This document shows, piece by piece, positions 1 to 64,000 of a stretch of DNA of 64,000 nt (positions are counted from its first letter, which is position 1; the number at the start of each line of letters is the position of its first letter). This stretch comes from an uncultured Maricaulis sp. (GTDB taxonomy: Bacteria; Pseudomonadota; Alphaproteobacteria; Caulobacterales; Maricaulaceae): positions 41,784-105,783 of the forward strand of contig NZ_CAJQOO010000011.1 in the NCBI RefSeq assembly GCF_905480005.1, in the 5' to 3' direction. The notes below the pieces were generated by a model. That model was not told where the DNA came from and did no database searches. It saw only the letters and a program-made list of their open reading frames with translations. The position numbers were made by a program, and so were the translations under genes.

Positions 1-51
1 ATACCTGCTCGTCCGGCCAACCGCCGGGCTTTCGACCCGGGAAAGGGGTTC

Positions 52-636
52 ATGACGGATCTGACTGAGCGCCCGAGTGCTGCGGTCGACAGCCGGGCCA
101 TGTCCAACCTGCTCGTGCGGGTCGGACAGGCGCGCGATCGTCAGGCCTTCAGGGCGTTGTTCGATCATTTCGCGCCACGGATCCGGTCATTCCTGCTTCA
201 GCGTCGCGTGCCGAAGGCGCAGGCAGAGGATATCACGCAGGACGTGATGTTGGCGGTCTGGCGCCGCGCGGCCAGTTTTGACCCGGCCAAGGCCGGCGCC
301 TCGACCTGGATCTACACGATTGCCCGCAATCAGCACATTGACCAGTTCCGCAAGGCGAAGCGGGCGGAGCAGATGGACGAAACCGATCCGTCCCTGCAGC
401 CGGAACCCGCGCCTGCCGCGGACGATTTGTGCGAGATGTCGGAGTCGGCGCAAAGCGTCGGGGCCGCACTCGAAACCCTGTCACCTGACCAGCGTCAGGT
501 CATCGACATGGCCTTCACGGAAGGGCTGTCTCACAGCGAAATCGCCGACCGGCTCGACTTGCCGCTCGGTACAGTAAAATCACGAATAAGGCTCGCCATG
601 GGCAAGCTGAAGACGACACTTGGAGACTTGGTATGA
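52..636 (+). CDS. ECF-type RNA polymerase sigma factor (RpoE/ECF11-like)
   Basis: This 194-aa protein has the two-domain layout of an extracytoplasmic-function sigma factor. Region 2 lies around residues 25-100, with the core-binding and -10 recognition stretch ITQDVMLAVWRR and STWIYTIARNQHIDQFRK. Region 4 lies around residues 140-190, with the helix-turn-helix LSHSEIADRLDLPLGTVKSR. It directs core RNA polymerase to stress promoters. The ATG at 52 follows a purine-rich ribosome site (gggaaagggg). Its stop overlaps the start of a ChrR-like anti-sigma, the usual arrangement for the RpoE-ChrR singlet-oxygen/oxidative-stress pair. Only 51 bases lie upstream in the window and I recognise no promoter in them. 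The family call is firm. The singlet-oxygen role is inferred from the partner. Confidence 0.95.
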   Translation: MTDLTERPSAAVDSRAMSNLLVRVGQARDRQAFRALFDHFAPRIRSFLLQRRVPKAQAEDITQDVMLAVWRRAASFDPAKAGASTWIYTIARNQHIDQFRKAKRAEQMDETDPSLQPEPAPAADDLCEMSESAQSVGAALETLSPDQRQVIDMAFTEGLSHSEIADRLDLPLGTVKSRIRLAMGKLKTTLGDLV

Positions 637-1304
637 CCCAACGCGGTCATGTGCTGGACGATACCTGGTATCTCGACTACGCCGCCGGAGCACTGGCGAG
701 CGAAGCCGAGGGCGTGCTTGTTCGCTCCCACATTGAACTCAATGACGAAGCCGGGGCCCGTTTGGCGCGCCTCGACCGAATAGGCGGCTCCCTGCTTGAG
801 CAGCTGCCGACAGGAGAGGCATTGCCTTTCTCAGCCGATGATCTGCTCGACCTAGTCGATGGAAGCGAAGACGAGGTCACGGATCCTGCCTCTGCAGCGA
901 CCCCCGCAGAGCTCGCAGATGTCGATATCCCGCCGGCGCTTGCCGCCTATCTGGAACGCACGGGCGTACAGGTAAAATGGGAATTTCTCGGGCCGGGCCT
1001 GCGCAAGGCCGTGCTTTGGCGCGGTGATGAAGACGAGCGTCTCTGGTTGCTCAAGGCCGAACCCGGCGTTGCCATTCCACATCACGGTCACAATGGTTCC
1101 GAACTGACGCTCGTCCTCAAGGGAAGTTTCTGGGATGGCGATCAGGAGTACCGGCGCGGCGATGTGGAAGAGGCGCATCCCGATATCGAGCACGATATCC
1201 GGATCGATCCGTCGGGCGTGTGTGTCTGTCTGGCACTGACCTGCGGCAAGCTTCGTTTTGACAATCCGCTTCTTCGGGCATTTCAGGTCTTTACCGGTCT
1301 CTGA
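633..1304 (+). CDS. ChrR-like cupin anti-sigma factor lacking the zinc CxxC
   Basis: This 223-aa protein overlaps the sigma gene by 4 bases (ATGA), which suggests translational coupling. Residues 1-90 align by eye with the ChrR anti-sigma domain: RGHVLDD, DYAAGALA and RLDRIGGSLLEQ are all family-like. Residues 110-215 form a cupin with probable metal ligands in IPHHGHNGSELTLVL and DIEHD, and a late Cys pair in GVCVCLALTC. In known ChrR proteins the anti-sigma domain binds zinc through His6, a second His and a CxxC. Here His6 and His33 are present, but the two Cys positions read Asn37 and Ala40 (HIELNDEAGAR). The zinc site is therefore incomplete, and the domain may bind metal weakly or not at all. 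It presumably still sequesters the upstream sigma. Confidence 0.9.
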   Translation: MTQRGHVLDDTWYLDYAAGALASEAEGVLVRSHIELNDEAGARLARLDRIGGSLLEQLPTGEALPFSADDLLDLVDGSEDEVTDPASAATPAELADVDIPPALAAYLERTGVQVKWEFLGPGLRKAVLWRGDEDERLWLLKAEPGVAIPHHGHNGSELTLVLKGSFWDGDQEYRRGDVEEAHPDIEHDIRIDPSGVCVCLALTCGKLRFDNPLLRAFQVFTGL

Positions 1305-1425
1305 GCCGGTGAGGCTTGCCGACACTGGGTCCCCCGGCGAGTGACGAAGGCGGGTGCGGTCGCGCGGCGTTTGCGCTACCATGCCGGCTCACGTGATTTC
1401 GTCAGGTCCCGGGGTGACGGCCAGC

Positions 1426-2469
1426 ATGAGTGTGAAGACACGGGCGAACAAGCAGTCCGGCGCGACCATCAAGGATGTGGCAAGTGCGGCAGGCGTGTCC
1501 GCGATGACCGTCTCGCGTGTGCTCAATGCCGAGCCGAATGTCCGCCCCGCGACGCGCGAGCGCGTCCAGGCTGCCATCAAGGAACTCAACTACCGGCCAA
1601 ACCTGTCGGCGCGAAACCTTGCCCGCGCGAACGCCTATTTCATCGGCCTCCTCTACGACAATCCCAGCGCCGGCTATATCAGTGAATTGCTGATCGGCGC
1701 GCTGAACCGCTGTCGTACATCCGGATATCATCTGGTGCTGGAGAGCTGTGGCGCTGCCGGCGAGGACTGGGCCGCCGAGATCGCGGCCATGCTGCGCACC
1801 TCGAATTTCGACGGCATCGTGATGCCGCCGCCGGTTTGCGACAATGCAGACGTGCTTGTTGCCGTTGCGGAGGCGGGTATTCCACATGTCCGCATCGCGC
1901 CCGACAATGATCTGGATCGCGCTCCCTGTGTGCTGACCGATGACCGCGCCGCGTCGCGTCGAATGACTGAGTATCTCATCGAGCTTGGCCACAGGCGGAT
2001 CGGCTTCGTGCTGGGTCCGGAAGAGCATGGCGCCAGTCGGGAACGACATGCCGGCTTCCTCGAAGGACTCGCAGCGCATGGGCTGGAAAGCGATCCTGCC
2101 CTGATCGCGCCGGGTGCATTTACGTACAAATCGGGCCTGGAAGCGGCGGATCGCCTGTTGTCGCTCGCCGATCGACCGACCGCGATCTTCGCCTCCAATG
2201 ATGACATGGCGGTGGCTGTGATCGCTCTGGCACACAAGCATGCGCTTGATGTGCCGCGTGATCTCACGGTGGTGGGTTTTGATGACACCCAGACGGCGAC
2301 GGCGATCTGGCCCCAACTGACCACGGTTCGACAGCCGATTTCGGACATGGCCAGTGCGGCCATCGAATTGCTGGCCAGCCATCTCAATGGCGATGAGGCC
2401 GCCGCCGCGCGCCGTGAAATTCGCTCCGAGATCGTGATCCGCGATTCCTCAGCCGCACCGGCCTCTTAG
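1426..2469 (+). CDS. LacI-family transcriptional regulator
   Basis: This 347-aa protein has an N-terminal LacI helix-turn-helix (ATIKDVASAAGVSAMTVSRV, about residues 12-32) and the hinge-helix region NYRPNLSARNLA. A periplasmic-binding-protein-like effector domain follows (FIGLLYDNPSAGYISELLIG, RRIGFVLGPEEHGASRERHAGF, PTAIFASNDDMAVAVI, VVGFDDTQTATAIWPQLTTV). The ORF track starts at 1354, but the family N-terminus fits the ATG at 1426, preceded by ggggtgac. ATG 1381 is an alternative that would add a non-conserved extension. The SalR/CelR-type effector fold suggests control of a sugar-related regulon. No sugar gene is adjacent, so the ligand and target are unknown. Confidence 0.92.
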   Translation: MSVKTRANKQSGATIKDVASAAGVSAMTVSRVLNAEPNVRPATRERVQAAIKELNYRPNLSARNLARANAYFIGLLYDNPSAGYISELLIGALNRCRTSGYHLVLESCGAAGEDWAAEIAAMLRTSNFDGIVMPPPVCDNADVLVAVAEAGIPHVRIAPDNDLDRAPCVLTDDRAASRRMTEYLIELGHRRIGFVLGPEEHGASRERHAGFLEGLAAHGLESDPALIAPGAFTYKSGLEAADRLLSLADRPTAIFASNDDMAVAVIALAHKHALDVPRDLTVVGFDDTQTATAIWPQLTTVRQPISDMASAAIELLASHLNGDEAAAARREIRSEIVIRDSSAAPAS

Positions 2470-2610
2470 CTTCACAAATCTCCCGGAAGGCTGCACTCTG
2501 TGGCAGCTGTCTGAATGTCCCCGAATTTCAGGGATTGTTAGCGGCCTTGATGCAGGGTTGGCAGCGAGCTCGGCCTTCTTGGGCCGGGATGAGCAATCGG
2601 GGAGAGACAT

Positions 2611-2940
2611 GTGAGCGACTGGCGCACTCAACCGGAAATCGATCCGCTCATAATCCAGACCCTGGTCAATGCCGTCGGCGTCGAGGTGTTTGCCGGAATG
2701 AAAGACCAGTTCGTCACGGATTTGCGGTCTCTCGGGCAAGCCTATTATGAGGCGCTTGCCAATTCTGATGAAGATCAGGCCAAGGCTTCGGCGCATGCTC
2801 TCAAGGGGGCCGCCTCCAATATTGGCCTGGTTCAGCTCAGCCAGATTGCCGCCGAGCTGGAACGCGATGCCAGCGATCCGGGCGCGGCGTTGACCGAGGT
2901 TCTCGATCGCTCGATTTCTCGTCTGGAGTCCGCATCCTGA
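2611..2940 (+). CDS. Histidine phosphotransfer (Hpt) protein
   Basis: This 109-aa single-domain protein is mostly helical. It has the Hpt phosphorylation motif SAHALKGAASNIG around residues 56-68, where the His is the expected phospho-acceptor. It would relay phosphoryl groups between a hybrid histidine kinase and a receiver domain. The GTG start at 2611 is supported by ggagag at 2601-2606. It is the first gene of a four-gene module followed by a STAS protein, a receiver-PP2C phosphatase and a HATPase. That recalls the HptB/HsbR/HsbA arrangement of Pseudomonas, and the receiver two genes downstream is a plausible partner. Partnership is inference from context. Confidence 0.88.
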   Translation: MSDWRTQPEIDPLIIQTLVNAVGVEVFAGMKDQFVTDLRSLGQAYYEALANSDEDQAKASAHALKGAASNIGLVQLSQIAAELERDASDPGAALTEVLDRSISRLESAS

Positions 2941-2974
2941 GCTTGATGCCCCAGACGGCACGGAGGAAGATTCG

Positions 2975-3277
2975 ATGGAATACAGGACTGAAAACCGGGA
3001 CGACCGACTTCTCGTGTGGATATCCGGTGTGATCACCTTTGACGACCACGAGCCTTTCCGACGGATTGTTGACGAGATCGCGGCTTGCACGCCTGAGCTT
3101 GTGGAACTTTCCCTCACGACCACCAAGATGATCGACTCTGCCGGTATCGGCATGTTGCTTCTGGCCAAGGACAAGGCTGACAAGTCGGGCAAGGCCCTCG
3201 TGCTGTCAGGCGTGACCGGGCATGTTGCCAAAGTGGTCGAGCTGTCCAAGGTAGACCAGCTGATCAAGATCGTCTGA
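2975..3277 (+). CDS. STAS-domain anti-sigma factor antagonist
   Basis: This 100-aa protein is a single STAS domain of the SpoIIAA/RsbV/HsbA type. The phosphorylatable serine is in TKMIDSAGIGMLLLAKD (about residues 50-65). In the family, a HATPase kinase phosphorylates this Ser and a PP2C phosphatase removes the phosphate. The unphosphorylated form binds an anti-sigma or another target. Both enzyme types are encoded directly downstream. The ATG at 2975 has a good ribosome site (ggaggaag). There are 34 bases after the Hpt gene, and the next start follows almost at once, consistent with one operon. The output target (sigma factor, anti-sigma or cyclase) is not in the window. Confidence 0.92.
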   Translation: MEYRTENRDDRLLVWISGVITFDDHEPFRRIVDEIAACTPELVELSLTTTKMIDSAGIGMLLLAKDKADKSGKALVLSGVTGHVAKVVELSKVDQLIKIV

Positions 3278-3284
3278 GGTGGCG

Positions 3285-4478
3285 ATGTCAGGGCCCGACG
3301 AGTCACTCCTGTCAGACCACGCAGTGGATACCGCGCTCATCCTGATCGTTGATGACCAGAAATCCTCGCGCCTGATGATTGCCGCTGTGCTCGAGGCCGC
3401 GGGCTTCACCAATCACCTGTTTGCCAGTGACGGTGTGGAGGCGCTGGACGTTCTCGAACGTGAGCCGGTCGAGATCGTCGTTCTCGATATCGTTATGCCG
3501 AACAAGGACGGGTTTGATGTCTGCCGGGAAGTCCGGCAACGCCTGAACCTGCCTGTGTCGATCCTGATTCAGACAGCCCTTGAGGATGCCGACCAGAGGG
3601 CGTCGGCCTTTGATGCCGGTGCCTCGGATGTGATTTCCAAACCCATTCACCCCCACGAGATCGTGTCGCGGGTGCGGTTGCATCTTGAACGTCGCCGCAT
3701 GATGAACAGCCTCCAGCGCTATCGGCGCCGGATGGAGGAGGAGCTGAAGGCGGCCGAGGCGATGCAGATCTCGCTCCTCAAATCCGATGAGGACGTCGCC
3801 GCGATTGCCCGCCCGCGTGGTGCAGATTTGTGGACCTTCTATCAAGCCTCCAATCAGCTGGGCGGCGACCTCTGGCAGGTCTTCGAGATCGATGAAACCC
3901 GTTTTGGCATCCTGATGATCGATCTGTCGGGGCATGGCGTGGCCGCCGCGATCAACGCCTTTCGCGTTCACATGCTGACCGACACACTGCGCCACGACCG
4001 GTCCGAGCCAGGGCTTTGGCTGGCCGCGGTGAATGACTACCTGTACCAGATCCTGCCGGTAGAGCATTTCGCCACCGCCTTTTATGCGGTGATCGATACC
4101 GCCTCCGGCCACCTGCATTACGCGATTGCCGGGGCCCCGCCTCCAATCCTGCTGGAAGCCTCGGGCGGTTGGCAGGCTCTGGGTGGCAGCGGCCTTATTC
4201 TCGGATGCGCCCCGGGGGTCAGCTATGACACCTGGAAAACCAGCCTGAAGCAGGGTGACCGGCTGCTTTGCTACAGCGACGCGCTGTACGAAAATTTCGA
4301 ACAGCCCGATCTGTCACTGGAGCCGGAAGATCTCGCGCGGCTCGCGCATGACGTGGTCTCGCGGGAAGGTGGCGCCGGTTTCATGAGCGCCATGATCGGG
4401 CAGGTATTCGATGATCCCGAGGCCCAGAGCCGCGACGACCTCACACTCCTGCTCCTGGAGGTGACCGGTGACAGGTGA
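3285..4478 (+). CDS. Receiver-PP2C response regulator phosphatase (HsbR/RsbU-like)
   Basis: This 397-aa protein carries an N-terminal receiver domain (residues 16-135), with the acidic pocket in LIVDDQKSSR, the phospho-acceptor Asp in VVLDIVMPNKDG and the Lys in SDVISKPIHP. A linker around 140-175 is probably coiled-coil (RRRMEEELKAAEAMQ). The C-terminal half is a PP2C/SpoIIE-type phosphatase with metal-binding motifs QLGGDLWQV, ILMIDLSGHG, CYSDALYENF and RDDLTLLLLEV. It should dephosphorylate the upstream STAS protein when its receiver is phosphorylated, perhaps by the Hpt protein. I prefer the ATG at 3285 (after gaggtggcg) over the GTG at 3279. It overlaps the next gene by 11 bases. Pseudomonas HsbR fuses a HATPase domain to this architecture, whereas here the ATPase is a separate ORF. 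Confidence 0.9.
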   Translation: MSGPDESLLSDHAVDTALILIVDDQKSSRLMIAAVLEAAGFTNHLFASDGVEALDVLEREPVEIVVLDIVMPNKDGFDVCREVRQRLNLPVSILIQTALEDADQRASAFDAGASDVISKPIHPHEIVSRVRLHLERRRMMNSLQRYRRRMEEELKAAEAMQISLLKSDEDVAAIARPRGADLWTFYQASNQLGGDLWQVFEIDETRFGILMIDLSGHGVAAAINAFRVHMLTDTLRHDRSEPGLWLAAVNDYLYQILPVEHFATAFYAVIDTASGHLHYAIAGAPPPILLEASGGWQALGGSGLILGCAPGVSYDTWKTSLKQGDRLLCYSDALYENFEQPDLSLEPEDLARLAHDVVSREGGAGFMSAMIGQVFDDPEAQSRDDLTLLLLEVTGDR

Positions 4479-5334
4479 GACCACGAAGACGCTATCCGAC
4501 GCAATCTGGGTCCGCCTTGATGAGACGCCGCTGGCGATCGCGATACGCCAATCAATGGTGGAGCGCTATGGGGAGCTGGTTGTTCTCGAGGCGGAGCTTC
4601 CGCAAGGCGCGACGGTCGGCCTTGTGATCGCCGATGATGCCCACGGCGGAGAGATAGGCCGGGCTGCTGACCACAATGCCGGCGCGCTCCAGTCCATTCT
4701 CATCACCGATGACCCGACCACCGGGACGCGGGCTGATTTCGTTCTGCACAGCGATGTCGATCTTGAATCCGTCATGTCGGTCGTTCGCTCGACCAAGGAT
4801 TTCCGCGATCAGGTGATGTCCCTGCGCGCCGATGTCGCCCGACGAAAGTCGGCGATTGGCACGATTATCAATGGACAATTTGTCTTTCGCACCCTGGATG
4901 AAGCCCGCAATCTGGCGACCATGGTCGCGCTTGCCTGCCCCAATTCGGACCTTGTCGCGGTCGGGCTGCAGGAATTGCTGATCAATGCCGTCGAGCATGG
5001 CAATCTGGAAATCGATGCCGCCTTGAAGCACGATCTTTTGCTGGAGGGATGCTGGCGCGAGGAAGTCGAGGCCCGCCTCGGCAATCCGGCCTTTGCGCAC
5101 CGGGTGGTGATCTTCAGCTTCAAGCGCAGCGACCGCATCATCTCGATGACAATCCAGGATGAAGGTGACGGATTTGATCATGTCCGCTATCTGGCGGACA
5201 TGCGCCCGATGGACGGATATCGGGGTCGCGGCATCGCGATGGCGAAGGACCTGGCCTTCTCGTCCCTGACCTATCTGGGAGCCGGAAATATCGTCGAGGC
5301 CACCATCCTTCTGCCGAAGAACGGGCGTGGCTAG
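4468..5334 (+). CDS. HATPase (RsbW/HsbR-type serine kinase) protein
   Basis: This 288-aa protein has a C-terminal GHKL ATPase domain with an N-box (LQELLINAVEHGNLEI), a G1-type box (DEGDGFD) and a G2-type box (GRGIAMAKDLA). Residues 1-130 have no motif I can name. They may be a degenerate receiver-like domain, since they alternate hydrophobic strands and helices. The GTG start at 4468 lies inside the end of the PP2C gene, with tggaggtg just upstream, so translation is coupled. The expected role is phosphorylation of the upstream STAS serine, opposing the PP2C phosphatase, or binding a target as an anti-sigma. No His-kinase H-box is visible, so a classical sensor kinase is unlikely. Confidence 0.82.
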   Translation: MTGETTKTLSDAIWVRLDETPLAIAIRQSMVERYGELVVLEAELPQGATVGLVIADDAHGGEIGRAADHNAGALQSILITDDPTTGTRADFVLHSDVDLESVMSVVRSTKDFRDQVMSLRADVARRKSAIGTIINGQFVFRTLDEARNLATMVALACPNSDLVAVGLQELLINAVEHGNLEIDAALKHDLLLEGCWREEVEARLGNPAFAHRVVIFSFKRSDRIISMTIQDEGDGFDHVRYLADMRPMDGYRGRGIAMAKDLAFSSLTYLGAGNIVEATILLPKNGRG

Positions 5335-5469
5335 CGGCCCGGACGCCGCAATCCGAATATTTTCGCGTTCAGCTATGGTTCAGTCGGGAAATCCTCTAAT
5401 CTTCCACAGACAAGACGTGTTATTCGGAACGCAGGGGTGTTCCACACGGACTACAGGGAGGGGATCCAG

Positions 5470-6378
5470 ATGAAAACCCAGATTATTGCGAGCGTCATCG
5501 CATCCGCATTTTTGGCTGGCGCGGCCACCGCGCAAGACTTTACCGCGCCGCCGTCTTTCGGGTCGGTCAATCTAAGCTCCGGCTTCACGCCGGATCCGTA
5601 TAACGTCACGCTGACATCGGGTGGACAGTTGCACGCCAGCAACCTCTCCAGCTCCTGTCGTGGCTGGATCGCCAATGCGCCTGACTATTCGGTCTATTAC
5701 CAGGCCGGCAACATGTTCGACCTGACCATCAGCTCGGTTTCCGGTTCCGACACGACGCTCGTGGTCAACGGGCCGGCCGGCAACTGGTATTGCGACGATG
5801 ACAGCGGCCAAGGCCTCAATCCGAGCATGACATTCGCCAATCCGGCTTCCGGTCGGTACGACATCTGGGTCGGCTCCTATTCCGAGGGCGATTATGCCCA
5901 GGCGACCCTGTCGATTTCCGAACTCGGCATGGCTGGCGGCCAGCCCTCCCAGGGTGGCGGCAGCTATCAGAGCATTGACTGGTCCCTTCCGGCCAATTTC
6001 GGCGGTGCCAATCTGAGCGGCGGTTTCGCTCCGGATCCCTATCGGGTCAACATCATCTCCGGCGGCACACACCGCGCCTCGGAAGTGCGCAATGGGTGTG
6101 CTGGATGGGTGTCGTCAGCTCCGGACTTCGAACTGAGCTTCAGCGCCGGTTCGCTCCCGCTGATCCTGTCCGCGGCATCGAACTCGGACACGACCATTCT
6201 CGTCAATGATCCCAATGGGAATTGGTATTGCGATGATGATGGCGGCAATGTCGGCCTCAACCCGTCGCTGACTTTCTCCAATCCGGCTTCCGGCACCTAT
6301 GACATCTGGATTGGCTCGTACAGCCAGGGCCAGAATGCCGATGCCACGCTGTCGATTTCCGAGCTCTACAGCGAGTAG
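5470..6378 (+). CDS. Secreted protein with a tandemly duplicated beta domain
   Basis: This 302-aa protein begins with a clear signal peptide, MKTQIIASVIASAFLAGAATA, cut before QDF. The mature part is two homologous units of about 130 residues (roughly 25-150 and 175-300). Each has an FG..NLS.GF.PDPY opening, one Cys early (SCRGWIANAPD / GCAGWVSSAPD), a GNWYCDDD acidic Cys motif and a closing PASG.YDIW.GSYS...ATLSISEL. The units resemble PPC-like beta-sandwich repeats and may use the two Cys for a disulfide and the acidic loop for Ca2+. A Gly/Ser/Gln linker separates them. The ATG at 5470 has ggaggggatc upstream. No catalytic motif is visible and the function is unknown. A terminator follows. 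Confidence 0.8.
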   Translation: MKTQIIASVIASAFLAGAATAQDFTAPPSFGSVNLSSGFTPDPYNVTLTSGGQLHASNLSSSCRGWIANAPDYSVYYQAGNMFDLTISSVSGSDTTLVVNGPAGNWYCDDDSGQGLNPSMTFANPASGRYDIWVGSYSEGDYAQATLSISELGMAGGQPSQGGGSYQSIDWSLPANFGGANLSGGFAPDPYRVNIISGGTHRASEVRNGCAGWVSSAPDFELSFSAGSLPLILSAASNSDTTILVNDPNGNWYCDDDGGNVGLNPSLTFSNPASGTYDIWIGSYSQGQNADATLSISELYSE

Positions 6379-6404
6379 TCGACGCTTTCAGCGTGACGGA
6401 TTTC

Positions 6405-6436
6405 AGGGCGGCCGCTTCTTACCGGCCGCCCTTTTT
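6405..6436 (+). terminator. Rho-independent terminator after the secreted protein gene
   Basis: There is a perfect 9-bp GC stem, gggcggccg / cggccgccc, extended by an A-T pair. It has an 8-base loop and is followed directly by ctttttc. It sits 27 bases after the stop of the secreted protein and before the dipeptidase, so the dipeptidase probably has its own promoter. Confidence 0.88.
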
Positions 6437-6489
6437 CTGTCCGGAATTCCGGTTTATGCCTTTGGCCGTGGTTATCGAGGTGGGTCTTC

Positions 6490-7653
6490 ATGCGTTTCAT
6501 TCTGGCTGTTTGCGTCGGCGTCCTGCTCGTCGCTGTGGGGTTTGTCTTCTTCATTCTACCGGCCCGGATCGATGCCGACATGAATGTCGTCACACCCCAC
6601 GAACCCTATGGTCTGACCGCTGAGGCCGAGGCGCTGCACGGCACGCTCCGGGTCGGCGATCTACACTCCGACATGCTGTTGTGGATGCGCGATCCGACCC
6701 GATGGAATGGTCGGGGTCATACCGATCTGCCGCGCCTTCGGGCCGGGCAGGTCGCCTTCCAGGTCTTCTCCAGCGTGACAAAGACGCCCTCTGGCCAGAA
6801 TTACGATAGCAACACCGCCGACAGTGACGACATCACGGCGCTCGCCATCGTCCAGCGTTGGCCGATGCGGACCTGGGATTCGATCCTGGAACGCGCGGTC
6901 TATCATGCCGATCGGCTGAACCGCCTGGCAGAGCGCGATGACAGCTTCACCGTGGTGCGGACCCGGGCCGATCTCGAAGCGGTCCTGGCGGCGCGCGAAA
7001 CCGATCCGGCCGCGATGGCGGGCCTGCTTGAAACCGAGGGAGCCCATCCGCTTGAGGGGGAAATCGGGAATGTTGATGTGCTCTGGGATGCCGGCTATCG
7101 CATGCTCGGCCTGCAGCATTTCTTCGACAATGCGCTCGGCGGCTCCCTGCATGGTGTATCCAATGACGGGCTGACCGATTTTGGGCGCGAGGTCATTCAC
7201 CGCATGGATGAGCGTGGCCTCATCATTGATGTTGCCCACTCGTCCCCGCAAGTCGTCGAGGATGTGCTGGCCATGACGGACAGCCCCCTCGTGGTGTCCC
7301 ATACGGGCGTGCACGGCCACTGCGCAGTGAAGCGGAATATTCCCGACGCGCTCATGCAGCGGATTGCAGCCGGCGGCGGCCTGATCGGGATCGGCTTCTG
7401 GGCCGATGTCACCTGTGATGACAGCCCCGAAGGCGTGGCGGCGACATTGCTGGCCGCGATCGATCTGGTGGGTATCGACCATGTCGCGCTCGGCTCCGAC
7501 TATGACGGAACGGTCACGACGACATTTGACGCCTCTGAATATGCCGTGCTCACCGACCGGCTGCTCGCTGCCGGTCTGGGCGAGGACGAGGTGCGCCAGG
7601 TGATGGGCGAGAACATGATCCGCTTCTTTCTCGAGAATCTGCCGGCGGAATAG
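6490..7653 (+). CDS. Membrane dipeptidase (peptidase M19, renal dipeptidase family)
   Basis: This 387-aa protein starts with a hydrophobic signal/anchor segment (ILAVCVGVLLVAVGFVFFI), which places the enzyme in the periplasm or at the membrane. Zinc and active-site motifs of family M19 are present: VGDLHSDMLLW (His-x-Asp), LETEGAHPLEG (Glu), VSHTGVHGHCAVKRNIPD (His and Arg) and LGSDYDG (Asp). The length matches the family. It would hydrolyse dipeptides, often with D-residues or dehydro residues tolerated. The ATG at 6490 follows gaggtg with normal spacing. It converges on leuB with a 46-base gap containing a short tandem repeat. Confidence 0.94.
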   Translation: MRFILAVCVGVLLVAVGFVFFILPARIDADMNVVTPHEPYGLTAEAEALHGTLRVGDLHSDMLLWMRDPTRWNGRGHTDLPRLRAGQVAFQVFSSVTKTPSGQNYDSNTADSDDITALAIVQRWPMRTWDSILERAVYHADRLNRLAERDDSFTVVRTRADLEAVLAARETDPAAMAGLLETEGAHPLEGEIGNVDVLWDAGYRMLGLQHFFDNALGGSLHGVSNDGLTDFGREVIHRMDERGLIIDVAHSSPQVVEDVLAMTDSPLVVSHTGVHGHCAVKRNIPDALMQRIAAGGGLIGIGFWADVTCDDSPEGVAATLLAAIDLVGIDHVALGSDYDGTVTTTFDASEYAVLTDRLLAAGLGEDEVRQVMGENMIRFFLENLPAE

Positions 7654-7695
7654 GCGCTGCCCAAACAGGCGCTGACCGAACAGGCGCTGGTGGCG
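7651..7695. repeat. Three 15-bp imperfect tandem repeats between dipeptidase and leuB
   Basis: The units taggcgctgcccaaa, caggcgctgaccgaa and caggcgctggtggcg follow each other with a 15-bp period and share the core aggcgctg. The first includes the dipeptidase stop codon. The period is a multiple of three, so slippage would not shift a frame read through it. A low-copy minisatellite is the simplest reading. Confidence 0.75.
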
Positions 7696-7715
7696 GCGGC
7701 TATTCCGCCGCCACC
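7689..7715. repeat. 11-bp inverted repeat over the leuB stop codon
   Basis: ggtggcggcgg and ccgccgccacc are perfect complements around a 5-base loop (ctatt) that holds the leuB stop. No U-tract follows on either strand, so it is not a canonical terminator. It could block 3' exonucleases or act as a weak bidirectional barrier between the convergent dipeptidase and leuB transcripts. Confidence 0.65.
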
Positions 7716-8761
7716 GCCTCGGCCTCGAGGCGTTCAACCAGTTTGACCCCGGCCTGCGAGCAGCTGAGCGTTCCGCCCAGATCACCGGTCCATTCGCCGG
7801 CTTCATGCATCGCATTGACCGCGTCTCTAAGTCGTTTTGCGGCAGCGTTTTCGTCGAGGCTTTCCAGCAATTGTGCGGCGGCTTCGATGGCCCCGAACGG
7901 GTTGGCCTTGTCCTGGCCGGCAATGTCCGGCGCGGAGCCGTGGATGGGCTCGAACAGGCCCGGCTTGCTGTCGCCCAGCGACGCCGATCCCAGCAGTCCG
8001 ATCGAACCGGGCAGCATGGAGGCCTCGTCGGAGAGAATATCGCCGAACATGTTTTCGGTGACGATCACATCGAAGCTCGCCGGTGCGCGCAGCATGTGCA
8101 TGGCGGCGGCGTCGACATACATGTGGTCGAGCGCGACATCCGGAAAATCGCGGGCGCCCATCTCGCTGACGACATCGCGCCAGAGACGGCTGGTTTCCAG
8201 CACATTGGCCTTGTCGACCGAGGTCAGCTTGCCGCGGCGCAGTCGGGCCTGCTGAAAGGCGATGCGCGCCACCCGCTCAATCTCGCTGCGTGAATAGGTG
8301 CATTTATCGCTGGCTGTGTCGGCGGTCCGTTCACGTTCGCCGAAATAGATGCCACCGGTCAATTCGCGCACGATCAGCACATCCGTGCCCGCGACGAGGT
8401 CCGGGCGCAGGGGTGATTTTCCGGCCAGAGCCGGATGCACGGCGGCCGGACGCAGATTGGCATAGACGCCCAGCGCCTTGCGCAGGGACAGAAGGCCGGC
8501 TTCCGGCCGGGCGTCGGCCCGATCCCATTTCGGCCCCCCCACCGCGCCAAGAAAAACCGCATCGGCCGCCCGGCAGGCCGAAAGCGTCTGGTCTGTCAGC
8601 GGCTCCCCGAATGCATCGATGGAGGCACCGCCAAAGGCACAGGTCTCAAACTCGATTCGGAAGCCTTCCAGCGCGGCGACATGTTCGAGCACGGCGCGGG
8701 CGACTGCGGTGATTTCCGGTCCGATCCCGTCACCGGGCAGGAGGGTGATGCGATAGTTCAT
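7700..8761 (-). CDS. leuB: 3-isopropylmalate dehydrogenase
   Basis: This 353-aa member of the isocitrate/isopropylmalate dehydrogenase family catalyses NAD-dependent oxidative decarboxylation of 3-isopropylmalate to 2-oxoisocaproate in leucine synthesis. Visible signatures are LLPGDGIGPEI at the N-terminus, AVGGPKWD, the substrate loop RELTGGIYFGER, and the metal/cofactor region NMFGDILSDEASMLPGSIGLLGSASLG with PIHGSAPDIAG. Its ATG overlaps the leuD stop by 4 bases. It is the last gene of the nine-gene ilv/leu operon. Length is normal for the family. Confidence 0.97.
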   Translation of the reverse strand: MNYRITLLPGDGIGPEITAVARAVLEHVAALEGFRIEFETCAFGGASIDAFGEPLTDQTLSACRAADAVFLGAVGGPKWDRADARPEAGLLSLRKALGVYANLRPAAVHPALAGKSPLRPDLVAGTDVLIVRELTGGIYFGERERTADTASDKCTYSRSEIERVARIAFQQARLRRGKLTSVDKANVLETSRLWRDVVSEMGARDFPDVALDHMYVDAAAMHMLRAPASFDVIVTENMFGDILSDEASMLPGSIGLLGSASLGDSKPGLFEPIHGSAPDIAGQDKANPFGAIEAAAQLLESLDENAAAKRLRDAVNAMHEAGEWTGDLGGTLSCSQAGVKLVERLEAEAVAAE

Positions 8762-9357
8762 GCGATGTCAGCCTCGTAAGCGTCGATGGCGTCGGCATGG
8801 CTCATCAGGAAGCCGAGCGGATCCGTGCCTTCCATCAGGCAGTGTTTGGCAAAGGGTTCGATCTCGAAATCGAAACTCGGGCCATTGCCCAGATCAACAT
8901 GCTGGCTGGCCAGATCGATCCTGATTGAAATGCCGGGATTGGCGAGCAACCAGTGATGAGCCGCCTCCGGCGCGACGATCGGAAGCAGTCCGTTGCGGGC
9001 AGAGTTCGAGCGGAAAATGTCGGCGAACTCGCTGGAGATGACGGCCCGGAAGCCGAAATCATGCAGGGCCCAGGGCGCATGTTCGCGCGACGAGCCACAT
9101 CCGAAATTGCGACCGGCAACGAGAACCCGGCAGGCAGCGGTGTCGAGGCTGTTCAGTGAAACGGCATCAAGCGGCCTGCCGTCTCCGTCATAACGCCAGT
9201 CATGAAAGGCCAGCCTGCCCAGACCGTCCCGTGTGGTCGTGGTCAGGAAACGGGCCGGAATGATCTGGTCGGTATCAATGTCTTCCTGATCGATGACAAA
9301 GGTCCGGCTGTCGATCTGGCGGACATCATCCTGAGTCTTTGGAGCAGGATCAGGCAT
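8758..9357 (-). CDS. leuD: 3-isopropylmalate dehydratase small subunit
   Basis: This 199-aa swivel-domain subunit of isopropylmalate isomerase has the diagnostic motif [17 protein letters not shown] around residue 82, and DQIIPARFL near the N-terminus. It pairs with LeuC to interconvert 2- and 3-isopropylmalate in the cytoplasm. The start overlaps the end of leuC by 8 bases and the stop overlaps leuB by 4. The tight overlaps should help 1:1 production of the two subunits. Confidence 0.97.
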
Positions 9358-10789
9358 GGGCGGGCTCCATCAATTCGGCGGGTTCGATGACATGCCCTGC
9401 AATCGCGGCGGCCGCGGTGGTTGCCGGGCTGGCCAATATGGTACGGACGCCAGGGCCCTGGCGGCCTTCGAAATTCCGGTTCGAAGTCGAGACGACCAAC
9501 TGGCCGGGTTCGCCCCGATCGCCGTTCATCGCGATACACATGGAGCAGCCGGGCTGACGCCATTCGGCGCCGGCTTCGATGAAGATCCGGTCGAGACCTT
9601 CCGCCTCGGCCTGGGCCCTGACGGCAACCGAACCGGGCACGATGAGCGCGCGAATGCCGTCCGCCACCCGCCGACCGCTCATGATGGCGGCCGCCTCGCG
9701 CAGATCGGTGATGCGGGAATTGGTGCAGGAGCCGATAAAGACCTGATCAACGCGTGCGCCGGCCACCGGCTTTCCGGCCTCGAGGCCCATATAGGCGAGC
9801 GCCTTCTTCTGGGATGCGGTGCGCGGCGTCGGAATGGGCGTGTTGACGGCGATGCCGGTATCCGGGGCTGTGCCCCAGGTCACCATCGGCCGGATCGACG
9901 CGGCGTCAATCATGACCTCCTGGTCAAAGCGGGCTCCCGGGTCGCTGCGCAGAGTCGCCCAATGGGCGACCGCGGCGTCCCACTCGGCGCCTTGCGGGCA
10001 GTGTTCGCGGCCTTTCAGCCAGTCGAAAGTGGTTTCGTCCGGCGCGATCATGCCCGCACGGGCACCAGCCTCGATTGACATGTTGCAGACCGTCATCCGG
10101 CCTTCCATGTCGAGGGCCTCGATCGCGCTGCCAGCATACTCGATTACGCACCCGGTGCCGCCATCGACTCCGAGTTCGGCGATGATGGCGAGGATGATAT
10201 CCTTGGCCGAAATGCCCGTCGCGATCTCGCCATCGACGGTCACGCGCATGGATTTCGGCTTGCGCTGCAGAAGGCATTGCGACGCCAGGACATGGCCGAC
10301 TTCCGTGGTGCCGATGCCGAAGGCGAGGCCCCCGAAGGCGCCATGAGTGGCCGTATGGCTGTCACCGCACACAATTGTCATGCCCGGTTGTGTCGCGCCC
10401 AGTTCCGGCCCGATCACATGGACAACGCCGCGATGACCGCTGCCCCAGCCATGCAGGGTGATGCCGTGCTTTTTCGCATTGTCCTGCAGGCGCTCGACCT
10501 GGCTCTGCGCCGCCTTGGTCGCATAGGGCGGCGTCTCGCCCGGCGCAAAGTCGAGCGTCGGCGTGGCATGGTCGATCGTTGCCAGGGTGCGGTCGGGGCG
10601 ACGCACGCCCAGCCCGCGCTCATCGAGCACGGAGAAAGCCTGCGGTGAGGTCACTTCATGCACGAGATGCAGGTCGATATAGAGCAGACCCGGCGTCTCC
10701 ACCGTTTCGTCCCGAACCTGGTGAGCCTCCCAGACCTTGTCGAACAGGGAGCGCGGGGCCTCGCCCGTGCGCTCAGTCTCAGGCGACAT
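9350..10789 (-). CDS. leuC: 3-isopropylmalate dehydratase large subunit
   Basis: This 479-aa aconitase-family subunit carries the [4Fe-4S] ligands in [17 protein letters not shown] and [13 protein letters not shown]. It also has the substrate loops [20 protein letters not shown] and [13 protein letters not shown]. The ORF track begins at 10834, but the ATG at 10789 ([20 protein letters not shown]) has a strong ribosome site (ggaggttcag) and matches the family start. It overlaps the end of ilvE by 11 bases. It acts with LeuD in leucine biosynthesis. Confidence 0.97.
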
Positions 10790-11735
10790 GCTGAACCTCC
10801 ATCGCATTGTCCTGGACCGGCTGCAGCCAGCCATGACGGTCCGGCGTATCGCCGGAGAACAGGCCGAAGAAGCGCTCCTGCATCAGTTCCGCTATCGGTC
10901 CCCGACCGCCCGCGCGAACAACATGTCCGTCGACCGAGCGGACCGGAGTGATCTCTGCTGCCGTGCCGGTGAAGAAAATCTCGTCGGCGAAGTAGAGGCT
11001 CTCGCGGGACAGGGTCTGCTCGCGGACATCGAAACCTTCCGCCTCGGCCAGTTTCATCACCGAATCCCGGGTCAGGCCTGACAGGATGGAGGCCGAGCTC
11101 GGCGGGGTGCGGATGACGCCATCGGAGACGACGAAGATGTTCTCCCCGGCGCCTTCCGACACCAGACCATTGACGTCCAGACCAATGCCTTCGTCGAAGC
11201 CACGCGAATGCGCCTCATGGCTGATCAACATGGAAGACAGATAATTTCCGCCCGCCTTGGCGCCGGTTGGAATGGTGTTCGGGGCCGGTCGGCTCCACGA
11301 GGAAATGCAGCAATCCACGCCCTTGGTCAGCGCTTCCTCACCGAGATAGGCGCCCCAGGGGAAGGCGGCGATGCAGATTTCAGGCTTGCTGTCGGCACCC
11401 GGCAGGACACCGATCCCGCCATAGCCGAAAAAGGCGACCGGGCGAATATAGGCGTCCTTCAGATGATTGGACCGGATCACCATCCGGCAGGCCGCTTCGA
11501 CCTCTGCTTCGGTGTGCTCGATCGGCATGTGATAGACCTTGGCGCTGTTGAACAGTCGCTTGATGTGGTCGGTCAGCCGAAAGATGTGCGGGCCGGTCGG
11601 CGTGTCGTAGCAGCGGATCCCCTCGAAGACGGAGGAGCCGTAATGCAAAGCGTGTGAGAGAACATGCGTCTGGGCTTCGTGCCAGTCGATCAGTTCGCCG
11701 TTGCGCCAGATGAAGTCGGTTTCCTGGATTGCCAT
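10779..11735 (-). CDS. ilvE: Branched-chain amino acid aminotransferase
   Basis: This 318-aa fold-type IV PLP aminotransferase performs the last step for Leu, Ile and Val, using glutamate as donor. Family signatures are the N-terminal [18 protein letters not shown], the PLP lysine in [15 protein letters not shown], and [16 protein letters not shown]. The ATG at 11735 follows agga at reasonable distance. The stop lies 14 bases after the start of leuA's downstream boundary, and the 3' end overlaps leuC, so it is embedded in the operon. Its location between leuA and leuC is unusual compared with the enteric ilv operon. Confidence 0.96.
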
Positions 11736-11749
11736 TTTACTGTGTCCTG

Positions 11750-13339
11750 TCAGACGGCCTGAGCCGGTTGTTTCTGGGTCATGTCGGCCCGGCCATAGGC
11801 CTCACCGCGATCGAGTGTGAAGAGCAGCGAGTCGATGGCTGCGGTGACGATATCGGGGCCACGCGCGCGCCCGGAGAAGATCGTGCCGTCAATGTCGATG
11901 CTGATATCGGCAACGAATTCGCGACCGGTCGCGGTCGATCGCATGCGGGTCTCCAGAGCCGTCACGGTGGCGTCCGTGCCGGTGATACGCTGGACCGCCG
12001 CAAAGGCGGCCGCAATCGGGCCGTCGCCGGACGCGATGTCGGAGACGCGGCCGCGGTCGGGATGCTCCAGTTCAATGCGGGCAAACTGTTTGGGTTGGCG
12101 ACCGGCCGTTGTGCGCAACTCGGTGCGCAGAACGGTCCAGCGCGAACCGCTGGGGGAGAAGCCTTCCATCATGGCAACCAGATCGGCATCATTCACTTCG
12201 CCCAGCTCATCGGCCAGGTGTTTGAAATCCTTGAAGACCTGGTTCAGCTTGTCCGGGTCGGGCTGATAGCCCAGCTTGGCCAGGCGCTGGACCAGGGCGT
12301 GCTTGCCTGAGTGCTTGCCCAGCACCAGGGCCGAGCCCGGCGCTCCGACGCTTTCCGGTGTCATGATCTCATAGGTCCGGCGGTCGGAAATCATGCCGTG
12401 CTGATGGATGCCGGCCTCGTGGGCAAAGGCATTCTTGCCGACGATAGCCTTGTTGGGCGCGACCGCGGTACCGGTCACCCGGGCCAGGCGCTGGCTGGCC
12501 GACCAGATCTTGGTGGCGTCGACATGGCTGACAGCCGGGAAGATGTCGGCCCGGACCTGCAAGGCCATGACGATTTCCTCCAGCGAGCAATTGCCGGCGC
12601 GCTCGCCGATCCCGTTGATCGCGCATTCGACCTGGCGGGCCCCGCCCTTTACGGCGGCGAGCGAATTGGAGACGGCCAGTCCCAGGTCATTGTGGCAATG
12701 GGCGGAGAAGATCACATGGTCCGGGCGCTGGACCTGGGCGACAAGTTTCTCGAACACGGCGCGGATCTCGTCCGGTTCGGAATAGCCGACCGTGTCGGGA
12801 ACGTTCAGGACATCGGCGCCATGGGCGGCGGCACAGGCCATGGCCTCGACCAGGAAATCCGGCTCGGTGCGCAGGGCATCTTCGGCGGAGAATTCGATCT
12901 CATCGAATGTGCCCGCCGCGTGCCGGAGGCAACGCTCGATCGTCTGCAGCACTTCGCGGCGCGACATGCGCAGCTTGGCCTCGCGATGGATGGGACTGGT
13001 CGCGATGAAGATATGCAGGCGTTTGCGATGCGCCGGTTCGAGCGCGTGGGCAGCCGCATCGATGTCCTTCTCATTGGCGCGCGCCAGCGAGCACAGGGTG
13101 GAATTGCGGATTTCCGATGCGATCAGGCGGATGGCCTCGCTGTCGCCGGGCGAGGCCGCAGCGAAGCCGGCCTCGATCGTATCGACCCGCATGGCCTCGA
13201 GCAGGTGCGCAATTTCCAGTTTTTCCGCCGGGTTCATGGAGAAGCCCGGAGCCTGTTCACCATCGCGCAGCGTGGTGTCGAAGATATGCAACCGGTCCGG
13301 CTGCGGGGTGTTCACAGATGTCAGTGTCGGGGCGGGCAT
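11750..13339 (-). CDS. leuA: 2-isopropylmalate synthase
   Basis: This 529-aa enzyme condenses acetyl-CoA with 2-oxoisovalerate, the first committed leucine step. The catalytic TIM barrel holds IFDTTLRDGEQAPGFSM, SAHCHNDLGLAVSNSLAA (metal His-x-His) and GIGERAGNCSLEE. The C-terminal LeuA dimer regulatory domain (about residues 400-515) is complete, so leucine feedback inhibition is expected. Two ATGs are possible. The one at 13339 has ggagg at ideal spacing, whereas the upstream ATG at 13351 would put that site inside the coding region, so I chose 13339. It overlaps the preceding ilvM-like gene by 19 bases. Confidence 0.96.
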   Translation of the reverse strand: MPAPTLTSVNTPQPDRLHIFDTTLRDGEQAPGFSMNPAEKLEIAHLLEAMRVDTIEAGFAAASPGDSEAIRLIASEIRNSTLCSLARANEKDIDAAAHALEPAHRKRLHIFIATSPIHREAKLRMSRREVLQTIERCLRHAAGTFDEIEFSAEDALRTEPDFLVEAMACAAAHGADVLNVPDTVGYSEPDEIRAVFEKLVAQVQRPDHVIFSAHCHNDLGLAVSNSLAAVKGGARQVECAINGIGERAGNCSLEEIVMALQVRADIFPAVSHVDATKIWSASQRLARVTGTAVAPNKAIVGKNAFAHEAGIHQHGMISDRRTYEIMTPESVGAPGSALVLGKHSGKHALVQRLAKLGYQPDPDKLNQVFKDFKHLADELGEVNDADLVAMMEGFSPSGSRWTVLRTELRTTAGRQPKQFARIELEHPDRGRVSDIASGDGPIAAAFAAVQRITGTDATVTALETRMRSTATGREFVADISIDIDGTIFSGRARGPDIVTAAIDSLLFTLDRGEAYGRADMTQKQPAQAV

Positions 13340-13641
13340 GCTTGCCTCCATCGATGGGGCGTACCGGCTGCCTGGGCAGCGATTTCCGGGGCAATCTGGG
13401 GCTCGAAATCGGGCGTGAAGACGCCGCGCACGTCGAGCAGGCGCGCGACCTGGCGGGCCAGCACATCCATGTTGCGCGCGTCATCGCGGGCATCGAGCGA
13501 CATGGTCACTGTGGACTGACCGTTCGATGAGGCCGCCTTGTCGAGCGTTGCAATGGTGAAGCCGCGGCGTTCGACAAGACCGATAAGCCGCATCAGGGCG
13601 CCTTCTGCGTCAGCGATATCAATACGAAGCAAGGTGCGCAT
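13321..13641 (-). CDS. ilvM: Acetolactate synthase small (regulatory) subunit, short ACT form
   Basis: This 106-aa protein has an ACT domain (residues 1-80: LLRIDIADAEGALMRLIGLVERRGFTIATL) typical of acetohydroxyacid synthase regulatory subunits. At this length it resembles the short IlvM type rather than IlvH/IlvN proteins of 160-190 aa, which carry a second domain. It would stabilise the large subunit and modulate valine inhibition. It starts 2 bases after the large-subunit stop and runs 19 bases into leuA, so it is firmly in the operon. The symbol follows the E. coli short form and is approximate. Confidence 0.85.
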   Translation of the reverse strand: MRTLLRIDIADAEGALMRLIGLVERRGFTIATLDKAASSNGQSTVTMSLDARDDARNMDVLARQVARLLDVRGVFTPDFEPQIAPEIAAQAAGTPHRWRQACPPRH

Positions 13642-13643
13642 GA

Positions 13644-15365
13644 TCAGTTCTCCATCATGTCGGCATTGGACGCGCCCGGCGGCACAAGCGGCCAGACATT
13701 CTCACGCGGGTCGATCAGGACGTGCGCCAGTATGGGGCCGCGTGCCTTGAGCAGGCGGTCGATCGCCGCGGGCACTTCCTCGCGGCTGTGAACGGTGAAC
13801 GCCTCGATGCCGAAGGCATGGGCCACTTCCGCGAAATCGGGGTTGTCGTAGAGGTCGATCTCGGAAAAATTCTCTTCGAAGAAATACTCCTGCCATTGCC
13901 GAACCAGGCCCAGCGAGGCGTTGTCCAGCAGCAAAATCTTGACCGGCACGCCATAGCGGCGGGCCGTGGCCAATTCCTGGATATTCATCATGATCGAGCC
14001 GTCGCCGGTGATGGTGACGACCTTGGCATCCGGCCGCGTCATCGCAGCGCCGATTCCGGCAGGCAGGCCATAGCCCATCGCGCCCAGGCCCGCTGAGGTC
14101 AGATGGTGTTCCGGGCGCGAGAAACGGCAATGCTGGGCCACCCACATCTGGTGCTGGCCGACATCGCAGGCGGCGATGAAGTCATCGCCAGCGACTTCCG
14201 ACAATTCCTTCAGCATGGCCGGGGCATAAACGCCGGAACCTGGCGCGTCATAGCGGAAGGCGTGACGGTGTTTGCGCTCGATACAGGTGTCGCGCCACGC
14301 CGCAATATCCAGCCAGTCATTGGTGATGCCGGCGAGGATTTCCGTGATGTCGCCGGCCAGGCCGATCTCGGCCCGGCGCAGCTTGTCGATCTCGGCGGCA
14401 TCGCCGTCGATATGAATGATCCGGGCGCCGGGCGCGAAACTGTCCAGACGACCCGTCGCCCGGTCATCGAAGCGCGCACCGCAACAGATCAGCAGATCGC
14501 TTTCATCGACCGCCACATTGGCCGCGCGTCCGCCATGCATGCCCAGCATGCCGAGATAGGTCTCGCTGTCGGGGTGGGCACAGCCCAGGCCCTTCAGTGT
14601 GGCGACTGCGGGTATGCCGGTGCGCGCCATGAAGTCGCGCACGGCGTCGACGGCACCGCCCAAGGTGACGCCGCCACCGATGTAGAGGACGGGGCGGTCC
14701 GATTGGGCCAGCAGGGCCGTCGCGCTCGCCAGGTCTGATTCTGGCGGGCTCGGCGGCCCGGCCTCAGGCCGAGACCCTGGGGGAAAGGTGGGGTACGCCT
14801 CGGCTTGTAGGACATCCTTCGGCAGATCGATCAGGACCGGGCCGGGGCGTCCGCCCTCCGCGATCTGGAAGGCTTCCGCGATCATTTCCGGGATCCGCAT
14901 CGGATCGCGGATAATGATCGAATGTTTCACGACCGGCATGGACATGCCGAAGACATCGACTTCCTGGAAAGCGTCGGTCCCCATCAGTCCGGACGGAACC
15001 TGGCCGGTGAGGATGATCATCGGGACGCTGTCCAGATAGGCATTGGCGATGCCGGTCAGGAGGTTGGTGGCGCCCGGTCCGGACGTGGCCAGACAGACGC
15101 CGGCCTTGCCGGTCAGGCGCGCCTGGGCATCGGCCGCGAATGCGGCGGCCTGTTCGTGGCGGACCAGGATATGCTTCAGGGACGAGCCGGTCAGCGCGTC
15201 ATAGACCGGCATGATGGCCCCGCCCGGATAGCCGAAGACCCGGGTCACACCCAACGCTTCCAGTGTCCGTACGACCGCATGCGCCCCGGTCTGGCGGGTA
15301 CGCGTCTGTGCGGCGTCGGCAGCGGAGGCCGTGTCGTCGATCTCGGTGGCGGGCAGGGCCGTCAT
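13644..15365 (-). CDS. ilvG: Acetolactate synthase large (catalytic) subunit
   Basis: This 573-aa ThDP- and FAD-dependent enzyme makes acetolactate (Val/Leu branch) and acetohydroxybutyrate (Ile branch). Motifs: FGYPGGAIMPVYDAL, the catalytic Glu in VRHEQAAAFAADAQARLTGK, GPGATNLLTGIANAYLDSVP, and the ThDP motif VTITGDGSIMMNIQELATA. The track ORF begins at 15428, but the ATG at 15365 (MTALPATEIDD) has aaggacgag upstream and avoids a charged, non-conserved extension overlapping ilvC. The following ilvM-like gene begins 2 bases after its stop. It could equally be named ilvB, and the choice is convention. Confidence 0.95.
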   Translation of the reverse strand: MTALPATEIDDTASAADAAQTRTRQTGAHAVVRTLEALGVTRVFGYPGGAIMPVYDALTGSSLKHILVRHEQAAAFAADAQARLTGKAGVCLATSGPGATNLLTGIANAYLDSVPMIILTGQVPSGLMGTDAFQEVDVFGMSMPVVKHSIIIRDPMRIPEMIAEAFQIAEGGRPGPVLIDLPKDVLQAEAYPTFPPGSRPEAGPPSPPESDLASATALLAQSDRPVLYIGGGVTLGGAVDAVRDFMARTGIPAVATLKGLGCAHPDSETYLGMLGMHGGRAANVAVDESDLLICCGARFDDRATGRLDSFAPGARIIHIDGDAAEIDKLRRAEIGLAGDITEILAGITNDWLDIAAWRDTCIERKHRHAFRYDAPGSGVYAPAMLKELSEVAGDDFIAACDVGQHQMWVAQHCRFSRPEHHLTSAGLGAMGYGLPAGIGAAMTRPDAKVVTITGDGSIMMNIQELATARRYGVPVKILLLDNASLGLVRQWQEYFFEENFSEIDLYDNPDFAEVAHAFGIEAFTVHSREEVPAAIDRLLKARGPILAHVLIDPRENVWPLVPPGASNADMMEN

Positions 15366-15400
15366 CACATCTCGTCCTTCTTCTTCTCGTCGTGCGCCGG

Positions 15401-16417
15401 TCAGGCGTTCGCGCCGGGCTGCAGCCACGGCATGTCGGCGCGCAGGGCGGCGCCGGTTTTCTCGATCGGATGTTCCAGATCCTTGCGCAGCAGGGCCTGG
15501 TATTGCGGCTTGCCGGCCTGGTTCTCGGTGATCCAGTCGCGCGCGAAAGTGCCGTCCTGGATGTCCTTGAGAACCTCACGCATGCGCGCGCGGGTCTCGT
15601 CATTGATGACGCGGGGTCCCGAGCGCAGATCGCCGTAAATGGCGGTCTCCGAGATGAATTCATGCATCTTGGCCATTCCGCCTTCATAGAGGAGGTCGAC
15701 GATCAGCTTGAGCTCGTGCAGGCATTCGAAATAGGCCACTTCCGGCTGGTAGCCGGCATCAACCAGGGTCTCATAGCCCGCCATGACCAGCTCGGTTGCG
15801 CCGCCGCACAGGACGGCCTGCTCGCCGAACAGATCGGTCTCGGTTTCCTCGGCGAAAGTCGTCTCGATCACGCCGGAATTGGCGCCGCCAATGCAGGATG
15901 TGTAGGCCAGTGCCCGCTCCCGGGCTTCGCCGGTCGCATCCTGCTGGACGGCGAACAGGCAAGGCACACCGCGGCCGATTTCGTATTCGCGGCGAACCAG
16001 ATCGCCCGGACCTTTCGGAGCGACCAGCATGATATCGACGCCTTCCGGCGGGGTGACACGGCCGAAATGGACCGAGAAGCCGTGCGCGAACAGAACCGCA
16101 TCGCCGGGAGACAGGTTGGGTGCGATGGATTCGCGGAACAGGGCTTCATGGCTCATGTCCGGGGTCAGGATGGCAATCAGCTTGCCGGCCTTGGTGGCCT
16201 CTTCCGGCGTCGCCGTCTTGAGGCCGTCAGCCTTGGCTTTCTTCTCGCCGGCACCGCCGGGGCGAACACCGACCGTGACGTCACAGCCGCTGTCCTTGAG
16301 GTTCATGGCATGGGCACGGCCCTGGCTGCCATAGCCGATAACGGCGACCGGTTGGGCCTTGAAGGCTGTCGTGTCGACCTCGAAGGCGGCACGGCGGGAC
16401 GGGGTGGAGGCAGTCAT
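15401..16417 (-). CDS. ilvC: Ketol-acid reductoisomerase (class I)
   Basis: This 338-aa short-form enzyme converts acetolactate to 2,3-dihydroxyisovalerate with NADPH and Mg2+. The Rossmann motif [20 protein letters not shown] is near residue 26. [28 protein letters not shown] and the metal-binding region [19 protein letters not shown] are typical of class I. The ATG overlaps the ilvD stop by 4 bases. There is a 35-base gap to ilvG, one of the longer spacers in the operon, with a purine-rich run before the next start. Confidence 0.97.
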
Positions 16418-18135
16418 GCGGGCATCTCCTGCTTGGATGATGTGTGTGTGGGGCGCGCCGTCGCTGCAGGCGGCGGAGCGATGAGAGTGGTGGCACCGCG
16501 CGCGGCCGAAGAGACCAGGGCGGCATATTTGGCGAAGACACCGGTCGGCGCAGGCCGGCCGGATGAGGAGGGTGGACGGCTGGCGAGGTCCGCCTCGACA
16601 TCGATGCGCCGTGTGGCCACATCGATGCGGATGATGTCGCCATTGCGGATGCGGCCGATCGGCCCGCCATCGGCAGCTTCCGGGCTGACATGGCCAATGA
16701 CGAAACCTTTGGAGGCGCCGGAAAAACGGCCATCCGTGATCAGGGCCACATCGCCGGCCAGACCCTGGCCGACCAGGGCAGCGGTGACGCCCAGCATTTC
16801 ACGCATGCCGGGACCGCCCTTGGGACCCTCATTGCGGATGACGAGAATGTCGCCGGCCTTGACCGCATTGGCCTCGACCGCGGCGAAGGCATCCTCCTCG
16901 CATTCAAACACCCGGGCCGGACCGGAGAATTCAGTGCGGTCATGCCCGGACAGTTTGAGCACGGCGCCTTCGGGCGCCAGATCACCCGTCAGGACCCGGA
17001 AGCCGCCGTCGGCCTTGACCGGCTTGGCGACTGAATGGATGACCCGTTGATTGAGGCTTTCCTCGGCGCTTGCGCATTCGGCGTGCAGGCTCTCTCCGGT
17101 GACGGTCGGCGTGTCAGCCAGCAGGCCGCCTTCGATCAGGCGCTGGCCGAACAGGCGCGAGCCGCCGGCCAGAAACATGTGGTGGGCCAGGAAGCGCCCG
17201 CCCGGCTTCAGGTCGGTGATCACCGGCGCTGCGCTGGAAATCCGGTCGAAATCGGCGATATCGAAGTCCACGCCCGCTTCCGCGGCGATCGCGGCGACAT
17301 GCAGGACGGCATTGGTTGAACCGCCCGAGGCCGAGGCGGCGATAACTGCATTGCGCAGGGAATCCTCGGTGATGAAGCGACGCGCGGTGGTGCCAGCCTT
17401 TGCCAGTTCGACGGCCAGGCGGCCGCAGCGCGCGGCGGCCTCCGGCTTGTCCGGATGGGGCGCGGGGATATCGTTCACGCCCATGGGGGACAGGCCCAGC
17501 ATGGTCAGGATCATCGCCATCGTATTGGCGGTGAACTGGCCACCGCAGGCGCCCGCGCCAGGGCAGGCGGCCTTCTCGACTTTCGTCAGGCCGGCATCAT
17601 CCAGCGTTCCTGCAGCATGGGCGCCGACGGCTTCGAACACGTCCTGGATCGACAGGGCCTGGTCGCCCAGCTTGCCCGGCATGATCGTGCCGCCATAGAG
17701 GATGCAGCCGGGCACATCCATGCGCGCCAGCGCCATGGCTGCGGCCGGGATGGTCTTGTCGCAACCGACCAGGATGACCACCCCATCCAGGCTGTGGCCG
17801 CGGGTCGCCAGCTCGATCGAGTCGGTGATGACCTCGCGCGAGATCAGCGAGGCGCGCATGCCCTCAGTGCCCATCGAGATGCCGTCGGAGACGACGATGG
17901 TGTTGAAGTCGACCGGGTGGCCGCCGGCGTCACGGACCGCCTCGCGGACCGGTTCCGCCAGGTCAGCCAGATGCATGTTGCACGGGGTGACCGTGGTCCA
18001 TGTGTTGATGACACCGATCAACGGCTTGTCGAAGTCAGCATCCTCCATGCCGGTGGCACGCATCATCGCGCGGGCCGGCGCGCGGGCCGGACCGGCAGTG
18101 ATGGCATCTGAGGTCTTGCGGCTGTCGTGGGTCAT
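16414..18135 (-). CDS. ilvD: Dihydroxy-acid dehydratase
   Basis: This 573-aa iron-sulfur dehydratase converts dihydroxy acids to 2-oxo acids in valine, leucine and isoleucine synthesis. Conserved motifs are [48 protein letters not shown] and, near the C-terminus, [22 protein letters not shown]. The Cys positions suit the family's Fe-S cluster. The ATG at 18135 follows ggaacacgac. The longer ORF in the track would run into the attenuator. It is the first structural gene of the operon, and expression is probably controlled by the leader and attenuator directly upstream. Confidence 0.96.
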
Positions 18136-18156
18136 TGTCGTGTTCCGTGGCTCGAA

Positions 18157-18203
18157 ACACAAAAAAACCCCGCTCCGGGTTCCGGGAGCGGGGTTTTTTG
18201 TGT
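18157..18203 (-). terminator. Attenuator terminator upstream of ilvD
   Basis: Read on the minus strand, ccccgctcc and ggagcgggg form a perfect 9-bp stem with an 8-base loop. It is followed by a run of seven T and flanked by A/T pairs that extend the helix (aaaaaa / tttttt). It lies 24 bases beyond the leader peptide stop and 21 bases before the ilvD ATG, the classical attenuator position. The A-tract on the other side means it could also stop transcription in the + direction. Confidence 0.92.
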
Positions 18204-18330
18204 CTGCCGGTTGGCGAGGTCTCTCGTCAGGCAGGCGCGCTTACCGCTCCCGTTATGGTCGGGATAATAAGTACAAGTACGAGAAGGAGTAGGCCGAGCG
18301 CGTTCACCCGCTCGCCCGTCAGGGCAGCGG
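18183..18330 (-). promoter_or_regulatory. ilv/leu attenuator RNA: protector, antiterminator and terminator strands
   Basis: Four complementary segments can be placed on the minus strand. Strand 1 is ccgctgccc (18330-18322), inside the leader ORF. Strand 2 is cgggagcgg (18252-18244), just after the Ile codons. Strand 3 is ccgctcccg (18191-18183), the left arm of the terminator. Strand 4 is the right arm (18176-18168). Strands 2 and 3 are perfect 9-base complements, forming the antiterminator. Strands 1 and 2 pair over eight bases with one bulge, forming the protector. Strands 3 and 4 form the terminator. A ribosome stalled on the Leu/Val codons would cover strand 1 and free strand 2 to pair with strand 3, allowing read-through into ilvD. 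Confidence 0.88.
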
Positions 18331-18364
18331 CCGGGGCAACCGGCAGAGCGTACGCATTGATCAT
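18227..18364 (-). CDS. Branched-chain leader peptide for ilv/leu operon attenuation
   Basis: This 45-codon ORF, too short for the track, encodes [21 protein letters not shown] followed by [20 protein letters not shown]. Residues 25-34 are ten consecutive branched-chain amino acids (5 Leu, 2 Val and 2 Ile plus one further Leu), and Leu23 and Ile37 flank them. The run uses CTA and GTA, which are probably rare in such a GC-rich genome. ggaaag lies 8 bases before the ATG. A shorter GTG start at codon 20 is possible and would leave the Leu/Val/Ile run intact. The stop at 18227 is followed at once by the attenuator. It is analogous to E. coli IlvL/LeuL but has no obvious sequence kinship outside the run. 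It acts in cis by ribosome stalling and not as a protein. Confidence 0.9.
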
Positions 18365-18555
18365 CAGATCGGCTTTCCAGAACTCTATTGCGGTGCAACG
18401 TGACCCGGCTTTTTGGTTAAGGCAACCCCGACTTGGAAAAAAACTGCATCAAAGAGCAGGTTTCGACATTGCCGGGCATAATTATCCGGCAAGGAGGCGT
18501 TTCGCGCACAAGAATACTACGCGCTCGCGCGCGTGAAACAGTCTAGTTTGGCCGT

Positions 18556-18921
18556 ATGTGGATGAAGCGACTGATTTGGCGGGTGTTCGGCCTGGTTTGT
18601 GTAGGCCTGGCAATTGCCGGTGTGGTCTTGCCGCTCGTGCCGACCACCCCTTTCCTCTTGCTGGCTGCCTTCGCCTTCGCGCGGTCCTCACCCCGGCTTC
18701 ATGCCTGGCTCCTCGCCCACAAGCGTTTCGGTCCCTTGATCCGGAACTGGCAGGCGCATGGCAGCATCGATCGCAAATCCAAGCTTCTGGCCGTTGCCGC
18801 CATGCTCATGGCGTTGGTGTTGAGTATCGCCATGGGGGTGAGTGTGATGGTTATCGCGATCCAGATCATCGTCCTGTCCTGTGCCGCTTTCTTCATCCTG
18901 ACCCGTCCGGATGGCCCTTGA
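18556..18921 (+). CDS. DUF454 (YbaN-like) inner membrane protein
   Basis: This 121-aa protein has the DUF454 pattern: a membrane helix at residues 8-28 (VFGLVCVGLAIAGVVLPLVP), the conserved TTPFLLLAAFAFARSSPRLHAWLL, the loop FGPLIRNWQAHGSI, and two C-terminal hydrophobic helices. ATG 18562 (MKRLIW) is an alternative start two codons in. It is divergent from the ilv leader with about 190 bases between. The family's biochemical role is unknown. It does not overlap the ilv operon and probably has separate control. Confidence 0.9.
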   Translation: MWMKRLIWRVFGLVCVGLAIAGVVLPLVPTTPFLLLAAFAFARSSPRLHAWLLAHKRFGPLIRNWQAHGSIDRKSKLLAVAAMLMALVLSIAMGVSVMVIAIQIIVLSCAAFFILTRPDGP

Positions 18922-19519
18922 GCCGCCGTCGTATGCGGTAATTGAATCGCTTATCACCTTGCTTCATCGCCGGGCAGGGGCGCTCAATTCCGTGCAGCCT
19001 GACGGGTCTGACAAAAAAACTTCACGAAGCGGTTGACGGAAATTTGTGCACGCGCAGCAAATTTTCGGGCGACATCCGATCATGTCGCGACTCTGTGGAT
19101 TGAACTGCTGGCGGCGGCCGACGCCAGCCTCTTTCCAGGAGCAAATAATTCCAGATCGGACCGATATCGGGACTCCCGGTGAAATAAAATACCGCCCAAG
19201 GCGCACTGAAAGAAAAATGTTGCGATGCAGCAGAGTGCGTCCTAGGCTCTCGAAATCAAGAGTCGCCACAAGGTGACCTGACCACAGAGCGCAATTGATT
19301 GGATCCGCCGTCACACCTGTGTGACGCGGATCGTGAGTGATCGACCGGGCATCATATCCGGTCAGGGCGCCCCGCGTGGCGACCGCTACCTCATTGATCC
19401 TGAAAAGAGTTTTCAAGTGCTGCAGGAAGTCTGCAGCCCTGTTCGCGACCTGATGACAGGCCGGATGGTGAGGGGCAGTTGCCAGAAACGGGGGGATCCC
19501 AATGATTGGCAGGACACAA
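18922..19519. other. Long intergenic region upstream of amt
   Basis: About 600 bases lack a convincing gene. The minus-strand 187-aa ORF in the track has no family resemblance and atypical composition, and I regard it as spurious. The stretch is more AT-rich than its neighbours. It contains a near-perfect 30-bp inverted repeat at 19302-19331 and several short A-runs. I looked for a sigma-54 element (GG-N10-GC form) as expected for a nitrogen-controlled amt gene and did not find a convincing one by eye. An untranslated leader or a small RNA could be present but cannot be shown. Confidence 0.5.
19302..19331. repeat. 30-bp near-perfect inverted repeat upstream of amt
   Basis: gatccgccgtcacac and gtgtgacgcggatc are complementary over 14 pairs with a single bulged C and a 2-base centre (ct). 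It sits about 190 bases before the amt start. No T-run follows, so it is not a terminator. The near-zero loop favours a protein-binding operator over an RNA hairpin, though either is possible. Confidence 0.6.
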
Positions 19520-20851
19520 ATGAACAAGACACTGGCTCGAGGCGCGCTGTGCGCCGTAGTGGCAGGTATCGGCTTGACCGGTGCCGCACAGGCTCAAGTG
19601 TCCGAGGAAACAGCCTTTGTTTTCAATACGCTGTTATTCCTGATCGGGGGTTTCCTGGTCATGCTCATGGCGGCCGGGTTCGCCATGCTGGAAGCCGGCT
19701 TCGTGCGCACCAAGCACACCGCGGCCATCTGCCTGAAGAATATCGCTCTCTACTCGATCGCCGGCATCATGTTCTACCTGGTCGGCTATCAGGTCATGTA
19801 TGGCGGGCAGACCCCGTATTTCGGAATGCCCGCAATCTGGGCGCCGTCCGAACTCGCGAGCGACGAGGCGATCGATCTGGGGACCGGCTATGCCGCGGCC
19901 TCGGACTGGTTCTTCCAGATGGTCTTTGTGGCCACCGCAGCCTCCATCGTCTCCGGTACCATTGCCGAGCGCGTGAAGCTCGGCCCCTTCTTCATCTTCG
20001 TGGTCATCCTTACCGCGTTGATCTACCCGATCCAGGGTAGCTGGGAATGGGGCGGCGGCTGGCTGGATGCCGATTTCGGCTTCTCTGACTTCGCCGGTTC
20101 GACCCTGGTTCACTCAACCGGTGGCTGGGCCGCCCTTGCCGGTGCCATCCTGATTGGCGCGCGGTCCGGTCGCTTCGGTCCGGACTCCAAGCCAATGACC
20201 CCGGGCTCCCTGCCACTGGCAACACTGGGTACCTTCATTCTCTGGTTCGGCTGGTTCGGCTTCAACGGCGCCTCGCAACTCGCACTGGGTTCCTCTGCTG
20301 ATGCGGTCGCCATTTCGCAGATCTTTGCCAACACCAACATGGCTGCCGCCGGTGGCGTCGTGACGGCCTACCTCCTGTCCATGCTGCTCGGTGGTGGCAA
20401 GGCCAATCTCGCCTACTGCCTCAATGGGGCCCTGGCTGGACTGGTGGCCATCACGGCCGAGCCGCTCACGCCGACAATCCTGCAGGCCATTGCCATCGGT
20501 GCGGTGGGTTCAGTGATTGCAACCTTCGGCGCCAAATTGCTCGAAGCTGTCCGGATCGATGATGTTGTCGGGGCTATCCCGGTCCACCTCTTCGCCGGCA
20601 TCTGGGGCACGATGGCCGTGCCGCTGACCAATTCCGACGCCACCTTCTTCGGCCAGGCCGTCGGCGTCGGTGCCATCGGTGCCTTCGTCTTCGCAACCAG
20701 CTTCGCTGTCTGGCTGATCCTCAAGATCACGGTCGGTATCCGACTGTCGCCAGACGCCGAAAATGTTGGCGGTGACCTGTCCGAGCTCGGACATGACGCC
20801 GGCTCCATCTTCGCCAGTGACGTGGGAAAGACTTCAGCCCCGGCGCAGTAA
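19520..20851 (+). CDS. amt: Ammonium transporter (Amt/MEP family)
   Basis: This 443-aa protein has a signal peptide (MNKTLARGALCAVVAGIGLTGAAQA) then about 11 membrane helices. Family motifs are AGFAMLEAGFVRTKHTAAICLKNI, GSWEWGGGWLDADFGFSDFAGSTLVHSTGGWAALAGA, LGTFILWFGWFGFNGAS and IPVHLFAGIWGTMAVPL. The pore His are expected in LVHSTGG and VHLFAG. It conducts ammonium at the inner membrane. I prefer the ATG at 19520 (agga 6 bases upstream). ATG 19502, after gggggatcc, is a close alternative and would add six residues. No glnK gene adjoins it, which is unusual for amt. A TorF-like porin follows. Confidence 0.95.
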   Translation: MNKTLARGALCAVVAGIGLTGAAQAQVSEETAFVFNTLLFLIGGFLVMLMAAGFAMLEAGFVRTKHTAAICLKNIALYSIAGIMFYLVGYQVMYGGQTPYFGMPAIWAPSELASDEAIDLGTGYAAASDWFFQMVFVATAASIVSGTIAERVKLGPFFIFVVILTALIYPIQGSWEWGGGWLDADFGFSDFAGSTLVHSTGGWAALAGAILIGARSGRFGPDSKPMTPGSLPLATLGTFILWFGWFGFNGASQLALGSSADAVAISQIFANTNMAAAGGVVTAYLLSMLLGGGKANLAYCLNGALAGLVAITAEPLTPTILQAIAIGAVGSVIATFGAKLLEAVRIDDVVGAIPVHLFAGIWGTMAVPLTNSDATFFGQAVGVGAIGAFVFATSFAVWLILKITVGIRLSPDAENVGGDLSELGHDAGSIFASDVGKTSAPAQ

Positions 20852-20865
20852 CGGCTCAAGCGGCC

Positions 20866-20894
20866 GGATCCGGAGAGCCCGTCTCTCCGGATCC
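20866..20894 (+). repeat. Strong hairpin just after amt
   Basis: ggatccggagag and ctctccggatcc form a perfect 12-bp stem with the 5-base loop cccgt, and ggcc/ggcc can extend it past one bulge. It begins 14 bases after the amt stop. There is no T-tract, so it may stabilise the 3' end of the amt message or cause partial termination before the porin gene. Confidence 0.65.
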
Positions 20895-21101
20895 CGGCCC
20901 GCCGCCGGACGGGGCCGTCCCGGAGCCAAGCCAGACTATGTCATCAACCGGTGAGCGTCGGTCTTCGCCGAGCCACCCACAGACACTGAAATCCGCACCG
21001 GTCATTACGCGGTCAACGGGAGAGCTGCGCTCTCGTCCTGCCGATCGGAGCCTCAGGAAATCCAGACCACCCACACTCGATCTTCCACCCAGGAGTAAGT
21101 C

Positions 21102-21773
21102 ATGAAAATCAAGTATCTCGCATTGGGCCTCGCTGCCTGCGCCTTCACCGCCCCGGTTGCCGCCCAGGAAGTTACCGGCAATGTCGCGCTCGGTTCGGAC
21201 TATGTGTTCCGCGGTATCACCCAGACAGATGGTGGCCCGGCCATTTCCGGCGGCTTCGACGTTGAGGCCGAGGGCTTCTATGTCGGTGTCTGGGGTTCCA
21301 GCGTCGACTTCTCGGACGACACCACGATGGAGCTCGACCTCTATGGCGGTTACGCCTTCTCCGGTGCCGGCTTCGATTATGATATCGGCGTGATCTACTA
21401 CGCCTATCCCGACAGCCCGAGCGCTGGCGGAGACCAGAATTTCGTCGAATTCTATGGCGGTATCGGTCGCTCTTTCGGCCCGGTCGGCTGGGATGCCAAA
21501 CTGTCCTATTCCCCGGAATTCTATGGTGAAACCGGCCAGGCCTGGTATCTGGAAACCGGTCTCGGCATGGAAGTGTTCGACGGCATCAGCGTCGATGGTC
21601 GCATCGGGGCAAGCCGCTTTGATGACGTGCCGGGCGCCGATTATGAAGACTATCAGCTTGGCGTGTCCGGCACGGTCTTCGGCAATGTCGGTTGGGACCT
21701 GCGCTATCATGATCTCTCCGACGGCGGAGATGAGAGCCTTGTCGTGACCTTCTCGCAGAGCTTTGGCGACTGA
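21102..21773 (+). CDS. TorF family putative porin (Gcw_chp)
   Basis: This 223-aa outer membrane protein has signal peptide MKIKYLALGLAACAFTAPVAAQ. The beta-barrel repeats alternate aromatic and small residues and open with the family hallmark VTGNVALGSDYVFRGITQTDGGPAISGGFDVE. The C-terminus ends in VVTFSQSFGD, where a beta-barrel strand would be expected. The ATG follows cccaggag. It lies 250 bases after amt in the same direction. Gcw_chp proteins are often near amt or nitrogen genes, so a role in passage of small nitrogen compounds is plausible but unproven. Confidence 0.9.
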   Translation: MKIKYLALGLAACAFTAPVAAQEVTGNVALGSDYVFRGITQTDGGPAISGGFDVEAEGFYVGVWGSSVDFSDDTTMELDLYGGYAFSGAGFDYDIGVIYYAYPDSPSAGGDQNFVEFYGGIGRSFGPVGWDAKLSYSPEFYGETGQAWYLETGLGMEVFDGISVDGRIGASRFDDVPGADYEDYQLGVSGTVFGNVGWDLRYHDLSDGGDESLVVTFSQSFGD

Positions 21774-21806
21774 TCATTCGTCAAACTGATTGTTGTGGTG
21801 CGTGAA

Positions 21807-21838
21807 CGGGCCCGGCTGTTAGCCGGGCCCGCTTTCAT
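21807..21838 (+). terminator. Terminator after the porin gene
   Basis: cgggcccggct and agccgggcccg form a perfect 11-bp stem with a 3-base loop (gtt), followed by ctttcatt. The U-tract is short, but stem strength and position (34 bases after the porin stop, at the convergent boundary with the Ycf48-like gene) support termination. It may work in both directions. Confidence 0.75.
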
Positions 21839-22893
21839 TGGGGTCTTGCCCGCCAGACGCCGCCGTTCGCACCGATGATCCAGGCGGTTTCGCCCGAGGG
21901 CGAGACGGCGACTGCATTGGGCGCCTCGACCGGCCAGGCGCTTGCCTCCCAGCTGATCTGGTCGCCCTGCAGCACGCCCGTGTCGATGCCATTGGTGCCG
22001 ACAGTCAACCAGTGACCGGAGGCCGCGACCACGTCCGAGCGGTAGCCACCAGGCGCGGCGCGGGCGGGAGCCCAGCTATCCCCGCGGTCATGCGACAGAG
22101 CGAAATTGCCGCTGGTGGCGTCGGGTTGTTGATAGTCGCCGCCGCTGATCGCAAGCAGACCGTCCTCGCTGATCGCGACGCCGAATATGCCTGCACCGCC
22201 GCTTCCCGCGGCCATCGGCGTCTCGAGCGCGGTCCAGCTGTCGCCGAAATCGCAACTGCGCAGTATCCGGGCGACGGCGCCGCCCCCGGTCCCGATAAAG
22301 GCGCATCCATCGGCGCTCAGCGCGATCGAGGAGTTGGAGGCTGCAAATCCCGCTTCACCGTCCAGCGGCGCTGGCAATGCCGGCAGGGCGGCCCAGCTCG
22401 TGCCGCCGTCGAGCGTTCGCAGGACCAGGAATGCGCCATCGACCGGATCGGAGAAGGCCAGACCGCGCTGGTCATCCCAGAAAGCGAGACTGTCAAAGAA
22501 AGCGGCCCCGGTTTCATCCTCCCAGATCAGCTGGAAAGACGCGCCGCCGTCGGCGGTACGCAGGATCCGTCCCGGTTGGCCGGCGGTGACGAAGAGGGCT
22601 GTGTCGGCGTCGAAGCCGTGCGCCGAGCGCAGGTCGGCACCGTCGGCGAGGTCTGTTGTCAGGACTTGCCAATGCTCGCCACCATCCACCGTACGCAGGA
22701 CCTGCCCGTCCGGGGCACCAATCCAGACAACGTCATCGGACACGACGCTCAAACCTCTCAGCGAGGTTGAAACGCCACTTTCCTGGAGTGTCAGTGACCA
22801 GGATGCCGGAGCCGGTGCCTCCTCTGGCGCGGTGCAGGCGGCCAGCACTAGAAAACAGCCGGCTCCACCGGCCATGCGAGCCGTGTCCATCAT
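21835..22893 (-). CDS. Ycf48/BNR-repeat beta-propeller lipoprotein
   Basis: This 352-aa protein starts with a lipoprotein signal ending in the lipobox VLAAC, so it is probably anchored to a membrane facing the periplasm. The rest is a beta-propeller with repeated blades containing LRTVDGGEHWQVL, LRTADGGASFQLI, LRTLDGGTSWAAL, LRSCDFGDSWTAL and SHDRGDSWAP, which are BNR/Ycf48-type motifs. It overlaps the metalloprotease stop (ATGA), and the start at 22893 is chosen for that coupling. Ycf48 homologues in non-photosynthetic bacteria have no settled function. Coupling to a secreted protease suggests a chaperone or substrate-binding role, which is inference. Confidence 0.8.
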   Translation of the reverse strand: MMDTARMAGGAGCFLVLAACTAPEEAPAPASWSLTLQESGVSTSLRGLSVVSDDVVWIGAPDGQVLRTVDGGEHWQVLTTDLADGADLRSAHGFDADTALFVTAGQPGRILRTADGGASFQLIWEDETGAAFFDSLAFWDDQRGLAFSDPVDGAFLVLRTLDGGTSWAALPALPAPLDGEAGFAASNSSIALSADGCAFIGTGGGAVARILRSCDFGDSWTALETPMAAGSGGAGIFGVAISEDGLLAISGGDYQQPDATSGNFALSHDRGDSWAPARAAPGGYRSDVVAASGHWLTVGTNGIDTGVLQGDQISWEASAWPVEAPNAVAVSPSGETAWIIGANGGVWRARPQ

Positions 22894-25394
22894 TCGAGGC
22901 CGAGCAGGCTGGCGCTGTCGCAATGCCAGCACGTGTCCGCTCCGATCGGGCTACCCGGCGGGATGCGGGTCTCGACCAGTTCCGGTGTTTCACCCGCATC
23001 GTGGCGATCGAGTCCGGCCTGAGCCGCCCGGGCCAGCCAAAGTTGGTGGGCCGCTGCGGCGTCATCGCGCCGACGGGAGGGTTCATTGCGGGCAATGGCC
23101 TCGAGCCGCAACCGCGCCGCGGACGCCGGAACGGTCGGGTCAGCGGCCAGGACTTCCATCAATTGCGCGACATATTCAGTCTGCAGCGCGTGCCGGATCG
23201 GGGCCAGCCGGGCCGCCTCATCGCGCGGCGCCTCGAATAGCTGCCCCTCAACGGCGTCCAGCAGCTGGGCGAGGTCCATCCGGCTGCTGTCCCGGGCCGC
23301 CTGTTCGGCCAGTCGCGAAAGCCGGGCCGGGTTGAGCAGGGCCTGCAAGGTGATGCGCCCGGATGCGGCCGCCGCGCCGCTGCGGGAGAAGGCCGGATAA
23401 TCATTGGAGCGGAAGAGTTCACGGGTCGCCGCGGCGTCGTAATCGGCGAAAGCGGCCGGCATCATCAGCGCCAGGATATCGTCCGACAGGTCCAGGGCCT
23501 GAGGGTCCAGCGTCGCGAGCAAGGCCGCAAGCGCCCGGTCCTGATCACCGGCGGAGATCGGCTCCATCCGGACCAGATCCGCGCGGTTGAGACCGTATCC
23601 GAAGGTGACGCCGCCAATGGATTTCGCCGCCGCTTCAACCTGGTAGCGATGATAGAGATAGATGGGAGACAGGACCTGGCGCAGCGCGCTGGCCGGTTCG
23701 CCATGGGCGAGAACATTCTGGCCGAAATCGGCGAGGGCCCGCTCGCGCACCGCCATCGTCTCGATCAGCATGTCGACGGGATCGGCGCCATTGTCCCAGA
23801 GATTGGCCAGTGGATGGCCGCTGGCATTGCCGCGGGCATGACGGTCAGTGATGTAGAGCAGGCCGTTGGCCGCTGCGTCGGTGAGGATGCGGTCGAGCGC
23901 GTCGGCCTCGGTCGGACCATCGCCGAACTCGCCATAGAGCCAGGAAATGGCTGTGCTGTCCCAAGCGCCAATGCCGGTGTCATAGGCCTGGCTGGTATCG
24001 ATCTCGCCATTCCCGTCAAGGGTGACCAGCGGGGCTGGATAATCCATCACCGAGGCCCGGTCCGATATGCTGGCCGCGAAATTATGTGCGAGACCGATCG
24101 TGTGCCCGATCTCATGGGCAGAGAGCTGACGGATCCGGGCCAGGGCCAGTTCCAGAGGGTCATCAGCGGCGCCACTGCCCGTATTCTCGACCCCGACCAG
24201 GCCTTCGAAAATCATTCGGTCCTGGCGCACGCGCTGGGAGCCGAGGATGACATGCCCCTTGAGGATCTCGCCTGTACGGGGGTCGACGACGGAGCCGCCA
24301 TAGGACCAGCCGCGGGTCTGCCGGTGCACCCATTGGATGACATTGTAGCGAACATCGAGCGGGTGGGCGCCCTCGGGCAGGAGTTCGACGCGGAAGGCGT
24401 CTTCATAGCCGGCGGCCTCGAAAGCGTCAGTCCACCAGTTTCCACCCTCGATCAGGGCGTCGCGGATCAGGGGCGGTGTGCCGCGATCGAGATAATAGAT
24501 GATGGGTTCGACGACTGGGCCGGATTGTGCCGACGGATCAACACGTTCGAGGCGATGACGCAAGGCCAGGGAACGCCGGACCGGATCGGTCAGCGGGGTC
24601 GCCATGTCGTAGAAACTGCGCGTGATCGCGCCGGAGCGGTCATCGGCCTCACGCGGTTCATACCCGCCATCCGGCAGGGCAACGAAGGAGTGATGGACGG
24701 TCAGGGTCACCGAATTCGGAGCCGGGGTCACGGCCCGGACTTCGGACCCCGGACTGGACCCGGTCAGCGTCAAAAGTGTATCGATTTCAACATTATCCGG
24801 GAAGACGAAAGTGCTGTCCGTGATGGGTGCGGAGCGATCCTCTGCGATCGAGAAACTGCCCTGTCCGCTATTGCTCAGCCGGTTGATCGTGCCGACCGGG
24901 TCGCGCTTGAGAAAGCCCGACAAGTCGATGAGAATCTGTCCGTCTTCCTCTGCCAGGACAGGGGTCGACCAGACGATGGAACGGGCAAAGGAATTGCGGG
25001 TGGCCGCTGCTTCTTCCGGACCGGCACCGTCGGCGCGGTAGCCGGTATTTTCAAACTCGGCGAAGACCTGGTCGTTCACACGGAAAAAGCGAAGGATTTC
25101 AGAGTTTGAGCCCAGTCCGCGATCAATACCGATAGGGTTGGAACCGAGACCGGATGTCATGCGGGCCGTATAGATCATGCGGCCCAGATCGTCGCTGTCC
25201 CCGGTCTCCAGACGGGCGAGGATGCGGCCGTCGGATGTGTCGATGTAAAGCGGGATGAACCCGTCGCGCAGCTCAAGGTTTTCAGTCGTCTCCGCCCAGC
25301 TGGCGGCGTCCTGGGCGGCCGCGATCGGGGTCAGGGCCGAACCGGCCAGGGCGCAGGCAGCGATCATCGTCAGCATCTTCGTGGTGGTCTTCAT
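22890..25394 (-). CDS. Secreted zinc-dependent metalloprotease (DUF5117/DUF4953 type)
   Basis: This 834-aa protein has signal peptide MKTTTKMLTMIAACALAGSALTPIAAAQ. The zinc site is HEIGHTIGLAHNFAAS (about residue 415), an extended metzincin-type HExxHxxGxxH, with a downstream Met-turn-like VMDYPAP. The N-terminal region (GFIPLYIDTSDGRILARL, VWSTPVLAEEDGQILIDLSGF) fits DUF5117, and the C-terminal half fits DUF4953. Upstream ATGs at 25403 and 25418 exist. I chose 25394 because ggggaag lies 9 bases before it and it gives the cleanest signal peptide. It is coupled to the Ycf48-like lipoprotein gene. A divergent promoter region with a perfect palindrome lies upstream. Confidence 0.88.
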   Translation of the reverse strand: MKTTTKMLTMIAACALAGSALTPIAAAQDAASWAETTENLELRDGFIPLYIDTSDGRILARLETGDSDDLGRMIYTARMTSGLGSNPIGIDRGLGSNSEILRFFRVNDQVFAEFENTGYRADGAGPEEAAATRNSFARSIVWSTPVLAEEDGQILIDLSGFLKRDPVGTINRLSNSGQGSFSIAEDRSAPITDSTFVFPDNVEIDTLLTLTGSSPGSEVRAVTPAPNSVTLTVHHSFVALPDGGYEPREADDRSGAITRSFYDMATPLTDPVRRSLALRHRLERVDPSAQSGPVVEPIIYYLDRGTPPLIRDALIEGGNWWTDAFEAAGYEDAFRVELLPEGAHPLDVRYNVIQWVHRQTRGWSYGGSVVDPRTGEILKGHVILGSQRVRQDRMIFEGLVGVENTGSGAADDPLELALARIRQLSAHEIGHTIGLAHNFAASISDRASVMDYPAPLVTLDGNGEIDTSQAYDTGIGAWDSTAISWLYGEFGDGPTEADALDRILTDAAANGLLYITDRHARGNASGHPLANLWDNGADPVDMLIETMAVRERALADFGQNVLAHGEPASALRQVLSPIYLYHRYQVEAAAKSIGGVTFGYGLNRADLVRMEPISAGDQDRALAALLATLDPQALDLSDDILALMMPAAFADYDAAATRELFRSNDYPAFSRSGAAAASGRITLQALLNPARLSRLAEQAARDSSRMDLAQLLDAVEGQLFEAPRDEAARLAPIRHALQTEYVAQLMEVLAADPTVPASAARLRLEAIARNEPSRRRDDAAAAHQLWLARAAQAGLDRHDAGETPELVETRIPPGSPIGADTCWHCDSASLLGLE

Positions 25395-25465
25395 GGTGGT
25401 CATCTTCCCCTTCTTCATGGCGACGCTAGACGAGCTTGGCGGGAGTGTCACCCGACCGGCTTGAC

Positions 25466-25490
25466 CAAATTGGATATTGTATCCAATTTG
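25466..25490. promoter_or_regulatory. Perfect 11-bp palindrome, candidate GntR operator
   Basis: caaattggata and tatccaatttg are perfect inverted arms around ttg. The site lies in an AT-rich island between the divergent metalloprotease gene and the hydroxyproline-pathway genes. FadR/FCD-type GntR regulators bind short palindromes of the style TTGGAT-N-ATCCAA or TTGTATACAA. Such a regulator is encoded 2 kb away at the end of the cluster, so this is its best visible operator. Confidence 0.6.
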
Positions 25491-25560
25491 GGAATCATTC
25501 GATTTCTACCGTCGAGAGTGACAGGCTGAAAGTTGACCGGGCCGGCCGTCAGCCGGACCC

Positions 25561-25605
25561 GGGCCAAAACGAGGCGGGCCAGAACGAGGCGGGCCAGAAC
25601 GAGGC
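25561..25605. repeat. Three 15-bp tandem repeats in a 5' leader
   Basis: gggccaaaacgaggc is followed by two copies of gggccagaacgaggc. They lie 58 bases before the start of the DapA-like gene, in the presumed untranslated leader. One frame reads (GQNEA)3, but no credible coding context surrounds it. Confidence 0.8.
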
Positions 25606-25662
25606 GGAACAGGGATCAGGGCACGGCCTCAAGGCCGGCTCCGGGTCGAGAAGGGACACACC

Positions 25663-26583
25663 ATGACCACAGCAAACTGGAGCGGCGTCTTTCCGGCGGC
25701 GACAACACAATTTTCCGAGGACTTCTCGGTCGATCTCGATGCGACGGCGGCGGTGGTGGCCGGGCTTGTCGAGGACGGCGTGCATGGCCTCATCGCCATG
25801 GGCACGGTCGGCGAGAACAACTCCCTGACCGCCGAGGAAAAACGTCAGGTTCTTGCCCGTATCGTCGACACGGTCGACGGCCGCATTCCGGTCCTGACCG
25901 GCGTGTCCGAACTGACCACTGACCTCGCCCGGAGCTATGCCGTGGATGCAGCCCGCATCGGCGCAGACGGGCTGATGCTGCTGCCCGCCATGGTCTATGT
26001 CCCGACCGAGGCCGAGCTGGAAGCGCATATTCGCACCGTCGCCGGCGCTACGTCCCTGCCGGTCATGCTCTACAACAATCCGCCCGCCTATCGCGTCTCG
26101 ATTTCCCTCGACACGCTGGAGCGGCTGGCCGATGTCGAGACCCTGGTGGCGATCAAGGAAAGCGCGCCCGATCCGCGCCGGATCACCGATATTCTCAATC
26201 GCTGTGGCGATCGCTATCTCGTCTTCGCCGGCCTGGACGATGTGGCGCTGGAGGAGATCCTGCTCGGCGCGGTGGGATGGGTCTCCGGCCTGACCAACGC
26301 ATTCCCGGCCGAGTCGATCGCCCTCTGGGATGCCGTGGAGAGCGGTGACCTGGAAACCGCTCGCGCCATCTATCGCTGGTTCATGCCGCTGCTTCATCTC
26401 GATGCCGAGCATGATCTCGTGCAATCGATCAAACTGGCAGAACAGGTCATGGGCCGCGGTTCGGAACGGGTCCGCATGCCGCGCATGCCGCTGAGCGGAG
26501 ACCGCCGGGCGGCGGTGATCGGGATGGTCGAGACGGCGCGCGACACGCGACCGCTCAAACTGCCATCCGTCCTGGCCCACTAG
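25663..26583 (+). CDS. DapA-family lyase/deaminase, probable hydroxyproline pathway enzyme (HypD-like)
   Basis: This 306-aa protein belongs to the dihydrodipicolinate synthase/N-acetylneuraminate lyase superfamily. MGTVGENNSLTAEEKRQVL is the GxxGE loop, LYNNPPAYRV carries the catalytic Tyr, and LVAIKESAPDPRRI carries the Schiff-base Lys. True lysine biosynthesis is less likely, because the next gene encodes a hydroxyproline-type epimerase. In that context the expected reaction is deamination of 1-pyrroline-4-hydroxy-2-carboxylate to 2-oxoglutarate semialdehyde. The ATG follows aaggga. The gene ends 19 bases before the epimerase. The exact substrate is inferred from the neighbour. Confidence 0.85.
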   Translation: MTTANWSGVFPAATTQFSEDFSVDLDATAAVVAGLVEDGVHGLIAMGTVGENNSLTAEEKRQVLARIVDTVDGRIPVLTGVSELTTDLARSYAVDAARIGADGLMLLPAMVYVPTEAELEAHIRTVAGATSLPVMLYNNPPAYRVSISLDTLERLADVETLVAIKESAPDPRRITDILNRCGDRYLVFAGLDDVALEEILLGAVGWVSGLTNAFPAESIALWDAVESGDLETARAIYRWFMPLLHLDAEHDLVQSIKLAEQVMGRGSERVRMPRMPLSGDRRAAVIGMVETARDTRPLKLPSVLAH

Positions 26584-26602
26584 GCCTGGAGCGGAGCGCA
26601 TC

Positions 26603-27601
26603 ATGCGCCATGTCTTTCAATGCCTGGACGGTCATGCCTGTGGCAATCCGGTTCGCCTGATCACTGGCCCGCTGCCTTTCCTCAAGGGGGAGGACATGGC
26701 CGCCCGGCGCGTGGACTTCATGGCCCGCTTCGACTGGATCCGCCGCTCGCTCATGTTCGAGCCGCGCGGTCATGACATGATGTCCGGCGCGATGTTTTAT
26801 CCGCCCTGCTCCGAGGATGCGGACGCCTCGATCCTGTTTATCGAGACGTCCGGCTGCCTGCCCATGTGCGGCCACGGCACGATCGGTGCGCTGACCCTGG
26901 CGCTGGAAAATGGCGTTATCACCCCCGCTGACCGGCAATATGTGAAGCTCGACGCTCCGGCCGGCCGGGTCGAGGCCGAGATTGACTGGCAAGGCGACCG
27001 GGTCGCCGGCGTGCGGATTCGCAATGTCGCTTCCTATCTCGCCGTCACCGGTCTGATGCTGGACATCCCCGGCTGGCAGCCCCTCACCGTCGATATCGCC
27101 TATGGCGGGAATTATTACGCGATCATCGAGCCCCAGCCCGGCTATGCCGATCTCGACGAGGTGAGCGTCGCCGACATCTTGCGCCTCAGCCCCCTGGTTC
27201 GCGCCGCTGCCAATGCGGCTGTCACGCTGAGCCATCCCGATGATCCCCGTGTCGCCGGCGTGAGCCATGCCTTGTGGACGGGGCGGTCGCGCGATCCCAA
27301 AGCCCATGCCCGCAATGCTGTCTTCTATGGCGAGCGTGCGATCGACCGGTCACCCTGCGGCACGGGGACCAGCGCCCGCATGGCTCAGCTGTCCGCGCGC
27401 GGGGACCTGAAGCCGGGCGATGATTTCGTCCATGAGAGCCTGATTGGCAGCCTGTTCGAAGGGCGGGTCGAAAGCGCGACCACCGTCGGCGACCACGCCG
27501 CCATCATCCCCAGCATCAAGGGATGGGCCATCCAGACCGGCATCAATACGATCTGGGTCGATGATCGCGACCCCTATGCGGACGGCTTTACGGTGGGGTG
27601 A
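26603..27601 (+). CDS. 4-hydroxyproline 2-epimerase / proline racemase family
   Basis: This 332-aa protein has both catalytic cysteines of the proline racemase fold. Cys89 is in GCLPMCGHGTIGAL and Cys252 is in DRSPCGTGTSARM. Two Cys rule out the trans-3-hydroxyproline dehydratase subgroup, which has Thr at one position. The likely reaction is trans-4-hydroxy-L-proline to cis-4-hydroxy-D-proline. The ATG follows cggagcg. Together with the DapA-like gene and the GntR regulator it forms part of a hydroxyproline-use cluster. The oxidase/dehydrogenase and semialdehyde dehydrogenase steps are not in the window. Confidence 0.9.
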   Translation: MRHVFQCLDGHACGNPVRLITGPLPFLKGEDMAARRVDFMARFDWIRRSLMFEPRGHDMMSGAMFYPPCSEDADASILFIETSGCLPMCGHGTIGALTLALENGVITPADRQYVKLDAPAGRVEAEIDWQGDRVAGVRIRNVASYLAVTGLMLDIPGWQPLTVDIAYGGNYYAIIEPQPGYADLDEVSVADILRLSPLVRAAANAAVTLSHPDDPRVAGVSHALWTGRSRDPKAHARNAVFYGERAIDRSPCGTGTSARMAQLSARGDLKPGDDFVHESLIGSLFEGRVESATTVGDHAAIIPSIKGWAIQTGINTIWVDDRDPYADGFTVG

Positions 27602-27699
27602 AACCCGGCGCCCCCATGACACGCCCGTCACCACTCCACCTCCCCGATCAAGGGCGAGGACATCGCAGCGCTTCTTCGCTCACGCCCGCCAACCGGCCG

Positions 27700-28440
27700 C
27701 TAACCCGCGAACGCCTTCTCCAGCGCCCGCCGCGCTGTCGCAATGTGCTGGACCATGCGGTTGGCACCGGCGATCGGGTCGCGGCTTCTCAGCGCGTCCA
27801 GCAGGCCGTCATGCTCGCTATTGGCGGTCTTGCGGGCATTGGCGCCGAGCGAGAGCTGGAGGCGGACATAGCGGTCGATATGCTGATTGAGGGAGAGCAC
27901 GATGGCCTGGGTGCGCGGGCGGTCGGCCGGGGCGTGCAGGGCGGCGTGGAATTCGCGATTGAGGGCGCCGAGCCTGGCCGTATCGCCCTCTGCCAGGGCT
28001 GCGGTTTCGCGGGCCCGGATCGCCTCGACGGCCGCAATATCGCTGGCGCCGGCGCGTTCGATGGCCTGGGCGAAGAGGCCCGGCTCCAACTGTTGCCGGA
28101 TGTCGAAGAGTTCGGACATCTCTGCCGCAGAGACTTCCGAAACGGTGACACCGCGATTGGGGTGAAAGACGACCAGGCCTTCCACTTCCAGCCGCCGCAG
28201 CGCTTCGCGGATCGGCATGCGGGAGACTTTGTAGACGTCGGCCAGGGCTTCCTGCCGCAGGGCTTCGCCAGGCTTGAACTCATTGCCCAGAATGCGGGCG
28301 CGAATCCGCGCCGCCAGCTGGTCGACAACCGAAGCCGGGGTGATGGGGTCGGAAAACTGGATGTCGGTGCCGGGCACGCGGCGCTCCGAATCTGACGTGG
28401 GACGAGTCTCCAGACTAGGCGGGCCGGTTGTCCCTGTCAT
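27700..28440 (-). CDS. GntR-family regulator, FadR/FCD subfamily
   Basis: This 246-aa protein has an N-terminal winged helix (VVDQLAARIRARILGNEF, LRQEALADVYKVSRMPIREALRRLEVEGLVVFHPNRG) and a C-terminal FCD ligand domain (MSELFDIRQQLEPGLFAQAI, LNREFHAALHAPADR, SEHDGLLDALRSRD) with the His residues that bind metal in this subfamily. The track ORF runs to 28728 but overlaps moeA, and the ATG at 28440 gives a normal length. It faces the hydroxyproline genes convergently and lies 31 bases after moeA on the same strand. Regulation of the hydroxyproline genes is inferred, probably through the 25466 palindrome. Confidence 0.9.
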   Translation of the reverse strand: MTGTTGPPSLETRPTSDSERRVPGTDIQFSDPITPASVVDQLAARIRARILGNEFKPGEALRQEALADVYKVSRMPIREALRRLEVEGLVVFHPNRGVTVSEVSAAEMSELFDIRQQLEPGLFAQAIERAGASDIAAVEAIRARETAALAEGDTARLGALNREFHAALHAPADRPRTQAIVLSLNQHIDRYVRLQLSLGANARKTANSEHDGLLDALRSRDPIAGANRMVQHIATARRALEKAFAG

Positions 28441-28471
28441 GCGGCCCCTGCCATGCGGCCTGCGAACCGCC

Positions 28472-29656
28472 TCAGTCGAGGACAAGAATGTCGACCGGCT
28501 CGCCGGCGCGCAGTGCCGGGGCATCGATCGGGCGCGGGATGAGAAGTTCCGCCATTGCGAGGGCCGAGACCAGCCCGCTCTCCTGACGGCCAGCCGGGCG
28601 AACCCCGCCTGTTTCGGGATCGAAACGACCACGTATCCAGGTTTCCCGCGGACCATTGGCGGCCAGATCGGCAGCCAGAAATGCCGGCCGCAATCGTGCG
28701 CGGGGCGTCTCGCCCGACAGGGTCTCAACAGCGGGTCTCAGCACCAGCTCCGCGACGACCAGAGCCGATACGGGATTGCCCGGCAGACCCAGGACAGGCG
28801 TGTCGGGCAAGTGTCCGAACCAGGTCGGCTTGCCGGGTTTGAGCGCGATCTTCTCGAAGGCGAGCGCGCCGCCCATCTCGGCGAAAACCTGGCGCAGATG
28901 ATCATGATCGCCGACCGAGGCACCGCCGATGGTCACCAGGAGGTCGAGATTTTCGGCTTGCTCGAGCGACGCCCGGACCGCGTCCAGTGTATCACGGGCA
29001 ATGCCCAGATCGACCGGCTCGGCTCCCCATTGGGTCAAAAGCGCCGCCAGGGCGGGAGCATTGGAATTGATGATCTGTCCCGGGCCTGGCGGCGCGCCGG
29101 CCGGAACCAGCTCGTCGCCGGAGGCCAGGACCCCGATGCGGGGCTTGCGCGTGACGCTCAGCTCGCTTGCACCACCGGCTGCAGCCAGGGCCAGGCGGGC
29201 CGGTGTCAGCCGGGTGCCGGCAGCGAGCAGGGTGTCGCCATCGGTAAAATCCTCGCCCATGGCGCGGACATGCCGCATCGGCTGGGACGTGTCGTTCAGC
29301 GTAATGATGTCCTGCTCGCGGACGGTGTTTTCCTGGATGACGACCTGGTCGGCGCCTTCGGGCAGGGCCGCGCCGGTGGATATCCGGACCGTTGTCCCGC
29401 CACGAATGGCGCGGTCGAGGCCGTGACCGGCCGCCGACTCGCCGTCCAGCGTCAGATCGACCGGGTTTTCGCCCAGATCACCGGATCGGACGGCATAGCC
29501 ATCCATGGCCGACGCGTGAAAGGGCGGTTGGGTGAGCCGGGCTTTCACGGCTTGCCCCAGGACGCGGCCAGCGGCCTCGCCCAGGCCGATGGTTTCCCTA
29601 TCACAGGCGGTCAGACCGCTGCGGACGCGCGCTATCGCGTCCGTCAGGGGGATCAC
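28472..29656 (-). CDS. moeA: Molybdopterin molybdenumtransferase
   Basis: This 394-aa protein inserts molybdate into adenylylated molybdopterin. It has the MoeA domain order. The N-terminal part includes FHASAMDGYAVRS and ISTGAALPEGADQVVIQE. The MogA-like domain contains IGVLASGDELV, NSNAPALAALL, TIGGASVGDHDHLRQVF and LPGNPVSALV. A C-terminal beta domain ends the protein. It overlaps moaC by 4 bases and is the last biosynthetic gene of the operon. Confidence 0.96.
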   Translation of the reverse strand: MIPLTDAIARVRSGLTACDRETIGLGEAAGRVLGQAVKARLTQPPFHASAMDGYAVRSGDLGENPVDLTLDGESAAGHGLDRAIRGGTTVRISTGAALPEGADQVVIQENTVREQDIITLNDTSQPMRHVRAMGEDFTDGDTLLAAGTRLTPARLALAAAGGASELSVTRKPRIGVLASGDELVPAGAPPGPGQIINSNAPALAALLTQWGAEPVDLGIARDTLDAVRASLEQAENLDLLVTIGGASVGDHDHLRQVFAEMGGALAFEKIALKPGKPTWFGHLPDTPVLGLPGNPVSALVVAELVLRPAVETLSGETPRARLRPAFLAADLAANGPRETWIRGRFDPETGGVRPAGRQESGLVSALAMAELLIPRPIDAPALRAGEPVDILVLD

Positions 29657-30138
29657 GTTGTGCCCTCGCGCTGCCAGTCGCCGGACTTGCCGCCCTGTTT
29701 CTGCTCCAACTGGATCGTCGTGATACGCATGCCCTTGTCGAGGGCCTTGGCCATGTCATAGAGCGTCAAGGCTGCGACCGAACAGGCGGTCAGCGCTTCC
29801 ATCTCGACCCCGGTCTTGCCGTCGGTCCGTACAGTGGCCGTGATCGCAAACGCGGTCTCGCCGGCGACCGGTTCGATCGTGACCTCGGCCTTGGTGATCG
29901 GCAGGGGGTGGCAGAGCGGGATAAGGTCCGACGTCTTCTTTGCGCCCATGATGCCGGCGAGCTCGGCGGTCCGGCAGGCATTGCCTTTCGGTCCCTGGCC
30001 ATCGCGGACGGCGATAAAGGCCTCGGGGCTCATCTCGATCCGGGCGCTGGCGGTCGCGGTGCGGCGGGTGACAGTCTTGTCTCCGACATCGACCATTCGG
30101 ACACGGCCCTCCGCGTCCTGATGGGTCAAATTGCTCAT
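29653..30138 (-). CDS. moaC: Cyclic pyranopterin monophosphate synthase
   Basis: This 161-aa enzyme works with MoaA to turn GTP into cyclic pyranopterin monophosphate. Family motifs are MVDVGDKTVTRRTATASA, MGAKKTSDLIPLCHPLPITKA and GVEMEALTACSVAALTLYDMAKA, with the catalytic Lys and His/Cys region intact. The start shares its first base with the moaB stop, and the end overlaps moeA. Confidence 0.97.
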   Translation of the reverse strand: MSNLTHQDAEGRVRMVDVGDKTVTRRTATASARIEMSPEAFIAVRDGQGPKGNACRTAELAGIMGAKKTSDLIPLCHPLPITKAEVTIEPVAGETAFAITATVRTDGKTGVEMEALTACSVAALTLYDMAKALDKGMRITTIQLEQKQGGKSGDWQREGTT

Positions 30139-30647
30139 CAGCTTTCTCCGAGGCGCGGCAGGATCTCGACCAGATTGCAGGGTTTGTGCGAGGCGTCGAA
30201 TTCATGTCGCAGAATGCCGTTCCAGGCATCCTTGCAGGCGCCCATCGACCCCGGAATGGCGAACACATAAGTGGCCTTGGCGATCCCTGCGAGCGCACGC
30301 GACTGCAGGGTCGAGACGCCGACCGACTGGAAGGAAATCTGATGGAAGACGACCGAGAAACCGTCAATCTCCTTGTCGAGCATCGGCCTGACCGCCTCCG
30401 GTGTGACATCGCGACCGGTCAGTCCCGTCCCGCCCGTGGTGATCACGGCATGGATGGCCGGATCATCGAGCCAGGCCTGCAGCTGGGCGCGGATGGTCTC
30501 GATCGTGTCGGGCACGATGGCATGGTCGATCACGGTATGGCCGGCATCGCCGATCTGCTCACGCAACCAGGGCCCGGTCTTGTCGCTGGCAGTGTCACGC
30601 GTGTCGGAAATTGTCATAACGGCAAAGCCGAGCTGCCGGTCGGGCAT
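30138..30647 (-). CDS. moaB: Molybdenum cofactor biosynthesis protein B (molybdopterin adenylyltransferase type)
   Basis: This 169-aa MogA/MoaB-fold protein has AVMTISDTRDTASDKTGPWL near the start, the nucleotide-binding ITTGGTGLTGRDVTPEAV, and the C-terminal FAIPGSMGACKDAWNGIL. It probably adenylates molybdopterin before MoeA acts. It is joined to moaE and moaC by single-base overlaps in the operon. Confidence 0.95.
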   Translation of the reverse strand: MPDRQLGFAVMTISDTRDTASDKTGPWLREQIGDAGHTVIDHAIVPDTIETIRAQLQAWLDDPAIHAVITTGGTGLTGRDVTPEAVRPMLDKEIDGFSVVFHQISFQSVGVSTLQSRALAGIAKATYVFAIPGSMGACKDAWNGILRHEFDASHKPCNLVEILPRLGES

Positions 30648-31117
30648 CAGGCATCCTCCTGGGCGATCTGGTCGCGCCAGTATTGCGACGCGGCGGTGTC
30701 GCTGTCACGGGCCTCGACCCAGTGCCGACCGCTTGCGGTGTGTACGCATTTCCAGAACGGCGCTTCGGTCTTCAGGCGATCAATCAGGAAGCTGACCGCT
30801 TCCAGGGCGGCGCGGCGATGGGGGGCGCTGGCGGCGACAAGCACAATGGTCTCGCCAATCTCCATGCGGCCGACACGATGATGAATGATCGCCTGGCTGA
30901 GTGACCAGCGCGAAATGGCCTGCTCGCGCAGGGCCCCCAACGCGGCCTCGGTCACTCCGGGATAGTGTTCGAGTTCCAGCGCGACCAGGTCGCCATCGGC
31001 CCGGACCTGGCCGACAAAGCTGGCGACGGCCCCGTCATGCGGGCTCTGGCCGGTGAGGGCGGACAGGCGTTCGGCGGCGGCAATCGGTTCGACACTGACC
31101 TGGATACCCAAAGGCAT
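30647..31117 (-). CDS. moaE: Molybdopterin synthase catalytic subunit
   Basis: This 156-aa protein forms molybdopterin synthase with MoaD and transfers two sulfurs to the pyranopterin. Typical motifs are GAVASFVGQVRADGDLVALELEHYPG, HHRVGRMEIGETIVLVAASAPHRRAAL and the active-site Lys in FLIDRLKTEAPFWKCVHTASGRHWVEA. It follows moaD by three bases. Confidence 0.96.
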   Translation of the reverse strand: MPLGIQVSVEPIAAAERLSALTGQSPHDGAVASFVGQVRADGDLVALELEHYPGVTEAALGALREQAISRWSLSQAIIHHRVGRMEIGETIVLVAASAPHRRAALEAVSFLIDRLKTEAPFWKCVHTASGRHWVEARDSDTAASQYWRDQIAQEDA

Positions 31118-31120
31118 GGT

Positions 31121-31372
31121 TCAGCCTCCGGTGAAAGGCGGGCAGAAGGCCAGGCGGTCGCCATCGGCCAGCGCGCTGGGGCGGGTGACGATGCGGTCAT
31201 TGCGGATCAGGCGGATCTCCGGTGCCGCCAACGCCGCCGCTTCCGCGTCGGATCGGGTCAGGTGGGCGATCAGGGCTTCGCTGTCGGTGATGTCGGCAGG
31301 CAGGTCGTGAGCGGTCTCGCCATCGCCAAGGCGGTCGCGCAGGGCCGCCATATAGCGGATATGAATCTGCAT
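31121..31372 (-). CDS. moaD: Molybdopterin synthase sulfur carrier subunit
   Basis: This 83-aa ubiquitin-fold protein ends in the essential Gly-Gly (FCPPFTGG), which is thiocarboxylated to supply sulfur. The N-terminus IHIRYMAALRDRLG and the central DGDRLAFCPPF match the family. It lies between moaA and moaE with very short gaps. Confidence 0.95.
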   Translation of the reverse strand: MQIHIRYMAALRDRLGDGETAHDLPADITDSEALIAHLTRSDAEAAALAAPEIRLIRNDRIVTRPSALADGDRLAFCPPFTGG

Positions 31373-31376
31373 GATG

Positions 31377-32390
31377 TCAGCCCCCCGTTGTCGCCATGCT
31401 GCGTGTCACGGACGGTGCGGCGCCGGGACGGACGTCGAAATCATGGGCTTCCGGCTTTTCGGCCACGGCCTGGTCCAGCGCCTCATGGAGACCTGCCGGG
31501 CCGCGCTCGCGCAGGGCGCTGCGCAGATCGACGGAACCCTCCTGGCCCAGACAGGCATGCAGCTGACCGGTACAGGTCAGGCGGACGCGATTGCAGCCGG
31601 CGCAGAAATTACCGGTCAGCGGCGTGATCAGACCCAGCTTGCCACCGGTCTCCTCGATCCGGTGGTAGCGCGCCGGTCCGCCGGTGGTCTCGGCCAGCGG
31701 AGTCAGGGTCCAGTCTTGCTCGAGGCGCTCGCGCACGGCGGTCAGCGGCAGGAATTGAATGGCGCGGTCCAGGCCGACATCGCCGATCGGCATGACCTCG
31801 ATCAGGGTGACATCATGTCCCTGGTCATGGGCCCAGGCGATGAGATCCGGCAATTCGTCCTCATTCTCGCCCTTCATGGCGACCGCATTGAGCTTGACCT
31901 TGAGACCCGCCCGGCTGGCGGCGGTCAGCCCGGCCAGCGTGTCTGCAAGCTGTCCGCCCCGTGTCAGGCGACGGAAACGGTCCGGATCGAGCGTGTCGAG
32001 CGAGACATTGATGCGGCGCATGCCGGCATTGGCCAGGCGGTCGGCAAAGCGGGGCAGCTGGGTGGCATTGGTGGTCAGGGTCAGTTCGTCCAGCCCGCCC
32101 GTCTCGCCGAGACGCCCGCCGAGGCGTTCGATCAGGGTGACCACATCGCGCCGGACCAGGGGTTCACCGCCGGTAATGCGGATCTTGGAGACGCCGCGAT
32201 CAATAAAGGCTCCGGCGACCTGCTCGAGCTCTTCCAGGCTCAAGAGCTCGGACTTCGGCAGGAAGTCCGGCTGCGCCTTCATGCAATAGACGCAGCGCAG
32301 GTCGCAGCGATCGGTCACCGACAGGCGCAGATAGCGAATCTGGCGACCGAAGCTGTCGATCAGGGGCTGACTTGTGGCGGCGGGGCTCAT
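31377..32390 (-). CDS. moaA: GTP 3',8-cyclase (radical SAM)
   Basis: This 337-aa enzyme starts molybdenum cofactor synthesis. The radical-SAM cluster motif is CDLRCVYC in YLRLSVTDRCDLRCVYCMK. ITGGEPLVRRDV binds SAM, and the C-terminal cluster ligands are in FCAGCNRVRLTCTGQLHACLG. The protein ends in GG. I chose the ATG at 32390 (MSPAATSQPLIDSFGR). The longer track ORF adds about 95 non-conserved residues over the intergenic region. It is the first gene of moaA-D-E-B-C-moeA. Confidence 0.95.
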   Translation of the reverse strand: MSPAATSQPLIDSFGRQIRYLRLSVTDRCDLRCVYCMKAQPDFLPKSELLSLEELEQVAGAFIDRGVSKIRITGGEPLVRRDVVTLIERLGGRLGETGGLDELTLTTNATQLPRFADRLANAGMRRINVSLDTLDPDRFRRLTRGGQLADTLAGLTAASRAGLKVKLNAVAMKGENEDELPDLIAWAHDQGHDVTLIEVMPIGDVGLDRAIQFLPLTAVRERLEQDWTLTPLAETTGGPARYHRIEETGGKLGLITPLTGNFCAGCNRVRLTCTGQLHACLGQEGSVDLRSALRERGPAGLHEALDQAVAEKPEAHDFDVRPGAAPSVTRSMATTGG

Positions 32391-32791
32391 GGGGTGAATT
32401 TGGGGGGTGTGCTGCTGCGGGGCAAGCCGTTTTGGCGGAGCTGGCCGGTCCGCCACGCGATTGTGACCGACCGGGAGCCGTCCGCCGGGCTGACGTCCTG
32501 CGACTTTCCCGATCGGCGCATGCTGTCTCCAGCCCGGGCGGGCATCGGGCGCAATTCTGCGGCATTCGCGAGCAGGGATGCACCATTCTTGCGCGCCGCC
32601 GCTTGGATCCGCGAACCAATTGAGCGAAGTATTTGCGAGATTGGCAATATCAGCGCTATTGTTTGGCAATGACATTCCCTGAAGTGCTGTTTCAGGGCAT
32701 AAAATCCCATTTCGCCGCAGGGTCGCCGACTTGTGCGAGTGCGAAGTGTGTGCTGCATTAGCGAACTTTTGAAGCTGAGACGGGGGCGGGA
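32391..32791. other. Intergenic region between moaA and gltD
   Basis: This 400-base divergent promoter region has no convincing gene. The part next to gltD is AT-richer and contains two copies of ttggcaat (in gattggcaatatc and gtttggcaatgac) and a 7-bp inverted repeat ccctgaa-N7-ttcaggg at 32677-32697. These could be regulator sites for gltD-gltB or moaA. No molybdenum cofactor riboswitch could be recognised by eye. Confidence 0.5.
32677..32697. repeat. Inverted repeat in the moaA-gltD intergenic region
   Basis: ccctgaa and ttcaggg are perfect 7-bp arms around a 7-base centre. The site is 95 bases before the gltD start, a reasonable operator position. No T-run follows. The factor is unknown. 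Confidence 0.45.
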
Positions 32792-34213
32792 TTGCTCAGA
32801 TTTGTGGACATCGACCAGGCCTATCCGGACAAGCGCTCGGAGAGCGAACGGCGTAAGGATTTCAATGAGATCTATCGCGGTTTCTCGACCGAGGCCGCGG
32901 CCGACCAGGCCTCGCGCTGTTCGCAATGTGGCGTGCCCTTCTGCCAATCCGGCTGTCCGCTCCAGAACAATATCCCCGACTGGTTGATGCTGGCCGGAGA
33001 GGATCGTCTGCGCGAAGCCTATGACGCCTCCGCAGCGACCTCGACCATGCCGGAAATTTGCGGGCGCATCTGTCCGCAGGACCGCCTCTGCGAAGGGTCC
33101 TGTGTGGTCGAGAAGTCAAGGCATGGCGCCGTCACCATCGGCGCGGTCGAGCAATACATCACCGATACCGCCTGGAAAGAGGGGTGGGTCGAGCCGCTCA
33201 AACCCGGCCCGGAACGGGGCCAGAGTGTCGCCATCATCGGGTCCGGTCCGGCCGGCCTCGCCGCTGCGGAACGCCTGCGCGAGGGCGGTTTCGCCGTCAC
33301 TGTTTATGAACGAGCCGACCGCGCTGGCGGGTTGCTGATGTATGGCATTCCCGGCTTCAAGCTGGAAAAACACGTGGTCCAGCGTCGGCTCGACCGGCTC
33401 TCCAGGGGCGGGGTTGTGTTCAAGCTCGGATTCGAGGTCGGCCGCGATGCCAGTCTCGACGACATTCGCGAGCAGCATCATGCTGTCCTGCTGGCCACAG
33501 GTGTCTATCAGGCCCGCCAGCTGACCTGTCCGGGCTCCGGCGATGGTGTGCTGGCAGCGCTCGACTATCTCACCCGCTCCAATCGCGATGATCTGGGCGA
33601 TCCGGCTGCCGATGACAGTGAGCTCGACGCCGGCGGCAAGGATGTGGTCGTGGTCGGTGGCGGCGATACCGCCATGGATTGCGTGCGTACCGCAGTGCGC
33701 CAGGGCGCCAGGTCGGTGACCTGCCTCTATCGACGTGATCGCGCCAACATGCCGGGCTCGGCCCGCGAAGTGAAACATGCCGAGGAGGAGGGCGTCGTCT
33801 TTGAATGGCTGTCCGCGCCGCTCGCCGTGCTGACCAAGGGGGAGGCGATCTCTGCCGTTCGCGTCCAGGGCATGCGTCTGGGGGCTCCCGACGCCTCCGG
33901 CCGACGCGCTCCGGAGGCTGATCCCGGCAAGACCTGGGACCGCCCGGCCGACATGGTGATCTCCGCCCTCGGCTTCACGCCGGAAGACCTGCCCGTCCTC
34001 TTTGAAGCGCCGGACCTGTCCGTGCATCGTGACGGTCGTGTCGAGGCGGATCGCGATACGCGCATGGCCAGTCTCGACGGTGTCTTCGTCGCCGGTGACC
34101 TGCACCGTGGCGCGTCACTTGTGGTGTGGGCGATCAAGGACGGGCTCGATGCCGCGCACTCGATTGAATCCTACCTCGATGATCGCATGCGTGTTCTGGG
34201 AGCGGCCGAATGA
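32792..34213 (+). CDS. gltD: Glutamate synthase small subunit
   Basis: This 473-aa iron-sulfur flavoprotein supplies electrons from NADPH to the large subunit. The N-terminal Cys clusters are CSQCGVPFCQSGCPLQ and CGRICPQDRLCEGSC. The first dinucleotide fold is VAIIGSGPAGLAAAERL and the second is VVVVGGGDTAMDCVRTA, with VAGDLHRGASLVVWAI near the end. The start appears to be TTG at 32792 with gggggcggg upstream. A GTG at 32804 is an alternative, and no in-frame ATG fits. It overlaps gltB by 4 bases. Having gltD first reverses the common gltB-gltD order. Confidence 0.95.
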   Translation: MLRFVDIDQAYPDKRSESERRKDFNEIYRGFSTEAAADQASRCSQCGVPFCQSGCPLQNNIPDWLMLAGEDRLREAYDASAATSTMPEICGRICPQDRLCEGSCVVEKSRHGAVTIGAVEQYITDTAWKEGWVEPLKPGPERGQSVAIIGSGPAGLAAAERLREGGFAVTVYERADRAGGLLMYGIPGFKLEKHVVQRRLDRLSRGGVVFKLGFEVGRDASLDDIREQHHAVLLATGVYQARQLTCPGSGDGVLAALDYLTRSNRDDLGDPAADDSELDAGGKDVVVVGGGDTAMDCVRTAVRQGARSVTCLYRRDRANMPGSAREVKHAEEEGVVFEWLSAPLAVLTKGEAISAVRVQGMRLGAPDASGRRAPEADPGKTWDRPADMVISALGFTPEDLPVLFEAPDLSVHRDGRVEADRDTRMASLDGVFVAGDLHRGASLVVWAIKDGLDAAHSIESYLDDRMRVLGAAE

Positions 34214-37200
34214 CAGACAAGACCTGGACCGAAGCCGCCCATCGCCAGGGGCTGGAAACCCTCACCCATGCCGGCCTGATCGACCCGCGGGACGAGCGCG
34301 ACGCCTGCGGTGTCGGCCTCATCGCGGACATGAAGGGCCGCGCCCGCCGCGATATCGTCGAGCTGGCCATCGATGCGCTCAAGGCGGTCTGGCACCGCGG
34401 GGCGGTGGATGCCGATGGTCTGACCGGCGACGGCGCCGGTCTGCGGGTCGGTGTGCCCCAGGATTTCTTCAAGGCGGCGGTGTCGCGCACGGGTCACGAG
34501 CCGGAGCGGGGCGATGTGATTGTCGGCATGATCTTCCTGCCGCGGACGGACTTCGCTGCCCGCGAACGGGCGCGCGCTATCATCGAGGCGGAAATCCTGC
34601 GCGAGGGGTTCGCCTTCTATGGCTGGCGCCAACCGCCGATCGACACGTCTGTTCTGGGTGACAAGGCGCGGGCGACGCTGCCGGAAATCGAGCAGGTCCT
34701 GTTCCGCGATCCGCGCGATCGCGACAGCGAAGCCGTCGAACGCGTTCTCTATATCGTGCGCCGCCGCATCGAGCGCCGGGCGCGTGAGGAAAACCTGCGC
34801 GATCTCTATGTCTGCTCCCTGTCCTCGCGTGACATCATCTACAAGGGCTTGTTCCGGGCCGAGGATATCGATGCGTTCTATCGTGACCTGCAATCGTCGG
34901 ATTTCGTCTCGCCCTTCGCGATCTTCCATCAGCGCTACTCCACCAATACCTTCCCGGAATGGCGGCTGGCCCAGCCTTTCCGCATGCTGGCGCACAATGG
35001 TGAGATCAATACGATCCGCGGCAATATCAACTGGATGCGCAGTCATGAGGTCCACATCGCGGAGACGGCTTTCGCCGACGCCGAAGACGATGTGAAACCC
35101 GTCATCCAGCAGGGCGCCTCTGACAGTGCGGCGCTTGACCAGACTTTTGAAATCCTGGTGCGGGCCGGGCGGTCGGCGCCGATGACCAAGACACTCCTCA
35201 TCCCGGAAGCCTGGTCCAAGCGGGCCGATGTCATGCCCGAGGGCTGGAGCCGGATGTATGAGTATTGCAATGCCGTGATGGAGCCCTGGGACGGGCCGGC
35301 GGCCATTGCCGCCTTTGACGGACGCTGGGCGATTGCCGGTCTGGATCGCAATGGCCTGCGTCCGATGCGCTATGCGCTGACCAATGATGATGTGCTTGTC
35401 GCCGGCTCGGAAACCGGGATGGCCCCGGTCGATCCGGTCACCGTCACCGAGCGTGGGTCGATCACGCCGGGTCGCCTTATCGCGCTGGATATCGTCGAGG
35501 GAAAATTCTATCGCGAGCAGGACATTCTCAACGAGCTGTCCGAGCAACATCCCTATACGCGCTGGCTGGGCGAGATGGAGGATCTGGAGACCGTCGTTGG
35601 TCCGGGCGCGGAAGACCAGGTCTTCTCCGATGCGGACCGAACGCGGCGCCAGGCCGCGTCCGGCTTTACCTTCGAGAATATCGAGCTGGTCATCAAGGCG
35701 ATGGCCGAGGATGGCAAGGAAGCCGTTGGCTCGATGGGCGATGACGCACCGCTGGCCGTGCTGTCGGAAAACTACCGCCCGCTCTCCCATTTCTTCCGCC
35801 AGAATTTCTCCCAGGTCACCAATCCGCCAATCGACCCGCTGCGCGAAGGCCGGGTGATGGGGTTGAAGACCCGTTTCCGCAATCTCGGCAATATTCTCGG
35901 TCAGGGCGAAGCGCGCGCCAGCGTGCTGGTGCTCGACAGCCCGGTTCTGTCCAATGGCAGTTACGAGCGCTGGCGCGGCCATATGGGCGGCGCGGTCAAG
36001 GAAGTCGACTGCCTCCTGCCAATCCGGGACGCTTCGGGCGACGGCCAGACCCTGCGCCAGGCCATTGATGACGTCATCACCCAGTGCGTCGCAGCCGTGC
36101 GCGATGGCGCTGCCCATCTCGTCCTTACCGATCATCGCCAGGACAGCGAGAATGCGGCTCTGCCGATGATCCTGGTGGCCGGGGCTGTCCATTCAACCCT
36201 GACCCGCGAGGGTCTGCGCAATTTCTGCTCGCTCAATGTGCGCGCGGGCGAGTGTTTCGACGCGCACTACGCCGCCGTTCTGATCGGGCTCGGTGCGACG
36301 ACGGTGAACCCGTATCTTGCCTTCGACACGGTGACGGCCGGTCGCGAGAAAGTGGGCGGCGAAAACTGGGCCCGCGCCCGAGCGGCGCGCCTGAAGACCG
36401 CACTCGACGGCGGTCTGCTGAAAATCCTCTCCAAAATGGGGATTTCGATCATTTCCTCGTATCGGGGCGGCTGCAATTTCGAAGTCCTCGGCCTCTCCCG
36501 CGCGCTTGTTGAAGCCTATCTGCCTGGCGTGGTCAGCCGGATCTCCGGCATCGGACTGCCGGGCCTGGAAGCCCGCACGCTCGACCTTCATCGCAAGGCC
36601 TGGACTGGCGAGGCGCGCCTGCCGATCGGCGGCTTCTACCGCCAGCGCTCCAGCGGTGATCGCCACGCCCTGAACGCGCCGGTGATCAGCGCGCTGCAAG
36701 GCGCGGTCCGTGACAATGACCCGGTCGCCTGGAAGTCCTACCGCGAGGCCGTCAAAGCTCAGGGCCCCATCCATTTGCGTGACCTCATCGACATGCGTCC
36801 GATCGGGCCGTCTGTCGGTCTGGACCGGGTCGAGTCGATCAATGGCATCCGACGTCGCTTCGTGACCCCGGGCATGTCGCTCGGCGCGCTGTCGCCAGAG
36901 GCCCACGGCGCGCTCAATGTCGCCATGAACCGGATCGGCGCGAAATCGGTGTCAGGTGAGGGCGGGGAGGACCCGGTCCGCTACAAGCCGATGCCGAATG
37001 GCGACAACATGAATTCGGCGGTCAAGCAGATCGCTTCCGGACGCTTCGGCGTCACGGCGGAATATCTCGGCCAGTGCCGCGAAATGGAGATCAAGGTTGC
37101 CCAGGGCGCCAAGCCCGGCGAGGGCGGGCAATTGCCCGGCTTCAAGGTCACCGACTTCATCGCCCGCATGCGTCTGGCGACCCCGGGGGTCAGCCTGATT

Positions 37201-38739
37201 TCGCCGCCGCCACACCATGATATCTACTCGATCGAGGATCTGGCCCAGCTCATCTATGATCTCAAGCAGATCAATCCGACCGCCCGCGTCGGGGTGAAAC
37301 TGGTTGCGGCAGCCGGTGTCGGCGCGGTGGCGGCCGGTGTGGCCAAGGCCAATGCGGATATCATCAATATTTCCGGTTCGGTTGGCGGGACGGGGGCCGC
37401 GGCCCTGTCCTCGATCAAGTTCGCCGGTGGACCGCTTGAGCTCGGCCTCGCGGAAGCGCATCAGATGCTGTCTCTCAACGGGCTGCGCGAACGCGTGACC
37501 CTGCGCGCGGATGGCGGTATCCGGACCGGCCGCGATATCGTCGTTGCCGCCATGCTGGGTGCCGAGGAATTCGGCGTCGGCACGGCCTCGCTGATTGCGC
37601 TGGGCTGCCTCATGGTGCGCCAGTGCCATTCCAATACCTGCCCGGTCGGTGTCTGCACCCAGGATGATGATCTGCGGGCCCGTTTCGGCGGCGCGCCCGA
37701 CCATGTCGTCAATCTGATGACCTTCCTGGCCCAGGATGTCCGCGAGATCCTCGCGGGCCTCGGAGCCACCTCGCTGGAAGATGTGATCGGGCGGGCTGAT
37801 TTGCTCGACCAGGTCTCGCGCGGTTCGGAATCGCTCGACGATCTCGACCTCTCCGCGATCATGTCGCGGGCCGATGCGGTGGAGCGGCCGGCCCGCTCGA
37901 CCCGCCTGTTGCGCAATGATGTGGCGCCCGCCCTCGACGAGCAGATCATCACCGATGCGGCGCCCGCTTTCGATCGCGGCGAGAAGATGCAGCTGGATTA
38001 TGGCGTCAAGAATACCGATCGCGCTGTCGGGACGCGGACCTCGGCCGAGATCGTGCGCCGCTTCGGTCCGGACGGGCTGGGCGCGGACCATCTCACCCTG
38101 CGCCTGCGCGGCTCGGCCGGTCAGTCGCTGGGGGCCTTTTCGGCCAAGGGGCTACGGATCGAGCTCGATGGCGATGCCAATGATTATGTCGGCAAGGGCC
38201 TGTCCGGTGCTAGTATCATCGTGCGGCCATATGGTGGCGCGACCGAGGCCAATGAGGAACACGCCATCATCGGCAACACCTGTCTGTATGGTGCCACCTC
38301 CGGCCGCCTCCTGGCAGCGGGCCGCGCCGGTCAGCGCTTTGCTGTCCGCAATTCCGGTGCCGACGCTGTGATCGAGGGGTGTGGCACGAACGGGTGTGAA
38401 TACATGACCGGCGGTATGGCGGTGATCCTCGGGCCGGTGGGCGATAATTTCGCGGCCGGCATGACGGGCGGCGATGTCTTCATCCATGACCCGAGCCGCC
38501 GCCTCGATGCCCGCCTGAACCGCGAAACCGTGCTGGCCTTCGAGTTGGAAGGTGAGGCCGAGCGACGGTGCCTGGCCATGATCGAGGCCCATGCGAAAGA
38601 GACCGGATCGCGCGTGGCAGCCCGTCTTCTGGCCGCCTGGTCGACGGAGCGGGAGCATTTTGTGCACCTGCGCGGCGAGGAAGTGGTCAAGCGTGAACGG
38701 GCCGCCCTCGCAGCGGCCAATGACAGCCAGACGGCCTGA
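34210..38739 (+). CDS. gltB: Glutamate synthase large subunit
   Basis: This 1509-aa protein transfers the glutamine amide to 2-oxoglutarate. The N-terminal Ntn amidotransferase domain has the nucleophile Cys in RDACGVGLIADMKG, implying removal of a long propeptide of about 30 residues. The central domain follows. The FMN-binding synthase domain has KPGEGGQLPG, ISPPPHHDIYSIEDLAQLIYDLK and NISGSVGGTGAA, and the Fe-S ligands are in CLMVRQCHSNTCPVGVCTQ. The C-terminal GXGXG beta-helix includes GASIIVRPYGG and GCGTNGCEYMTGG. Translation is coupled to gltD. Length is normal for bacterial enzymes. With amt 14 kb away, nitrogen assimilation genes are well represented. Confidence 0.97.
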   Translation: MTDKTWTEAAHRQGLETLTHAGLIDPRDERDACGVGLIADMKGRARRDIVELAIDALKAVWHRGAVDADGLTGDGAGLRVGVPQDFFKAAVSRTGHEPERGDVIVGMIFLPRTDFAARERARAIIEAEILREGFAFYGWRQPPIDTSVLGDKARATLPEIEQVLFRDPRDRDSEAVERVLYIVRRRIERRAREENLRDLYVCSLSSRDIIYKGLFRAEDIDAFYRDLQSSDFVSPFAIFHQRYSTNTFPEWRLAQPFRMLAHNGEINTIRGNINWMRSHEVHIAETAFADAEDDVKPVIQQGASDSAALDQTFEILVRAGRSAPMTKTLLIPEAWSKRADVMPEGWSRMYEYCNAVMEPWDGPAAIAAFDGRWAIAGLDRNGLRPMRYALTNDDVLVAGSETGMAPVDPVTVTERGSITPGRLIALDIVEGKFYREQDILNELSEQHPYTRWLGEMEDLETVVGPGAEDQVFSDADRTRRQAASGFTFENIELVIKAMAEDGKEAVGSMGDDAPLAVLSENYRPLSHFFRQNFSQVTNPPIDPLREGRVMGLKTRFRNLGNILGQGEARASVLVLDSPVLSNGSYERWRGHMGGAVKEVDCLLPIRDASGDGQTLRQAIDDVITQCVAAVRDGAAHLVLTDHRQDSENAALPMILVAGAVHSTLTREGLRNFCSLNVRAGECFDAHYAAVLIGLGATTVNPYLAFDTVTAGREKVGGENWARARAARLKTALDGGLLKILSKMGISIISSYRGGCNFEVLGLSRALVEAYLPGVVSRISGIGLPGLEARTLDLHRKAWTGEARLPIGGFYRQRSSGDRHALNAPVISALQGAVRDNDPVAWKSYREAVKAQGPIHLRDLIDMRPIGPSVGLDRVESINGIRRRFVTPGMSLGALSPEAHGALNVAMNRIGAKSVSGEGGEDPVRYKPMPNGDNMNSAVKQIASGRFGVTAEYLGQCREMEIKVAQGAKPGEGGQLPGFKVTDFIARMRLATPGVSLISPPPHHDIYSIEDLAQLIYDLKQINPTARVGVKLVAAAGVGAVAAGVAKANADIINISGSVGGTGAAALSSIKFAGGPLELGLAEAHQMLSLNGLRERVTLRADGGIRTGRDIVVAAMLGAEEFGVGTASLIALGCLMVRQCHSNTCPVGVCTQDDDLRARFGGAPDHVVNLMTFLAQDVREILAGLGATSLEDVIGRADLLDQVSRGSESLDDLDLSAIMSRADAVERPARSTRLLRNDVAPALDEQIITDAAPAFDRGEKMQLDYGVKNTDRAVGTRTSAEIVRRFGPDGLGADHLTLRLRGSAGQSLGAFSAKGLRIELDGDANDYVGKGLSGASIIVRPYGGATEANEEHAIIGNTCLYGATSGRLLAAGRAGQRFAVRNSGADAVIEGCGTNGCEYMTGGMAVILGPVGDNFAAGMTGGDVFIHDPSRRLDARLNRETVLAFELEGEAERRCLAMIEAHAKETGSRVAARLLAAWSTEREHFVHLRGEEVVKRERAALAAANDSQTA

Positions 38740-38849
38740 ATGGTGTTGTTTTCGCACCTCAAGAATTGATATTGCGGCGCAACACGGGCATTGGTCGCGC
38801 CAGAAATCGGGCGTAAGACATCGCCTGGACCAGCCGCAAGGAGCATGTG

Positions 38850-39377
38850 ATGCGGATCGACAAAATCCCCGCGGGCGAAAATCCGCCTGAGGACATCAAT
38901 GTCATCATCGAAGTCCCGGTCGGCGGCCAGCCGGTCAAGTACGAGATGGACAAGGATGCGGGCACGCTTTTTGTGGACCGTTACCTGCACACGCCGATGA
39001 GCTATCCGTGCAATTACGGCTTCATGCCGCACACCCTGTCGGAAGACGGTGACCCGATCGATGTGATGATCGTTGGCCACACCACGCTGGTGCCCGGCTG
39101 CGTCGTGCGCGCCCGTCCGATCGGCGTGCTGCTGATGGAAGACGAGAGCGGGATGGACGAGAAAATCCTGGCCGTTCCGCATCCCAAATTGTCGCCGCTA
39201 TACGGCAAGGTCAACGAGCCGGAGGACATCCCGGAACCGCAGCTGATGCGCATCAAGCATTTCTTCGAGCACTACAAGGATCTCGAGCCCAACAAGTGGG
39301 TGAAGGTGATCGGCTGGGGTGATGCGGCCAAGGCGCGCGAGCTGATCGTCGAATCGATCGAGCGCGAGAAGGGCTGA
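38850..39377 (+). CDS. ppa: Inorganic pyrophosphatase (family I)
   Basis: This 175-aa soluble enzyme hydrolyses pyrophosphate with Mg2+. Signatures are [36 protein letters not shown], the metal-binding [12 protein letters not shown] and [10 protein letters not shown]. The ATG at 38850 is placed 6 bases after aaggag. The GTG three bases earlier in the track is less likely. It stands alone, 110 bases after gltB, and ends before a strong terminator. Confidence 0.97.
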
Positions 39378-39400
39378 GCCTTTTCGCACCGCCGACACGA

Positions 39401-39432
39401 AAAAGCCCCGGACTGGCTGGTCCGGGGCTTTT
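39401..39432. terminator. Bidirectional terminator between ppa and the oxidoreductase gene
   Basis: agccccggac and gtccggggct form a perfect 10-bp stem with a 6-base loop. It is preceded by aaaa and followed by tttt, so it can act on both strands. It lies between the convergent ppa (+) and the PYROXD2-like gene (-). Confidence 0.92.
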
Positions 39433-39448
39433 CTGTGCGCTGGCGCGC

Positions 39449-41098
39449 CTATCCCATCCGCTTGCCGAAATCCTTCAGGATCTCGCGGGCGGCATTATGG
39501 CCGGGCGCACCGGTGACGCCGCCGCCGGGATGGGTGCCGGAGCCACATTGATACAAGCCCTTGATCGGGCTGCGATGATCGGCATGACCAAGCACCGGGC
39601 GGGCCGAGAAGAGCTGGTCCAGGCTCAGCGCGCCATGAAAAATGTCGCCGCCAACGAGGCCGAAGGTCCGTTCCAGATCCTTCGGCGTCAGGGCCTGGTA
39701 GCCCAGCACGCTGTCCTTGAAGCCGGGCGCCCAGCGCTCGACCGTGTCGAGCATGACCCGGGCGACCTCGTCACGATGATCATCCCAGTCGCGACCGCCG
39801 GGCAGTTCCGGCGAGACGTGTTGGCAGAACAGGCTGGCGACATGTTGGCCGTCCGGCGCCAGGGTCGGGTCCAGCGTTGAGGGGATCAGCATCTCGATGA
39901 TGGGCGCCTTTGACCAGCCATCGCGGCGGGCGTCGACATAGGCCTGTTCCATATAGGCGAGAGAGGGCGCCATGATGATGCCGGCGGTGAGATGATCGCC
40001 CTCGCCCGGCAGGGCTGTGAAACTCGGCAGCCGGTCCAGCGCGACATTCATCCGGAATGTGCCCGAGCCACAGCGATAATGGCGGATGCGCTCGCTGAAA
40101 TCATCGGGCAGGGCGGCCGGGTCGATCAGGGATCCGAACAGGAGTTTGGGGTTGAGGTTGGAGACCACCGCCCGGGCGCTGAGCGTCTCGCCGCTTGCCA
40201 GTCTGACCGCGCCCGAGCGTCCGGCGTCATCGACCAGGACATTCTCGACCGCGCATCCGGTGCGGATCTCGACCCCGCGTGCCTCACAGCAGCGCGCCAT
40301 GGCCTGGGTGATGGCCCCCATACCGCCGATGGCATGACCCCAGGCGCCCTTCTTGCCATTCACCTCGCCGAACAGGTGGTGGAGCAGGACATAGGCACTG
40401 CCCGGCGTGTAGGGGCTGGCGAAATTGCCGACAATGCTGTCGAAACCGAACAGCGCCTTGATGGCGTCACTCTCGAACCAGCCATCCAGCCAGTCTCCGG
40501 CCGATTTGGAGAAGAGGTCCAGCAGGTCACGGCGCGCCGTCATCGACATATTGCCCAGTTTTCCACCCAGATTGGCGGCTTTCAGCAAGTCCGGAATGGC
40601 GCCCAGGAAACTGCCCTCCGAGAGATTGGGCGGGGTCTCCAGGACCAGCGCGCGCAGCGTGTCGGCGACGACTTCAAGACGGGCTTCATAATCCCCCAGC
40701 CGTTCGGCATCGCGGGGCGAGAATTTGGCGAGATGCTCGCGGGTCAGTGCGTCGCCGGCCAGCAGATAGCGATCGTCTTCCAGCGGCAGGAAATTGCCGA
40801 TCCGCCGCTCGACAATCTCGAGGCCATGCCCGTGCAGATCGAGATCGGCGATTACTTTCGGGTTGAGCAGCGAGACGGTGTAGCTGGCGACGGAATTGCG
40901 GAAACCGGGATGGAATTCCTCGGTGACCGCTGCGCCGCCGACCATGTCGCGGCGTTCCAGCACGGTCACTTTCAAACCGGCCTTGGCCAGATAGGCGGCA
41001 CAGACCAGACCATTGTGGCCGCCACCGACGATGATGATGTCACGGTCGGGACGGGCGCCGTCGGCAGGGGTGTGGGCGGTTTTCTTGAGGGCGTTCAT
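39449..41098 (-). CDS. FAD-dependent oxidoreductase of the phytoene desaturase/PYROXD2 family
   Basis: This 549-aa protein starts with the FAD motif DIIIVGGGHNGLVCAAYLAKAGLKVTVLERRDMVGGAA. It has the CrtI-like RxxxVxxxVLVDDAGRSGAVRLASGE middle and a C-terminal LYQCGSGTHPGGGVTGAPGHNAA signature. This matches PYROXD2-like carotenoid oxidoreductase relatives and not a true phytoene desaturase, and no carotenoid genes are near. The ATG at 41098 avoids a non-conserved extension in the track. It lies 70 bases after the acyl-CoA operon on the same strand and may be its last gene. Substrate unknown. Confidence 0.85.
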   Translation of the reverse strand: MNALKKTAHTPADGARPDRDIIIVGGGHNGLVCAAYLAKAGLKVTVLERRDMVGGAAVTEEFHPGFRNSVASYTVSLLNPKVIADLDLHGHGLEIVERRIGNFLPLEDDRYLLAGDALTREHLAKFSPRDAERLGDYEARLEVVADTLRALVLETPPNLSEGSFLGAIPDLLKAANLGGKLGNMSMTARRDLLDLFSKSAGDWLDGWFESDAIKALFGFDSIVGNFASPYTPGSAYVLLHHLFGEVNGKKGAWGHAIGGMGAITQAMARCCEARGVEIRTGCAVENVLVDDAGRSGAVRLASGETLSARAVVSNLNPKLLFGSLIDPAALPDDFSERIRHYRCGSGTFRMNVALDRLPSFTALPGEGDHLTAGIIMAPSLAYMEQAYVDARRDGWSKAPIIEMLIPSTLDPTLAPDGQHVASLFCQHVSPELPGGRDWDDHRDEVARVMLDTVERWAPGFKDSVLGYQALTPKDLERTFGLVGGDIFHGALSLDQLFSARPVLGHADHRSPIKGLYQCGSGTHPGGGVTGAPGHNAAREILKDFGKRMG

Positions 41099-41168
41099 GG
41101 CGCAGGAGATTGGCCGCGAACCGGAAAAAGCACAATGCAGAGTGCAAGTTGTGCCGGCGGAGCGTGGC

Positions 41169-41558
41169 TCAGGCCGTGCTGGCAAAGGCGCCGGCGACAT
41201 CCCGGGCCAGCACGAGGGCGCGCCCTTCGGCGATGATGTGCCCGCTTTTGGTGACGCAGGTCGTGGCCAGATCGACGAGATGCTTGTCGGGGCGCAGGCG
41301 CGTAATCTCGATTCGGGCCGTCAATTCGTCGCCCAGCGGCGCCGGCGCCAGGAAGCGGGTTTCCTGCTTGAGATAATTCGTGCCCTCACCCGGCAGGTCG
41401 ACGCCCAGAAGATAGGAGAAGAGGCCGTTGATCAGGGCTTCCGGCACGGTGTCGCCGGCGAGCGGAGCGCCGGTGAGTGTGTGCAGGGCGTCGGCATCCT
41501 GCGGCGAGAAGGTGCGCCGCGTGATCGCGCTCTGACCGATCGCGAGCGGCTGACTCAT
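41169..41558 (-). CDS. Hotdog-fold (MaoC-like) protein without the canonical catalytic motif
   Basis: This 129-aa protein has hotdog-like pattern in its second half (TNYLKQETRFLAPAPLGDELTARIEITRL) and GDTVPEALINGLFSYLLG where active R-hydratases carry the HVDP...AHGxL region. The usual Asp/His pair (GDxNPIHxD) is missing, since that region reads LTGAPLAGDTVPEAL. It overlaps the adjacent active-type MaoC gene by 4 bases. It may be the inactive partner of a heterodimeric hydratase. The ATG at 41558 is chosen for the ATGA overlap, and the track start is too far upstream. Confidence 0.75.
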   Translation of the reverse strand: MSQPLAIGQSAITRRTFSPQDADALHTLTGAPLAGDTVPEALINGLFSYLLGVDLPGEGTNYLKQETRFLAPAPLGDELTARIEITRLRPDKHLVDLATTCVTKSGHIIAEGRALVLARDVAGAFASTA

Positions 41559-41950
41559 ACCGTCACCTCGGTCTCGCCGAGGCAGGTGATGACGCCGTCC
41601 GAGAGGCGTGTGACTTTCAGTGCGATCGTCACGCCGTGTTCTGTTTCGCCCACTGTTTCGGCCTCGAAACGAAGCGCCTCGCCCGCCGGGCTGGGAGCCG
41701 GATATTGCGTGTTCTGTCTCAGCTGGCGTCCACCGGGCATGATTGTCTCCACCAGGCCGCGCAGGACAGAGCACAAAAGCGCGCCATGGGCGACGGTTCG
41801 ACCGAAACGGGTCCGGGCCGAGAATTCCGGGTCGACATGGATCGGGTTGTCATCGCCCGACAGGCGGGCGAAGGCGTTGAAATCGGCCTGGCTGAAAGTC
41901 CTGTCCAAGACTGCATGGTCACGCGCCGGGACGGGTTTCGGGGCCGTCAT
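41555..41950 (-). CDS. MaoC-family (R)-specific enoyl-CoA hydratase
   Basis: This 131-aa hotdog protein carries the hydratase motif FARLSGDDNPIHVDPEFSARTRFGRTVAHGALL, with the catalytic Asp and His. It would hydrate trans-2-enoyl-CoA to (R)-3-hydroxyacyl-CoA or a related thioester. It overlaps both neighbours by 4 bases within the TetR-headed operon, so it should be made together with the second hotdog protein. Confidence 0.88.
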   Translation of the reverse strand: MTAPKPVPARDHAVLDRTFSQADFNAFARLSGDDNPIHVDPEFSARTRFGRTVAHGALLCSVLRGLVETIMPGGRQLRQNTQYPAPSPAGEALRFEAETVGETEHGVTIALKVTRLSDGVITCLGETEVTV

Positions 41951-43449
41951 TCAACCCCCTCCGGTCGGGGCAGGAGATGCTTCTGCACCTTGCCGGCGGC
42001 GGTGCGCGGAAACTCGTCAGCGCGCAGGAAGTGCCGGGGCAGCTTGTAGCCCGCCAGCCGTTCCCGGCACCAGGCGCGCAGGGCCTCGTCGGTCACCGAT
42101 TTGCCCGAACGCAGGATGAGATGGGCACAGCCGACCTCCCCCCACTTCTCGTCCGGCACGCCGGTCACCGTGGCTTCAAGGATGGCGGGGTGTTCGTCGA
42201 GGACATTCTCGACTTCGGCCGGATAGACGTTTTCGCCGCCCGAGATGTACATCTCCTTGATCCGGCCGGCGATGAAGCAATAGCCATCGGCGTCGAAACG
42301 GCCCAGATCGCCGCTCTTGAGCCAACCATCGGCGGTGAAGAGCGATGCGGTTTCGGCGTCGCGATGCCAATAGCCCGGCGTCAGGCCCGGTCCGAAGAAT
42401 TGCACCTCACCGGTCTCGCCCGTGGGCAATGGCGCGCCGTCTGGCGTGGCGATGCGCGCATTGATGAGGAGTTGCGGCTTGCCGACAGAGCCAATCTTCG
42501 CCAGCGCATGCTCGCGATCCATCAGAAAGGCGGTCGGACCGGTCTCGGTCATGCCGAAGCCGTTGCAAACGATCGCTCCGCGGGCAGCAAAGGTCTCGAT
42601 CAGCACGTCCGGCATGGGCGCACCGCCACAGGCCCAGTGGCGCAGCCGCGTCAGGTCTGCGCCCTCGAAGGCCGGGTGGACGGAGAGTTCGCGATAGACC
42701 GCCGGAACGCACAACATGACATCCAGGCGGCCCTCATCGATCAGTTTGAGAACCGCGCCGGCATCGAAGCCGGACAGGATGTGATTGAGTCCGCCTGCCA
42801 TCAGCACGGGCAGGGTGTGAAGATTGATGCCCGCCGTGTGGAAGAGAGGCAGGAAATTGACCGTCGCATCGCCGTCCCGCAGACCAATGGCCTGGGAGAT
42901 GTTGACGTAGTTCACCAGCGCCATGCGATAGGTCTGGATCACCCCCTTGGGACGACCGGTCGTGCCGGATGTATAGATCAGATACCACGGCTCATCACCG
43001 GGCCAGGCCGGGCGCCCCGGGTGCGGGGCTGCTGCCTTGCGCGCGCTTGGCCAGTCATCTTCCAGATCGACGCAGGTCAGCCCGGTCGGGGCGGCGGCCT
43101 CGGCGGCGGCGTCGGCATCCTCCGCACCGGCCAGAAGCAGGACCGGATCACAATCGGCGAGCAAGTCGCTCAATTCACGTGCCGGCATGCGCCAGTTGAG
43201 CGGTGCGAGAATGGCGCCCAGCTTGGCACAGGCAAACAGCGCCTCGAAAAACTCGATCCGGTTGCGGCACAGGATGGCGACGCGGTCCTTGGCTTTCACC
43301 CCGCGTCCAGCCAGCACGCTGGCCGCGCGAGCGCAGCGGTCTTCAAGCTCGGCAAAGCTGACCGTCTCGCCGGTTTCAACCCTGTGGAAGGCGGTCCGGT
43401 CGGGCGTCAGCGCCGCGCGCCTTGCGGTGATGTCGGTGATCATATCCAT
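41947..43449 (-). CDS. AMP-dependent acyl-CoA synthetase/ligase
   Basis: This 500-aa ANL-superfamily enzyme activates a carboxylic acid to its CoA thioester. Motifs are WYLIYTSGTTGRPKGVIQTY (P-loop), VNFLPLFHTAGIN, VCNGFGMTETGPTAF, WLKSGDLGRFDADGYCFIAGRIKEMYISGGENVYPAEVE and the C-terminal catalytic Lys in PRTAAGKVQKHLL. It starts with ATGA overlap on the enoyl-CoA hydratase gene. Substrate is not obvious. A medium- or long-chain fatty acid or an aromatic acid is possible. Confidence 0.93.
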   Translation of the reverse strand: MDMITDITARRAALTPDRTAFHRVETGETVSFAELEDRCARAASVLAGRGVKAKDRVAILCRNRIEFFEALFACAKLGAILAPLNWRMPARELSDLLADCDPVLLLAGAEDADAAAEAAAPTGLTCVDLEDDWPSARKAAAPHPGRPAWPGDEPWYLIYTSGTTGRPKGVIQTYRMALVNYVNISQAIGLRDGDATVNFLPLFHTAGINLHTLPVLMAGGLNHILSGFDAGAVLKLIDEGRLDVMLCVPAVYRELSVHPAFEGADLTRLRHWACGGAPMPDVLIETFAARGAIVCNGFGMTETGPTAFLMDREHALAKIGSVGKPQLLINARIATPDGAPLPTGETGEVQFFGPGLTPGYWHRDAETASLFTADGWLKSGDLGRFDADGYCFIAGRIKEMYISGGENVYPAEVENVLDEHPAILEATVTGVPDEKWGEVGCAHLILRSGKSVTDEALRAWCRERLAGYKLPRHFLRADEFPRTAAGKVQKHLLPRPEGVE

Positions 43450-44243
43450 CAGCCGGCCTCCGCTCTCGGACCGAGGAAGGCAGCCATCCGCTCACGCGTT
43501 TCCGGGCGGACGAGGAGGCGGGTGAAGGCTGCCAGCTCGCGGTCGAGACGGGTCGAGAGCGGGTCCCGGACATCGCGCGCTTCGAGCAGGCGGCGGGCGG
43601 TCACGGCGACGACCGGGTCGTGGCTGGCCAGTCCGGCGAGGAGTGTTTGCACGCCGTCCGTGAAGTCCGCGGCCGGGTAGAGCATGTCGGCCACGCCCAT
43701 CTCGAATGCCGCCAGAGCGCTGACGCGATTGTCGAGGGCAAGCCAGCTGGCGGTCCGTGCCGTACCGATCCGCTCCGGCAGGAGCGCGGTCCAGCCGCCA
43801 TCGGGCGCGAAGCCCATTTTTGCGTAATAGGGCTGGATGAAGGCGTCCTGGCTCATCACCGTGATATCACAGGCCAGCATCAGGCCGATCGCACCGCCGG
43901 TCACCGGTCCATTGACCGCGGCCACGGTGGGGCAGGGCAGAGCGCGCAGGGCCAGAATCGTGCGGTTGAGCGCGGACACAACGGCAGTGCCGAAGGCCTC
44001 AAGGGCTGCCGGATCTTCGGCGCGGGCGTGAAATTCGCGGATATCGCCGCCCGACGAGAAAGCCCGGCCTTGCCCGGTGAGCACAACCGCGCGGGCATCA
44101 ACACAGTGCGACAGCGCTTCGGTGAGGGCGTCGAGCAGGTCGGGCGTCAGGGCATTGGCACGTCCGGGACGGTTCAGGCGGACCCAGGCCGTATCGCCGT
44201 CACGGTCGAGAATGACCGGCATTATGTCCGGCATTTCACTCAT
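43449..44243 (-). CDS. Enoyl-CoA hydratase/isomerase family protein
   Basis: This 264-aa crotonase-fold protein has WVRLNRPGRANALTPDLLDAL, the oxyanion-hole stretch GQGRAFSSGGDIREFH and VNGPVTGGAIGLMLACDI. In the second position a Gly occurs where classical hydratases have the first catalytic Glu (VTGGAIGLML), so the exact reaction is uncertain. It could be hydratase, isomerase or hydrolase. It overlaps tetR by 4 bases, which supports co-regulation. Confidence 0.9.
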   Translation of the reverse strand: MSEMPDIMPVILDRDGDTAWVRLNRPGRANALTPDLLDALTEALSHCVDARAVVLTGQGRAFSSGGDIREFHARAEDPAALEAFGTAVVSALNRTILALRALPCPTVAAVNGPVTGGAIGLMLACDITVMSQDAFIQPYYAKMGFAPDGGWTALLPERIGTARTASWLALDNRVSALAAFEMGVADMLYPAADFTDGVQTLLAGLASHDPVVAVTARRLLEARDVRDPLSTRLDRELAAFTRLLVRPETRERMAAFLGPRAEAG

Positions 44244-44848
44244 GGTTTCAGGCCATTGGCGATGAGGTCGGAGACGGTGCGGGCAACCTCTTCCGGGTCG
44301 CGATCCCCTTCCCAGATACCGTATCGGAGCCCCATGAAAACGCTCATCCCGATCAGGGCCCAGGCGCGCGTACCCTGGTCGCCGGCCCGGACCTCGCCCC
44401 GCGCCGCGGCGTCTTCCAGATTGCGCTGATAGCGTTCGAGGAAGACGTCGTAGTGAGCCTTGTAGGCGTCCGGCGCGACGAATTGGCTCTCTTCGATGAT
44501 CCGGTAGAGATTCGGGTGGGCGCGGGCGAATTCGATATAGGCGACCAGACCGCGATGTTCGGTCTCCAGGCGGTCGGGCGCACCCTTGACGCGTTCGGCG
44601 ATCCAGCCGCGTGTCATGTCGCCCATATGCGCCACCAGGGCGCGGAAAATTTCGTCCTTGGAATCGAAATAAACGTAGAAAGTCCCCAGGGCCACCGAGG
44701 CGCGGCGCGTAATATCGCCGATCGAGGTGGCATGAAAACCATTCTCCCCGAAAGCCCCTTCAGCCGCATCCAGCAACCTGTTCCGGGTCCTTTGACCGCG
44801 TGCGGTCTTGGGTCGTTTATCGACCGAGCTCGTTTCAGAAGTTGACAT
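44240..44848 (-). CDS. TetR/AcrR-family regulator
   Basis: This 202-aa protein has the N-terminal helix-turn-helix RNRLLDAAEGAFGENGFHATSIGDITRRASVALGTFYVYFDSKDEIF and an all-helical ligand domain. It heads the acyl-CoA operon and is divergent from the hydrolase/TonB pair, so it may control both directions. The ligand could be an acyl-CoA, as in FadR/PsrA-type TetR proteins. The ATG at 44848 overlaps a candidate inverted repeat. Confidence 0.93.
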   Translation of the reverse strand: MSTSETSSVDKRPKTARGQRTRNRLLDAAEGAFGENGFHATSIGDITRRASVALGTFYVYFDSKDEIFRALVAHMGDMTRGWIAERVKGAPDRLETEHRGLVAYIEFARAHPNLYRIIEESQFVAPDAYKAHYDVFLERYQRNLEDAAARGEVRAGDQGTRAWALIGMSVFMGLRYGIWEGDRDPEEVARTVSDLIANGLKP

Positions 44849-44886
44849 ATGATTCAGTTTTCACAAAATGGATCCTAAATCAATAT
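44847..44886. promoter_or_regulatory. Imperfect inverted repeat, candidate TetR operator
   Basis: atatgattcag and ctaaatcaatat are imperfect inverted arms with a 17-base AT-rich spacer. They sit at the start codon of tetR and in the divergent promoter region. Position suits autoregulation, but the match is imperfect and the spacing is long. Confidence 0.35.
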
Positions 44887-44972
44887 GGCACGATCCAGCG
44901 AAAATTGGACGGCCAAGGGGAGTTTGAGTTTTGGCCAACCCGCAGCCGCAAGGTCCGGAAAACGGTGAGCGC

Positions 44973-45842
44973 ATGACGCGTCACCTCACCCTGCGTGACG
45001 GGACGGTTCTGGCCTATCGCGATATCGGTAGCGGACCGGTGCTCTTCCTGGTCCATGGCTGGGCGGCGTCGGGCATCTTCTTCGAAGACATCGCGGCCCG
45101 ACTGGCAGACGAGTTTCGCGTCATCATTCCGGACCTGCGCGGTCATGGCGATACGCCGGCCGGGCCCGGGAGGGCGACAATCACCGACCTGGCCGATGAC
45201 ATGGACGAGCTTATCGCCACGCTGGGCATCGCCCCGATAATTGCGCTCGGCTGGTCAATGGGGGCCACGGTATTGTGGTCGATGATCGAGCGTCATGGCC
45301 ATGACCGGCTGGCCGGCATGGTCATCGAGGATATGAGCCCGCGCATCCTCAATGATGCGAGCTGGACGCTCGGCATGTCGAGCGGCATGGATGTCGAGGC
45401 TTCGGTCCGCGCGACCGCAGCCATGCGGGCCGACTGGCCTGCCTATGCCGCCGCCTTTGCCCCGCGCATTTTTGCCCGCGACCGGGCGGCTCGCGAGCCG
45501 CAAATCGTCGCGGAAGCCCTGACACTCCTGGTCGCCCGAAACGCCAATTCCATGGCGGATCTGTGGGCGTCCATGGCGCAGCAAGACCTGCGCGCAACCC
45601 TTCCGGGAATGGCCATCCCGGCGCTGATCGCCTTCGGCGAACGCAGCGATGCCTATGGCCCGGAGACGAGCCGCTATCTCGTCGAAACCCTGCCCGCCGC
45701 AACGGCGCACGGGTTCGCCCACTCCGGGCATGCACCGCATCTCGAACAACCGGAAGAATTTGTCGACGCGGTCAGAAACTTCGCCCGCCAGGCCCTGGCG
45801 CAGGCGGCATCCAACGACACCATCGAGGGGAGTACCCAATGA
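44973..45842 (+). CDS. Alpha/beta hydrolase
   Basis: This 289-aa protein has the oxyanion motif FLVHGWAASGIFFE, the nucleophile elbow ALGWSMGATVLW (Ser), an acid in LIAFGERSDAYGPE and the catalytic His in GHAPHLEQPEEF. I prefer the ATG at 44973 (after ggtgag) over the TTG at 44931 in the track. The stop overlaps the TonB receptor start by 4 bases (ATGA), so the two are translationally coupled. It probably hydrolyses an ester or lactone brought in by that receptor. There is no signal peptide, so it acts in the cytoplasm. Confidence 0.9.
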   Translation: MTRHLTLRDGTVLAYRDIGSGPVLFLVHGWAASGIFFEDIAARLADEFRVIIPDLRGHGDTPAGPGRATITDLADDMDELIATLGIAPIIALGWSMGATVLWSMIERHGHDRLAGMVIEDMSPRILNDASWTLGMSSGMDVEASVRATAAMRADWPAYAAAFAPRIFARDRAAREPQIVAEALTLLVARNANSMADLWASMAQQDLRATLPGMAIPALIAFGERSDAYGPETSRYLVETLPAATAHGFAHSGHAPHLEQPEEFVDAVRNFARQALAQAASNDTIEGSTQ

Positions 45843-48151
45843 AAAAGTTCAAGACCCTGACGGGCAGCGCGCTCTTGCTGAGCACGGTTGCCACATCAGC
45901 CCTGATCACGGCTCCGACCGTGGCCCAGGACAATGGCGCGTCCCAGGACCGCGAAGTCATCACCGTGACGGCTCGTCGTCGCGAGGAAACACTGCAGGAC
46001 GTGCCGCTGTCTGTCTCGGCCATGTCCGGGGAAGATCTCGAGCGCATGGGCGCGCTCGACATCGTCGCCATTGCTGACACCACACCGAATATCACGCTGG
46101 AAGTGTCCCGCGGCACCAATTCGACCCTGTCCGCCTTCATCCGCGGCGTCGGTCAGCAGGATCCGGTTGCCGGTTTCGAAGCCGGTGTCGGCATTTATGT
46201 CGACGACGTCTATCTCAACCGTCCGCAGGGCGCTGTGCTCGATATCTATGATGTCGACCGCATCGAAGTACTGCGCGGCCCGCAGGGCACGCTTTATGGC
46301 CGCAACACAATCGGTGGTGCCGTCAAATACGTCACCCGTCGCATCGACCCGGATCAGCCGACCCTGTCGACCCGGGTCAGCGTCGGCAGCTATGGCCAGC
46401 TCGACACGGTCCTGTCCGGCAGCGCCCCGCTCGACGACACATTCCGCATCGGTGCGACAATCGGCCGTTTCACGCGCGATGGCTTCGGTGAGAACCTGAA
46501 TACCGGCGAAGAAAACTACGACAAGAATGTCTTCGGCTACCGCGTCTCCGCCGAATGGGAACCGACGGACACCTTCTTTGTTCGCCTGGCCTATGACAGC
46601 GTCTCTGACACATCGAATGCGCGTGGCGGTCACCGCCTGATTCCGGGCGCCCTGTCCGGTGCGCCTGTCCTGGACAATGTCCATGACACCCGCGCCGGCC
46701 TGAATGTCGTCGACCAGGAAGTCGAAGGCGATGGCGTCGCCTTGACCGCTGAATGGGAGATCAATGAGAATTGGACGATCCGCAATATCCTCGCCGATCG
46801 CTCCGACACCTCGATCACCCCGATCGATTTCGACAACCTGCCGTCCGGCGATCTCGACGTGCCGGCGATCTACGAGAACGAGCAGTTCTCCGAAGAGTTC
46901 CAGCTGCTCTACTCCGGTGAGCGTCTGAACGGTCTGGTTGGCTATTACTATCTCGACGCCAATGCGACGACGGTCTTTGATGTGCTGCTGGAAAACCTCG
47001 GCGCTGCAATCGCCCTGCCGGGCCTGAACGCCCAGACCTTCGGCGATGTCGACACCAAGACCTGGTCGGTCTTTGCCAACTTCACCTATGACCTCACCGA
47101 TGAGTTCTCGCTGACACTCGGCGGCCGTTACACCGAAGACGAGCGGACATCGACCGTTCTGCGTCGGACCTATATCAACGGTTTCTCCGAGTTCTTTGGT
47201 GGCGCCGGCATTCCGATCGCCACGACATCGGACTTCACCGGCACCAATTCCTGGGATGATTTCTCGCCGACCGCCTCGCTTGCCTGGCAGCCGAATGCCG
47301 AGAACAATTTCTACGTGACCTATTCCCAGGGCTTCAAGGGTGGTGGTTTCGATCCGCGCGCCCAGACGACGGGCACACCGGACTTTGACCAGAACGGCAC
47401 GATCGAGGCCGATGAAGTCTTCCAGTTCATGAGCTTTGATCCGGAGACGGTCGACAGCATCGAGATCGGCTGGAAATACCAGGGCAATGGCTATCGCCAC
47501 AGCCTGGCCGTCTTCAACATGGACTATACCGACATCCAGGTGCCGGGTTCTGTGGGTATCGATACCGATAATGACGGTATCAACGACACCTTCACCGGCG
47601 TGACCACCAATGCCGGCGCCGCCACCATTCGCGGTATCGAATATGAAGGCTCGCTGGATCTCGGTCAGGACGTGTTCGCCCAGGGCGACATCATGACCCT
47701 CGGCTGGGCCGTCGGCCTGCTGGACGGCGAATACGACCAGTTCATCAATGCCTTCGGTGTTGATGTCTCTGATCAGGTCGTGATCCAGAACACGCCGGAC
47801 ACCACGGCTTCGGCCACGCTGACCTACATCACGCCGCTGCATGGTGGCGATCTGTCGGTCATCAACACGATCAGCCATCGTGGTGACTCCAGCCAGTTCG
47901 AATTCCCCTTCCCGCTGCTTGATCAGGGTGCCTACACCCTGTGGAACGCATCCATGGTCTGGGAAGGCGAGGACGGTCACTGGCAGTTCGGCCTGCATGG
48001 CCGCAACCTGACCGATGAAGAGTATCGGGTCTCCGGCTATGACTTCGTCAACAATACGACGCTGGCACCGGAACTGGGCCTTGAAGGTACGCTGGTTGGC
48101 TATTACGGCCCGCCGCGCACGGTGACGGCCACGATCTCCTGGCGCTACTAG
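45839..48151 (+). CDS. TonB-dependent outer membrane receptor
   Basis: This 770-aa protein begins with signal peptide MKKFKTLTGSALLLSTVATSALITAPTVAQ, followed by a TonB-box-like VITVTARRREETLQDVPLSVSAM. The plug domain runs over about residues 45-165 (IRGVGQQDPVAGFEAGVGIYVDDVYLNRPQG, DRIEVLRGPQGTLYGRNTIGGAVKYVT). A 22-strand barrel ends in the aromatic TVTATISWRY. The family includes pesticin/sucrose/vitamin-type transporters. No iron-acquisition genes are near. Coupling to a hydrolase suggests uptake of an ester-containing organic compound. The track ORF includes a spurious upstream extension. Confidence 0.95.
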   Translation: MKKFKTLTGSALLLSTVATSALITAPTVAQDNGASQDREVITVTARRREETLQDVPLSVSAMSGEDLERMGALDIVAIADTTPNITLEVSRGTNSTLSAFIRGVGQQDPVAGFEAGVGIYVDDVYLNRPQGAVLDIYDVDRIEVLRGPQGTLYGRNTIGGAVKYVTRRIDPDQPTLSTRVSVGSYGQLDTVLSGSAPLDDTFRIGATIGRFTRDGFGENLNTGEENYDKNVFGYRVSAEWEPTDTFFVRLAYDSVSDTSNARGGHRLIPGALSGAPVLDNVHDTRAGLNVVDQEVEGDGVALTAEWEINENWTIRNILADRSDTSITPIDFDNLPSGDLDVPAIYENEQFSEEFQLLYSGERLNGLVGYYYLDANATTVFDVLLENLGAAIALPGLNAQTFGDVDTKTWSVFANFTYDLTDEFSLTLGGRYTEDERTSTVLRRTYINGFSEFFGGAGIPIATTSDFTGTNSWDDFSPTASLAWQPNAENNFYVTYSQGFKGGGFDPRAQTTGTPDFDQNGTIEADEVFQFMSFDPETVDSIEIGWKYQGNGYRHSLAVFNMDYTDIQVPGSVGIDTDNDGINDTFTGVTTNAGAATIRGIEYEGSLDLGQDVFAQGDIMTLGWAVGLLDGEYDQFINAFGVDVSDQVVIQNTPDTTASATLTYITPLHGGDLSVINTISHRGDSSQFEFPFPLLDQGAYTLWNASMVWEGEDGHWQFGLHGRNLTDEEYRVSGYDFVNNTTLAPELGLEGTLVGYYGPPRTVTATISWRY

Positions 48152-48207
48152 GCCTCCTGGTTCGGCGGACGGGACCCTCCCCTGTTCGCCGGTTCCGGAC
48201 TATCCTG

Positions 48208-48246
48208 ACGGCGGCGCCCAGACCGGGTGCCGCCGTTCTTGTTTTC
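48208..48246 (+). terminator. Terminator after the TonB receptor
   Basis: acggcggc and gccgccgt form an 8-bp stem, extendable inward by gccc/gggt pairs. It is followed by tcttgttttc. It lies 57 bases after the receptor stop and just before the next hydrolase. Confidence 0.72.
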
Positions 48247-48265
48247 TCAACTCACGGGGTCTGCC

Positions 48266-49228
48266 ATGCGCGTCCTGATCGCTCTTCTTCTCGGTGTCTT
48301 CTTCCTCGTGGGTGTGGGCGTCTACGTCCTGACCCAGATGCGCCAGGACGCGGCAGGGCCCGCCGATGGCGGTGTGGACCTGGCGGAGGGGCCCGGCATC
48401 GACTCGCCCTGGTGGAGCGAGGCGGACCGCCTGGTCGATGTCGCCGGTCAGCCAACGCGGGTCCGTATCGAAGGCCCTGAAACAGCACCGGTCCTGATCC
48501 TGGTGCACGGTTTCTCGCACTCCCTGGAAAGCTGGGATGCGTGGGCGGCGGATCTGTCGGCCGACTACCGGGTTGTGCGCATGGATCTGCCCGGTCACGG
48601 ACTGACCGGACCGGACCCGCAGGCGCGTTACTCGGTTTCGCAGACGGTCGAGTTTGTCGATGGTTTGATGGACGCGCTCGACATTCCCGACGCGACCCTG
48701 GTCGGCAATTCCCTCGGCGGGCTGGTCAGCTGGCGCCTGGCTGTTGCGCATCCGGACCGGGTCAACCGGCTCGTCCTGCTGGCACCCGGCGGCTATTCCA
48801 TCAATGGCGTCACCGAAGAGCCTGTCGACGTGCCAATCCCGGTTCGCTTCTTCCTGACCCAGGCGCCGGAACCGGTGATCAATGCGGCGACCCAGGCCCT
48901 GTTCGCAGACCCGGCCCGCATGCCCGAGGGCATGTCCGGCCGCGTCCATGAATTGATGCGCGGGGAAGGCGTGGGCGAGGCGATGGTCGAACGACTGGAA
49001 GTGTTCACCCTGCCCGAGCCGTCCGCCGATCTCGCGCGTATCGCGGTTCCGACCCTGATCGTGTGGGGCGAAGCCGATCGCATGGTGCCGCCCTCACACG
49101 GTCCCCTGATGGCCGCCACCATTCCGGACGCGCGACTGGTCACCTATCCGGATCTCGGACACGTCGTGCATGAGGAAGCGCCCGCTCGAACGCTGGCTGA
49201 CATGCGGGAGTTTCTCGAGGCGCCCTAG
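48266..49228 (+). CDS. Membrane-anchored alpha/beta hydrolase
   Basis: This 320-aa protein opens with a hydrophobic anchor (VLIALLLGVFFLVGVGVYVL), so the catalytic domain is probably periplasmic. Motifs are LILVHGFSHSLESWDAWAADL, the nucleophile elbow LVGNSLGGLVSW, the acid in VWGEADRMVPPSHG and the catalytic His in DLGHVVHEEAP. The chosen ATG at 48266 begins the anchor. The track ORF has 13 extra residues. It lies downstream of the receptor but after a terminator. The gene ends 3 bases before the convergent BlaI-like gene. Confidence 0.9.
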   Translation: MRVLIALLLGVFFLVGVGVYVLTQMRQDAAGPADGGVDLAEGPGIDSPWWSEADRLVDVAGQPTRVRIEGPETAPVLILVHGFSHSLESWDAWAADLSADYRVVRMDLPGHGLTGPDPQARYSVSQTVEFVDGLMDALDIPDATLVGNSLGGLVSWRLAVAHPDRVNRLVLLAPGGYSINGVTEEPVDVPIPVRFFLTQAPEPVINAATQALFADPARMPEGMSGRVHELMRGEGVGEAMVERLEVFTLPEPSADLARIAVPTLIVWGEADRMVPPSHGPLMAATIPDARLVTYPDLGHVVHEEAPARTLADMREFLEAP

Positions 49229-49231
49229 GGC

Positions 49232-49597
49232 TCAGGCCTTGCGGCGCTGAGCGATCTCGGCCTGCAGATCGGCCCAGTCCTTGGGGTCGACATCGCTTTC
49301 GCGCAGAACCACCACGCCGAGACCATTCTCGCCACCGGCCTCCTCGCCGCACAGGAGGCGGCCGAGGGCATGGGTGCGGGCGGTCTCGCGATTGAGGCAG
49401 GGACGGTAGACGATATTGCGACCGGCCTGCTGACGCTCGACGGCACCCTTGCGGCGCAGGCCGTGCAGGACAGCCAGCGTGGTGTCGGCCGGCTGGCGGG
49501 TCGCCATGGCGAGCTCGCTCACGGAGGCGCCGCCACGATCCCAGAGGATGCGCATGGTGGCGTTCTCGTCGTCAGTGAGGCGTTCGCTCTGGCTCAT
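49232..49597 (-). CDS. BlaI/MecI/CopY-family transcriptional regulator
   Basis: This 121-aa winged-helix protein has LTDDENATMRILWDRGGASVSELA and TTLAVLHGLRRKGAVERQQAGRNIVYRP, matching the penicillinase-repressor family. Four consecutive ATGs occur. ggaagg is adjacent to the first, so the third (49600) or fourth (49597) gives normal spacing. No BlaR/MecR sensor protease gene is near. C-terminal residues 80-121 are acidic and basic without a clear family motif. It might be controlled by other signals or act on a distant target. Confidence 0.78.
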   Translation of the reverse strand: MSQSERLTDDENATMRILWDRGGASVSELAMATRQPADTTLAVLHGLRRKGAVERQQAGRNIVYRPCLNRETARTHALGRLLCGEEAGGENGLGVVVLRESDVDPKDWADLQAEIAQRRKA

Positions 49598-49722
49598 CAT
49601 CATCATCCTTCCACATTTCCGGCCTGACCTGAAACGTGACAGGTCTGGTGTGTTAAGGATTTGTTTGCAAAGCTCGCGCCGCAGATCGCCATCAAAGTCA
49701 TGCGATCAGTCTGGGGGAGCAC

Positions 49723-50046
49723 ATGGCACAAGACAAGTCATCCGCGCGCAAGGCCTATTGGCGTGCCAATCTTGGCCTCATGGGCGTTTTGCTCGCGATC
49801 TGGTTTACCGTATCCTTCGGCTTCGGCATTCTTTTGCGTCCCTGGCTGGACCAGGTCTCGCTGGGCGGCGCGCCGCTGGGTTTCTGGTTCGCCCAGCAGG
49901 GATCCATCCTCGTTTTCATCGTGCTGATCTTCTACTACGCCTGGGCCATGAACCGGCTCGAGGCGCGCTTTGCCGAACAGCTTGGCAGTGATGACATGAC
50001 GCCCGCCGCCGCGACGGATGCGCCTGACCAGGAGGACGCGTCATGA
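49723..50046 (+). CDS. DUF4212 small subunit of a sodium/solute symporter
   Basis: This 107-aa protein has two membrane helices (NLGLMGVLLAIWFTVSFGFGILL and GSILVFIVLIFYYAWAMNRLE), the conserved AYWRANL and PLGFWFAQQGSI, and an acidic tail. It fits the DUF4212 family found as partner of VC_2705-type symporters. The ATG follows gggggag. Its stop overlaps the symporter start (ATGA). Confidence 0.93.
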   Translation: MAQDKSSARKAYWRANLGLMGVLLAIWFTVSFGFGILLRPWLDQVSLGGAPLGFWFAQQGSILVFIVLIFYYAWAMNRLEARFAEQLGSDDMTPAAATDAPDQEDAS

Positions 50047-51743
50047 CGGCAACCCTGTTCTGGACCGGCTTCTTCGTCATCACGTCCTTCGCGCTTTATA
50101 TCGGTATCGCGATCGCTTCGCGGGTCGGCTCGACCGATGAATTCTACGTCGCCGGCCACCATGTGCCGCCGGTCTTCAATGGCATGGCCACGGCGGCGGA
50201 CTGGATGAGCGCCGCTTCCTTCCTGTCCATGGCCGGCCTGATTGCCTTTTCCGGCTATGACGGTTCGGTTTTCCTGATGGGCTGGACCGGCGGATATGTC
50301 CTTCTGGCCCTGCTGCTCGCGCCCTATCTGAGGCGGTTTGGCAAATTCACCGTGCCGGACTTCATCGGCGACCGCTATTATTCCGACACGGCCCGTGTGG
50401 TTGCGGTGATCTGTGCGATCTTCGTCTCCTTCACCTATATCGCCGGACAGATGCAGGGCGTCGGTATCGCCTTCTCGCGCTTCCTGGAAATCCCGATCGA
50501 GGCCGGCGTCGTGATCGGCGGGCTGGTGGTCCTGATGTATGCCACGCTCGGCGGAATGAAGGGCATCACCTACACCCAGGTCGCCCAGTATTGTGTGCTG
50601 ATCTTCGCCTTCATGACGCCGGCGATCTTCATCTCGCTGCAGCTGACCGGCACGCCGGTCCCGCAGCTTGGCTTCATCGGCAATGCCAGCGATGGCATGC
50701 CGCTCCTCATGAAGCTGGATGGCATGCTGACCGAGCTCGGATTCGCCCCCTATACCGACGGTTCCAAATCGACCTTCGACGTCTTTGCCATCACCCTGGC
50801 ACTGATGGCGGGAACCGCGGGTCTTCCCCATGTCATCGTGCGCTTCTTCACCGTGCCCAAGGCCGCCGATGCCCGCAAATCGGCCGGCTGGGCGCTCCTC
50901 TTCATCGGCATCCTCTACGTCACCGCGCCGGCGGTTGCCGTCTTCGCCCGGACCAATTTCATCGAGACGGTGAATGAGAGTGTCTATGACGCCGAGACCA
51001 CCGCCCTGGTCGAGGGCGAGAGCGAGACACCGGACTGGTTCCATCGCTGGGAGACGACCGGCCTCCTCGCCTTCGAGGACCGCAATGGCGATGGCCGTAT
51101 CCAGTATCGTGCCGATCCCGAGGCCAATGAGGTCACCACGCTCAATCGGGATATCTTCGTGCTGGCCAATCCGGAGATTGCCAATCTGCCCGCCTGGGTG
51201 ATCGGCCTCGTCGTCTCCGGCGGGATCGCCGCAGCCCTCTCGACCGCGGCCGGCCTCCTGCTGGTGATCTCATCCTCGATTTCGCATGATTTGTGTCGCA
51301 AGGTCCTGTTCAAATCCATCACCGACAAGCAGGAACTCCTGATCGCCCGGTTATCGGCGACGGGGGCGGTGCTGATTGCCATCCTCGCCGGCATCTATCC
51401 GCCGGGCTTTGTCGCCTCGGTCGTGGCGCTGGCCTTCGGACTGGCGGCCGCCAGCTTCTTCCCCGCTATCCTGCTGGGCATTTTCTGGCAGCGCATGAGC
51501 AAGGAAGGCGCGATTGCCGGCATGGTGACGGGGCTGGGGGTCACCGGCGCCTATATTCTCACCTACAAGATTTTCGGCTGGGTCCCGAACAATGCGGAGC
51601 ACTGGATACTCGGTGTCTCGCCGGAAGGCTTTGGCACGATCGGCATGGTCATCAGTTTTGCCGTCTCGGTGACGGTCTCCCTGCTGACGCCGGCGCCGCC
51701 CCCCGAGGTGAGAGAGCTGGTCGAACGGATACGCGCACCCTAG
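50043..51743 (+). CDS. Sodium:solute symporter (acetate permease-like, VC_2705 family)
   Basis: This 566-aa SSS-family transporter has about 13 membrane helices, with STDEFYVAGHHVPPVFNGMATAADWMSAASF, PDFIGDRYYS and GLPHVIVRFFTVPKAADARKS. A large non-membrane segment around residues 320-370 includes FEDRNGDGRIQYRAD, an EF-hand-like Asp-rich loop. It works with the DUF4212 subunit. Substrates for this family are likely acetate or short organic acids, though not shown for this protein. Confidence 0.92.
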   Translation: MTATLFWTGFFVITSFALYIGIAIASRVGSTDEFYVAGHHVPPVFNGMATAADWMSAASFLSMAGLIAFSGYDGSVFLMGWTGGYVLLALLLAPYLRRFGKFTVPDFIGDRYYSDTARVVAVICAIFVSFTYIAGQMQGVGIAFSRFLEIPIEAGVVIGGLVVLMYATLGGMKGITYTQVAQYCVLIFAFMTPAIFISLQLTGTPVPQLGFIGNASDGMPLLMKLDGMLTELGFAPYTDGSKSTFDVFAITLALMAGTAGLPHVIVRFFTVPKAADARKSAGWALLFIGILYVTAPAVAVFARTNFIETVNESVYDAETTALVEGESETPDWFHRWETTGLLAFEDRNGDGRIQYRADPEANEVTTLNRDIFVLANPEIANLPAWVIGLVVSGGIAAALSTAAGLLLVISSSISHDLCRKVLFKSITDKQELLIARLSATGAVLIAILAGIYPPGFVASVVALAFGLAAASFFPAILLGIFWQRMSKEGAIAGMVTGLGVTGAYILTYKIFGWVPNNAEHWILGVSPEGFGTIGMVISFAVSVTVSLLTPAPPPEVRELVERIRAP

Positions 51744-51752
51744 GTTCATGGC

Positions 51753-52523
51753 ATGATCCCTTATCTCCTTAATCTCGCTGTCATCCTTGGCGTCATGGTC
51801 CTGACATGGCCGTTCAGCGTGCCCCGCAAGGACCCGTCCTATATCGACGCGATCTGGCCGCTCGGCTTTCTCGTGCTGGCGCTGTCTTCGCTGCTCTTCG
51901 CCGGTGCGGACGGCTCGACCTGGTATGTCGTCCTGGTGGCGATCTGGTCCCTGCGCCTGGGCAATCATCTCTTCACACGCTGGCAGCATGAGGGGCCGGA
52001 CAAGCGCTATCAAAAACTGCTGGAGCGCTCACCGCCGGGCAAGGAAGCGATCTTCATGCTGGTCGCGGTCTTCCTCTTGCAGGGCGTTCTTCTCTGGGTG
52101 ACGGCCCTGCCGGTCCAGCATGCGGTCATGGAGGGCGCCAGCTATGCCGCGCCCGCCGCGATCGCCGGGATTGTTCTCTTCGTGGTCGGTCTTGCTTTCG
52201 AAGTGATCGGTGATCGTCAGCTCGCCGCCTTCAAGGCCGATCCGGACACCAAGGGCCAGGTCATGGACAAGGGTCTGTGGCGCTATACCCGCCATCCGAA
52301 CTATTTCGGCAATGCCGTCCTGTTCTGGGGGCTGTGGCTGATCGCCGTCGCCGATGGCGATGGCTGGTGGACAATCATCGGCCCGCTCTTCCTCACCTTC
52401 ACCCTGACCCGCTGGACCGGCGCCAAAATGCTGGAAGAAGGCCTGCACGAAAGCCGGCCCGGCTATGCGGATTATGTCGCGCGGACATCGGGCTTTGTGC
52501 CGTGGTGGCCGAAGCGGGGGTGA
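51753..52523 (+). CDS. DUF1295 (steroid 5-alpha reductase-like) membrane protein
   Basis: This 256-aa protein has 6-7 hydrophobic segments and the conserved C-terminal FKADPDTKGQVMDKGLWRYTRHPNYFGNAVLFWGLWL, followed by GFVPWWPKR. This is the DUF1295/ICMT-related fold, which uses NADPH or SAM in known relatives. It lies 9 bases after the symporter stop, so it might be cotranscribed. Substrate unknown. Confidence 0.9.
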   Translation: MIPYLLNLAVILGVMVLTWPFSVPRKDPSYIDAIWPLGFLVLALSSLLFAGADGSTWYVVLVAIWSLRLGNHLFTRWQHEGPDKRYQKLLERSPPGKEAIFMLVAVFLLQGVLLWVTALPVQHAVMEGASYAAPAAIAGIVLFVVGLAFEVIGDRQLAAFKADPDTKGQVMDKGLWRYTRHPNYFGNAVLFWGLWLIAVADGDGWWTIIGPLFLTFTLTRWTGAKMLEEGLHESRPGYADYVARTSGFVPWWPKRG

Positions 52524-52614
52524 GGGGGTTCGACCCGGACTTCATCTCAATTGCGCCGTATTCTCGACCGGATCGACAGCTTATCCTTGCTGCCGGGAGT
52601 TGGAGGGGGTGTTC

Positions 52615-55137
52615 ATGCGTTTGTTTCTACTTGCGGCAGCGACAGCCGTTTTCGCGGCGGGCAGTGGTTGGGCGCAATCGGTGTCAGGGTCCGAACGGTT
52701 TGATGAGTATTGGCGCGACTCAAACGGGTCCGGGAGCGCGCTTTATGAATGCCGATTGTATGCCGACGACCTGACGCTGGAAGAGGCTCAAATCTGCCGG
52801 GAGAATGAGGATGCGTACGAGACGCGTGTTGCAGACGGGCCGACTGATCTCGCCTTCTACTTCCAGGAAGCCATCATGCGTGGCGGGGGCGAAGCTGCGA
52901 TCATCCGGCGATTTGCGGACCAGCTCGACATCTCTGTCGAGGCGGCTGGATTGGCGGTCGAGCTTCTGATCGAAACACGTCGTTTTCGGGGAGATTGTGG
53001 CAATATCTATTTCGGTTGCGCTTGGCCTGCGGATAGCGTCTTGCCAGCGCTCTGGGAGCAGGTTCCGGTACTGTCAGAAGCGCCTTTGCTCTTTGCGTCC
53101 TTTGGACGACAGCACTCATTCAAGCTCAATTGGGTGCGAATGAGCGCGAGTTGGGTGTCAGCGGGTTCGACGCTGGAATTCCTTCGGGACGAATACAGCT
53201 ACACTCAGGATTTTCGCATTCTGGTCGCGCTGGATGAGGGCGCACTTGATCTTGAATTCCTGCAGTCTGTTTTCACGCGGCCGCCCGGCGATGTCAGTGA
53301 GGTTGATCAATTTGCCTATCTGACCTGGTTGTTGGAGCATGCGCCGGGGCGGGCTGTCGGGCGCGCTGAACGTCTGGTGTTGAAGGCGCTTGTCATGCGT
53401 AGCGCGATCCGTGTCGGGCAGCATGAACGTGCCTTCGGCATGTTTGTCGCCTTGAGTTCAGATGAGCAGCGGCAACTCTGGTCCCTGACCAGCCATTCGC
53501 CATCAGGGGCAGCCGAATCGCAAAGGTCACGCCAGCAAACCTATGAGTTGATGGTCTGGCTCGCAGCATCGGCGATCGATCAGGCGCGACTGGATGTGGC
53601 GGCTGACTTGCTTGAGCAAGCGGATGATATCGCCGTTTTTAGCGAAGAAGATGCGGCGATTGCCGAGGCCTACGCGTCAACGCAGCGCTACGGGAACCGG
53701 CGGACCCGGATTGCAAGTCACGCTGATGCGGCGCTTGGGGCCATGTTGCGGGAGGCCATGTCTCCGCAATTCTCGCCGAATGAGCGCTATAATCTCTTTG
53801 TGCTGGGTGGGCCGACGCGCGATGTCATGCGTCCCGACGAACGCGGTATGGCCCGAGCGACGGCGGGCTGGCTCTGGCTGATCCCGAGCGCGCCCCTTGT
53901 TTTTGGTGATATTGCGGTCGATCTGCTGGAGGGCGCCGAAGATACCGACGCCTTGGCTGCACATCTGGTTCGCGCTGATGCGGCCTCGGGCAGCGGCTGG
54001 AATCAGGACGTTGAACTGGATCTGGACATCCCCGGCTTTCTCGCTTTGCGAGCGACTGCCGAGTCCTCCCCAACTCCGGCCACTGTCGAAGAAAACACGG
54101 AAGTCGTGCCGCCGCCTCGCCTCACGGTCTTCGAGGAATTGCCACTGCCAGAGGGAGTCAGCACGGAACCTGCAATCATGTTCCCGGAGCCAGCAATAGT
54201 CCCGGATGGGGTCGTCTTGCCGGTTAGTGAATGGCAGGTTGCCCGGCTGGAACCGCGTGGTGAGGTCTGGGACCTGATCTACACCTCCACTGAACTCGAC
54301 CCGACGGGTGAGGTCTCAGCTGGCGGGTATTGGTACGTCCAGAGTGAACCGGGTGGCACCGATTGGCAGCAGCCGGTCTATCTCGGTCTGCAACCGATGT
54401 TCCCCTACGTCATCCTGCCTGGGTCGAGTCTGCCCATGATCGTCGATGACCGCCTTCAGCTGGCCGTCGTGGTTCGTCAACTGGACCCGGCCAGCATCAC
54501 CTTCCCGCCGATCGGCCTGGCGCTGAAACGGGAGGAGGACGGTCTTTTCATCACGGCGCGGCTCGCTGTTCTGACCCGGGACCAGGATGAGGACGGGCTA
54601 ACGGATGTTTTTGAGCATCGGATCGGGCTGGACATGACGAACCCCGACACTGATGGCGACGGGCTTGATGATGGTATCGACGGATTGCCGCTCACGCCCT
54701 TTGATCCGGCGCGTGTGCACGAGGCCGAGCTGATCCGCCTCATGATCAGCGAAGTCCTTGGCCACGATGCGGCCGCCATCCGGGTTCCGGTTCATGAACC
54801 GGGCGCCGGGCTTGAGCAGATCATCGGGAATGCTCTGGCGGGGCGTTCGGTGCCACCTTCGAGCCGGTCCACATTGATCTTGAAGGGTGATCCGGATCTG
54901 TTTGCAGGGGTGATCAGTGATCAGCGTCTGATTGTGCTGGATGGCGACGCTGAAGCCCGGATGAGTCCCGATTATGGCATCACCTATCCATTGGGCTTTT
55001 CGGCGATTCTGCCGAACAGCGACCGCAGTCAGGTTTATGTTGTCTGGAGCGCCGGATGGACGGGTGGAGAATTCTATATTCGTCGTGATGATGTCGGCGC
55101 CTATGAGGTGACCGTTACGAGTTCATGGATCACCTGA
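52615..55137 (+). CDS. Large secreted protein with thrombospondin type 3-like repeat, function unknown
   Basis: This 840-aa protein begins with the signal peptide MRLFLLAAATAVFAAGSGWAQ. Residues 20-490 look helical, with several Cys near the start (YECRLYADDLTLEEAQICREN, CGNIYFGCAWPAD) and solenoid-like character. Residues 490-650 look beta-rich. Around residue 655 DQDEDGLTDVFEHRIGLDMTNPDTDGDGLDDG forms a calcium-binding thrombospondin type 3-like repeat. The final 130 residues form another domain of unknown type. The ATG at 52615 has a strong ggaggggg. No family was recognised. Base composition seems less GC-rich than the neighbours. Confidence 0.8.
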   Translation: MRLFLLAAATAVFAAGSGWAQSVSGSERFDEYWRDSNGSGSALYECRLYADDLTLEEAQICRENEDAYETRVADGPTDLAFYFQEAIMRGGGEAAIIRRFADQLDISVEAAGLAVELLIETRRFRGDCGNIYFGCAWPADSVLPALWEQVPVLSEAPLLFASFGRQHSFKLNWVRMSASWVSAGSTLEFLRDEYSYTQDFRILVALDEGALDLEFLQSVFTRPPGDVSEVDQFAYLTWLLEHAPGRAVGRAERLVLKALVMRSAIRVGQHERAFGMFVALSSDEQRQLWSLTSHSPSGAAESQRSRQQTYELMVWLAASAIDQARLDVAADLLEQADDIAVFSEEDAAIAEAYASTQRYGNRRTRIASHADAALGAMLREAMSPQFSPNERYNLFVLGGPTRDVMRPDERGMARATAGWLWLIPSAPLVFGDIAVDLLEGAEDTDALAAHLVRADAASGSGWNQDVELDLDIPGFLALRATAESSPTPATVEENTEVVPPPRLTVFEELPLPEGVSTEPAIMFPEPAIVPDGVVLPVSEWQVARLEPRGEVWDLIYTSTELDPTGEVSAGGYWYVQSEPGGTDWQQPVYLGLQPMFPYVILPGSSLPMIVDDRLQLAVVVRQLDPASITFPPIGLALKREEDGLFITARLAVLTRDQDEDGLTDVFEHRIGLDMTNPDTDGDGLDDGIDGLPLTPFDPARVHEAELIRLMISEVLGHDAAAIRVPVHEPGAGLEQIIGNALAGRSVPPSSRSTLILKGDPDLFAGVISDQRLIVLDGDAEARMSPDYGITYPLGFSAILPNSDRSQVYVVWSAGWTGGEFYIRRDDVGAYEVTVTSSWIT

Positions 55138-55410
55138 TCAGGACGGGTGCTCGATTTCTGCGGCATAAGGAGGGTTTCGATCTTGGTTGAAGGCGCTCGC
55201 CGGGCGCTCACCCCGCCATTCATCACTTGCCGAGATGTCGCCGTATCCGGTTTTCCAGGTCAAGGGCCGCAAAGCGGCCGCTGCGCGGTTTCACCCTTGA
55301 GCTGGAAAATCGGATGCGGCTTGCTGGCTGACAAGGGATCAATGGATGATTGCGCGCGGTTGCGCCCGGAATGAACCGCGCGGGACGCTGATTGTCTCCG
55401 GTCTCCCCCC
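55138..55410. other. Intergenic region between secreted-protein gene and dnaE2
   Basis: This 270-base gap lies between convergent genes. It contains two weak overlapping ORFs on opposite strands without family resemblance, one (+) with aaggagg before a TTG. The minus-strand frame reads FAALDLENRIRRHLGK, which looks protein-like and might be a remnant. I see no strong terminator. Confidence 0.35.
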
Positions 55411-58400
55411 TCAATGAAAATCCCGGCTCCTGGGCAAGATGTCTTCCAGCCGTTCGCCCTGCATGACGCGGCGGTAGAGGGCAACGGTTCGGGGGTCGGC
55501 ATTGGGGCGGGCGATTTCGTCGGCATGGGCGACGGCTTCAGCGAAATCAGCCCCGTCAGCGAGCGCGGCGAGGCGCCAGGACTGGTCAGTGAGGCGGTTG
55601 GCGACGACATGAATGACGCGGCCCTCCTTTTGGACCCGGCCGGTCACGCCGAGCAGTTTCGATGACATGACAATGCGGCGGTGCCGCTCGAAACAGCTTG
55701 GCCAGACGATGATATTGGCGATGCCGGTCTCGTCCTCCAGCGTGGCGAAGATCACACCCGAGGCCGAGCCGGGGCGTTGGCGCACGAGGACCAGCCCGGC
55801 CAGGGTGACCCAGCGGCCATCGCGCATGTCACTGAGGGCGGCGCAGGGCACATGGCCGGTCTCGGCCAGCTCGCCGCGAAAGAAGCTCAGCGGGTGAGCC
55901 TTCAGGGACAGGCGCAGGGTGGCGTAATCCTGCGCGACCTGTTCGCCGCCGGTCAGTTCGGGCAGGGCGACGGGGTGTTCGGCGCCCCAGCTGTCGGCAT
56001 GCTGGAAAAGGGGAAGCGGCTTGCCGGCCTCGGCCAGGGCGGTCCAGCTCGCCTTGCGCCGGTCCATGTCCAGGGAGCCGACCGCATCGGCATTGGCCAG
56101 CCGGTCGAGTGAGCCCTTGTCCAGCCGGGCCCGGCGGGCGAGATCGGCCAGGCTTTCGAAACATCCCTCGGCCTGGCGCGCGGCGACCAGGCGGGCGGCG
56201 GCGGGCTCTTTCATGCCCTTGATCTGGCGCAGGCCCAGCCGCACGGCAAAGCGCATGCCGGTGCCGTCGCGGCGCGGGATATCGGTCTCTTCCAGCGTGG
56301 AATCCCAGTCGGAATGATTGATGTCCGGCGGACGCACATCGACGCCATGTTCACGGGCATCGCGCACCAGCTGGGCCGGGGCGTAAAACCCCATGGGCTG
56401 GCTGTTCAAGAGGGCGGCGAGGAAGACGTCGGGATAATAATGCTTCAGCCAGCAGGAGACATAGACGATGAGGGCGAAGCTGGCGGCATGGCTTTCGGGA
56501 AAGCCGTATTCGCCGAAGCCTTCGAGCTGTTTGAAACAGCGCTCGGCAAAGTCCGGCTCATAACCATTGGCAATCATGCCATGCATGAGTTTCTGGCCCA
56601 TTTCATGGATTGTGCCCGAGCGTCGGAAGGCGGCCATGGAGCGGCGCAGCCGATCGGCCTCCGACGGGGTGAAACCGGCGGCCACAATGGCGATCCGCAT
56701 CGCCTGTTCCTGGAAGAGCGGCACGCCGAGCGTCTTGCCCAGTACCTCCTCCAGTTCGCGTGAGGGATATTCCACGACTTCCTCGCCGCGGCGCCGGCGC
56801 AGATAGGGATGGACCATGTCGCCCTGGATCGGTCCGGGCCGGACGATCGCGACCTCGATCACCAGATCATAGAAATTGCGCGGTTTGAGCCGGGGCAGCA
56901 TGGTCATCTGGGCGCGGCTCTCGATCTGGAAAACACCAACCGTGTCGGCCTTGCAGATCATGTCATAGACGCGCGGGTCCTCGGCCGGGATGCTGGCCAT
57001 GGTCAGATGGCGGCCATGATGCGTGGCCAGCAGGTCGAAGGCGCGCGCGACACAGGTCAGCATGCCCAGACCCAGCACATCGACCTTCATCAGGCCGAGC
57101 GCGTCGATATCCTCCTTGTCCCATTCCAGCATGGTGCGTTCGGGCATGGCGGCATTGTGCAGGGGCACGATCTCGTCGAGTCGGGCCCGGGTCATCACGA
57201 AGCCGCCGGGATGCTGGGCCAGGTGTCGCGGAAAGCCCATCAGCTCGCGGGCATAGCGCAGCGTCATGGCCAGGGCCGGGCTGTCCGGATCCAGGCCCAG
57301 CTCGTCGCGGATACGGCTCTCCTGGATTTCGCCGGACGACCAGCCCCACAGGCTTTTCGACAGGGCGGAGATGACATCGCCGGACAGGCCGAACACCTTG
57401 CCGACTTCGCGGATGGCGCCGCGCGGACGATAGCAATTGACCGTCGCCGTCATGGCGGCGCGGCGGCGTCCGTATTTCTCATAGACATACTGGATCACCT
57501 CTTCGCGGCGATTGTGCTCGAAATCGACATCGATATCGGGTGGCTCGCCGCGCTCGGCCGAGACGAAACGTTCGAACAGCAAATCAATCCGGTCCGGATC
57601 GACCTCGGTGATGCCGATCGCGAAACAGACCGCCGAATTGGCCGCCGAGCCACGCCCCTGGCACAGGATTCCGCGGGAGCGGGCAAAGCGGATCACGTCC
57701 TGGACGGTGAGGAAATAGGACGGGTAGTCGAGCCCTTCGATCAGATCCAGCTCGCGCGCGACCGCCGCGGCGATCCTGTCCGGTGCGCCGCCGGGATAGC
57801 GGGTCATCAGACCTTCGGCGGCGAGACGGCGCAGGGTCTCGTTCGGGGTTTCATTCTTGCCGATCACCTCATCGGGATAATTGTAGACCAGCTCGTCCAG
57901 CGAGAAGGTCAGGCGGCGGGCGATCGCGACAGAGCGGGCGACGGCCTCCTCATATCCGTCAAACAGGCGATAGATCTCGGCTGCGGGTTTGAGGTGGCGT
58001 TCGGCATTGGCGGCGAGGTGGAAGCCGGCCTCGTCAATGCGGACATGCTCGCGGATACAGGTGACGACATCGGCCAGGGGTTTGCGGCCCGGCGCGTGAT
58101 AGCGGGCATCGGTGCTGGCGACCGTGGTCAGGCCCCAATCCTGCGCCAGCATGCTGAGCCGGTGCAGGCGTTCGCCGTCGCGGCCATCAAACCAGCGCGT
58201 CAGGACCAGATGGGTCTCGCCTTTCAGCCCGGGCAGGAAGGTCGTGACCCTGTCCTGCCAATCCTGGCTCGGCTCGCGCGGCGGGATCAGCAGCAGAAGC
58301 TGGCCCGTCGAGGCGTTCGCGACCGCCTCGGCGTGCAATTCGCAATCGCCCTTGCTGGCCGCGAAATTGGCGTCGGTGAGCAGGCGGGTCAGCCGGGCCC

Positions 58401-58659
58401 AGGCGGCCAGATCCGTTGGATAGGCGGCGATTTCCAGTCCGCAGCGGGTGACAAGACGGGTGCCGGGAAGCAGCGCGATACCGGCATCCTTGGCGGCCAG
58501 GTGAGCGCGGACCATGCCGGCAAAACTGTTGCGATCAGCCAGTCCGATGGCGGCCAGACCCAGCGCCCGGGCCTGGGCCACCATCTCGTCAGGATGCGAG
58601 GCGCCGGTGAGGAAGGTGAAATTGCTGGCCGTGAGCAATTCCGCAAACTCACGGCTCAT
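55411..58659 (-). CDS. dnaE2: Error-prone DNA polymerase, alpha subunit type
   Basis: This 1082-aa C-family polymerase performs damage-induced mutagenic synthesis with ImuA and ImuB. The N-terminal PHP domain starts FAELLTASNFTFLTGASHPDEM. The catalytic palm has RGSAANSAVCFAIGITEVDP and GEPPDIDVDFEHNRREEVIQYVYEKYGR, with the Asp pair intact. The later KVDVLGLGMLT and the C-terminal OB fold (VTLAGLVLVRQRPGSASGVIFATLEDETG) complete it. It is shorter than replicative DnaE and has the usual DnaE2 layout. It starts where the DUF559 gene stops (1-base overlap). Confidence 0.96.
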   Translation of the reverse strand: MSREFAELLTASNFTFLTGASHPDEMVAQARALGLAAIGLADRNSFAGMVRAHLAAKDAGIALLPGTRLVTRCGLEIAAYPTDLAAWARLTRLLTDANFAASKGDCELHAEAVANASTGQLLLLIPPREPSQDWQDRVTTFLPGLKGETHLVLTRWFDGRDGERLHRLSMLAQDWGLTTVASTDARYHAPGRKPLADVVTCIREHVRIDEAGFHLAANAERHLKPAAEIYRLFDGYEEAVARSVAIARRLTFSLDELVYNYPDEVIGKNETPNETLRRLAAEGLMTRYPGGAPDRIAAAVARELDLIEGLDYPSYFLTVQDVIRFARSRGILCQGRGSAANSAVCFAIGITEVDPDRIDLLFERFVSAERGEPPDIDVDFEHNRREEVIQYVYEKYGRRRAAMTATVNCYRPRGAIREVGKVFGLSGDVISALSKSLWGWSSGEIQESRIRDELGLDPDSPALAMTLRYARELMGFPRHLAQHPGGFVMTRARLDEIVPLHNAAMPERTMLEWDKEDIDALGLMKVDVLGLGMLTCVARAFDLLATHHGRHLTMASIPAEDPRVYDMICKADTVGVFQIESRAQMTMLPRLKPRNFYDLVIEVAIVRPGPIQGDMVHPYLRRRRGEEVVEYPSRELEEVLGKTLGVPLFQEQAMRIAIVAAGFTPSEADRLRRSMAAFRRSGTIHEMGQKLMHGMIANGYEPDFAERCFKQLEGFGEYGFPESHAASFALIVYVSCWLKHYYPDVFLAALLNSQPMGFYAPAQLVRDAREHGVDVRPPDINHSDWDSTLEETDIPRRDGTGMRFAVRLGLRQIKGMKEPAAARLVAARQAEGCFESLADLARRARLDKGSLDRLANADAVGSLDMDRRKASWTALAEAGKPLPLFQHADSWGAEHPVALPELTGGEQVAQDYATLRLSLKAHPLSFFRGELAETGHVPCAALSDMRDGRWVTLAGLVLVRQRPGSASGVIFATLEDETGIANIIVWPSCFERHRRIVMSSKLLGVTGRVQKEGRVIHVVANRLTDQSWRLAALADGADFAEAVAHADEIARPNADPRTVALYRRVMQGERLEDILPRSRDFH

Positions 58660-59072
58660 TACGCGTCCTCCGCAAGGCGGGGGATTGGGTCCGGCACCTT
58701 GCGGCGGGTCGATGGAGGTGTGTCGGCCAGCGCGCGGCGAATATCAGCCACAACCCGGTCAAAGTCCTGAAACACGGCCTCATTGGACACGCGGACAAGC
58801 GTCCAGCCCTGGTCGGTCAGCCAGTCCGTCCGCGCCGCATCATACAGGACCTGCCCGGGGCTGAGATGGGGCGGGCCATCAACCTCCACAACCAGCCGCG
58901 CCGACAGGCAGGCAAAGTCGACGATATAGCGTCCCAGCGGATGCTGGCGCCGAAAGCGGAACCCGTCGAGGCGGCGTCCGCGCAGGCCCTGCCAGAGGCG
59001 GACTTCGCTCATCGTCATGTTCCGGCGCAGGTGGCGGGCTTGCCGGGTGGCGCGTTCGCGGTCTTCTCGCAT
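58659..59072 (-). CDS. DUF559 (Vsr-like endonuclease fold) protein inside the mutasome cassette
   Basis: This 137-aa protein has the DUF559 layout: LRRNMTMSEVRLWQGLRGRRLDGFRFRRQHPLGRYIVDFACLSARLVVEVDGPPHL, with the Asp and Glu of a PD-(D/E)xK-like site, then YDAARTDWLTDQGWTLVRVSNEAVF. The ATG at 59072 follows aaaggag. It lies between imuB and dnaE2 on the same strand, overlapping dnaE2 by one base. Such proteins are often found as single mobile-looking genes flanked by GC-rich repeats, and a repeat-like stretch is present just upstream. A nuclease function is suggested by fold only. Confidence 0.88.
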   Translation of the reverse strand: MREDRERATRQARHLRRNMTMSEVRLWQGLRGRRLDGFRFRRQHPLGRYIVDFACLSARLVVEVDGPPHLSPGQVLYDAARTDWLTDQGWTLVRVSNEAVFQDFDRVVADIRRALADTPPSTRRKVPDPIPRLAEDA

Positions 59073-59084
59073 GTCTGACTCCTT

Positions 59085-59150
59085 TCTTTTCCCTCCGTCT
59101 CGCTGCGCTCGACACCTCCCCCGCCTTGCAGGGGCGGGTCATGACGCGCC
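59085..59150. repeat. GC-rich repeat-like element between imuB and the DUF559 gene
   Basis: The stretch ccctccgtctcgctgcgctcgacacctcccccgccttgcaggggcggg contains an inverted pair (cccgcc/ggcggg). It resembles the dispersed cgctcgacacctcccc elements commonly seen in alphaproteobacterial genomes near small endonuclease-like genes. A weaker relative may occur at 27630-27665 (cacctccccgatcaagggcgagg). Copy number outside the window cannot be checked. Confidence 0.45.
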
Positions 59151-60863
59151 ATGGACGAACCATTGGGGGCGGGTGGTTTCGAGGCCGTAGAGGCCGTCGC
59201 GATAGAGCCAGAAGCGGCGGCCTTCGCGGGTTTCGACGCGGAAATAATCGCGGGTGCGGGCCGGGCGTTCGGTCTGCCAGACACCCTCCCGCCACCAGTC
59301 CGGGGCGAGGCGTTCCGGGCCTTCAGCACGGTCGACCTGATGACGGACCCGGCGCCAGATGAAGCTGCGCGGCGGGCCGTCGGGGATTTCAGCGACCGCT
59401 TCGGCCGGTTCCGGTCGGGCCAGGATGAGCAGGGGGCGTTGTGGCGGTGGCAGGAGCGTGGATTGCGGTGCGGGCTCGGCGACAGCCAGCATGGCGGAGC
59501 GGCGTGAGGCAGAAGGGACGGGCGGGGATGCCAGCGCCGGGCGCCAGAGGGCGGCGCGATCAGGCTGATGGCTGGCCCGGCGGGCGGCGCGCTGGACCTT
59601 GTCCTCACCCAGGCGCACGACCAGGCGATCGGTCAGGCGGGCCAGATCGGTCTCGTCGATCCGGCCATCATCGACCAGCCCGTCCTGGCGTTCGCCCAGA
59701 CGCTGGGTGGCGCGGGCAGTCAGCTCGATCATTTCGATCCCGAAACCGATATCGATCTCGGCCCGGTCGAGCTTCTCGTTGAACAGGCGGGCGAGATGAC
59801 CGGCCTCGCGGGCCGGAGCGGCGGTGCCCAGGGTGAGGAGATGGGTCTTGCCGTCGACGCGGAAGAGGTGGAGGTCGAGCCGGGTGACGCCGCGCCCGGC
59901 GGCTTCCAGCGCCTCGCACAAACCCTCGGCCGTGTCCTTCACCCCCTGTTTCAACCCGTCCAGCAGGAGGAGGGCATCGACATAGCGGGTGCGGGCGCGA
60001 AAGGGCGTCACCGGCTGTAGCGGATTGAGGATTTCGCGGGCCCGGCCGGTCGCCTGGTCGAGCCGGTCGACCAGCGCGCGGCCGAAGCGGCGAACCAGGC
60101 TGGCGCGCGGCAGGCTGGCGATATCGCCGACCCGTTTGAGCCCGAAACGGCGCAGGGTGGCGGCGGTCTCGCCAATGCGCAGGGCGGTGACCGGCAGCGG
60201 GTTGAGGGCAGCGATGTCCTTGACCACGACCTGGCCATCCGGTGCGTCGGGGGCGGTGTGACGGGCCAGACCCCAGGCCAGGCCGATCGTCGGCGCGATG
60301 GCGCCATGGGCCTTGTGGCCCTGGCGGCGCAGGGCGGTCAGGGCTTCGGTGAGCAAGGCCGCCTCGCCACCGAATAAATGGGCGCAACCGGTGATTTCCA
60401 GCAGGATGCCGTCCTCGCCGGGCTGGCCGGGATCGGGGGCGGTCCAGGGCGACCAGCGACCACAGCCTCGCGCCAGCGCGGCCAGGCGGCGGATATCGCC
60501 AGCCGGATCGGCCGGGCGCAGTTGCAGGGTCGGCTCGAGCGCCTTGGCATCGGAAACCGCCTGGCCGGGCTGAAGGCCGCATCGGACCGCGTCGGTATCG
60601 AGCGCATAGAGGCGTTCGCCGCCCGTCGTGGAGTGGACAAGGGCGAAGGGGGACTGCCGGGTCGGCGTCCCGGTGTTGTCCAGCTTGCCTGACGGCCCCG
60701 GTGAGGCCGGCTTATCCGGTGAGGCGGATGAGTTGGCCGGCCAGGGCCGGGCCGAAACCGGCCGGAGCCGGGCTGGCGGGTCGGGTATAGGGCTCGGCAT
60801 TGCGCTCGGGCGATGCCGGTCGGTCGGCCAGCGGGGCAGGCTCAAGGACATGAAACGACGCAT
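59139..60863 (-). CDS. imuB: ImuB, Y-family polymerase-like mutasome protein
   Basis: This 574-aa protein has the ImuB start RRFMSLSLPRWPTDR, then a Pro-rich stretch of about 50 residues, then PFALVHSTTGGERLYALDTDAVRCGLQPGQAVSDAKAL, the Y-family palm/finger region and the helix-hairpin-helix VGDIASLPRASLVRRFG. ImuB lacks polymerase activity in known cases and links ImuA, DnaE2 and the clamp. The start at 60863 has family-like residues, so its first 152 bases overlap imuA in another frame. The Pro-rich insert lies in that overlap. The track ORF includes a spurious extension. Confidence 0.9.
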   Translation of the reverse strand: MRRFMSLSLPRWPTDRHRPSAMPSPIPDPPARLRPVSARPWPANSSASPDKPASPGPSGKLDNTGTPTRQSPFALVHSTTGGERLYALDTDAVRCGLQPGQAVSDAKALEPTLQLRPADPAGDIRRLAALARGCGRWSPWTAPDPGQPGEDGILLEITGCAHLFGGEAALLTEALTALRRQGHKAHGAIAPTIGLAWGLARHTAPDAPDGQVVVKDIAALNPLPVTALRIGETAATLRRFGLKRVGDIASLPRASLVRRFGRALVDRLDQATGRAREILNPLQPVTPFRARTRYVDALLLLDGLKQGVKDTAEGLCEALEAAGRGVTRLDLHLFRVDGKTHLLTLGTAAPAREAGHLARLFNEKLDRAEIDIGFGIEMIELTARATQRLGERQDGLVDDGRIDETDLARLTDRLVVRLGEDKVQRAARRASHQPDRAALWRPALASPPVPSASRRSAMLAVAEPAPQSTLLPPPQRPLLILARPEPAEAVAEIPDGPPRSFIWRRVRHQVDRAEGPERLAPDWWREGVWQTERPARTRDYFRVETREGRRFWLYRDGLYGLETTRPQWFVHGAS

Positions 60864-61785
60864 GTTTCCACTCGATCTCGTATTCCTGTGGCGGGCCGCC
60901 CCTGACCCGTTCCAGTGCGGCGTGAAACCGCGGTTCTCCCAATCCCGGCAGCCCTCGTGCGCCGATCCAGGCCCGTGCCGGGGACGGGCGGGCGGCGATA
61001 CGCCAGCGACTGAGCGCGGCGCTGGGCGCAAGGCCCTCATGCGGTCGCAGGACCAGAGCCAGGGCTCCGGCCCGCCGCGCCGCCTGGTCGAGCCGGCGCG
61101 TGGCGGTCAGGTCATAGCGGGCCGAGGGCCCGGTCTCGCCGATCACCACGGCGCCGGTCTTCAAACCCTCTTCCAGCGTCCACAGCGTATCCGTCTCGCT
61201 GCCCGTCTCGACCAGGATGAGCCGGGCCGGATCGAGCCCCCATTGCGCCAGTGCCGGCGGGTAGGGGCGACCGAAATCCTGCCCGGTGCCCATGGAGCGC
61301 CGGACCCAGAGCACCGGGCGTTGCGCCAATTGCTCGCGCCCGCCATGGCCTTGCCCTGCACCGCCCAGATGGGTCGCCATGAGACCCGCCTGGAAAGCCA
61401 GGGCGGCGGGCGTGTCGAGATAGCCGGCCGGACAGATCTCGTGCAGGCCCGGCGCCAGCTCGAGCGGATCATCACCACAGCGCGCCGCATCGCCGCAGCG
61501 GGCCGGCCCGGGGTTTGCCACCGCACCGTGGTTTGCCACCGCACCGGGGTCCGTCACCGCACCGGGGTCCGTCACCGCACAGGGGTTCGCCACCACACCG
61601 GGGTCCGTCACCGCACCGGAATTGGCCGCAGGCCCGGCGCCCGCACGCACAGTCTCTCCCGACCGTCCGATTGGCGGTTTGCCCGACGTTTCAGGCGATC
61701 CGCTTTCGCTCATATCCAGGGCCCGTATCTGACGGCGCAGCTCGGCAAGCTGCTGCCGCCGGTCAGGACGTGACGGCACAGTCAT
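60712..61785 (-). CDS. imuA: ImuA, RecA/SulA-like mutasome protein
   Basis: This 357-aa protein has an N-terminal helix (RRQQLAELRRQIRALD) typical of ImuA. Residues 55-95 contain a low-complexity run of GAVTDP/GAVANP units, encoded by 18-bp repeats. The RecA-like core follows (HEICPAGYLDTPAALAFQAGLMATHLGG, VLWVRRSMGTGQDFGRPYPPAL, LILVETGSETDTLWTLEEGLKTGAVVIGE). C-terminal WKHASFHVLEPAPLADRPASPERN matches family ends. The C-terminal coding region overlaps imuB by 152 bases. A perfect GTTC-N7-GTTC box lies 22 bases upstream of the start. Confidence 0.9.
   Translation of the reverse strand: MTVPSRPDRRQQLAELRRQIRALDMSESGSPETSGKPPIGRSGETVRAGAGPAANSGAVTDPGVVANPCAVTDPGAVTDPGAVANHGAVANPGPARCGDAARCGDDPLELAPGLHEICPAGYLDTPAALAFQAGLMATHLGGAGQGHGGREQLAQRPVLWVRRSMGTGQDFGRPYPPALAQWGLDPARLILVETGSETDTLWTLEEGLKTGAVVIGETGPSARYDLTATRRLDQAARRAGALALVLRPHEGLAPSAALSRWRIAARPSPARAWIGARGLPGLGEPRFHAALERVRGGPPQEYEIEWKHASFHVLEPAPLADRPASPERNAEPYTRPASPAPAGFGPALAGQLIRLTG
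61510..61617. repeat. Six 18-bp tandem repeats inside imuA
   Basis: Units such as ggggtccgtcaccgcacc repeat six times with small differences, for instance ggggtttgccaccgcacc and ggggttcgccaccacacc. In the imuA frame each encodes GAV(T/A)(D/N)P. The period is a multiple of three, so unit number can change without frameshift. The tract falls between the N-terminal helix and the core domain. Confidence 0.92.
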
Positions 61786-61806
61786 CAGGTTTGGCTCTCG
61801 CTTGAT

Positions 61807-61821
61807 GTTCTACTTATGTTC
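61807..61821. promoter_or_regulatory. LexA (SOS) box, GTTC-N7-GTTC type
   Basis: gttctacttatgttc is an exact match to the alphaproteobacterial SOS-box form GTTC-N7-GTTC. It lies 22 bases from the imuA start and 77 bases from the SRAP start, between divergent genes. LexA would repress imuA-imuB-DUF559-dnaE2 and possibly SRAP until DNA damage. Confidence 0.9.
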
Positions 61822-61897
61822 TCATCTGAGGAAAAAGAGTCAAGCAGCGAATCCGGGTGCTTTCGCAGGGCCGGCCAAACGCGCTAGACTCCCCGCC

Positions 61898-62587
61898 ATG
61901 TGTGGACGCTATGCCCTTGGAAAGCTTGAGTGGTGGATCCTGCAGGAGACGTTCAAACTCCAGCAGGGCGCGCTCAACATGGAACCGCGCTGGAATATCG
62001 CGCCGACCCAGCGGGCGCCGATCATCCGCCGTGAGGATGGCCGCACCGAAGCGGTCATGGCGCGCTGGGGGCTGGTCCCCTATTTCTGGCAGAAGCCGCT
62101 GAAAGCGATGAAATACTCGACCTTCAACGCCAAGTCGGAGACGGCCGCCTCGGCCCCCAGTTTTCGCGTCCCCTTCCAGAAGCGCCGCTGCATCATCCCG
62201 GCCGTCGGCTTTTACGAATGGACTGGCCCGAAAGGCGCCAAAAAACCCCATTTCATCACCGTGAAAGACCAGGACTGGTTCGGCTTTGCCGGTCTGTGGG
62301 ACCGTGTCGAAATCGAGGGCGAGACGATCGAGAGCTTCACCATCCTGACCACCCAGCCGAACGCGGCCATGGCGACGATCCACACCCGCATGCCGGTCAT
62401 TCTCGGCCCGGAAGACTTTGACGCCTGGACCGATACCGACAATCTGGAGGTCGAAACCCTGCTCAAGGGATTGCCGTCCGACGCGATGGTCATCCGCGAG
62501 GCCAACAAGGCGGTCGGCAATGTCCGCATCGACGAGGACTGGCTGATCGAACCGGGTGATGGCCCGCAGCGGGTCGGGCTGATCTAG
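61898..62587 (+). CDS. SRAP (SOS response-associated peptidase, YedK-like)
   Basis: This 229-aa protein begins MCGRYALG, where Cys2 becomes N-terminal after Met removal and links to abasic sites in ssDNA. Further SRAP motifs are PRWNIAPTQRAPIIRR, MARWGLVPYFW, FNAKSETAASAPSFRVPFQKRRCIIPAVGFYEWT, with the catalytic Glu in YEW, and HTRMPVILGPEDFDAW with the active His. The ATG at 61898 is required to place Cys at position 2, and the 32-residue extension in the track is rejected. It is divergent from the mutasome operon across the LexA box. Confidence 0.95.
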   Translation: MCGRYALGKLEWWILQETFKLQQGALNMEPRWNIAPTQRAPIIRREDGRTEAVMARWGLVPYFWQKPLKAMKYSTFNAKSETAASAPSFRVPFQKRRCIIPAVGFYEWTGPKGAKKPHFITVKDQDWFGFAGLWDRVEIEGETIESFTILTTQPNAAMATIHTRMPVILGPEDFDAWTDTDNLEVETLLKGLPSDAMVIREANKAVGNVRIDEDWLIEPGDGPQRVGLI

Positions 62588-62597
62588 GCGGGTGTAT

Positions 62598-63374
62598 TCA
62601 GGGAGTAGCGCGGACCGGGCCGGGCTCCGGATCGGGCCCCGGGTCAATCTCGATGGGCATGTCCCAGACTGACCATGTGGGTACTTCGACCGGTTGGTCC
62701 TCGCGCCAGCGCTTGTAATAGACGGTGAAGGCCCGCTCCCAGGTCTTGTCGACCCGGGCCGTCGCCTCGCATTCCAGCTCGCCGCCATACATCCCCATCC
62801 AGCGGGGGATCATGATGGCCCGGAAAGTTCGGTCATATTCGGCCTGCAGGGCCTCGGCCTCGTCGAACAACGGGTCATCGTAGTCAATTTCCATGCCGTA
62901 GATCGAATCCTGGATTTCCTCAGAGACCGCCACTTCGACCCCGAAATACCAATTCATCACCGGCCAGCCCGTGACCTCTTCCTGGAACCAGTCATAGACA
63001 CGGGACTCGTCGGATTGCGGGCGGAACATGCCCCACTGGAAGACGCTGATTACCACCATCCAGAAGATCATCTTGCCCTGGAAAAAGCGGATCCATAAGG
63101 GGATGCGTTCGCGTTTGGGGCGGACAATGAGGACGCAGAACCACAACGCCAGGGTAACCGCATAAAGGCTGGTCCATTGCAGCGTCGCCATGCCGATCAT
63201 CTCGCGTTCGAACCACCAGTCATGGATCTCGCGACAACTAAAGGAGATGGTCGAAAACAGATGGAGCAAATACCAGAAGAAGGCCGCCAGCATGATGATC
63301 CAGGTCGTCATCCAGGCATGGCGCACGGGAAGTGGCGCGGACCGTTCAACCTTGCGGCGAAAGCGGCGCCTCAT
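62598..63374 (-). CDS. Membrane protein of unknown function
   Basis: This 258-aa protein has an Arg-rich N-terminus, then three hydrophobic segments (TTWIIMLAAFFWYLLHLF, SLYAVTLALWFCVLIV, KMIFWMVVISVFQWGMF) and a soluble C-terminal half rich in Trp and acidic residues (SIYGMEIDYDDPLFDEAEAL, RWMGMYGGELE). The tail ends in Pro/Asp repeats (DPGPDPEPGP). I do not recognise a family. Its start codon overlaps the stop of the 32-codon remnant upstream, so it may be cotranscribed. Confidence 0.75.
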   Translation of the reverse strand: MRRRFRRKVERSAPLPVRHAWMTTWIIMLAAFFWYLLHLFSTISFSCREIHDWWFEREMIGMATLQWTSLYAVTLALWFCVLIVRPKRERIPLWIRFFQGKMIFWMVVISVFQWGMFRPQSDESRVYDWFQEEVTGWPVMNWYFGVEVAVSEEIQDSIYGMEIDYDDPLFDEAEALQAEYDRTFRAIMIPRWMGMYGGELECEATARVDKTWERAFTVYYKRWREDQPVEVPTWSVWDMPIEIDPGPDPEPGPVRATP

Positions 63375-63469
63375 CCAGCATCATCGGGCTGCGCCCGAGC
63401 GGACAACGAATGTCCAACGGCCAGCCAGTTCTGGTCCTTCAGGGCGCGGGCGATACGGGCGAGGATCAT
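63371..63469 (-). pseudogene. 32-codon ORF, probable N-terminal remnant of a DUF6090-like gene
   Basis: MILARIARALKDQNWLAV is followed by unrelated residues (GHSLSARAQPDDAG) and a stop. The opening resembles the conserved start of DUF6090-like membrane proteins (MI..R...L..QNW.AV), which then continue with a hydrophobic helix that is absent here. The ATG overlaps the upstream gene's stop, and its TGA overlaps the start of the next gene. It may be a decayed paralogue of the upstream partial gene. Family memory only. Confidence 0.45.
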
Positions 63470-64000
63470 GGCGCGCTCGCCTCGCGAGCGCTTTCCGGCA
63501 GGGCGGCGAGTACATCCCGTGCGCGCGCCAGCGTACCTTCATGCCAGACGCGATTGGCGAGATTGGCGCGGATGGTCAGGCGGGCGGCGACAAGCAGGTC
63601 GGGTGAGCGGCGCAGGTCTGCGGGTGCGGCCGCGAGATGGGGCGGCAGCGTGTCGATCTCGGCGACCGTCCAGGTGCTGGCTTCGAGCAGAATGCCGGCA
63701 TTGTCAGTGATCAGGCGGGCCAGCGAGGCATAGGCCAGTTCCTGGCGTCGCACCTGCTCGTCAAATTCGACCAGCGCCGAGCGCAGGGCTTCCGACCGGA
63801 TCAGGCGCATTTCACCGGAGGCGAGCAACTCGGCATAAGTGGCTGACCGGCCGGCGGGAACTGGCGTGCCTATGGCGTTGACCATGGCGATATAGAAGTC
63901 GGTCGGATCAACCTCTTCGGGCGGCTGGACCAGCATGGCTTCGAAGGCCGAGCCGGCCTCGATCCGGGTTGTTAACTGGGTCACGGTCTCGGCCGTGCGA
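63466..64000 (-). CDS. Partial CDS, C-terminal part of a DUF6090-like protein
   Basis: The frame is open to the window end, so the GTG at 63984 in the track is probably internal. Visible residues include TAETVTQLTTRIEAGSAFEAML, which looks coiled-coil, followed by YAELLASGEMRLIRSEALRSALVEFDEQVRRQELAYASLARLI, similar to the C-terminal region of DUF6090 membrane proteins. Most of the N-terminal half, including any membrane helix, lies outside the window. Function unknown. Confidence 0.6.
   Translation of the reverse strand, partial: RTAETVTQLTTRIEAGSAFEAMLVQPPEEVDPTDFYIAMVNAIGTPVPAGRSATYAELLASGEMRLIRSEALRSALVEFDEQVRRQELAYASLARLITDNAGILLEASTWTVAEIDTLPPHLAAAPADLRRSPDLLVAARLTIRANLANRVWHEGTLARARDVLAALPESAREASAP

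Follow-up and report, generated by a model that had tools for sequence, protein, structure and literature searches.

A Putative Branched-Chain Amino Acid Attenuator Upstream of a Joint ilv-leu Operon in Maricaulis

Introduction

Attenuation of transcription through a translated leader is an established mechanism for the ilv and leu operons of enteric bacteria. In E. coli, the leaders of ilvGMEDA and leuABCD encode a peptide rich in the regulating amino acids and form protector, antiterminator, and terminator structures. The two operons are separate, each with its own leader, in contrast to Maricaulis, where a single leader precedes a joint ilv-leu operon. A comparative study from 2004 reportedly dealt with proteobacterial attenuators.

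The closest described system comes from the same order. The attenuator of Caulobacter crescentus ilvBN (ilvIH), as described in the part of PMC4117421 that cites Tarleton et al. (1994), combines tandem branched-chain codons with an intrinsic terminator, and stalling relieves termination. Likened to this description, the Maricaulis leader shares the tandem branched-chain codons and the terminator. According to the same text, the Caulobacter attenuator precedes acetolactate synthase genes, whereas the Maricaulis one lies in front of nine ilv and leu genes, with ilvD at the head of the operon.

Here, we analyze this leader, located in a 64-kb stretch of an uncultured Maricaulis sp. genome (hereafter, the window). 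In all likelihood, it is a ribosome-mediated transcription attenuator of the nine-gene operon. Judged from sequence, it is a well-conserved new instance of a mechanism long known and with a precedent in the same order. No Rfam family scored above its gathering threshold, the best being Thr_leader (RF00506; 27.3 bits versus 55), and a literature search, with most subscription journals outside its scope, found no paper naming both Maricaulis and an attenuator. This well-supported control element, with no Rfam match at threshold, would govern nearly the whole branched-chain pathway of this alphaproteobacterium in one transcript; its points of interest are the wide span of the operon and the persistence of the leader through operon rearrangement.

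The Operon and Its Leader

NCBIfam models identified ilvD, ilvC, the acetolactate synthase large subunit, an ACT-domain small subunit, leuA, ilvE, leuC, leuD, and leuB (Table 1), with the small subunit (ilvM-like) scoring below its family cut-offs. Intergenic gaps are short or overlapping throughout, except at the uncertain starts of the large subunit and leuC. A search within 7400-7760 found no terminator 3′ of leuB, and the genome (94% complete) contains no other acetolactate synthase or isopropylmalate synthase with comparable similarity. The earlier note had the leader governing all nine ilv and leu genes, which fits the nine tightly spaced genes behind it but does not extend to threonine deaminase (ilvA); this gene is found on a different contig, placing the first step of isoleucine synthesis outside the leader's control. 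Separately, a short ORF with FPLISIITVIAPSGA is found ~290-375 nt upstream of the ilvA match (L111), with branched-chain residues at 6 of 10 positions, possibly by chance.

Table 1. Positions of leader, operon, and upstream features in the window, with the loci carrying the leader before leuA.
Feature	Position or locus	Strand	Remark
Conserved block upstream of leader ORF: GGGTTGCC, 16 nt, GTCACGTTGCACCGCAATAG	18428-18385	minus	Alignment
Leader peptide ORF	18364-18227	minus	45 codons, ATG start, TGA stop 18229-18227
Upstream hairpin inside leader ORF, CCGCUGCCC-UGAC-GGGCGAGCGG	18330-18308	minus	Covariation; includes the earlier "strand 1"
Control codons, ten consecutive Leu/Val/Ile	18292-18263	minus	Leader ORF codons 25-34
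Proposed strand 1 (protector arm)	18264-18260	minus	UCCCG pairs with CGGGA 18252-18248; candidate
Strand 2a, antiterminator 5′ arm, CGGGAGCGG	18252-18244	minus	Covariation in 19-sequence alignment
Strand 2b (CTGCC), inner antiterminator helix	18234-18230	minus	Overlaps final sense codons
Strand 3b (GGCAG), pairs with strand 2b	18208-18204	minus	
Intrinsic terminator hairpin (3:4) and T run	18199-18162	minus	99% of cells paired, 19 relatives
Strand 3, terminator left arm	18193-18183	minus	18191-18183 doubles as antiterminator 3′ arm
ilvD, first structural gene	18135-16414	minus	NCBIfam
ilvC, ilvG, ilvM-like, leuA, ilvE, leuC, leuD, leuB (this order)	16417-7700	minus	Tightly spaced or overlapping
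Leader-before-leuA loci	L073, L075, L079-L081, L088, L089, L091, L096, L098, L100, L101, L103-L105, L107-L109		

The minus-strand ORF of 45 codons with ten branched-chain codons in a row, CTA and GTA included, is present as first read (CTA CTC CTT CTC GTA CTT GTA CTT ATT ATC). In all six frames of the window, this is the only run of at least nine Leu/Ile/Val residues, and 20 shuffled windows contained none. The run is enriched in codons that are rare in the 15 ORFs of the window from which the codon usage table was built, where CTA accounts for 1.3% of Leu, GTA for 1.5% of Val, and CTT for 6.3% of Leu codons (P about 1e-5 under the window's own usage). Random control windows were drawn from related loci, leaving out the true leader sites: among 4000, a single window contained a short ORF having 8 or more branched-chain residues out of 10, and in no window was such an ORF accompanied by a terminator.

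Downstream of the ORF, the strong T-run terminator reported shortly before ilvD is borne out, its hairpin lying 27 nt from the stop codon, and the folding of the 210-nt leader reaches z = -4.8. Strand 2a is, as had been claimed, a perfect 9-base complement of the terminator left arm (at 18191-18183), although it starts 10 nt past the last Ile codon and not directly after it. The antiterminator uses the left arm of the terminator and is mutually exclusive with it. Strands 2b and 3b form a second short antiterminator helix that was absent from the first reading. A long helix between 18346-18337 and 18213-18204, suggested by the single-sequence fold, was rejected as not conserved: 62.6% of cells were paired, with no clear excess over shuffles.

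Conservation among Relatives

We aligned 19 sequences, namely, 17 genomes of a Maricaulis-like genus (the window's own counted) and two other genera of the family; two more genomes of the genus lacked a full-length ilvD match and were uninformative. The closest named IlvD belongs to a Maricaulis sp. genome, at 91% identity. The leader peptide and both alternative pairings, at similar spacing, are found upstream of ilvD in 19/19 relatives, and peptide, antiterminator, and terminator are conserved with compensatory changes, the test that the earlier note itself had named. For the two antiterminator helices taken together (2a:3 and 2b:3b), 97% of cells are paired, against 50% or less when the arms are slid, and two-sided changes occur at three pairs, a score reached by none of 500 shuffles. 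Within the genus, 2a:3 hardly varies, and covariation at this level therefore rests on few sequences. The 2b:3b helix (96% of cells paired) is also nearly invariant, and its support is thus conservation, not covariation. In the same alignment, the terminator has one pair with two-sided changes.

The aligned sequences are related and their cells non-independent, which makes the matching of arms across families the stronger argument. The pairing arms of other Caulobacterales, of Parvularculaceae, and of gammaproteobacterial Lysobacterales are unlike those of Maricaulis yet match each other, having changed in concert (e.g., CGGGAGCGG with CCGCTCCCG, GGCGCGGGG with CCCCGCGCC, and TCAGGTGCGGG with CCCGCACCTGA). 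Altogether, 83 loci, including the 19 aligned, have a candidate leader upstream of ilvD, among them Hyphomonadaceae, Parvularcula, and Brevundimonas, as well as the Gammaproteobacteria Lysobacter and Luteimonas. An ORF together with a terminator of -12 kcal/mol or lower was found at 73 of these loci, 52 of which also have an antiterminator complement at p <= 0.05 versus shuffles. The conservation of the attenuator parts, with compensatory changes in relatives, strongly supports the attenuation reading.

Proposed Mechanism of Attenuation

To the observed anatomy, conservation, covariation, spacing, and codon bias, the attenuation model would add translation of the ORF, ribosome stalling, a change in read-through, and a role for a 1:2 hairpin. 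Very probably, the leader is an RNA switch that turns the operon off when leucine, isoleucine, and valine are plentiful. The predicted reaction can be divided into three steps. (i) Transcription of the leader: RNA polymerase would be followed by a ribosome translating the peptide ORF. (ii) Read-through: if the supply of charged Leu, Val, or Ile tRNA runs low, the ribosome would stall within the ten-codon run and leave strand 2a free, allowing 2a:3 and 2b:3b to form the antiterminator ahead of strand 4 synthesis, and polymerase would read on into ilvD-ilvC-ilvG-ilvM-leuA-ilvE-leuC-leuD-leuB. (iii) Termination: when the amino acids are plentiful, the ribosome would reach the stop codon and occupy 2b along with the margin of 2a, leaving strand 3 free to form the 3:4 terminator, and transcription would stop before ilvD.

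The spacing is consistent with these steps. With 13 nt assumed for the ribosome footprint, counted from the A site, a stall on the last Ile codon (18265) exposes the RNA starting at 18252, exactly where strand 2a begins, and a ribosome at the stop codon covers 2b. For a transcript ending at strand 3, the computed probability of 2a:3 is 0.97-0.98 with a stall at any of the ten codons. At computed equilibrium, the full-length leader always adopts the terminator. The switch must thus be kinetic and dependent on folding during transcription, as known attenuators likewise are.

Upstream Control and the Protector Arm

A block ~20-65 nt 5′ of the leader ORF carries a TTGC-ACC-GCAA dyad, of which TTGC is invariant in the 19 relatives, a comparison made within the family. 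It is probably a promoter or an operator/regulator site. A promoter scan found no sigma-70 consensus, and the 26 nt between the terminator stem and the ilvD start codon are insufficient for a separate complete promoter. The strongly conserved block with its dyad, just 5′ of the ORF, would suit a DNA-binding regulator acting as the main control, with the attenuator minor or idle in Maricaulis sp. We consider this unlikely: the block may merely be the promoter, and the leader parts are kept across two classes, which argues for their being in use.

Within the attenuation model, the protector arm is weakly determined. The complete protector, antiterminator, and terminator logic claimed by the earlier note holds, as sequence logic, for the latter two and is not supported for its strand 1 at 18330-18322, which pairs with strand 2 imperfectly, in 8 pairs with one mismatch. 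Attenuation with this segment as the protector of strand 2 would fit the 84.9% of cells that are paired, above slid positions, and the four such pairs in the consensus fold. It is nonetheless quite improbable, because shuffles pair equally well and none of the pairs shows a two-sided change in the 19-sequence alignment. Moreover, these bases instead pair locally with 18317-18308, in a hairpin that has two-sided changes at four pairs and keeps 82% of cells paired (32-50% at slid positions). This upstream hairpin, 5′ of the control codons, is possibly a polymerase pause hairpin.

A nearer segment, 18264-18260, adjoins strand 2 and is a better, though unproven, candidate for strand 1. Most Maricaulis relatives retain a local hairpin into strand 2 despite a differing left arm, and a hairpin of this type (18264-18260:18252-18248) beats 90% of shuffles in 20/59 leaders, including most Maricaulis ones. 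Without a ribosome, the computed probability of 2a:3 at the strand-3 stage is still 0.62. On both counts, the 1:2 hairpin is weak and the protector step uncertain. In the attenuation model, 18264-18260 would lie under a ribosome that stalls late in the run, and the weak local hairpin may favor termination once a ribosome has moved past or when translation is absent.

In relatives, the leader peptide diverges freely outside the run, and the run itself varies in length and order with the frame kept. The hydrophobic run and the maintained frame could also describe a small membrane peptide that has a function of its own, followed by its plain terminator, a reading that is very improbable given the free divergence of the other residues, the changing run, the rare codons, and a terminator-arm complement that changes in step with the arm.

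Leaders of Permuted Operons

The leaders of Lysobacterales (i.e., Lysobacter, Luteimonas, Dyella, and Rhodanobacter) have a similar run (LVLVLIT..GAG) and the same parts as the Maricaulis leader, and differ in arm sequences and gene order, with Lysobacter being ilvD-first and Dyella and Rhodanobacter leuA-first. Dyella, Rhodanobacter, Luteibacter, and relatives share the order leuA-ilvE-leuC-leuD-leuB-ilvD-ilvC, and in these permuted operons the leader, terminator, and antiterminator are found upstream of leuA instead (Table 1). We tentatively suggest that a single type of leader, having a two-part antiterminator and a run ending near LIT..GA, could have stayed 5′ of a reordered branched-chain operon in two classes, the switch belonging to the front of the operon rather than to any particular gene. 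The likeness across the two classes may, instead, reflect convergence and not common descent. The ilvD-first and leuA-first operons provide a natural series for tracing attenuator evolution.

Follow-up and report, generated by a model that had tools for sequence, protein, structure and literature searches.

A long imuA-imuB overlap in a Maricaulis mutagenesis cassette as an instance of an alphaproteobacterial junction

How can two neighbouring bacterial genes come to share 152 bp of coding DNA, and does such sharing generate new protein sequence? The question is raised by the imuA and imuB genes of an uncultured Maricaulis sp., found in a stretch of 64,000 nucleotides of contig NZ_CAJQOO010000011.1 (hereafter the window). 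The original prediction, made from this DNA, described the shared segment as a rare overprinted region and suggested that a proline-rich linker of ImuB could be a product of it. The observation stands; the reading of it as a rare overprinted region that produced the linker is not supported.

The cassette and its shared segment

The features that concern us, with their coordinates in the window, are the following.

55411..58659, minus strand: dnaE2 (imuC), error-prone DNA polymerase (PRK05672, 1402.6 bits, cut-off 939)
58659..59072, minus strand: DUF559 gene between imuB and dnaE2; its end touches the dnaE2 ATG
59139..60863, minus strand: imuB, 574 aa, Y-family-polymerase-like protein, ATG at 60863
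60648..60815, minus strand: proline-rich ImuB linker, predicted to be disordered, residues 17-72, part within and part beyond the overlap
60712..60863, minus strand: imuA/imuB overlap, 152 bp, 2 mod 3, "phase 1" type
60712..61785, minus strand: imuA, 357 aa, folded core at about residues 98-306, tail (residues 308-357) encoded within the overlap
60816..60863, minus strand: overlap core, the most conserved DNA, encoding the first palm strand of ImuB (MRRFMSLSLPRWPTDR) and, in the other frame, the beginning of the ImuA tail (ASFHVLEPAPLADRP)
60864..60876, minus strand: codons just upstream of the imuB ATG, ATCGAGTGGAAAC, the ImuA I-E-W-K codons
61807..61821, plus strand: GTTC-N7-GTTC, resembling an alphaproteobacterial SOS box, 22 nt from the imuA ATG on its upstream side

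By its open reading frames, the overlap encodes two proteins in two frames, as had been predicted: ImuA residues 308-357 with the stop codon, and ImuB residues 1-50, the imuB frame being +1 relative to imuA (ORF coordinates, minus strand). With dnaE2 downstream of imuB on the same strand, the order is imuA-imuB-DUF559-dnaE2. The gene order, the protein families, and the SOS-like box upstream are those of the alphaproteobacterial imuA-imuB-dnaE2 (imuC) SOS mutagenesis cassette known, for example, from Caulobacter crescentus and Sinorhizobium (PMC1839093, PMC3901139), from which the window differs by the DUF559 gene between imuB and dnaE2. The GTTC-N7-GTTC pattern occurs three times in the window versus 1.4 times expected by chance, and only its position makes the imuA site notable. 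The DUF559 gene also matches the REase-like MTES_1575 family, more weakly. In three Maricaulis genomes (G002, G003, and G006) imuB is directly followed by a homologue, and in G016 an 81%-identical one follows the ImuB C terminus.

The identities of the two overlapping genes can be stated at the level of families. ImuA matches the NCBIfam equivalog NF033429 with E = 2.1e-10 and 40.8 bits, below the cut-off of 150, and we therefore call it a member of the ImuA family and not of that equivalog. It can be aligned with ImuA of other Alphaproteobacteria and sits directly upstream of imuB, and its homologues in this position are annotated as "ImuA family protein" or "damage-inducible protein." The matches of ImuB to Y-family models are weak (PF00817 is below its cut-off), its C-terminal DUF6504 region scores 24.3 bits against PF20114 (cut-off 24.2), and its homologues are annotated as "DNA polymerase Y family protein." Read from the sequence alone, the acidic motifs of active Y-family enzymes are missing from SLSLPRWP, in the first ImuB strand, and from EITGCAHLFGG. 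The mycobacterial ImuB has a beta-clamp motif and a RecA-NT motif that binds ImuA (PMC11791113).

The junction in relatives and the length of the overlap

The original prediction had pointed to the imuA/imuB junctions of relatives as a check. We collected 106 loci, which by their record titles are almost all from Alphaproteobacteria, and scored those with an imuB start codon -2 to +7 nt past the conserved ImuA motif [LIMV]E[WFYLQ], a rule that replaced a looser automatic one which had assigned a few wrong starts. The check bears the overlap out: 83 of the 106 loci fit the rule, and all 83 overlap in the same frame as the window (2 mod 3), by 65-221 bp (median 149 bp), with at least 150 bp in 41. 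The other 23 (4 lacking an overlap, 14 in which no motif was recognised, and 5 with an odd start) were left out of this overlap count. Nearly all scorable loci of the genus and of the order have the same-frame overlap. It measures 146-164 bp in the four-species clade of the window, longer than the 77-92 bp of other close Maricaulis, and about 65-125 bp elsewhere in the order. Public records of seven genera carry annotated overlaps of 68-113 bp (Microvirga, 83; Azospirillum, 113; S. meliloti, 101; Chelativorans, 86; Rhizobium, 89; Asticcacaulis, 86; Paracoccus, 68 bp). Plasmids of Burkholderia and Cupriavidus have it too, in the same frame (80 and 77 bp), and at other loci outside Alphaproteobacteria, compared by a weaker method, the genes mostly touch or sit a few bases apart. 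As a separate observation, seven genomes of the same genus (L020-L023 and L031-L033) encode an ImuB only ~40-43% identical to that of the window, versus 64-92% in most others; given this divergence, the genus possibly holds two cassette lineages, one of them horizontally exchanged.

Long co-directional overlaps are rare genome-wide (PMC2478687), but the rarity that had been predicted does not extend to imuA-imuB in Alphaproteobacteria, where the 83 loci make a long overlap the rule. We also ruled out that the length is improbable in itself: among 5000 synonymous-codon shuffles of imuB (71% GC), 67% let the imuA frame run for 152 bp or more before a stop, and hence the length is unremarkable for imuA-imuB in GC-rich DNA. 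For the single window, the overlap is ordinary; the class-wide pattern is moderately interesting. Like the long phase-1 unidirectional overlaps described previously (PMC3887535, PMC10666635), this one is co-directional, 2 mod 3, and ended by the next stop within the neighbour; both genes are real by homology, and the overlap is conserved in relatives. It differs from them in being, at 152 bp, far longer than the few bases that are usual, and in that a long overlap is conserved across a class.

We consider it highly probable that this is the ancestral imuA-imuB junction of Alphaproteobacteria, lengthened in the clade of the window by growth of the linker, and that the ImuA tail is mostly a by-product. 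The imuB start codon follows directly on the codons for the last ImuA strand (E-W-x-x), and part of the imuB ribosome-binding region would thereby be written in conserved ImuA codons. A ribosome translating imuA, unable to stop there, would continue, out of frame, through the 5' part of imuB up to the first stop, and this read-through would give ImuA a disordered and apparently passive tail, mostly a by-product of imuB coding. In the clade of the window, the low-complexity proline-rich linker lengthened in whole codons, taking the overlap from ~80-90 bp to ~150-160 bp, which accounts for the 146-164 bp found there.

Initiation of imuB and the wider meaning of the junction

Initiation of imuB at 60863 would be internal to imuA. 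In most relatives the codons homologous to those just upstream of the ATG resemble CTGGAGTGG, with a GGAG Shine-Dalgarno core that is present in 52 of the 83 rule-fitting loci; the core of the window is weaker (ATCGAGTGG). At this motif 55 of 64 L/V codons end in G, versus 2035 of 3790 elsewhere in imuA, a comparison of related sequences whose P value is optimistic. Selection could be keeping the overlap for translational coupling, with imuA ribosomes unfolding the imuB start and setting the proportion of the partner proteins. The same frame and homologous start across the class, the embedded Shine-Dalgarno sequence with its codon bias, and the reduction of ImuA synonymous change that several groups show at -60..0 are consistent with such coupling, and for large overlaps ribosomal unfolding is considered a likelier route than reinitiation (PMC12548453). 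However, the RNA structure predicted at the imuB start of the window is nothing unusual (z = -0.25), the overlap length is variable and near chance expectation, and termination-reinitiation across 152 nt is not expected. Ribosomes on imuA may well help imuB initiation by keeping the region unfolded, but since the local fold is not unusual, we put coupling forward as a suggestion and regard it as a rather unlikely reason for the overlap to exist.

Two further observations concern the DNA upstream of imuB. In the clade of the window, imuA synonymous divergence is very low (0.05) at 60864-60983, perhaps through recent recombination. A general conserved element upstream of the imuB start was considered and rejected, as the low synonymous change seen at -120..0 is absent at -120..-60 in other Maricaulis.

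A bolder reading, which we think less likely than not, is that the junction is a class-wide, functionally maintained long co-directional overlap, in which the conserved ImuA L-E-W codons double as the imuB Shine-Dalgarno sequence and translation of imuA opens the imuB start. In a survey of 338 genomes, all co-directional overlaps longer than 60 bp among 715 examined were judged to be annotation errors, and the longest real one was holD-rimI, with 56 bp (Palleja et al. 2008, PMC2478687). Going by homology and conservation, the class-wide imuA-imuB junction appears to be a counterexample to the 60-bp limit. If it is indeed maintained in this way, the published limit of 60 bp for real co-directional overlaps would fall. 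Annotation rules resting on that limit could clip real starts. The imuA-imuB junctions also form a series of natural lengths, from about 30 to 220 bp, on which the tolerated length of an overlap could be tested, and allow asking which protein pays and whether overlaps couple the translation of partner proteins. We found no published description of the imuA-imuB overlap in a search of mostly freely available papers, and an earlier description is possible.

The shared DNA, the linker, and the imuB start

Which of the two proteins constrains the shared DNA? We counted substitutions pairwise on related sequences, and the values are descriptive. In the ImuA frame, synonymous differences fall sharply on entering the overlap. 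Over its first 60 bp, other Maricaulis go from 0.57 to 0.08 and Brevundimonas-like loci from 0.40 to 0.03; over its distal part, Mesorhizobium goes from 0.25 to 0.03, Sinorhizobium from 0.23 to 0.05, and Rhizobium from 0.47 to 0.11. Synonymous change in the imuB frame drops less inside the overlap, and in most groups the amino acids of the ImuA tail vary more than those of ImuB. This is mostly the pattern expected if ImuB dictates the shared DNA. The imuB-frame synonymous change is also lowered in the first 60 bp in most groups, which makes it likely that ImuA or the initiation region exerts some constraint. In the clade of the window the first 48 bp are nearly invariant, and the distal overlap has no clear winner (amino-acid difference of 0.36 for ImuA and 0.33 for ImuB).

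This roughly equal change of both frames in the distal overlap is what one could expect from overprinting, in which the ImuA tail, the proline-rich linker, or both would be selected new products of the overlap with a function of their own. In the same direction point the site that is position 1 of imuB codons and position 2 of imuA codons, which changes least in this clade (25 versus 47 and 57 differences, in pooled, non-independent pairs), and the last overlap codons (ImuA RLTG-stop, ImuB SASPDKP), kept in all four species. We nevertheless judge overprinting improbable: ImuA tails are non-homologous between families, the rhizobial tail is dictated by ImuB, and the tail of the window is predicted to be disordered. 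AlphaFold2 models of both proteins, built from the collected relatives, place the last ImuA strand at residues 300-305, with imuB starting within codon 308; in the models the overlap begins where the ImuA fold ends, and almost every residue from 309 to 357 has a pLDDT below 50. ImuB is modelled with an ordered strand at residues 4-9 and disorder at 21-67, and past this first strand both overlap products are predicted to be disordered.

The linker also speaks against overprinting. The imuA stop of other close Maricaulis coincides with an (S/P)D pair of ImuB that precedes a conserved FALV (YALV in two) by 2-5 residues. In the window it falls at D50-K51 and 22 residues then lead to FALV, so the linker must have grown on both sides of the imuA stop, beyond the overlap as well as within it, which is difficult to reconcile with the suggestion that the overlap produced it. 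Relatives with a short linker still overlap by 77-92 bp, and the expansions of relatives carry 12-bp tandem repeats, found inside the overlap in L004 and L002; the overlap of the window has only a weak short-period repeat. An independent tandem array with an 18-bp unit (6.2 copies, GAVTDP-like hexapeptides, 61508-61619) lies in the N-terminal linker of ImuA, unrelated to the overlap and far from it. In-frame repeat expansion in linkers, rather than overprinting, is the simplest account of these sequences, and slippage may be its cause. The length of the 18-bp array varies between species.

The imuB frame is open upstream as far as an ATG at 61040, and the true start could be sought there or downstream of the imuA stop; both are very improbable. 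The original prediction that ImuB starts well inside imuA, with a family-like N terminus, agrees with what relatives have: the N terminus MRRFMSLSLPRWPTDR, which follows the ATG at 60863, is common to them, most of them lack any ATG above it, and a downstream start would delete the conserved first strand. An N-terminal extension of ImuB above 60863 was rejected, as there is no conserved start and L006 has a stop ~50 nt upstream. A sequencing or assembly frameshift joining two separate genes, which had been named as a way in which the prediction could fail, can be dismissed because the three nearest relatives, assembled independently, show the same arrangement (G014, 164 bp; G009, a single contig, 146 bp; G016, 164 bp). 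From the sequences compared, the 152-bp overlap is real.

Finally, the imuB starts annotated on S. meliloti and Rhizobium plasmids (L118 and L120, with overlaps of 101 and 89 bp) are possibly too far downstream; in related loci the motif rule gives ~150-160 bp, and these public records may contain mis-annotated starts.
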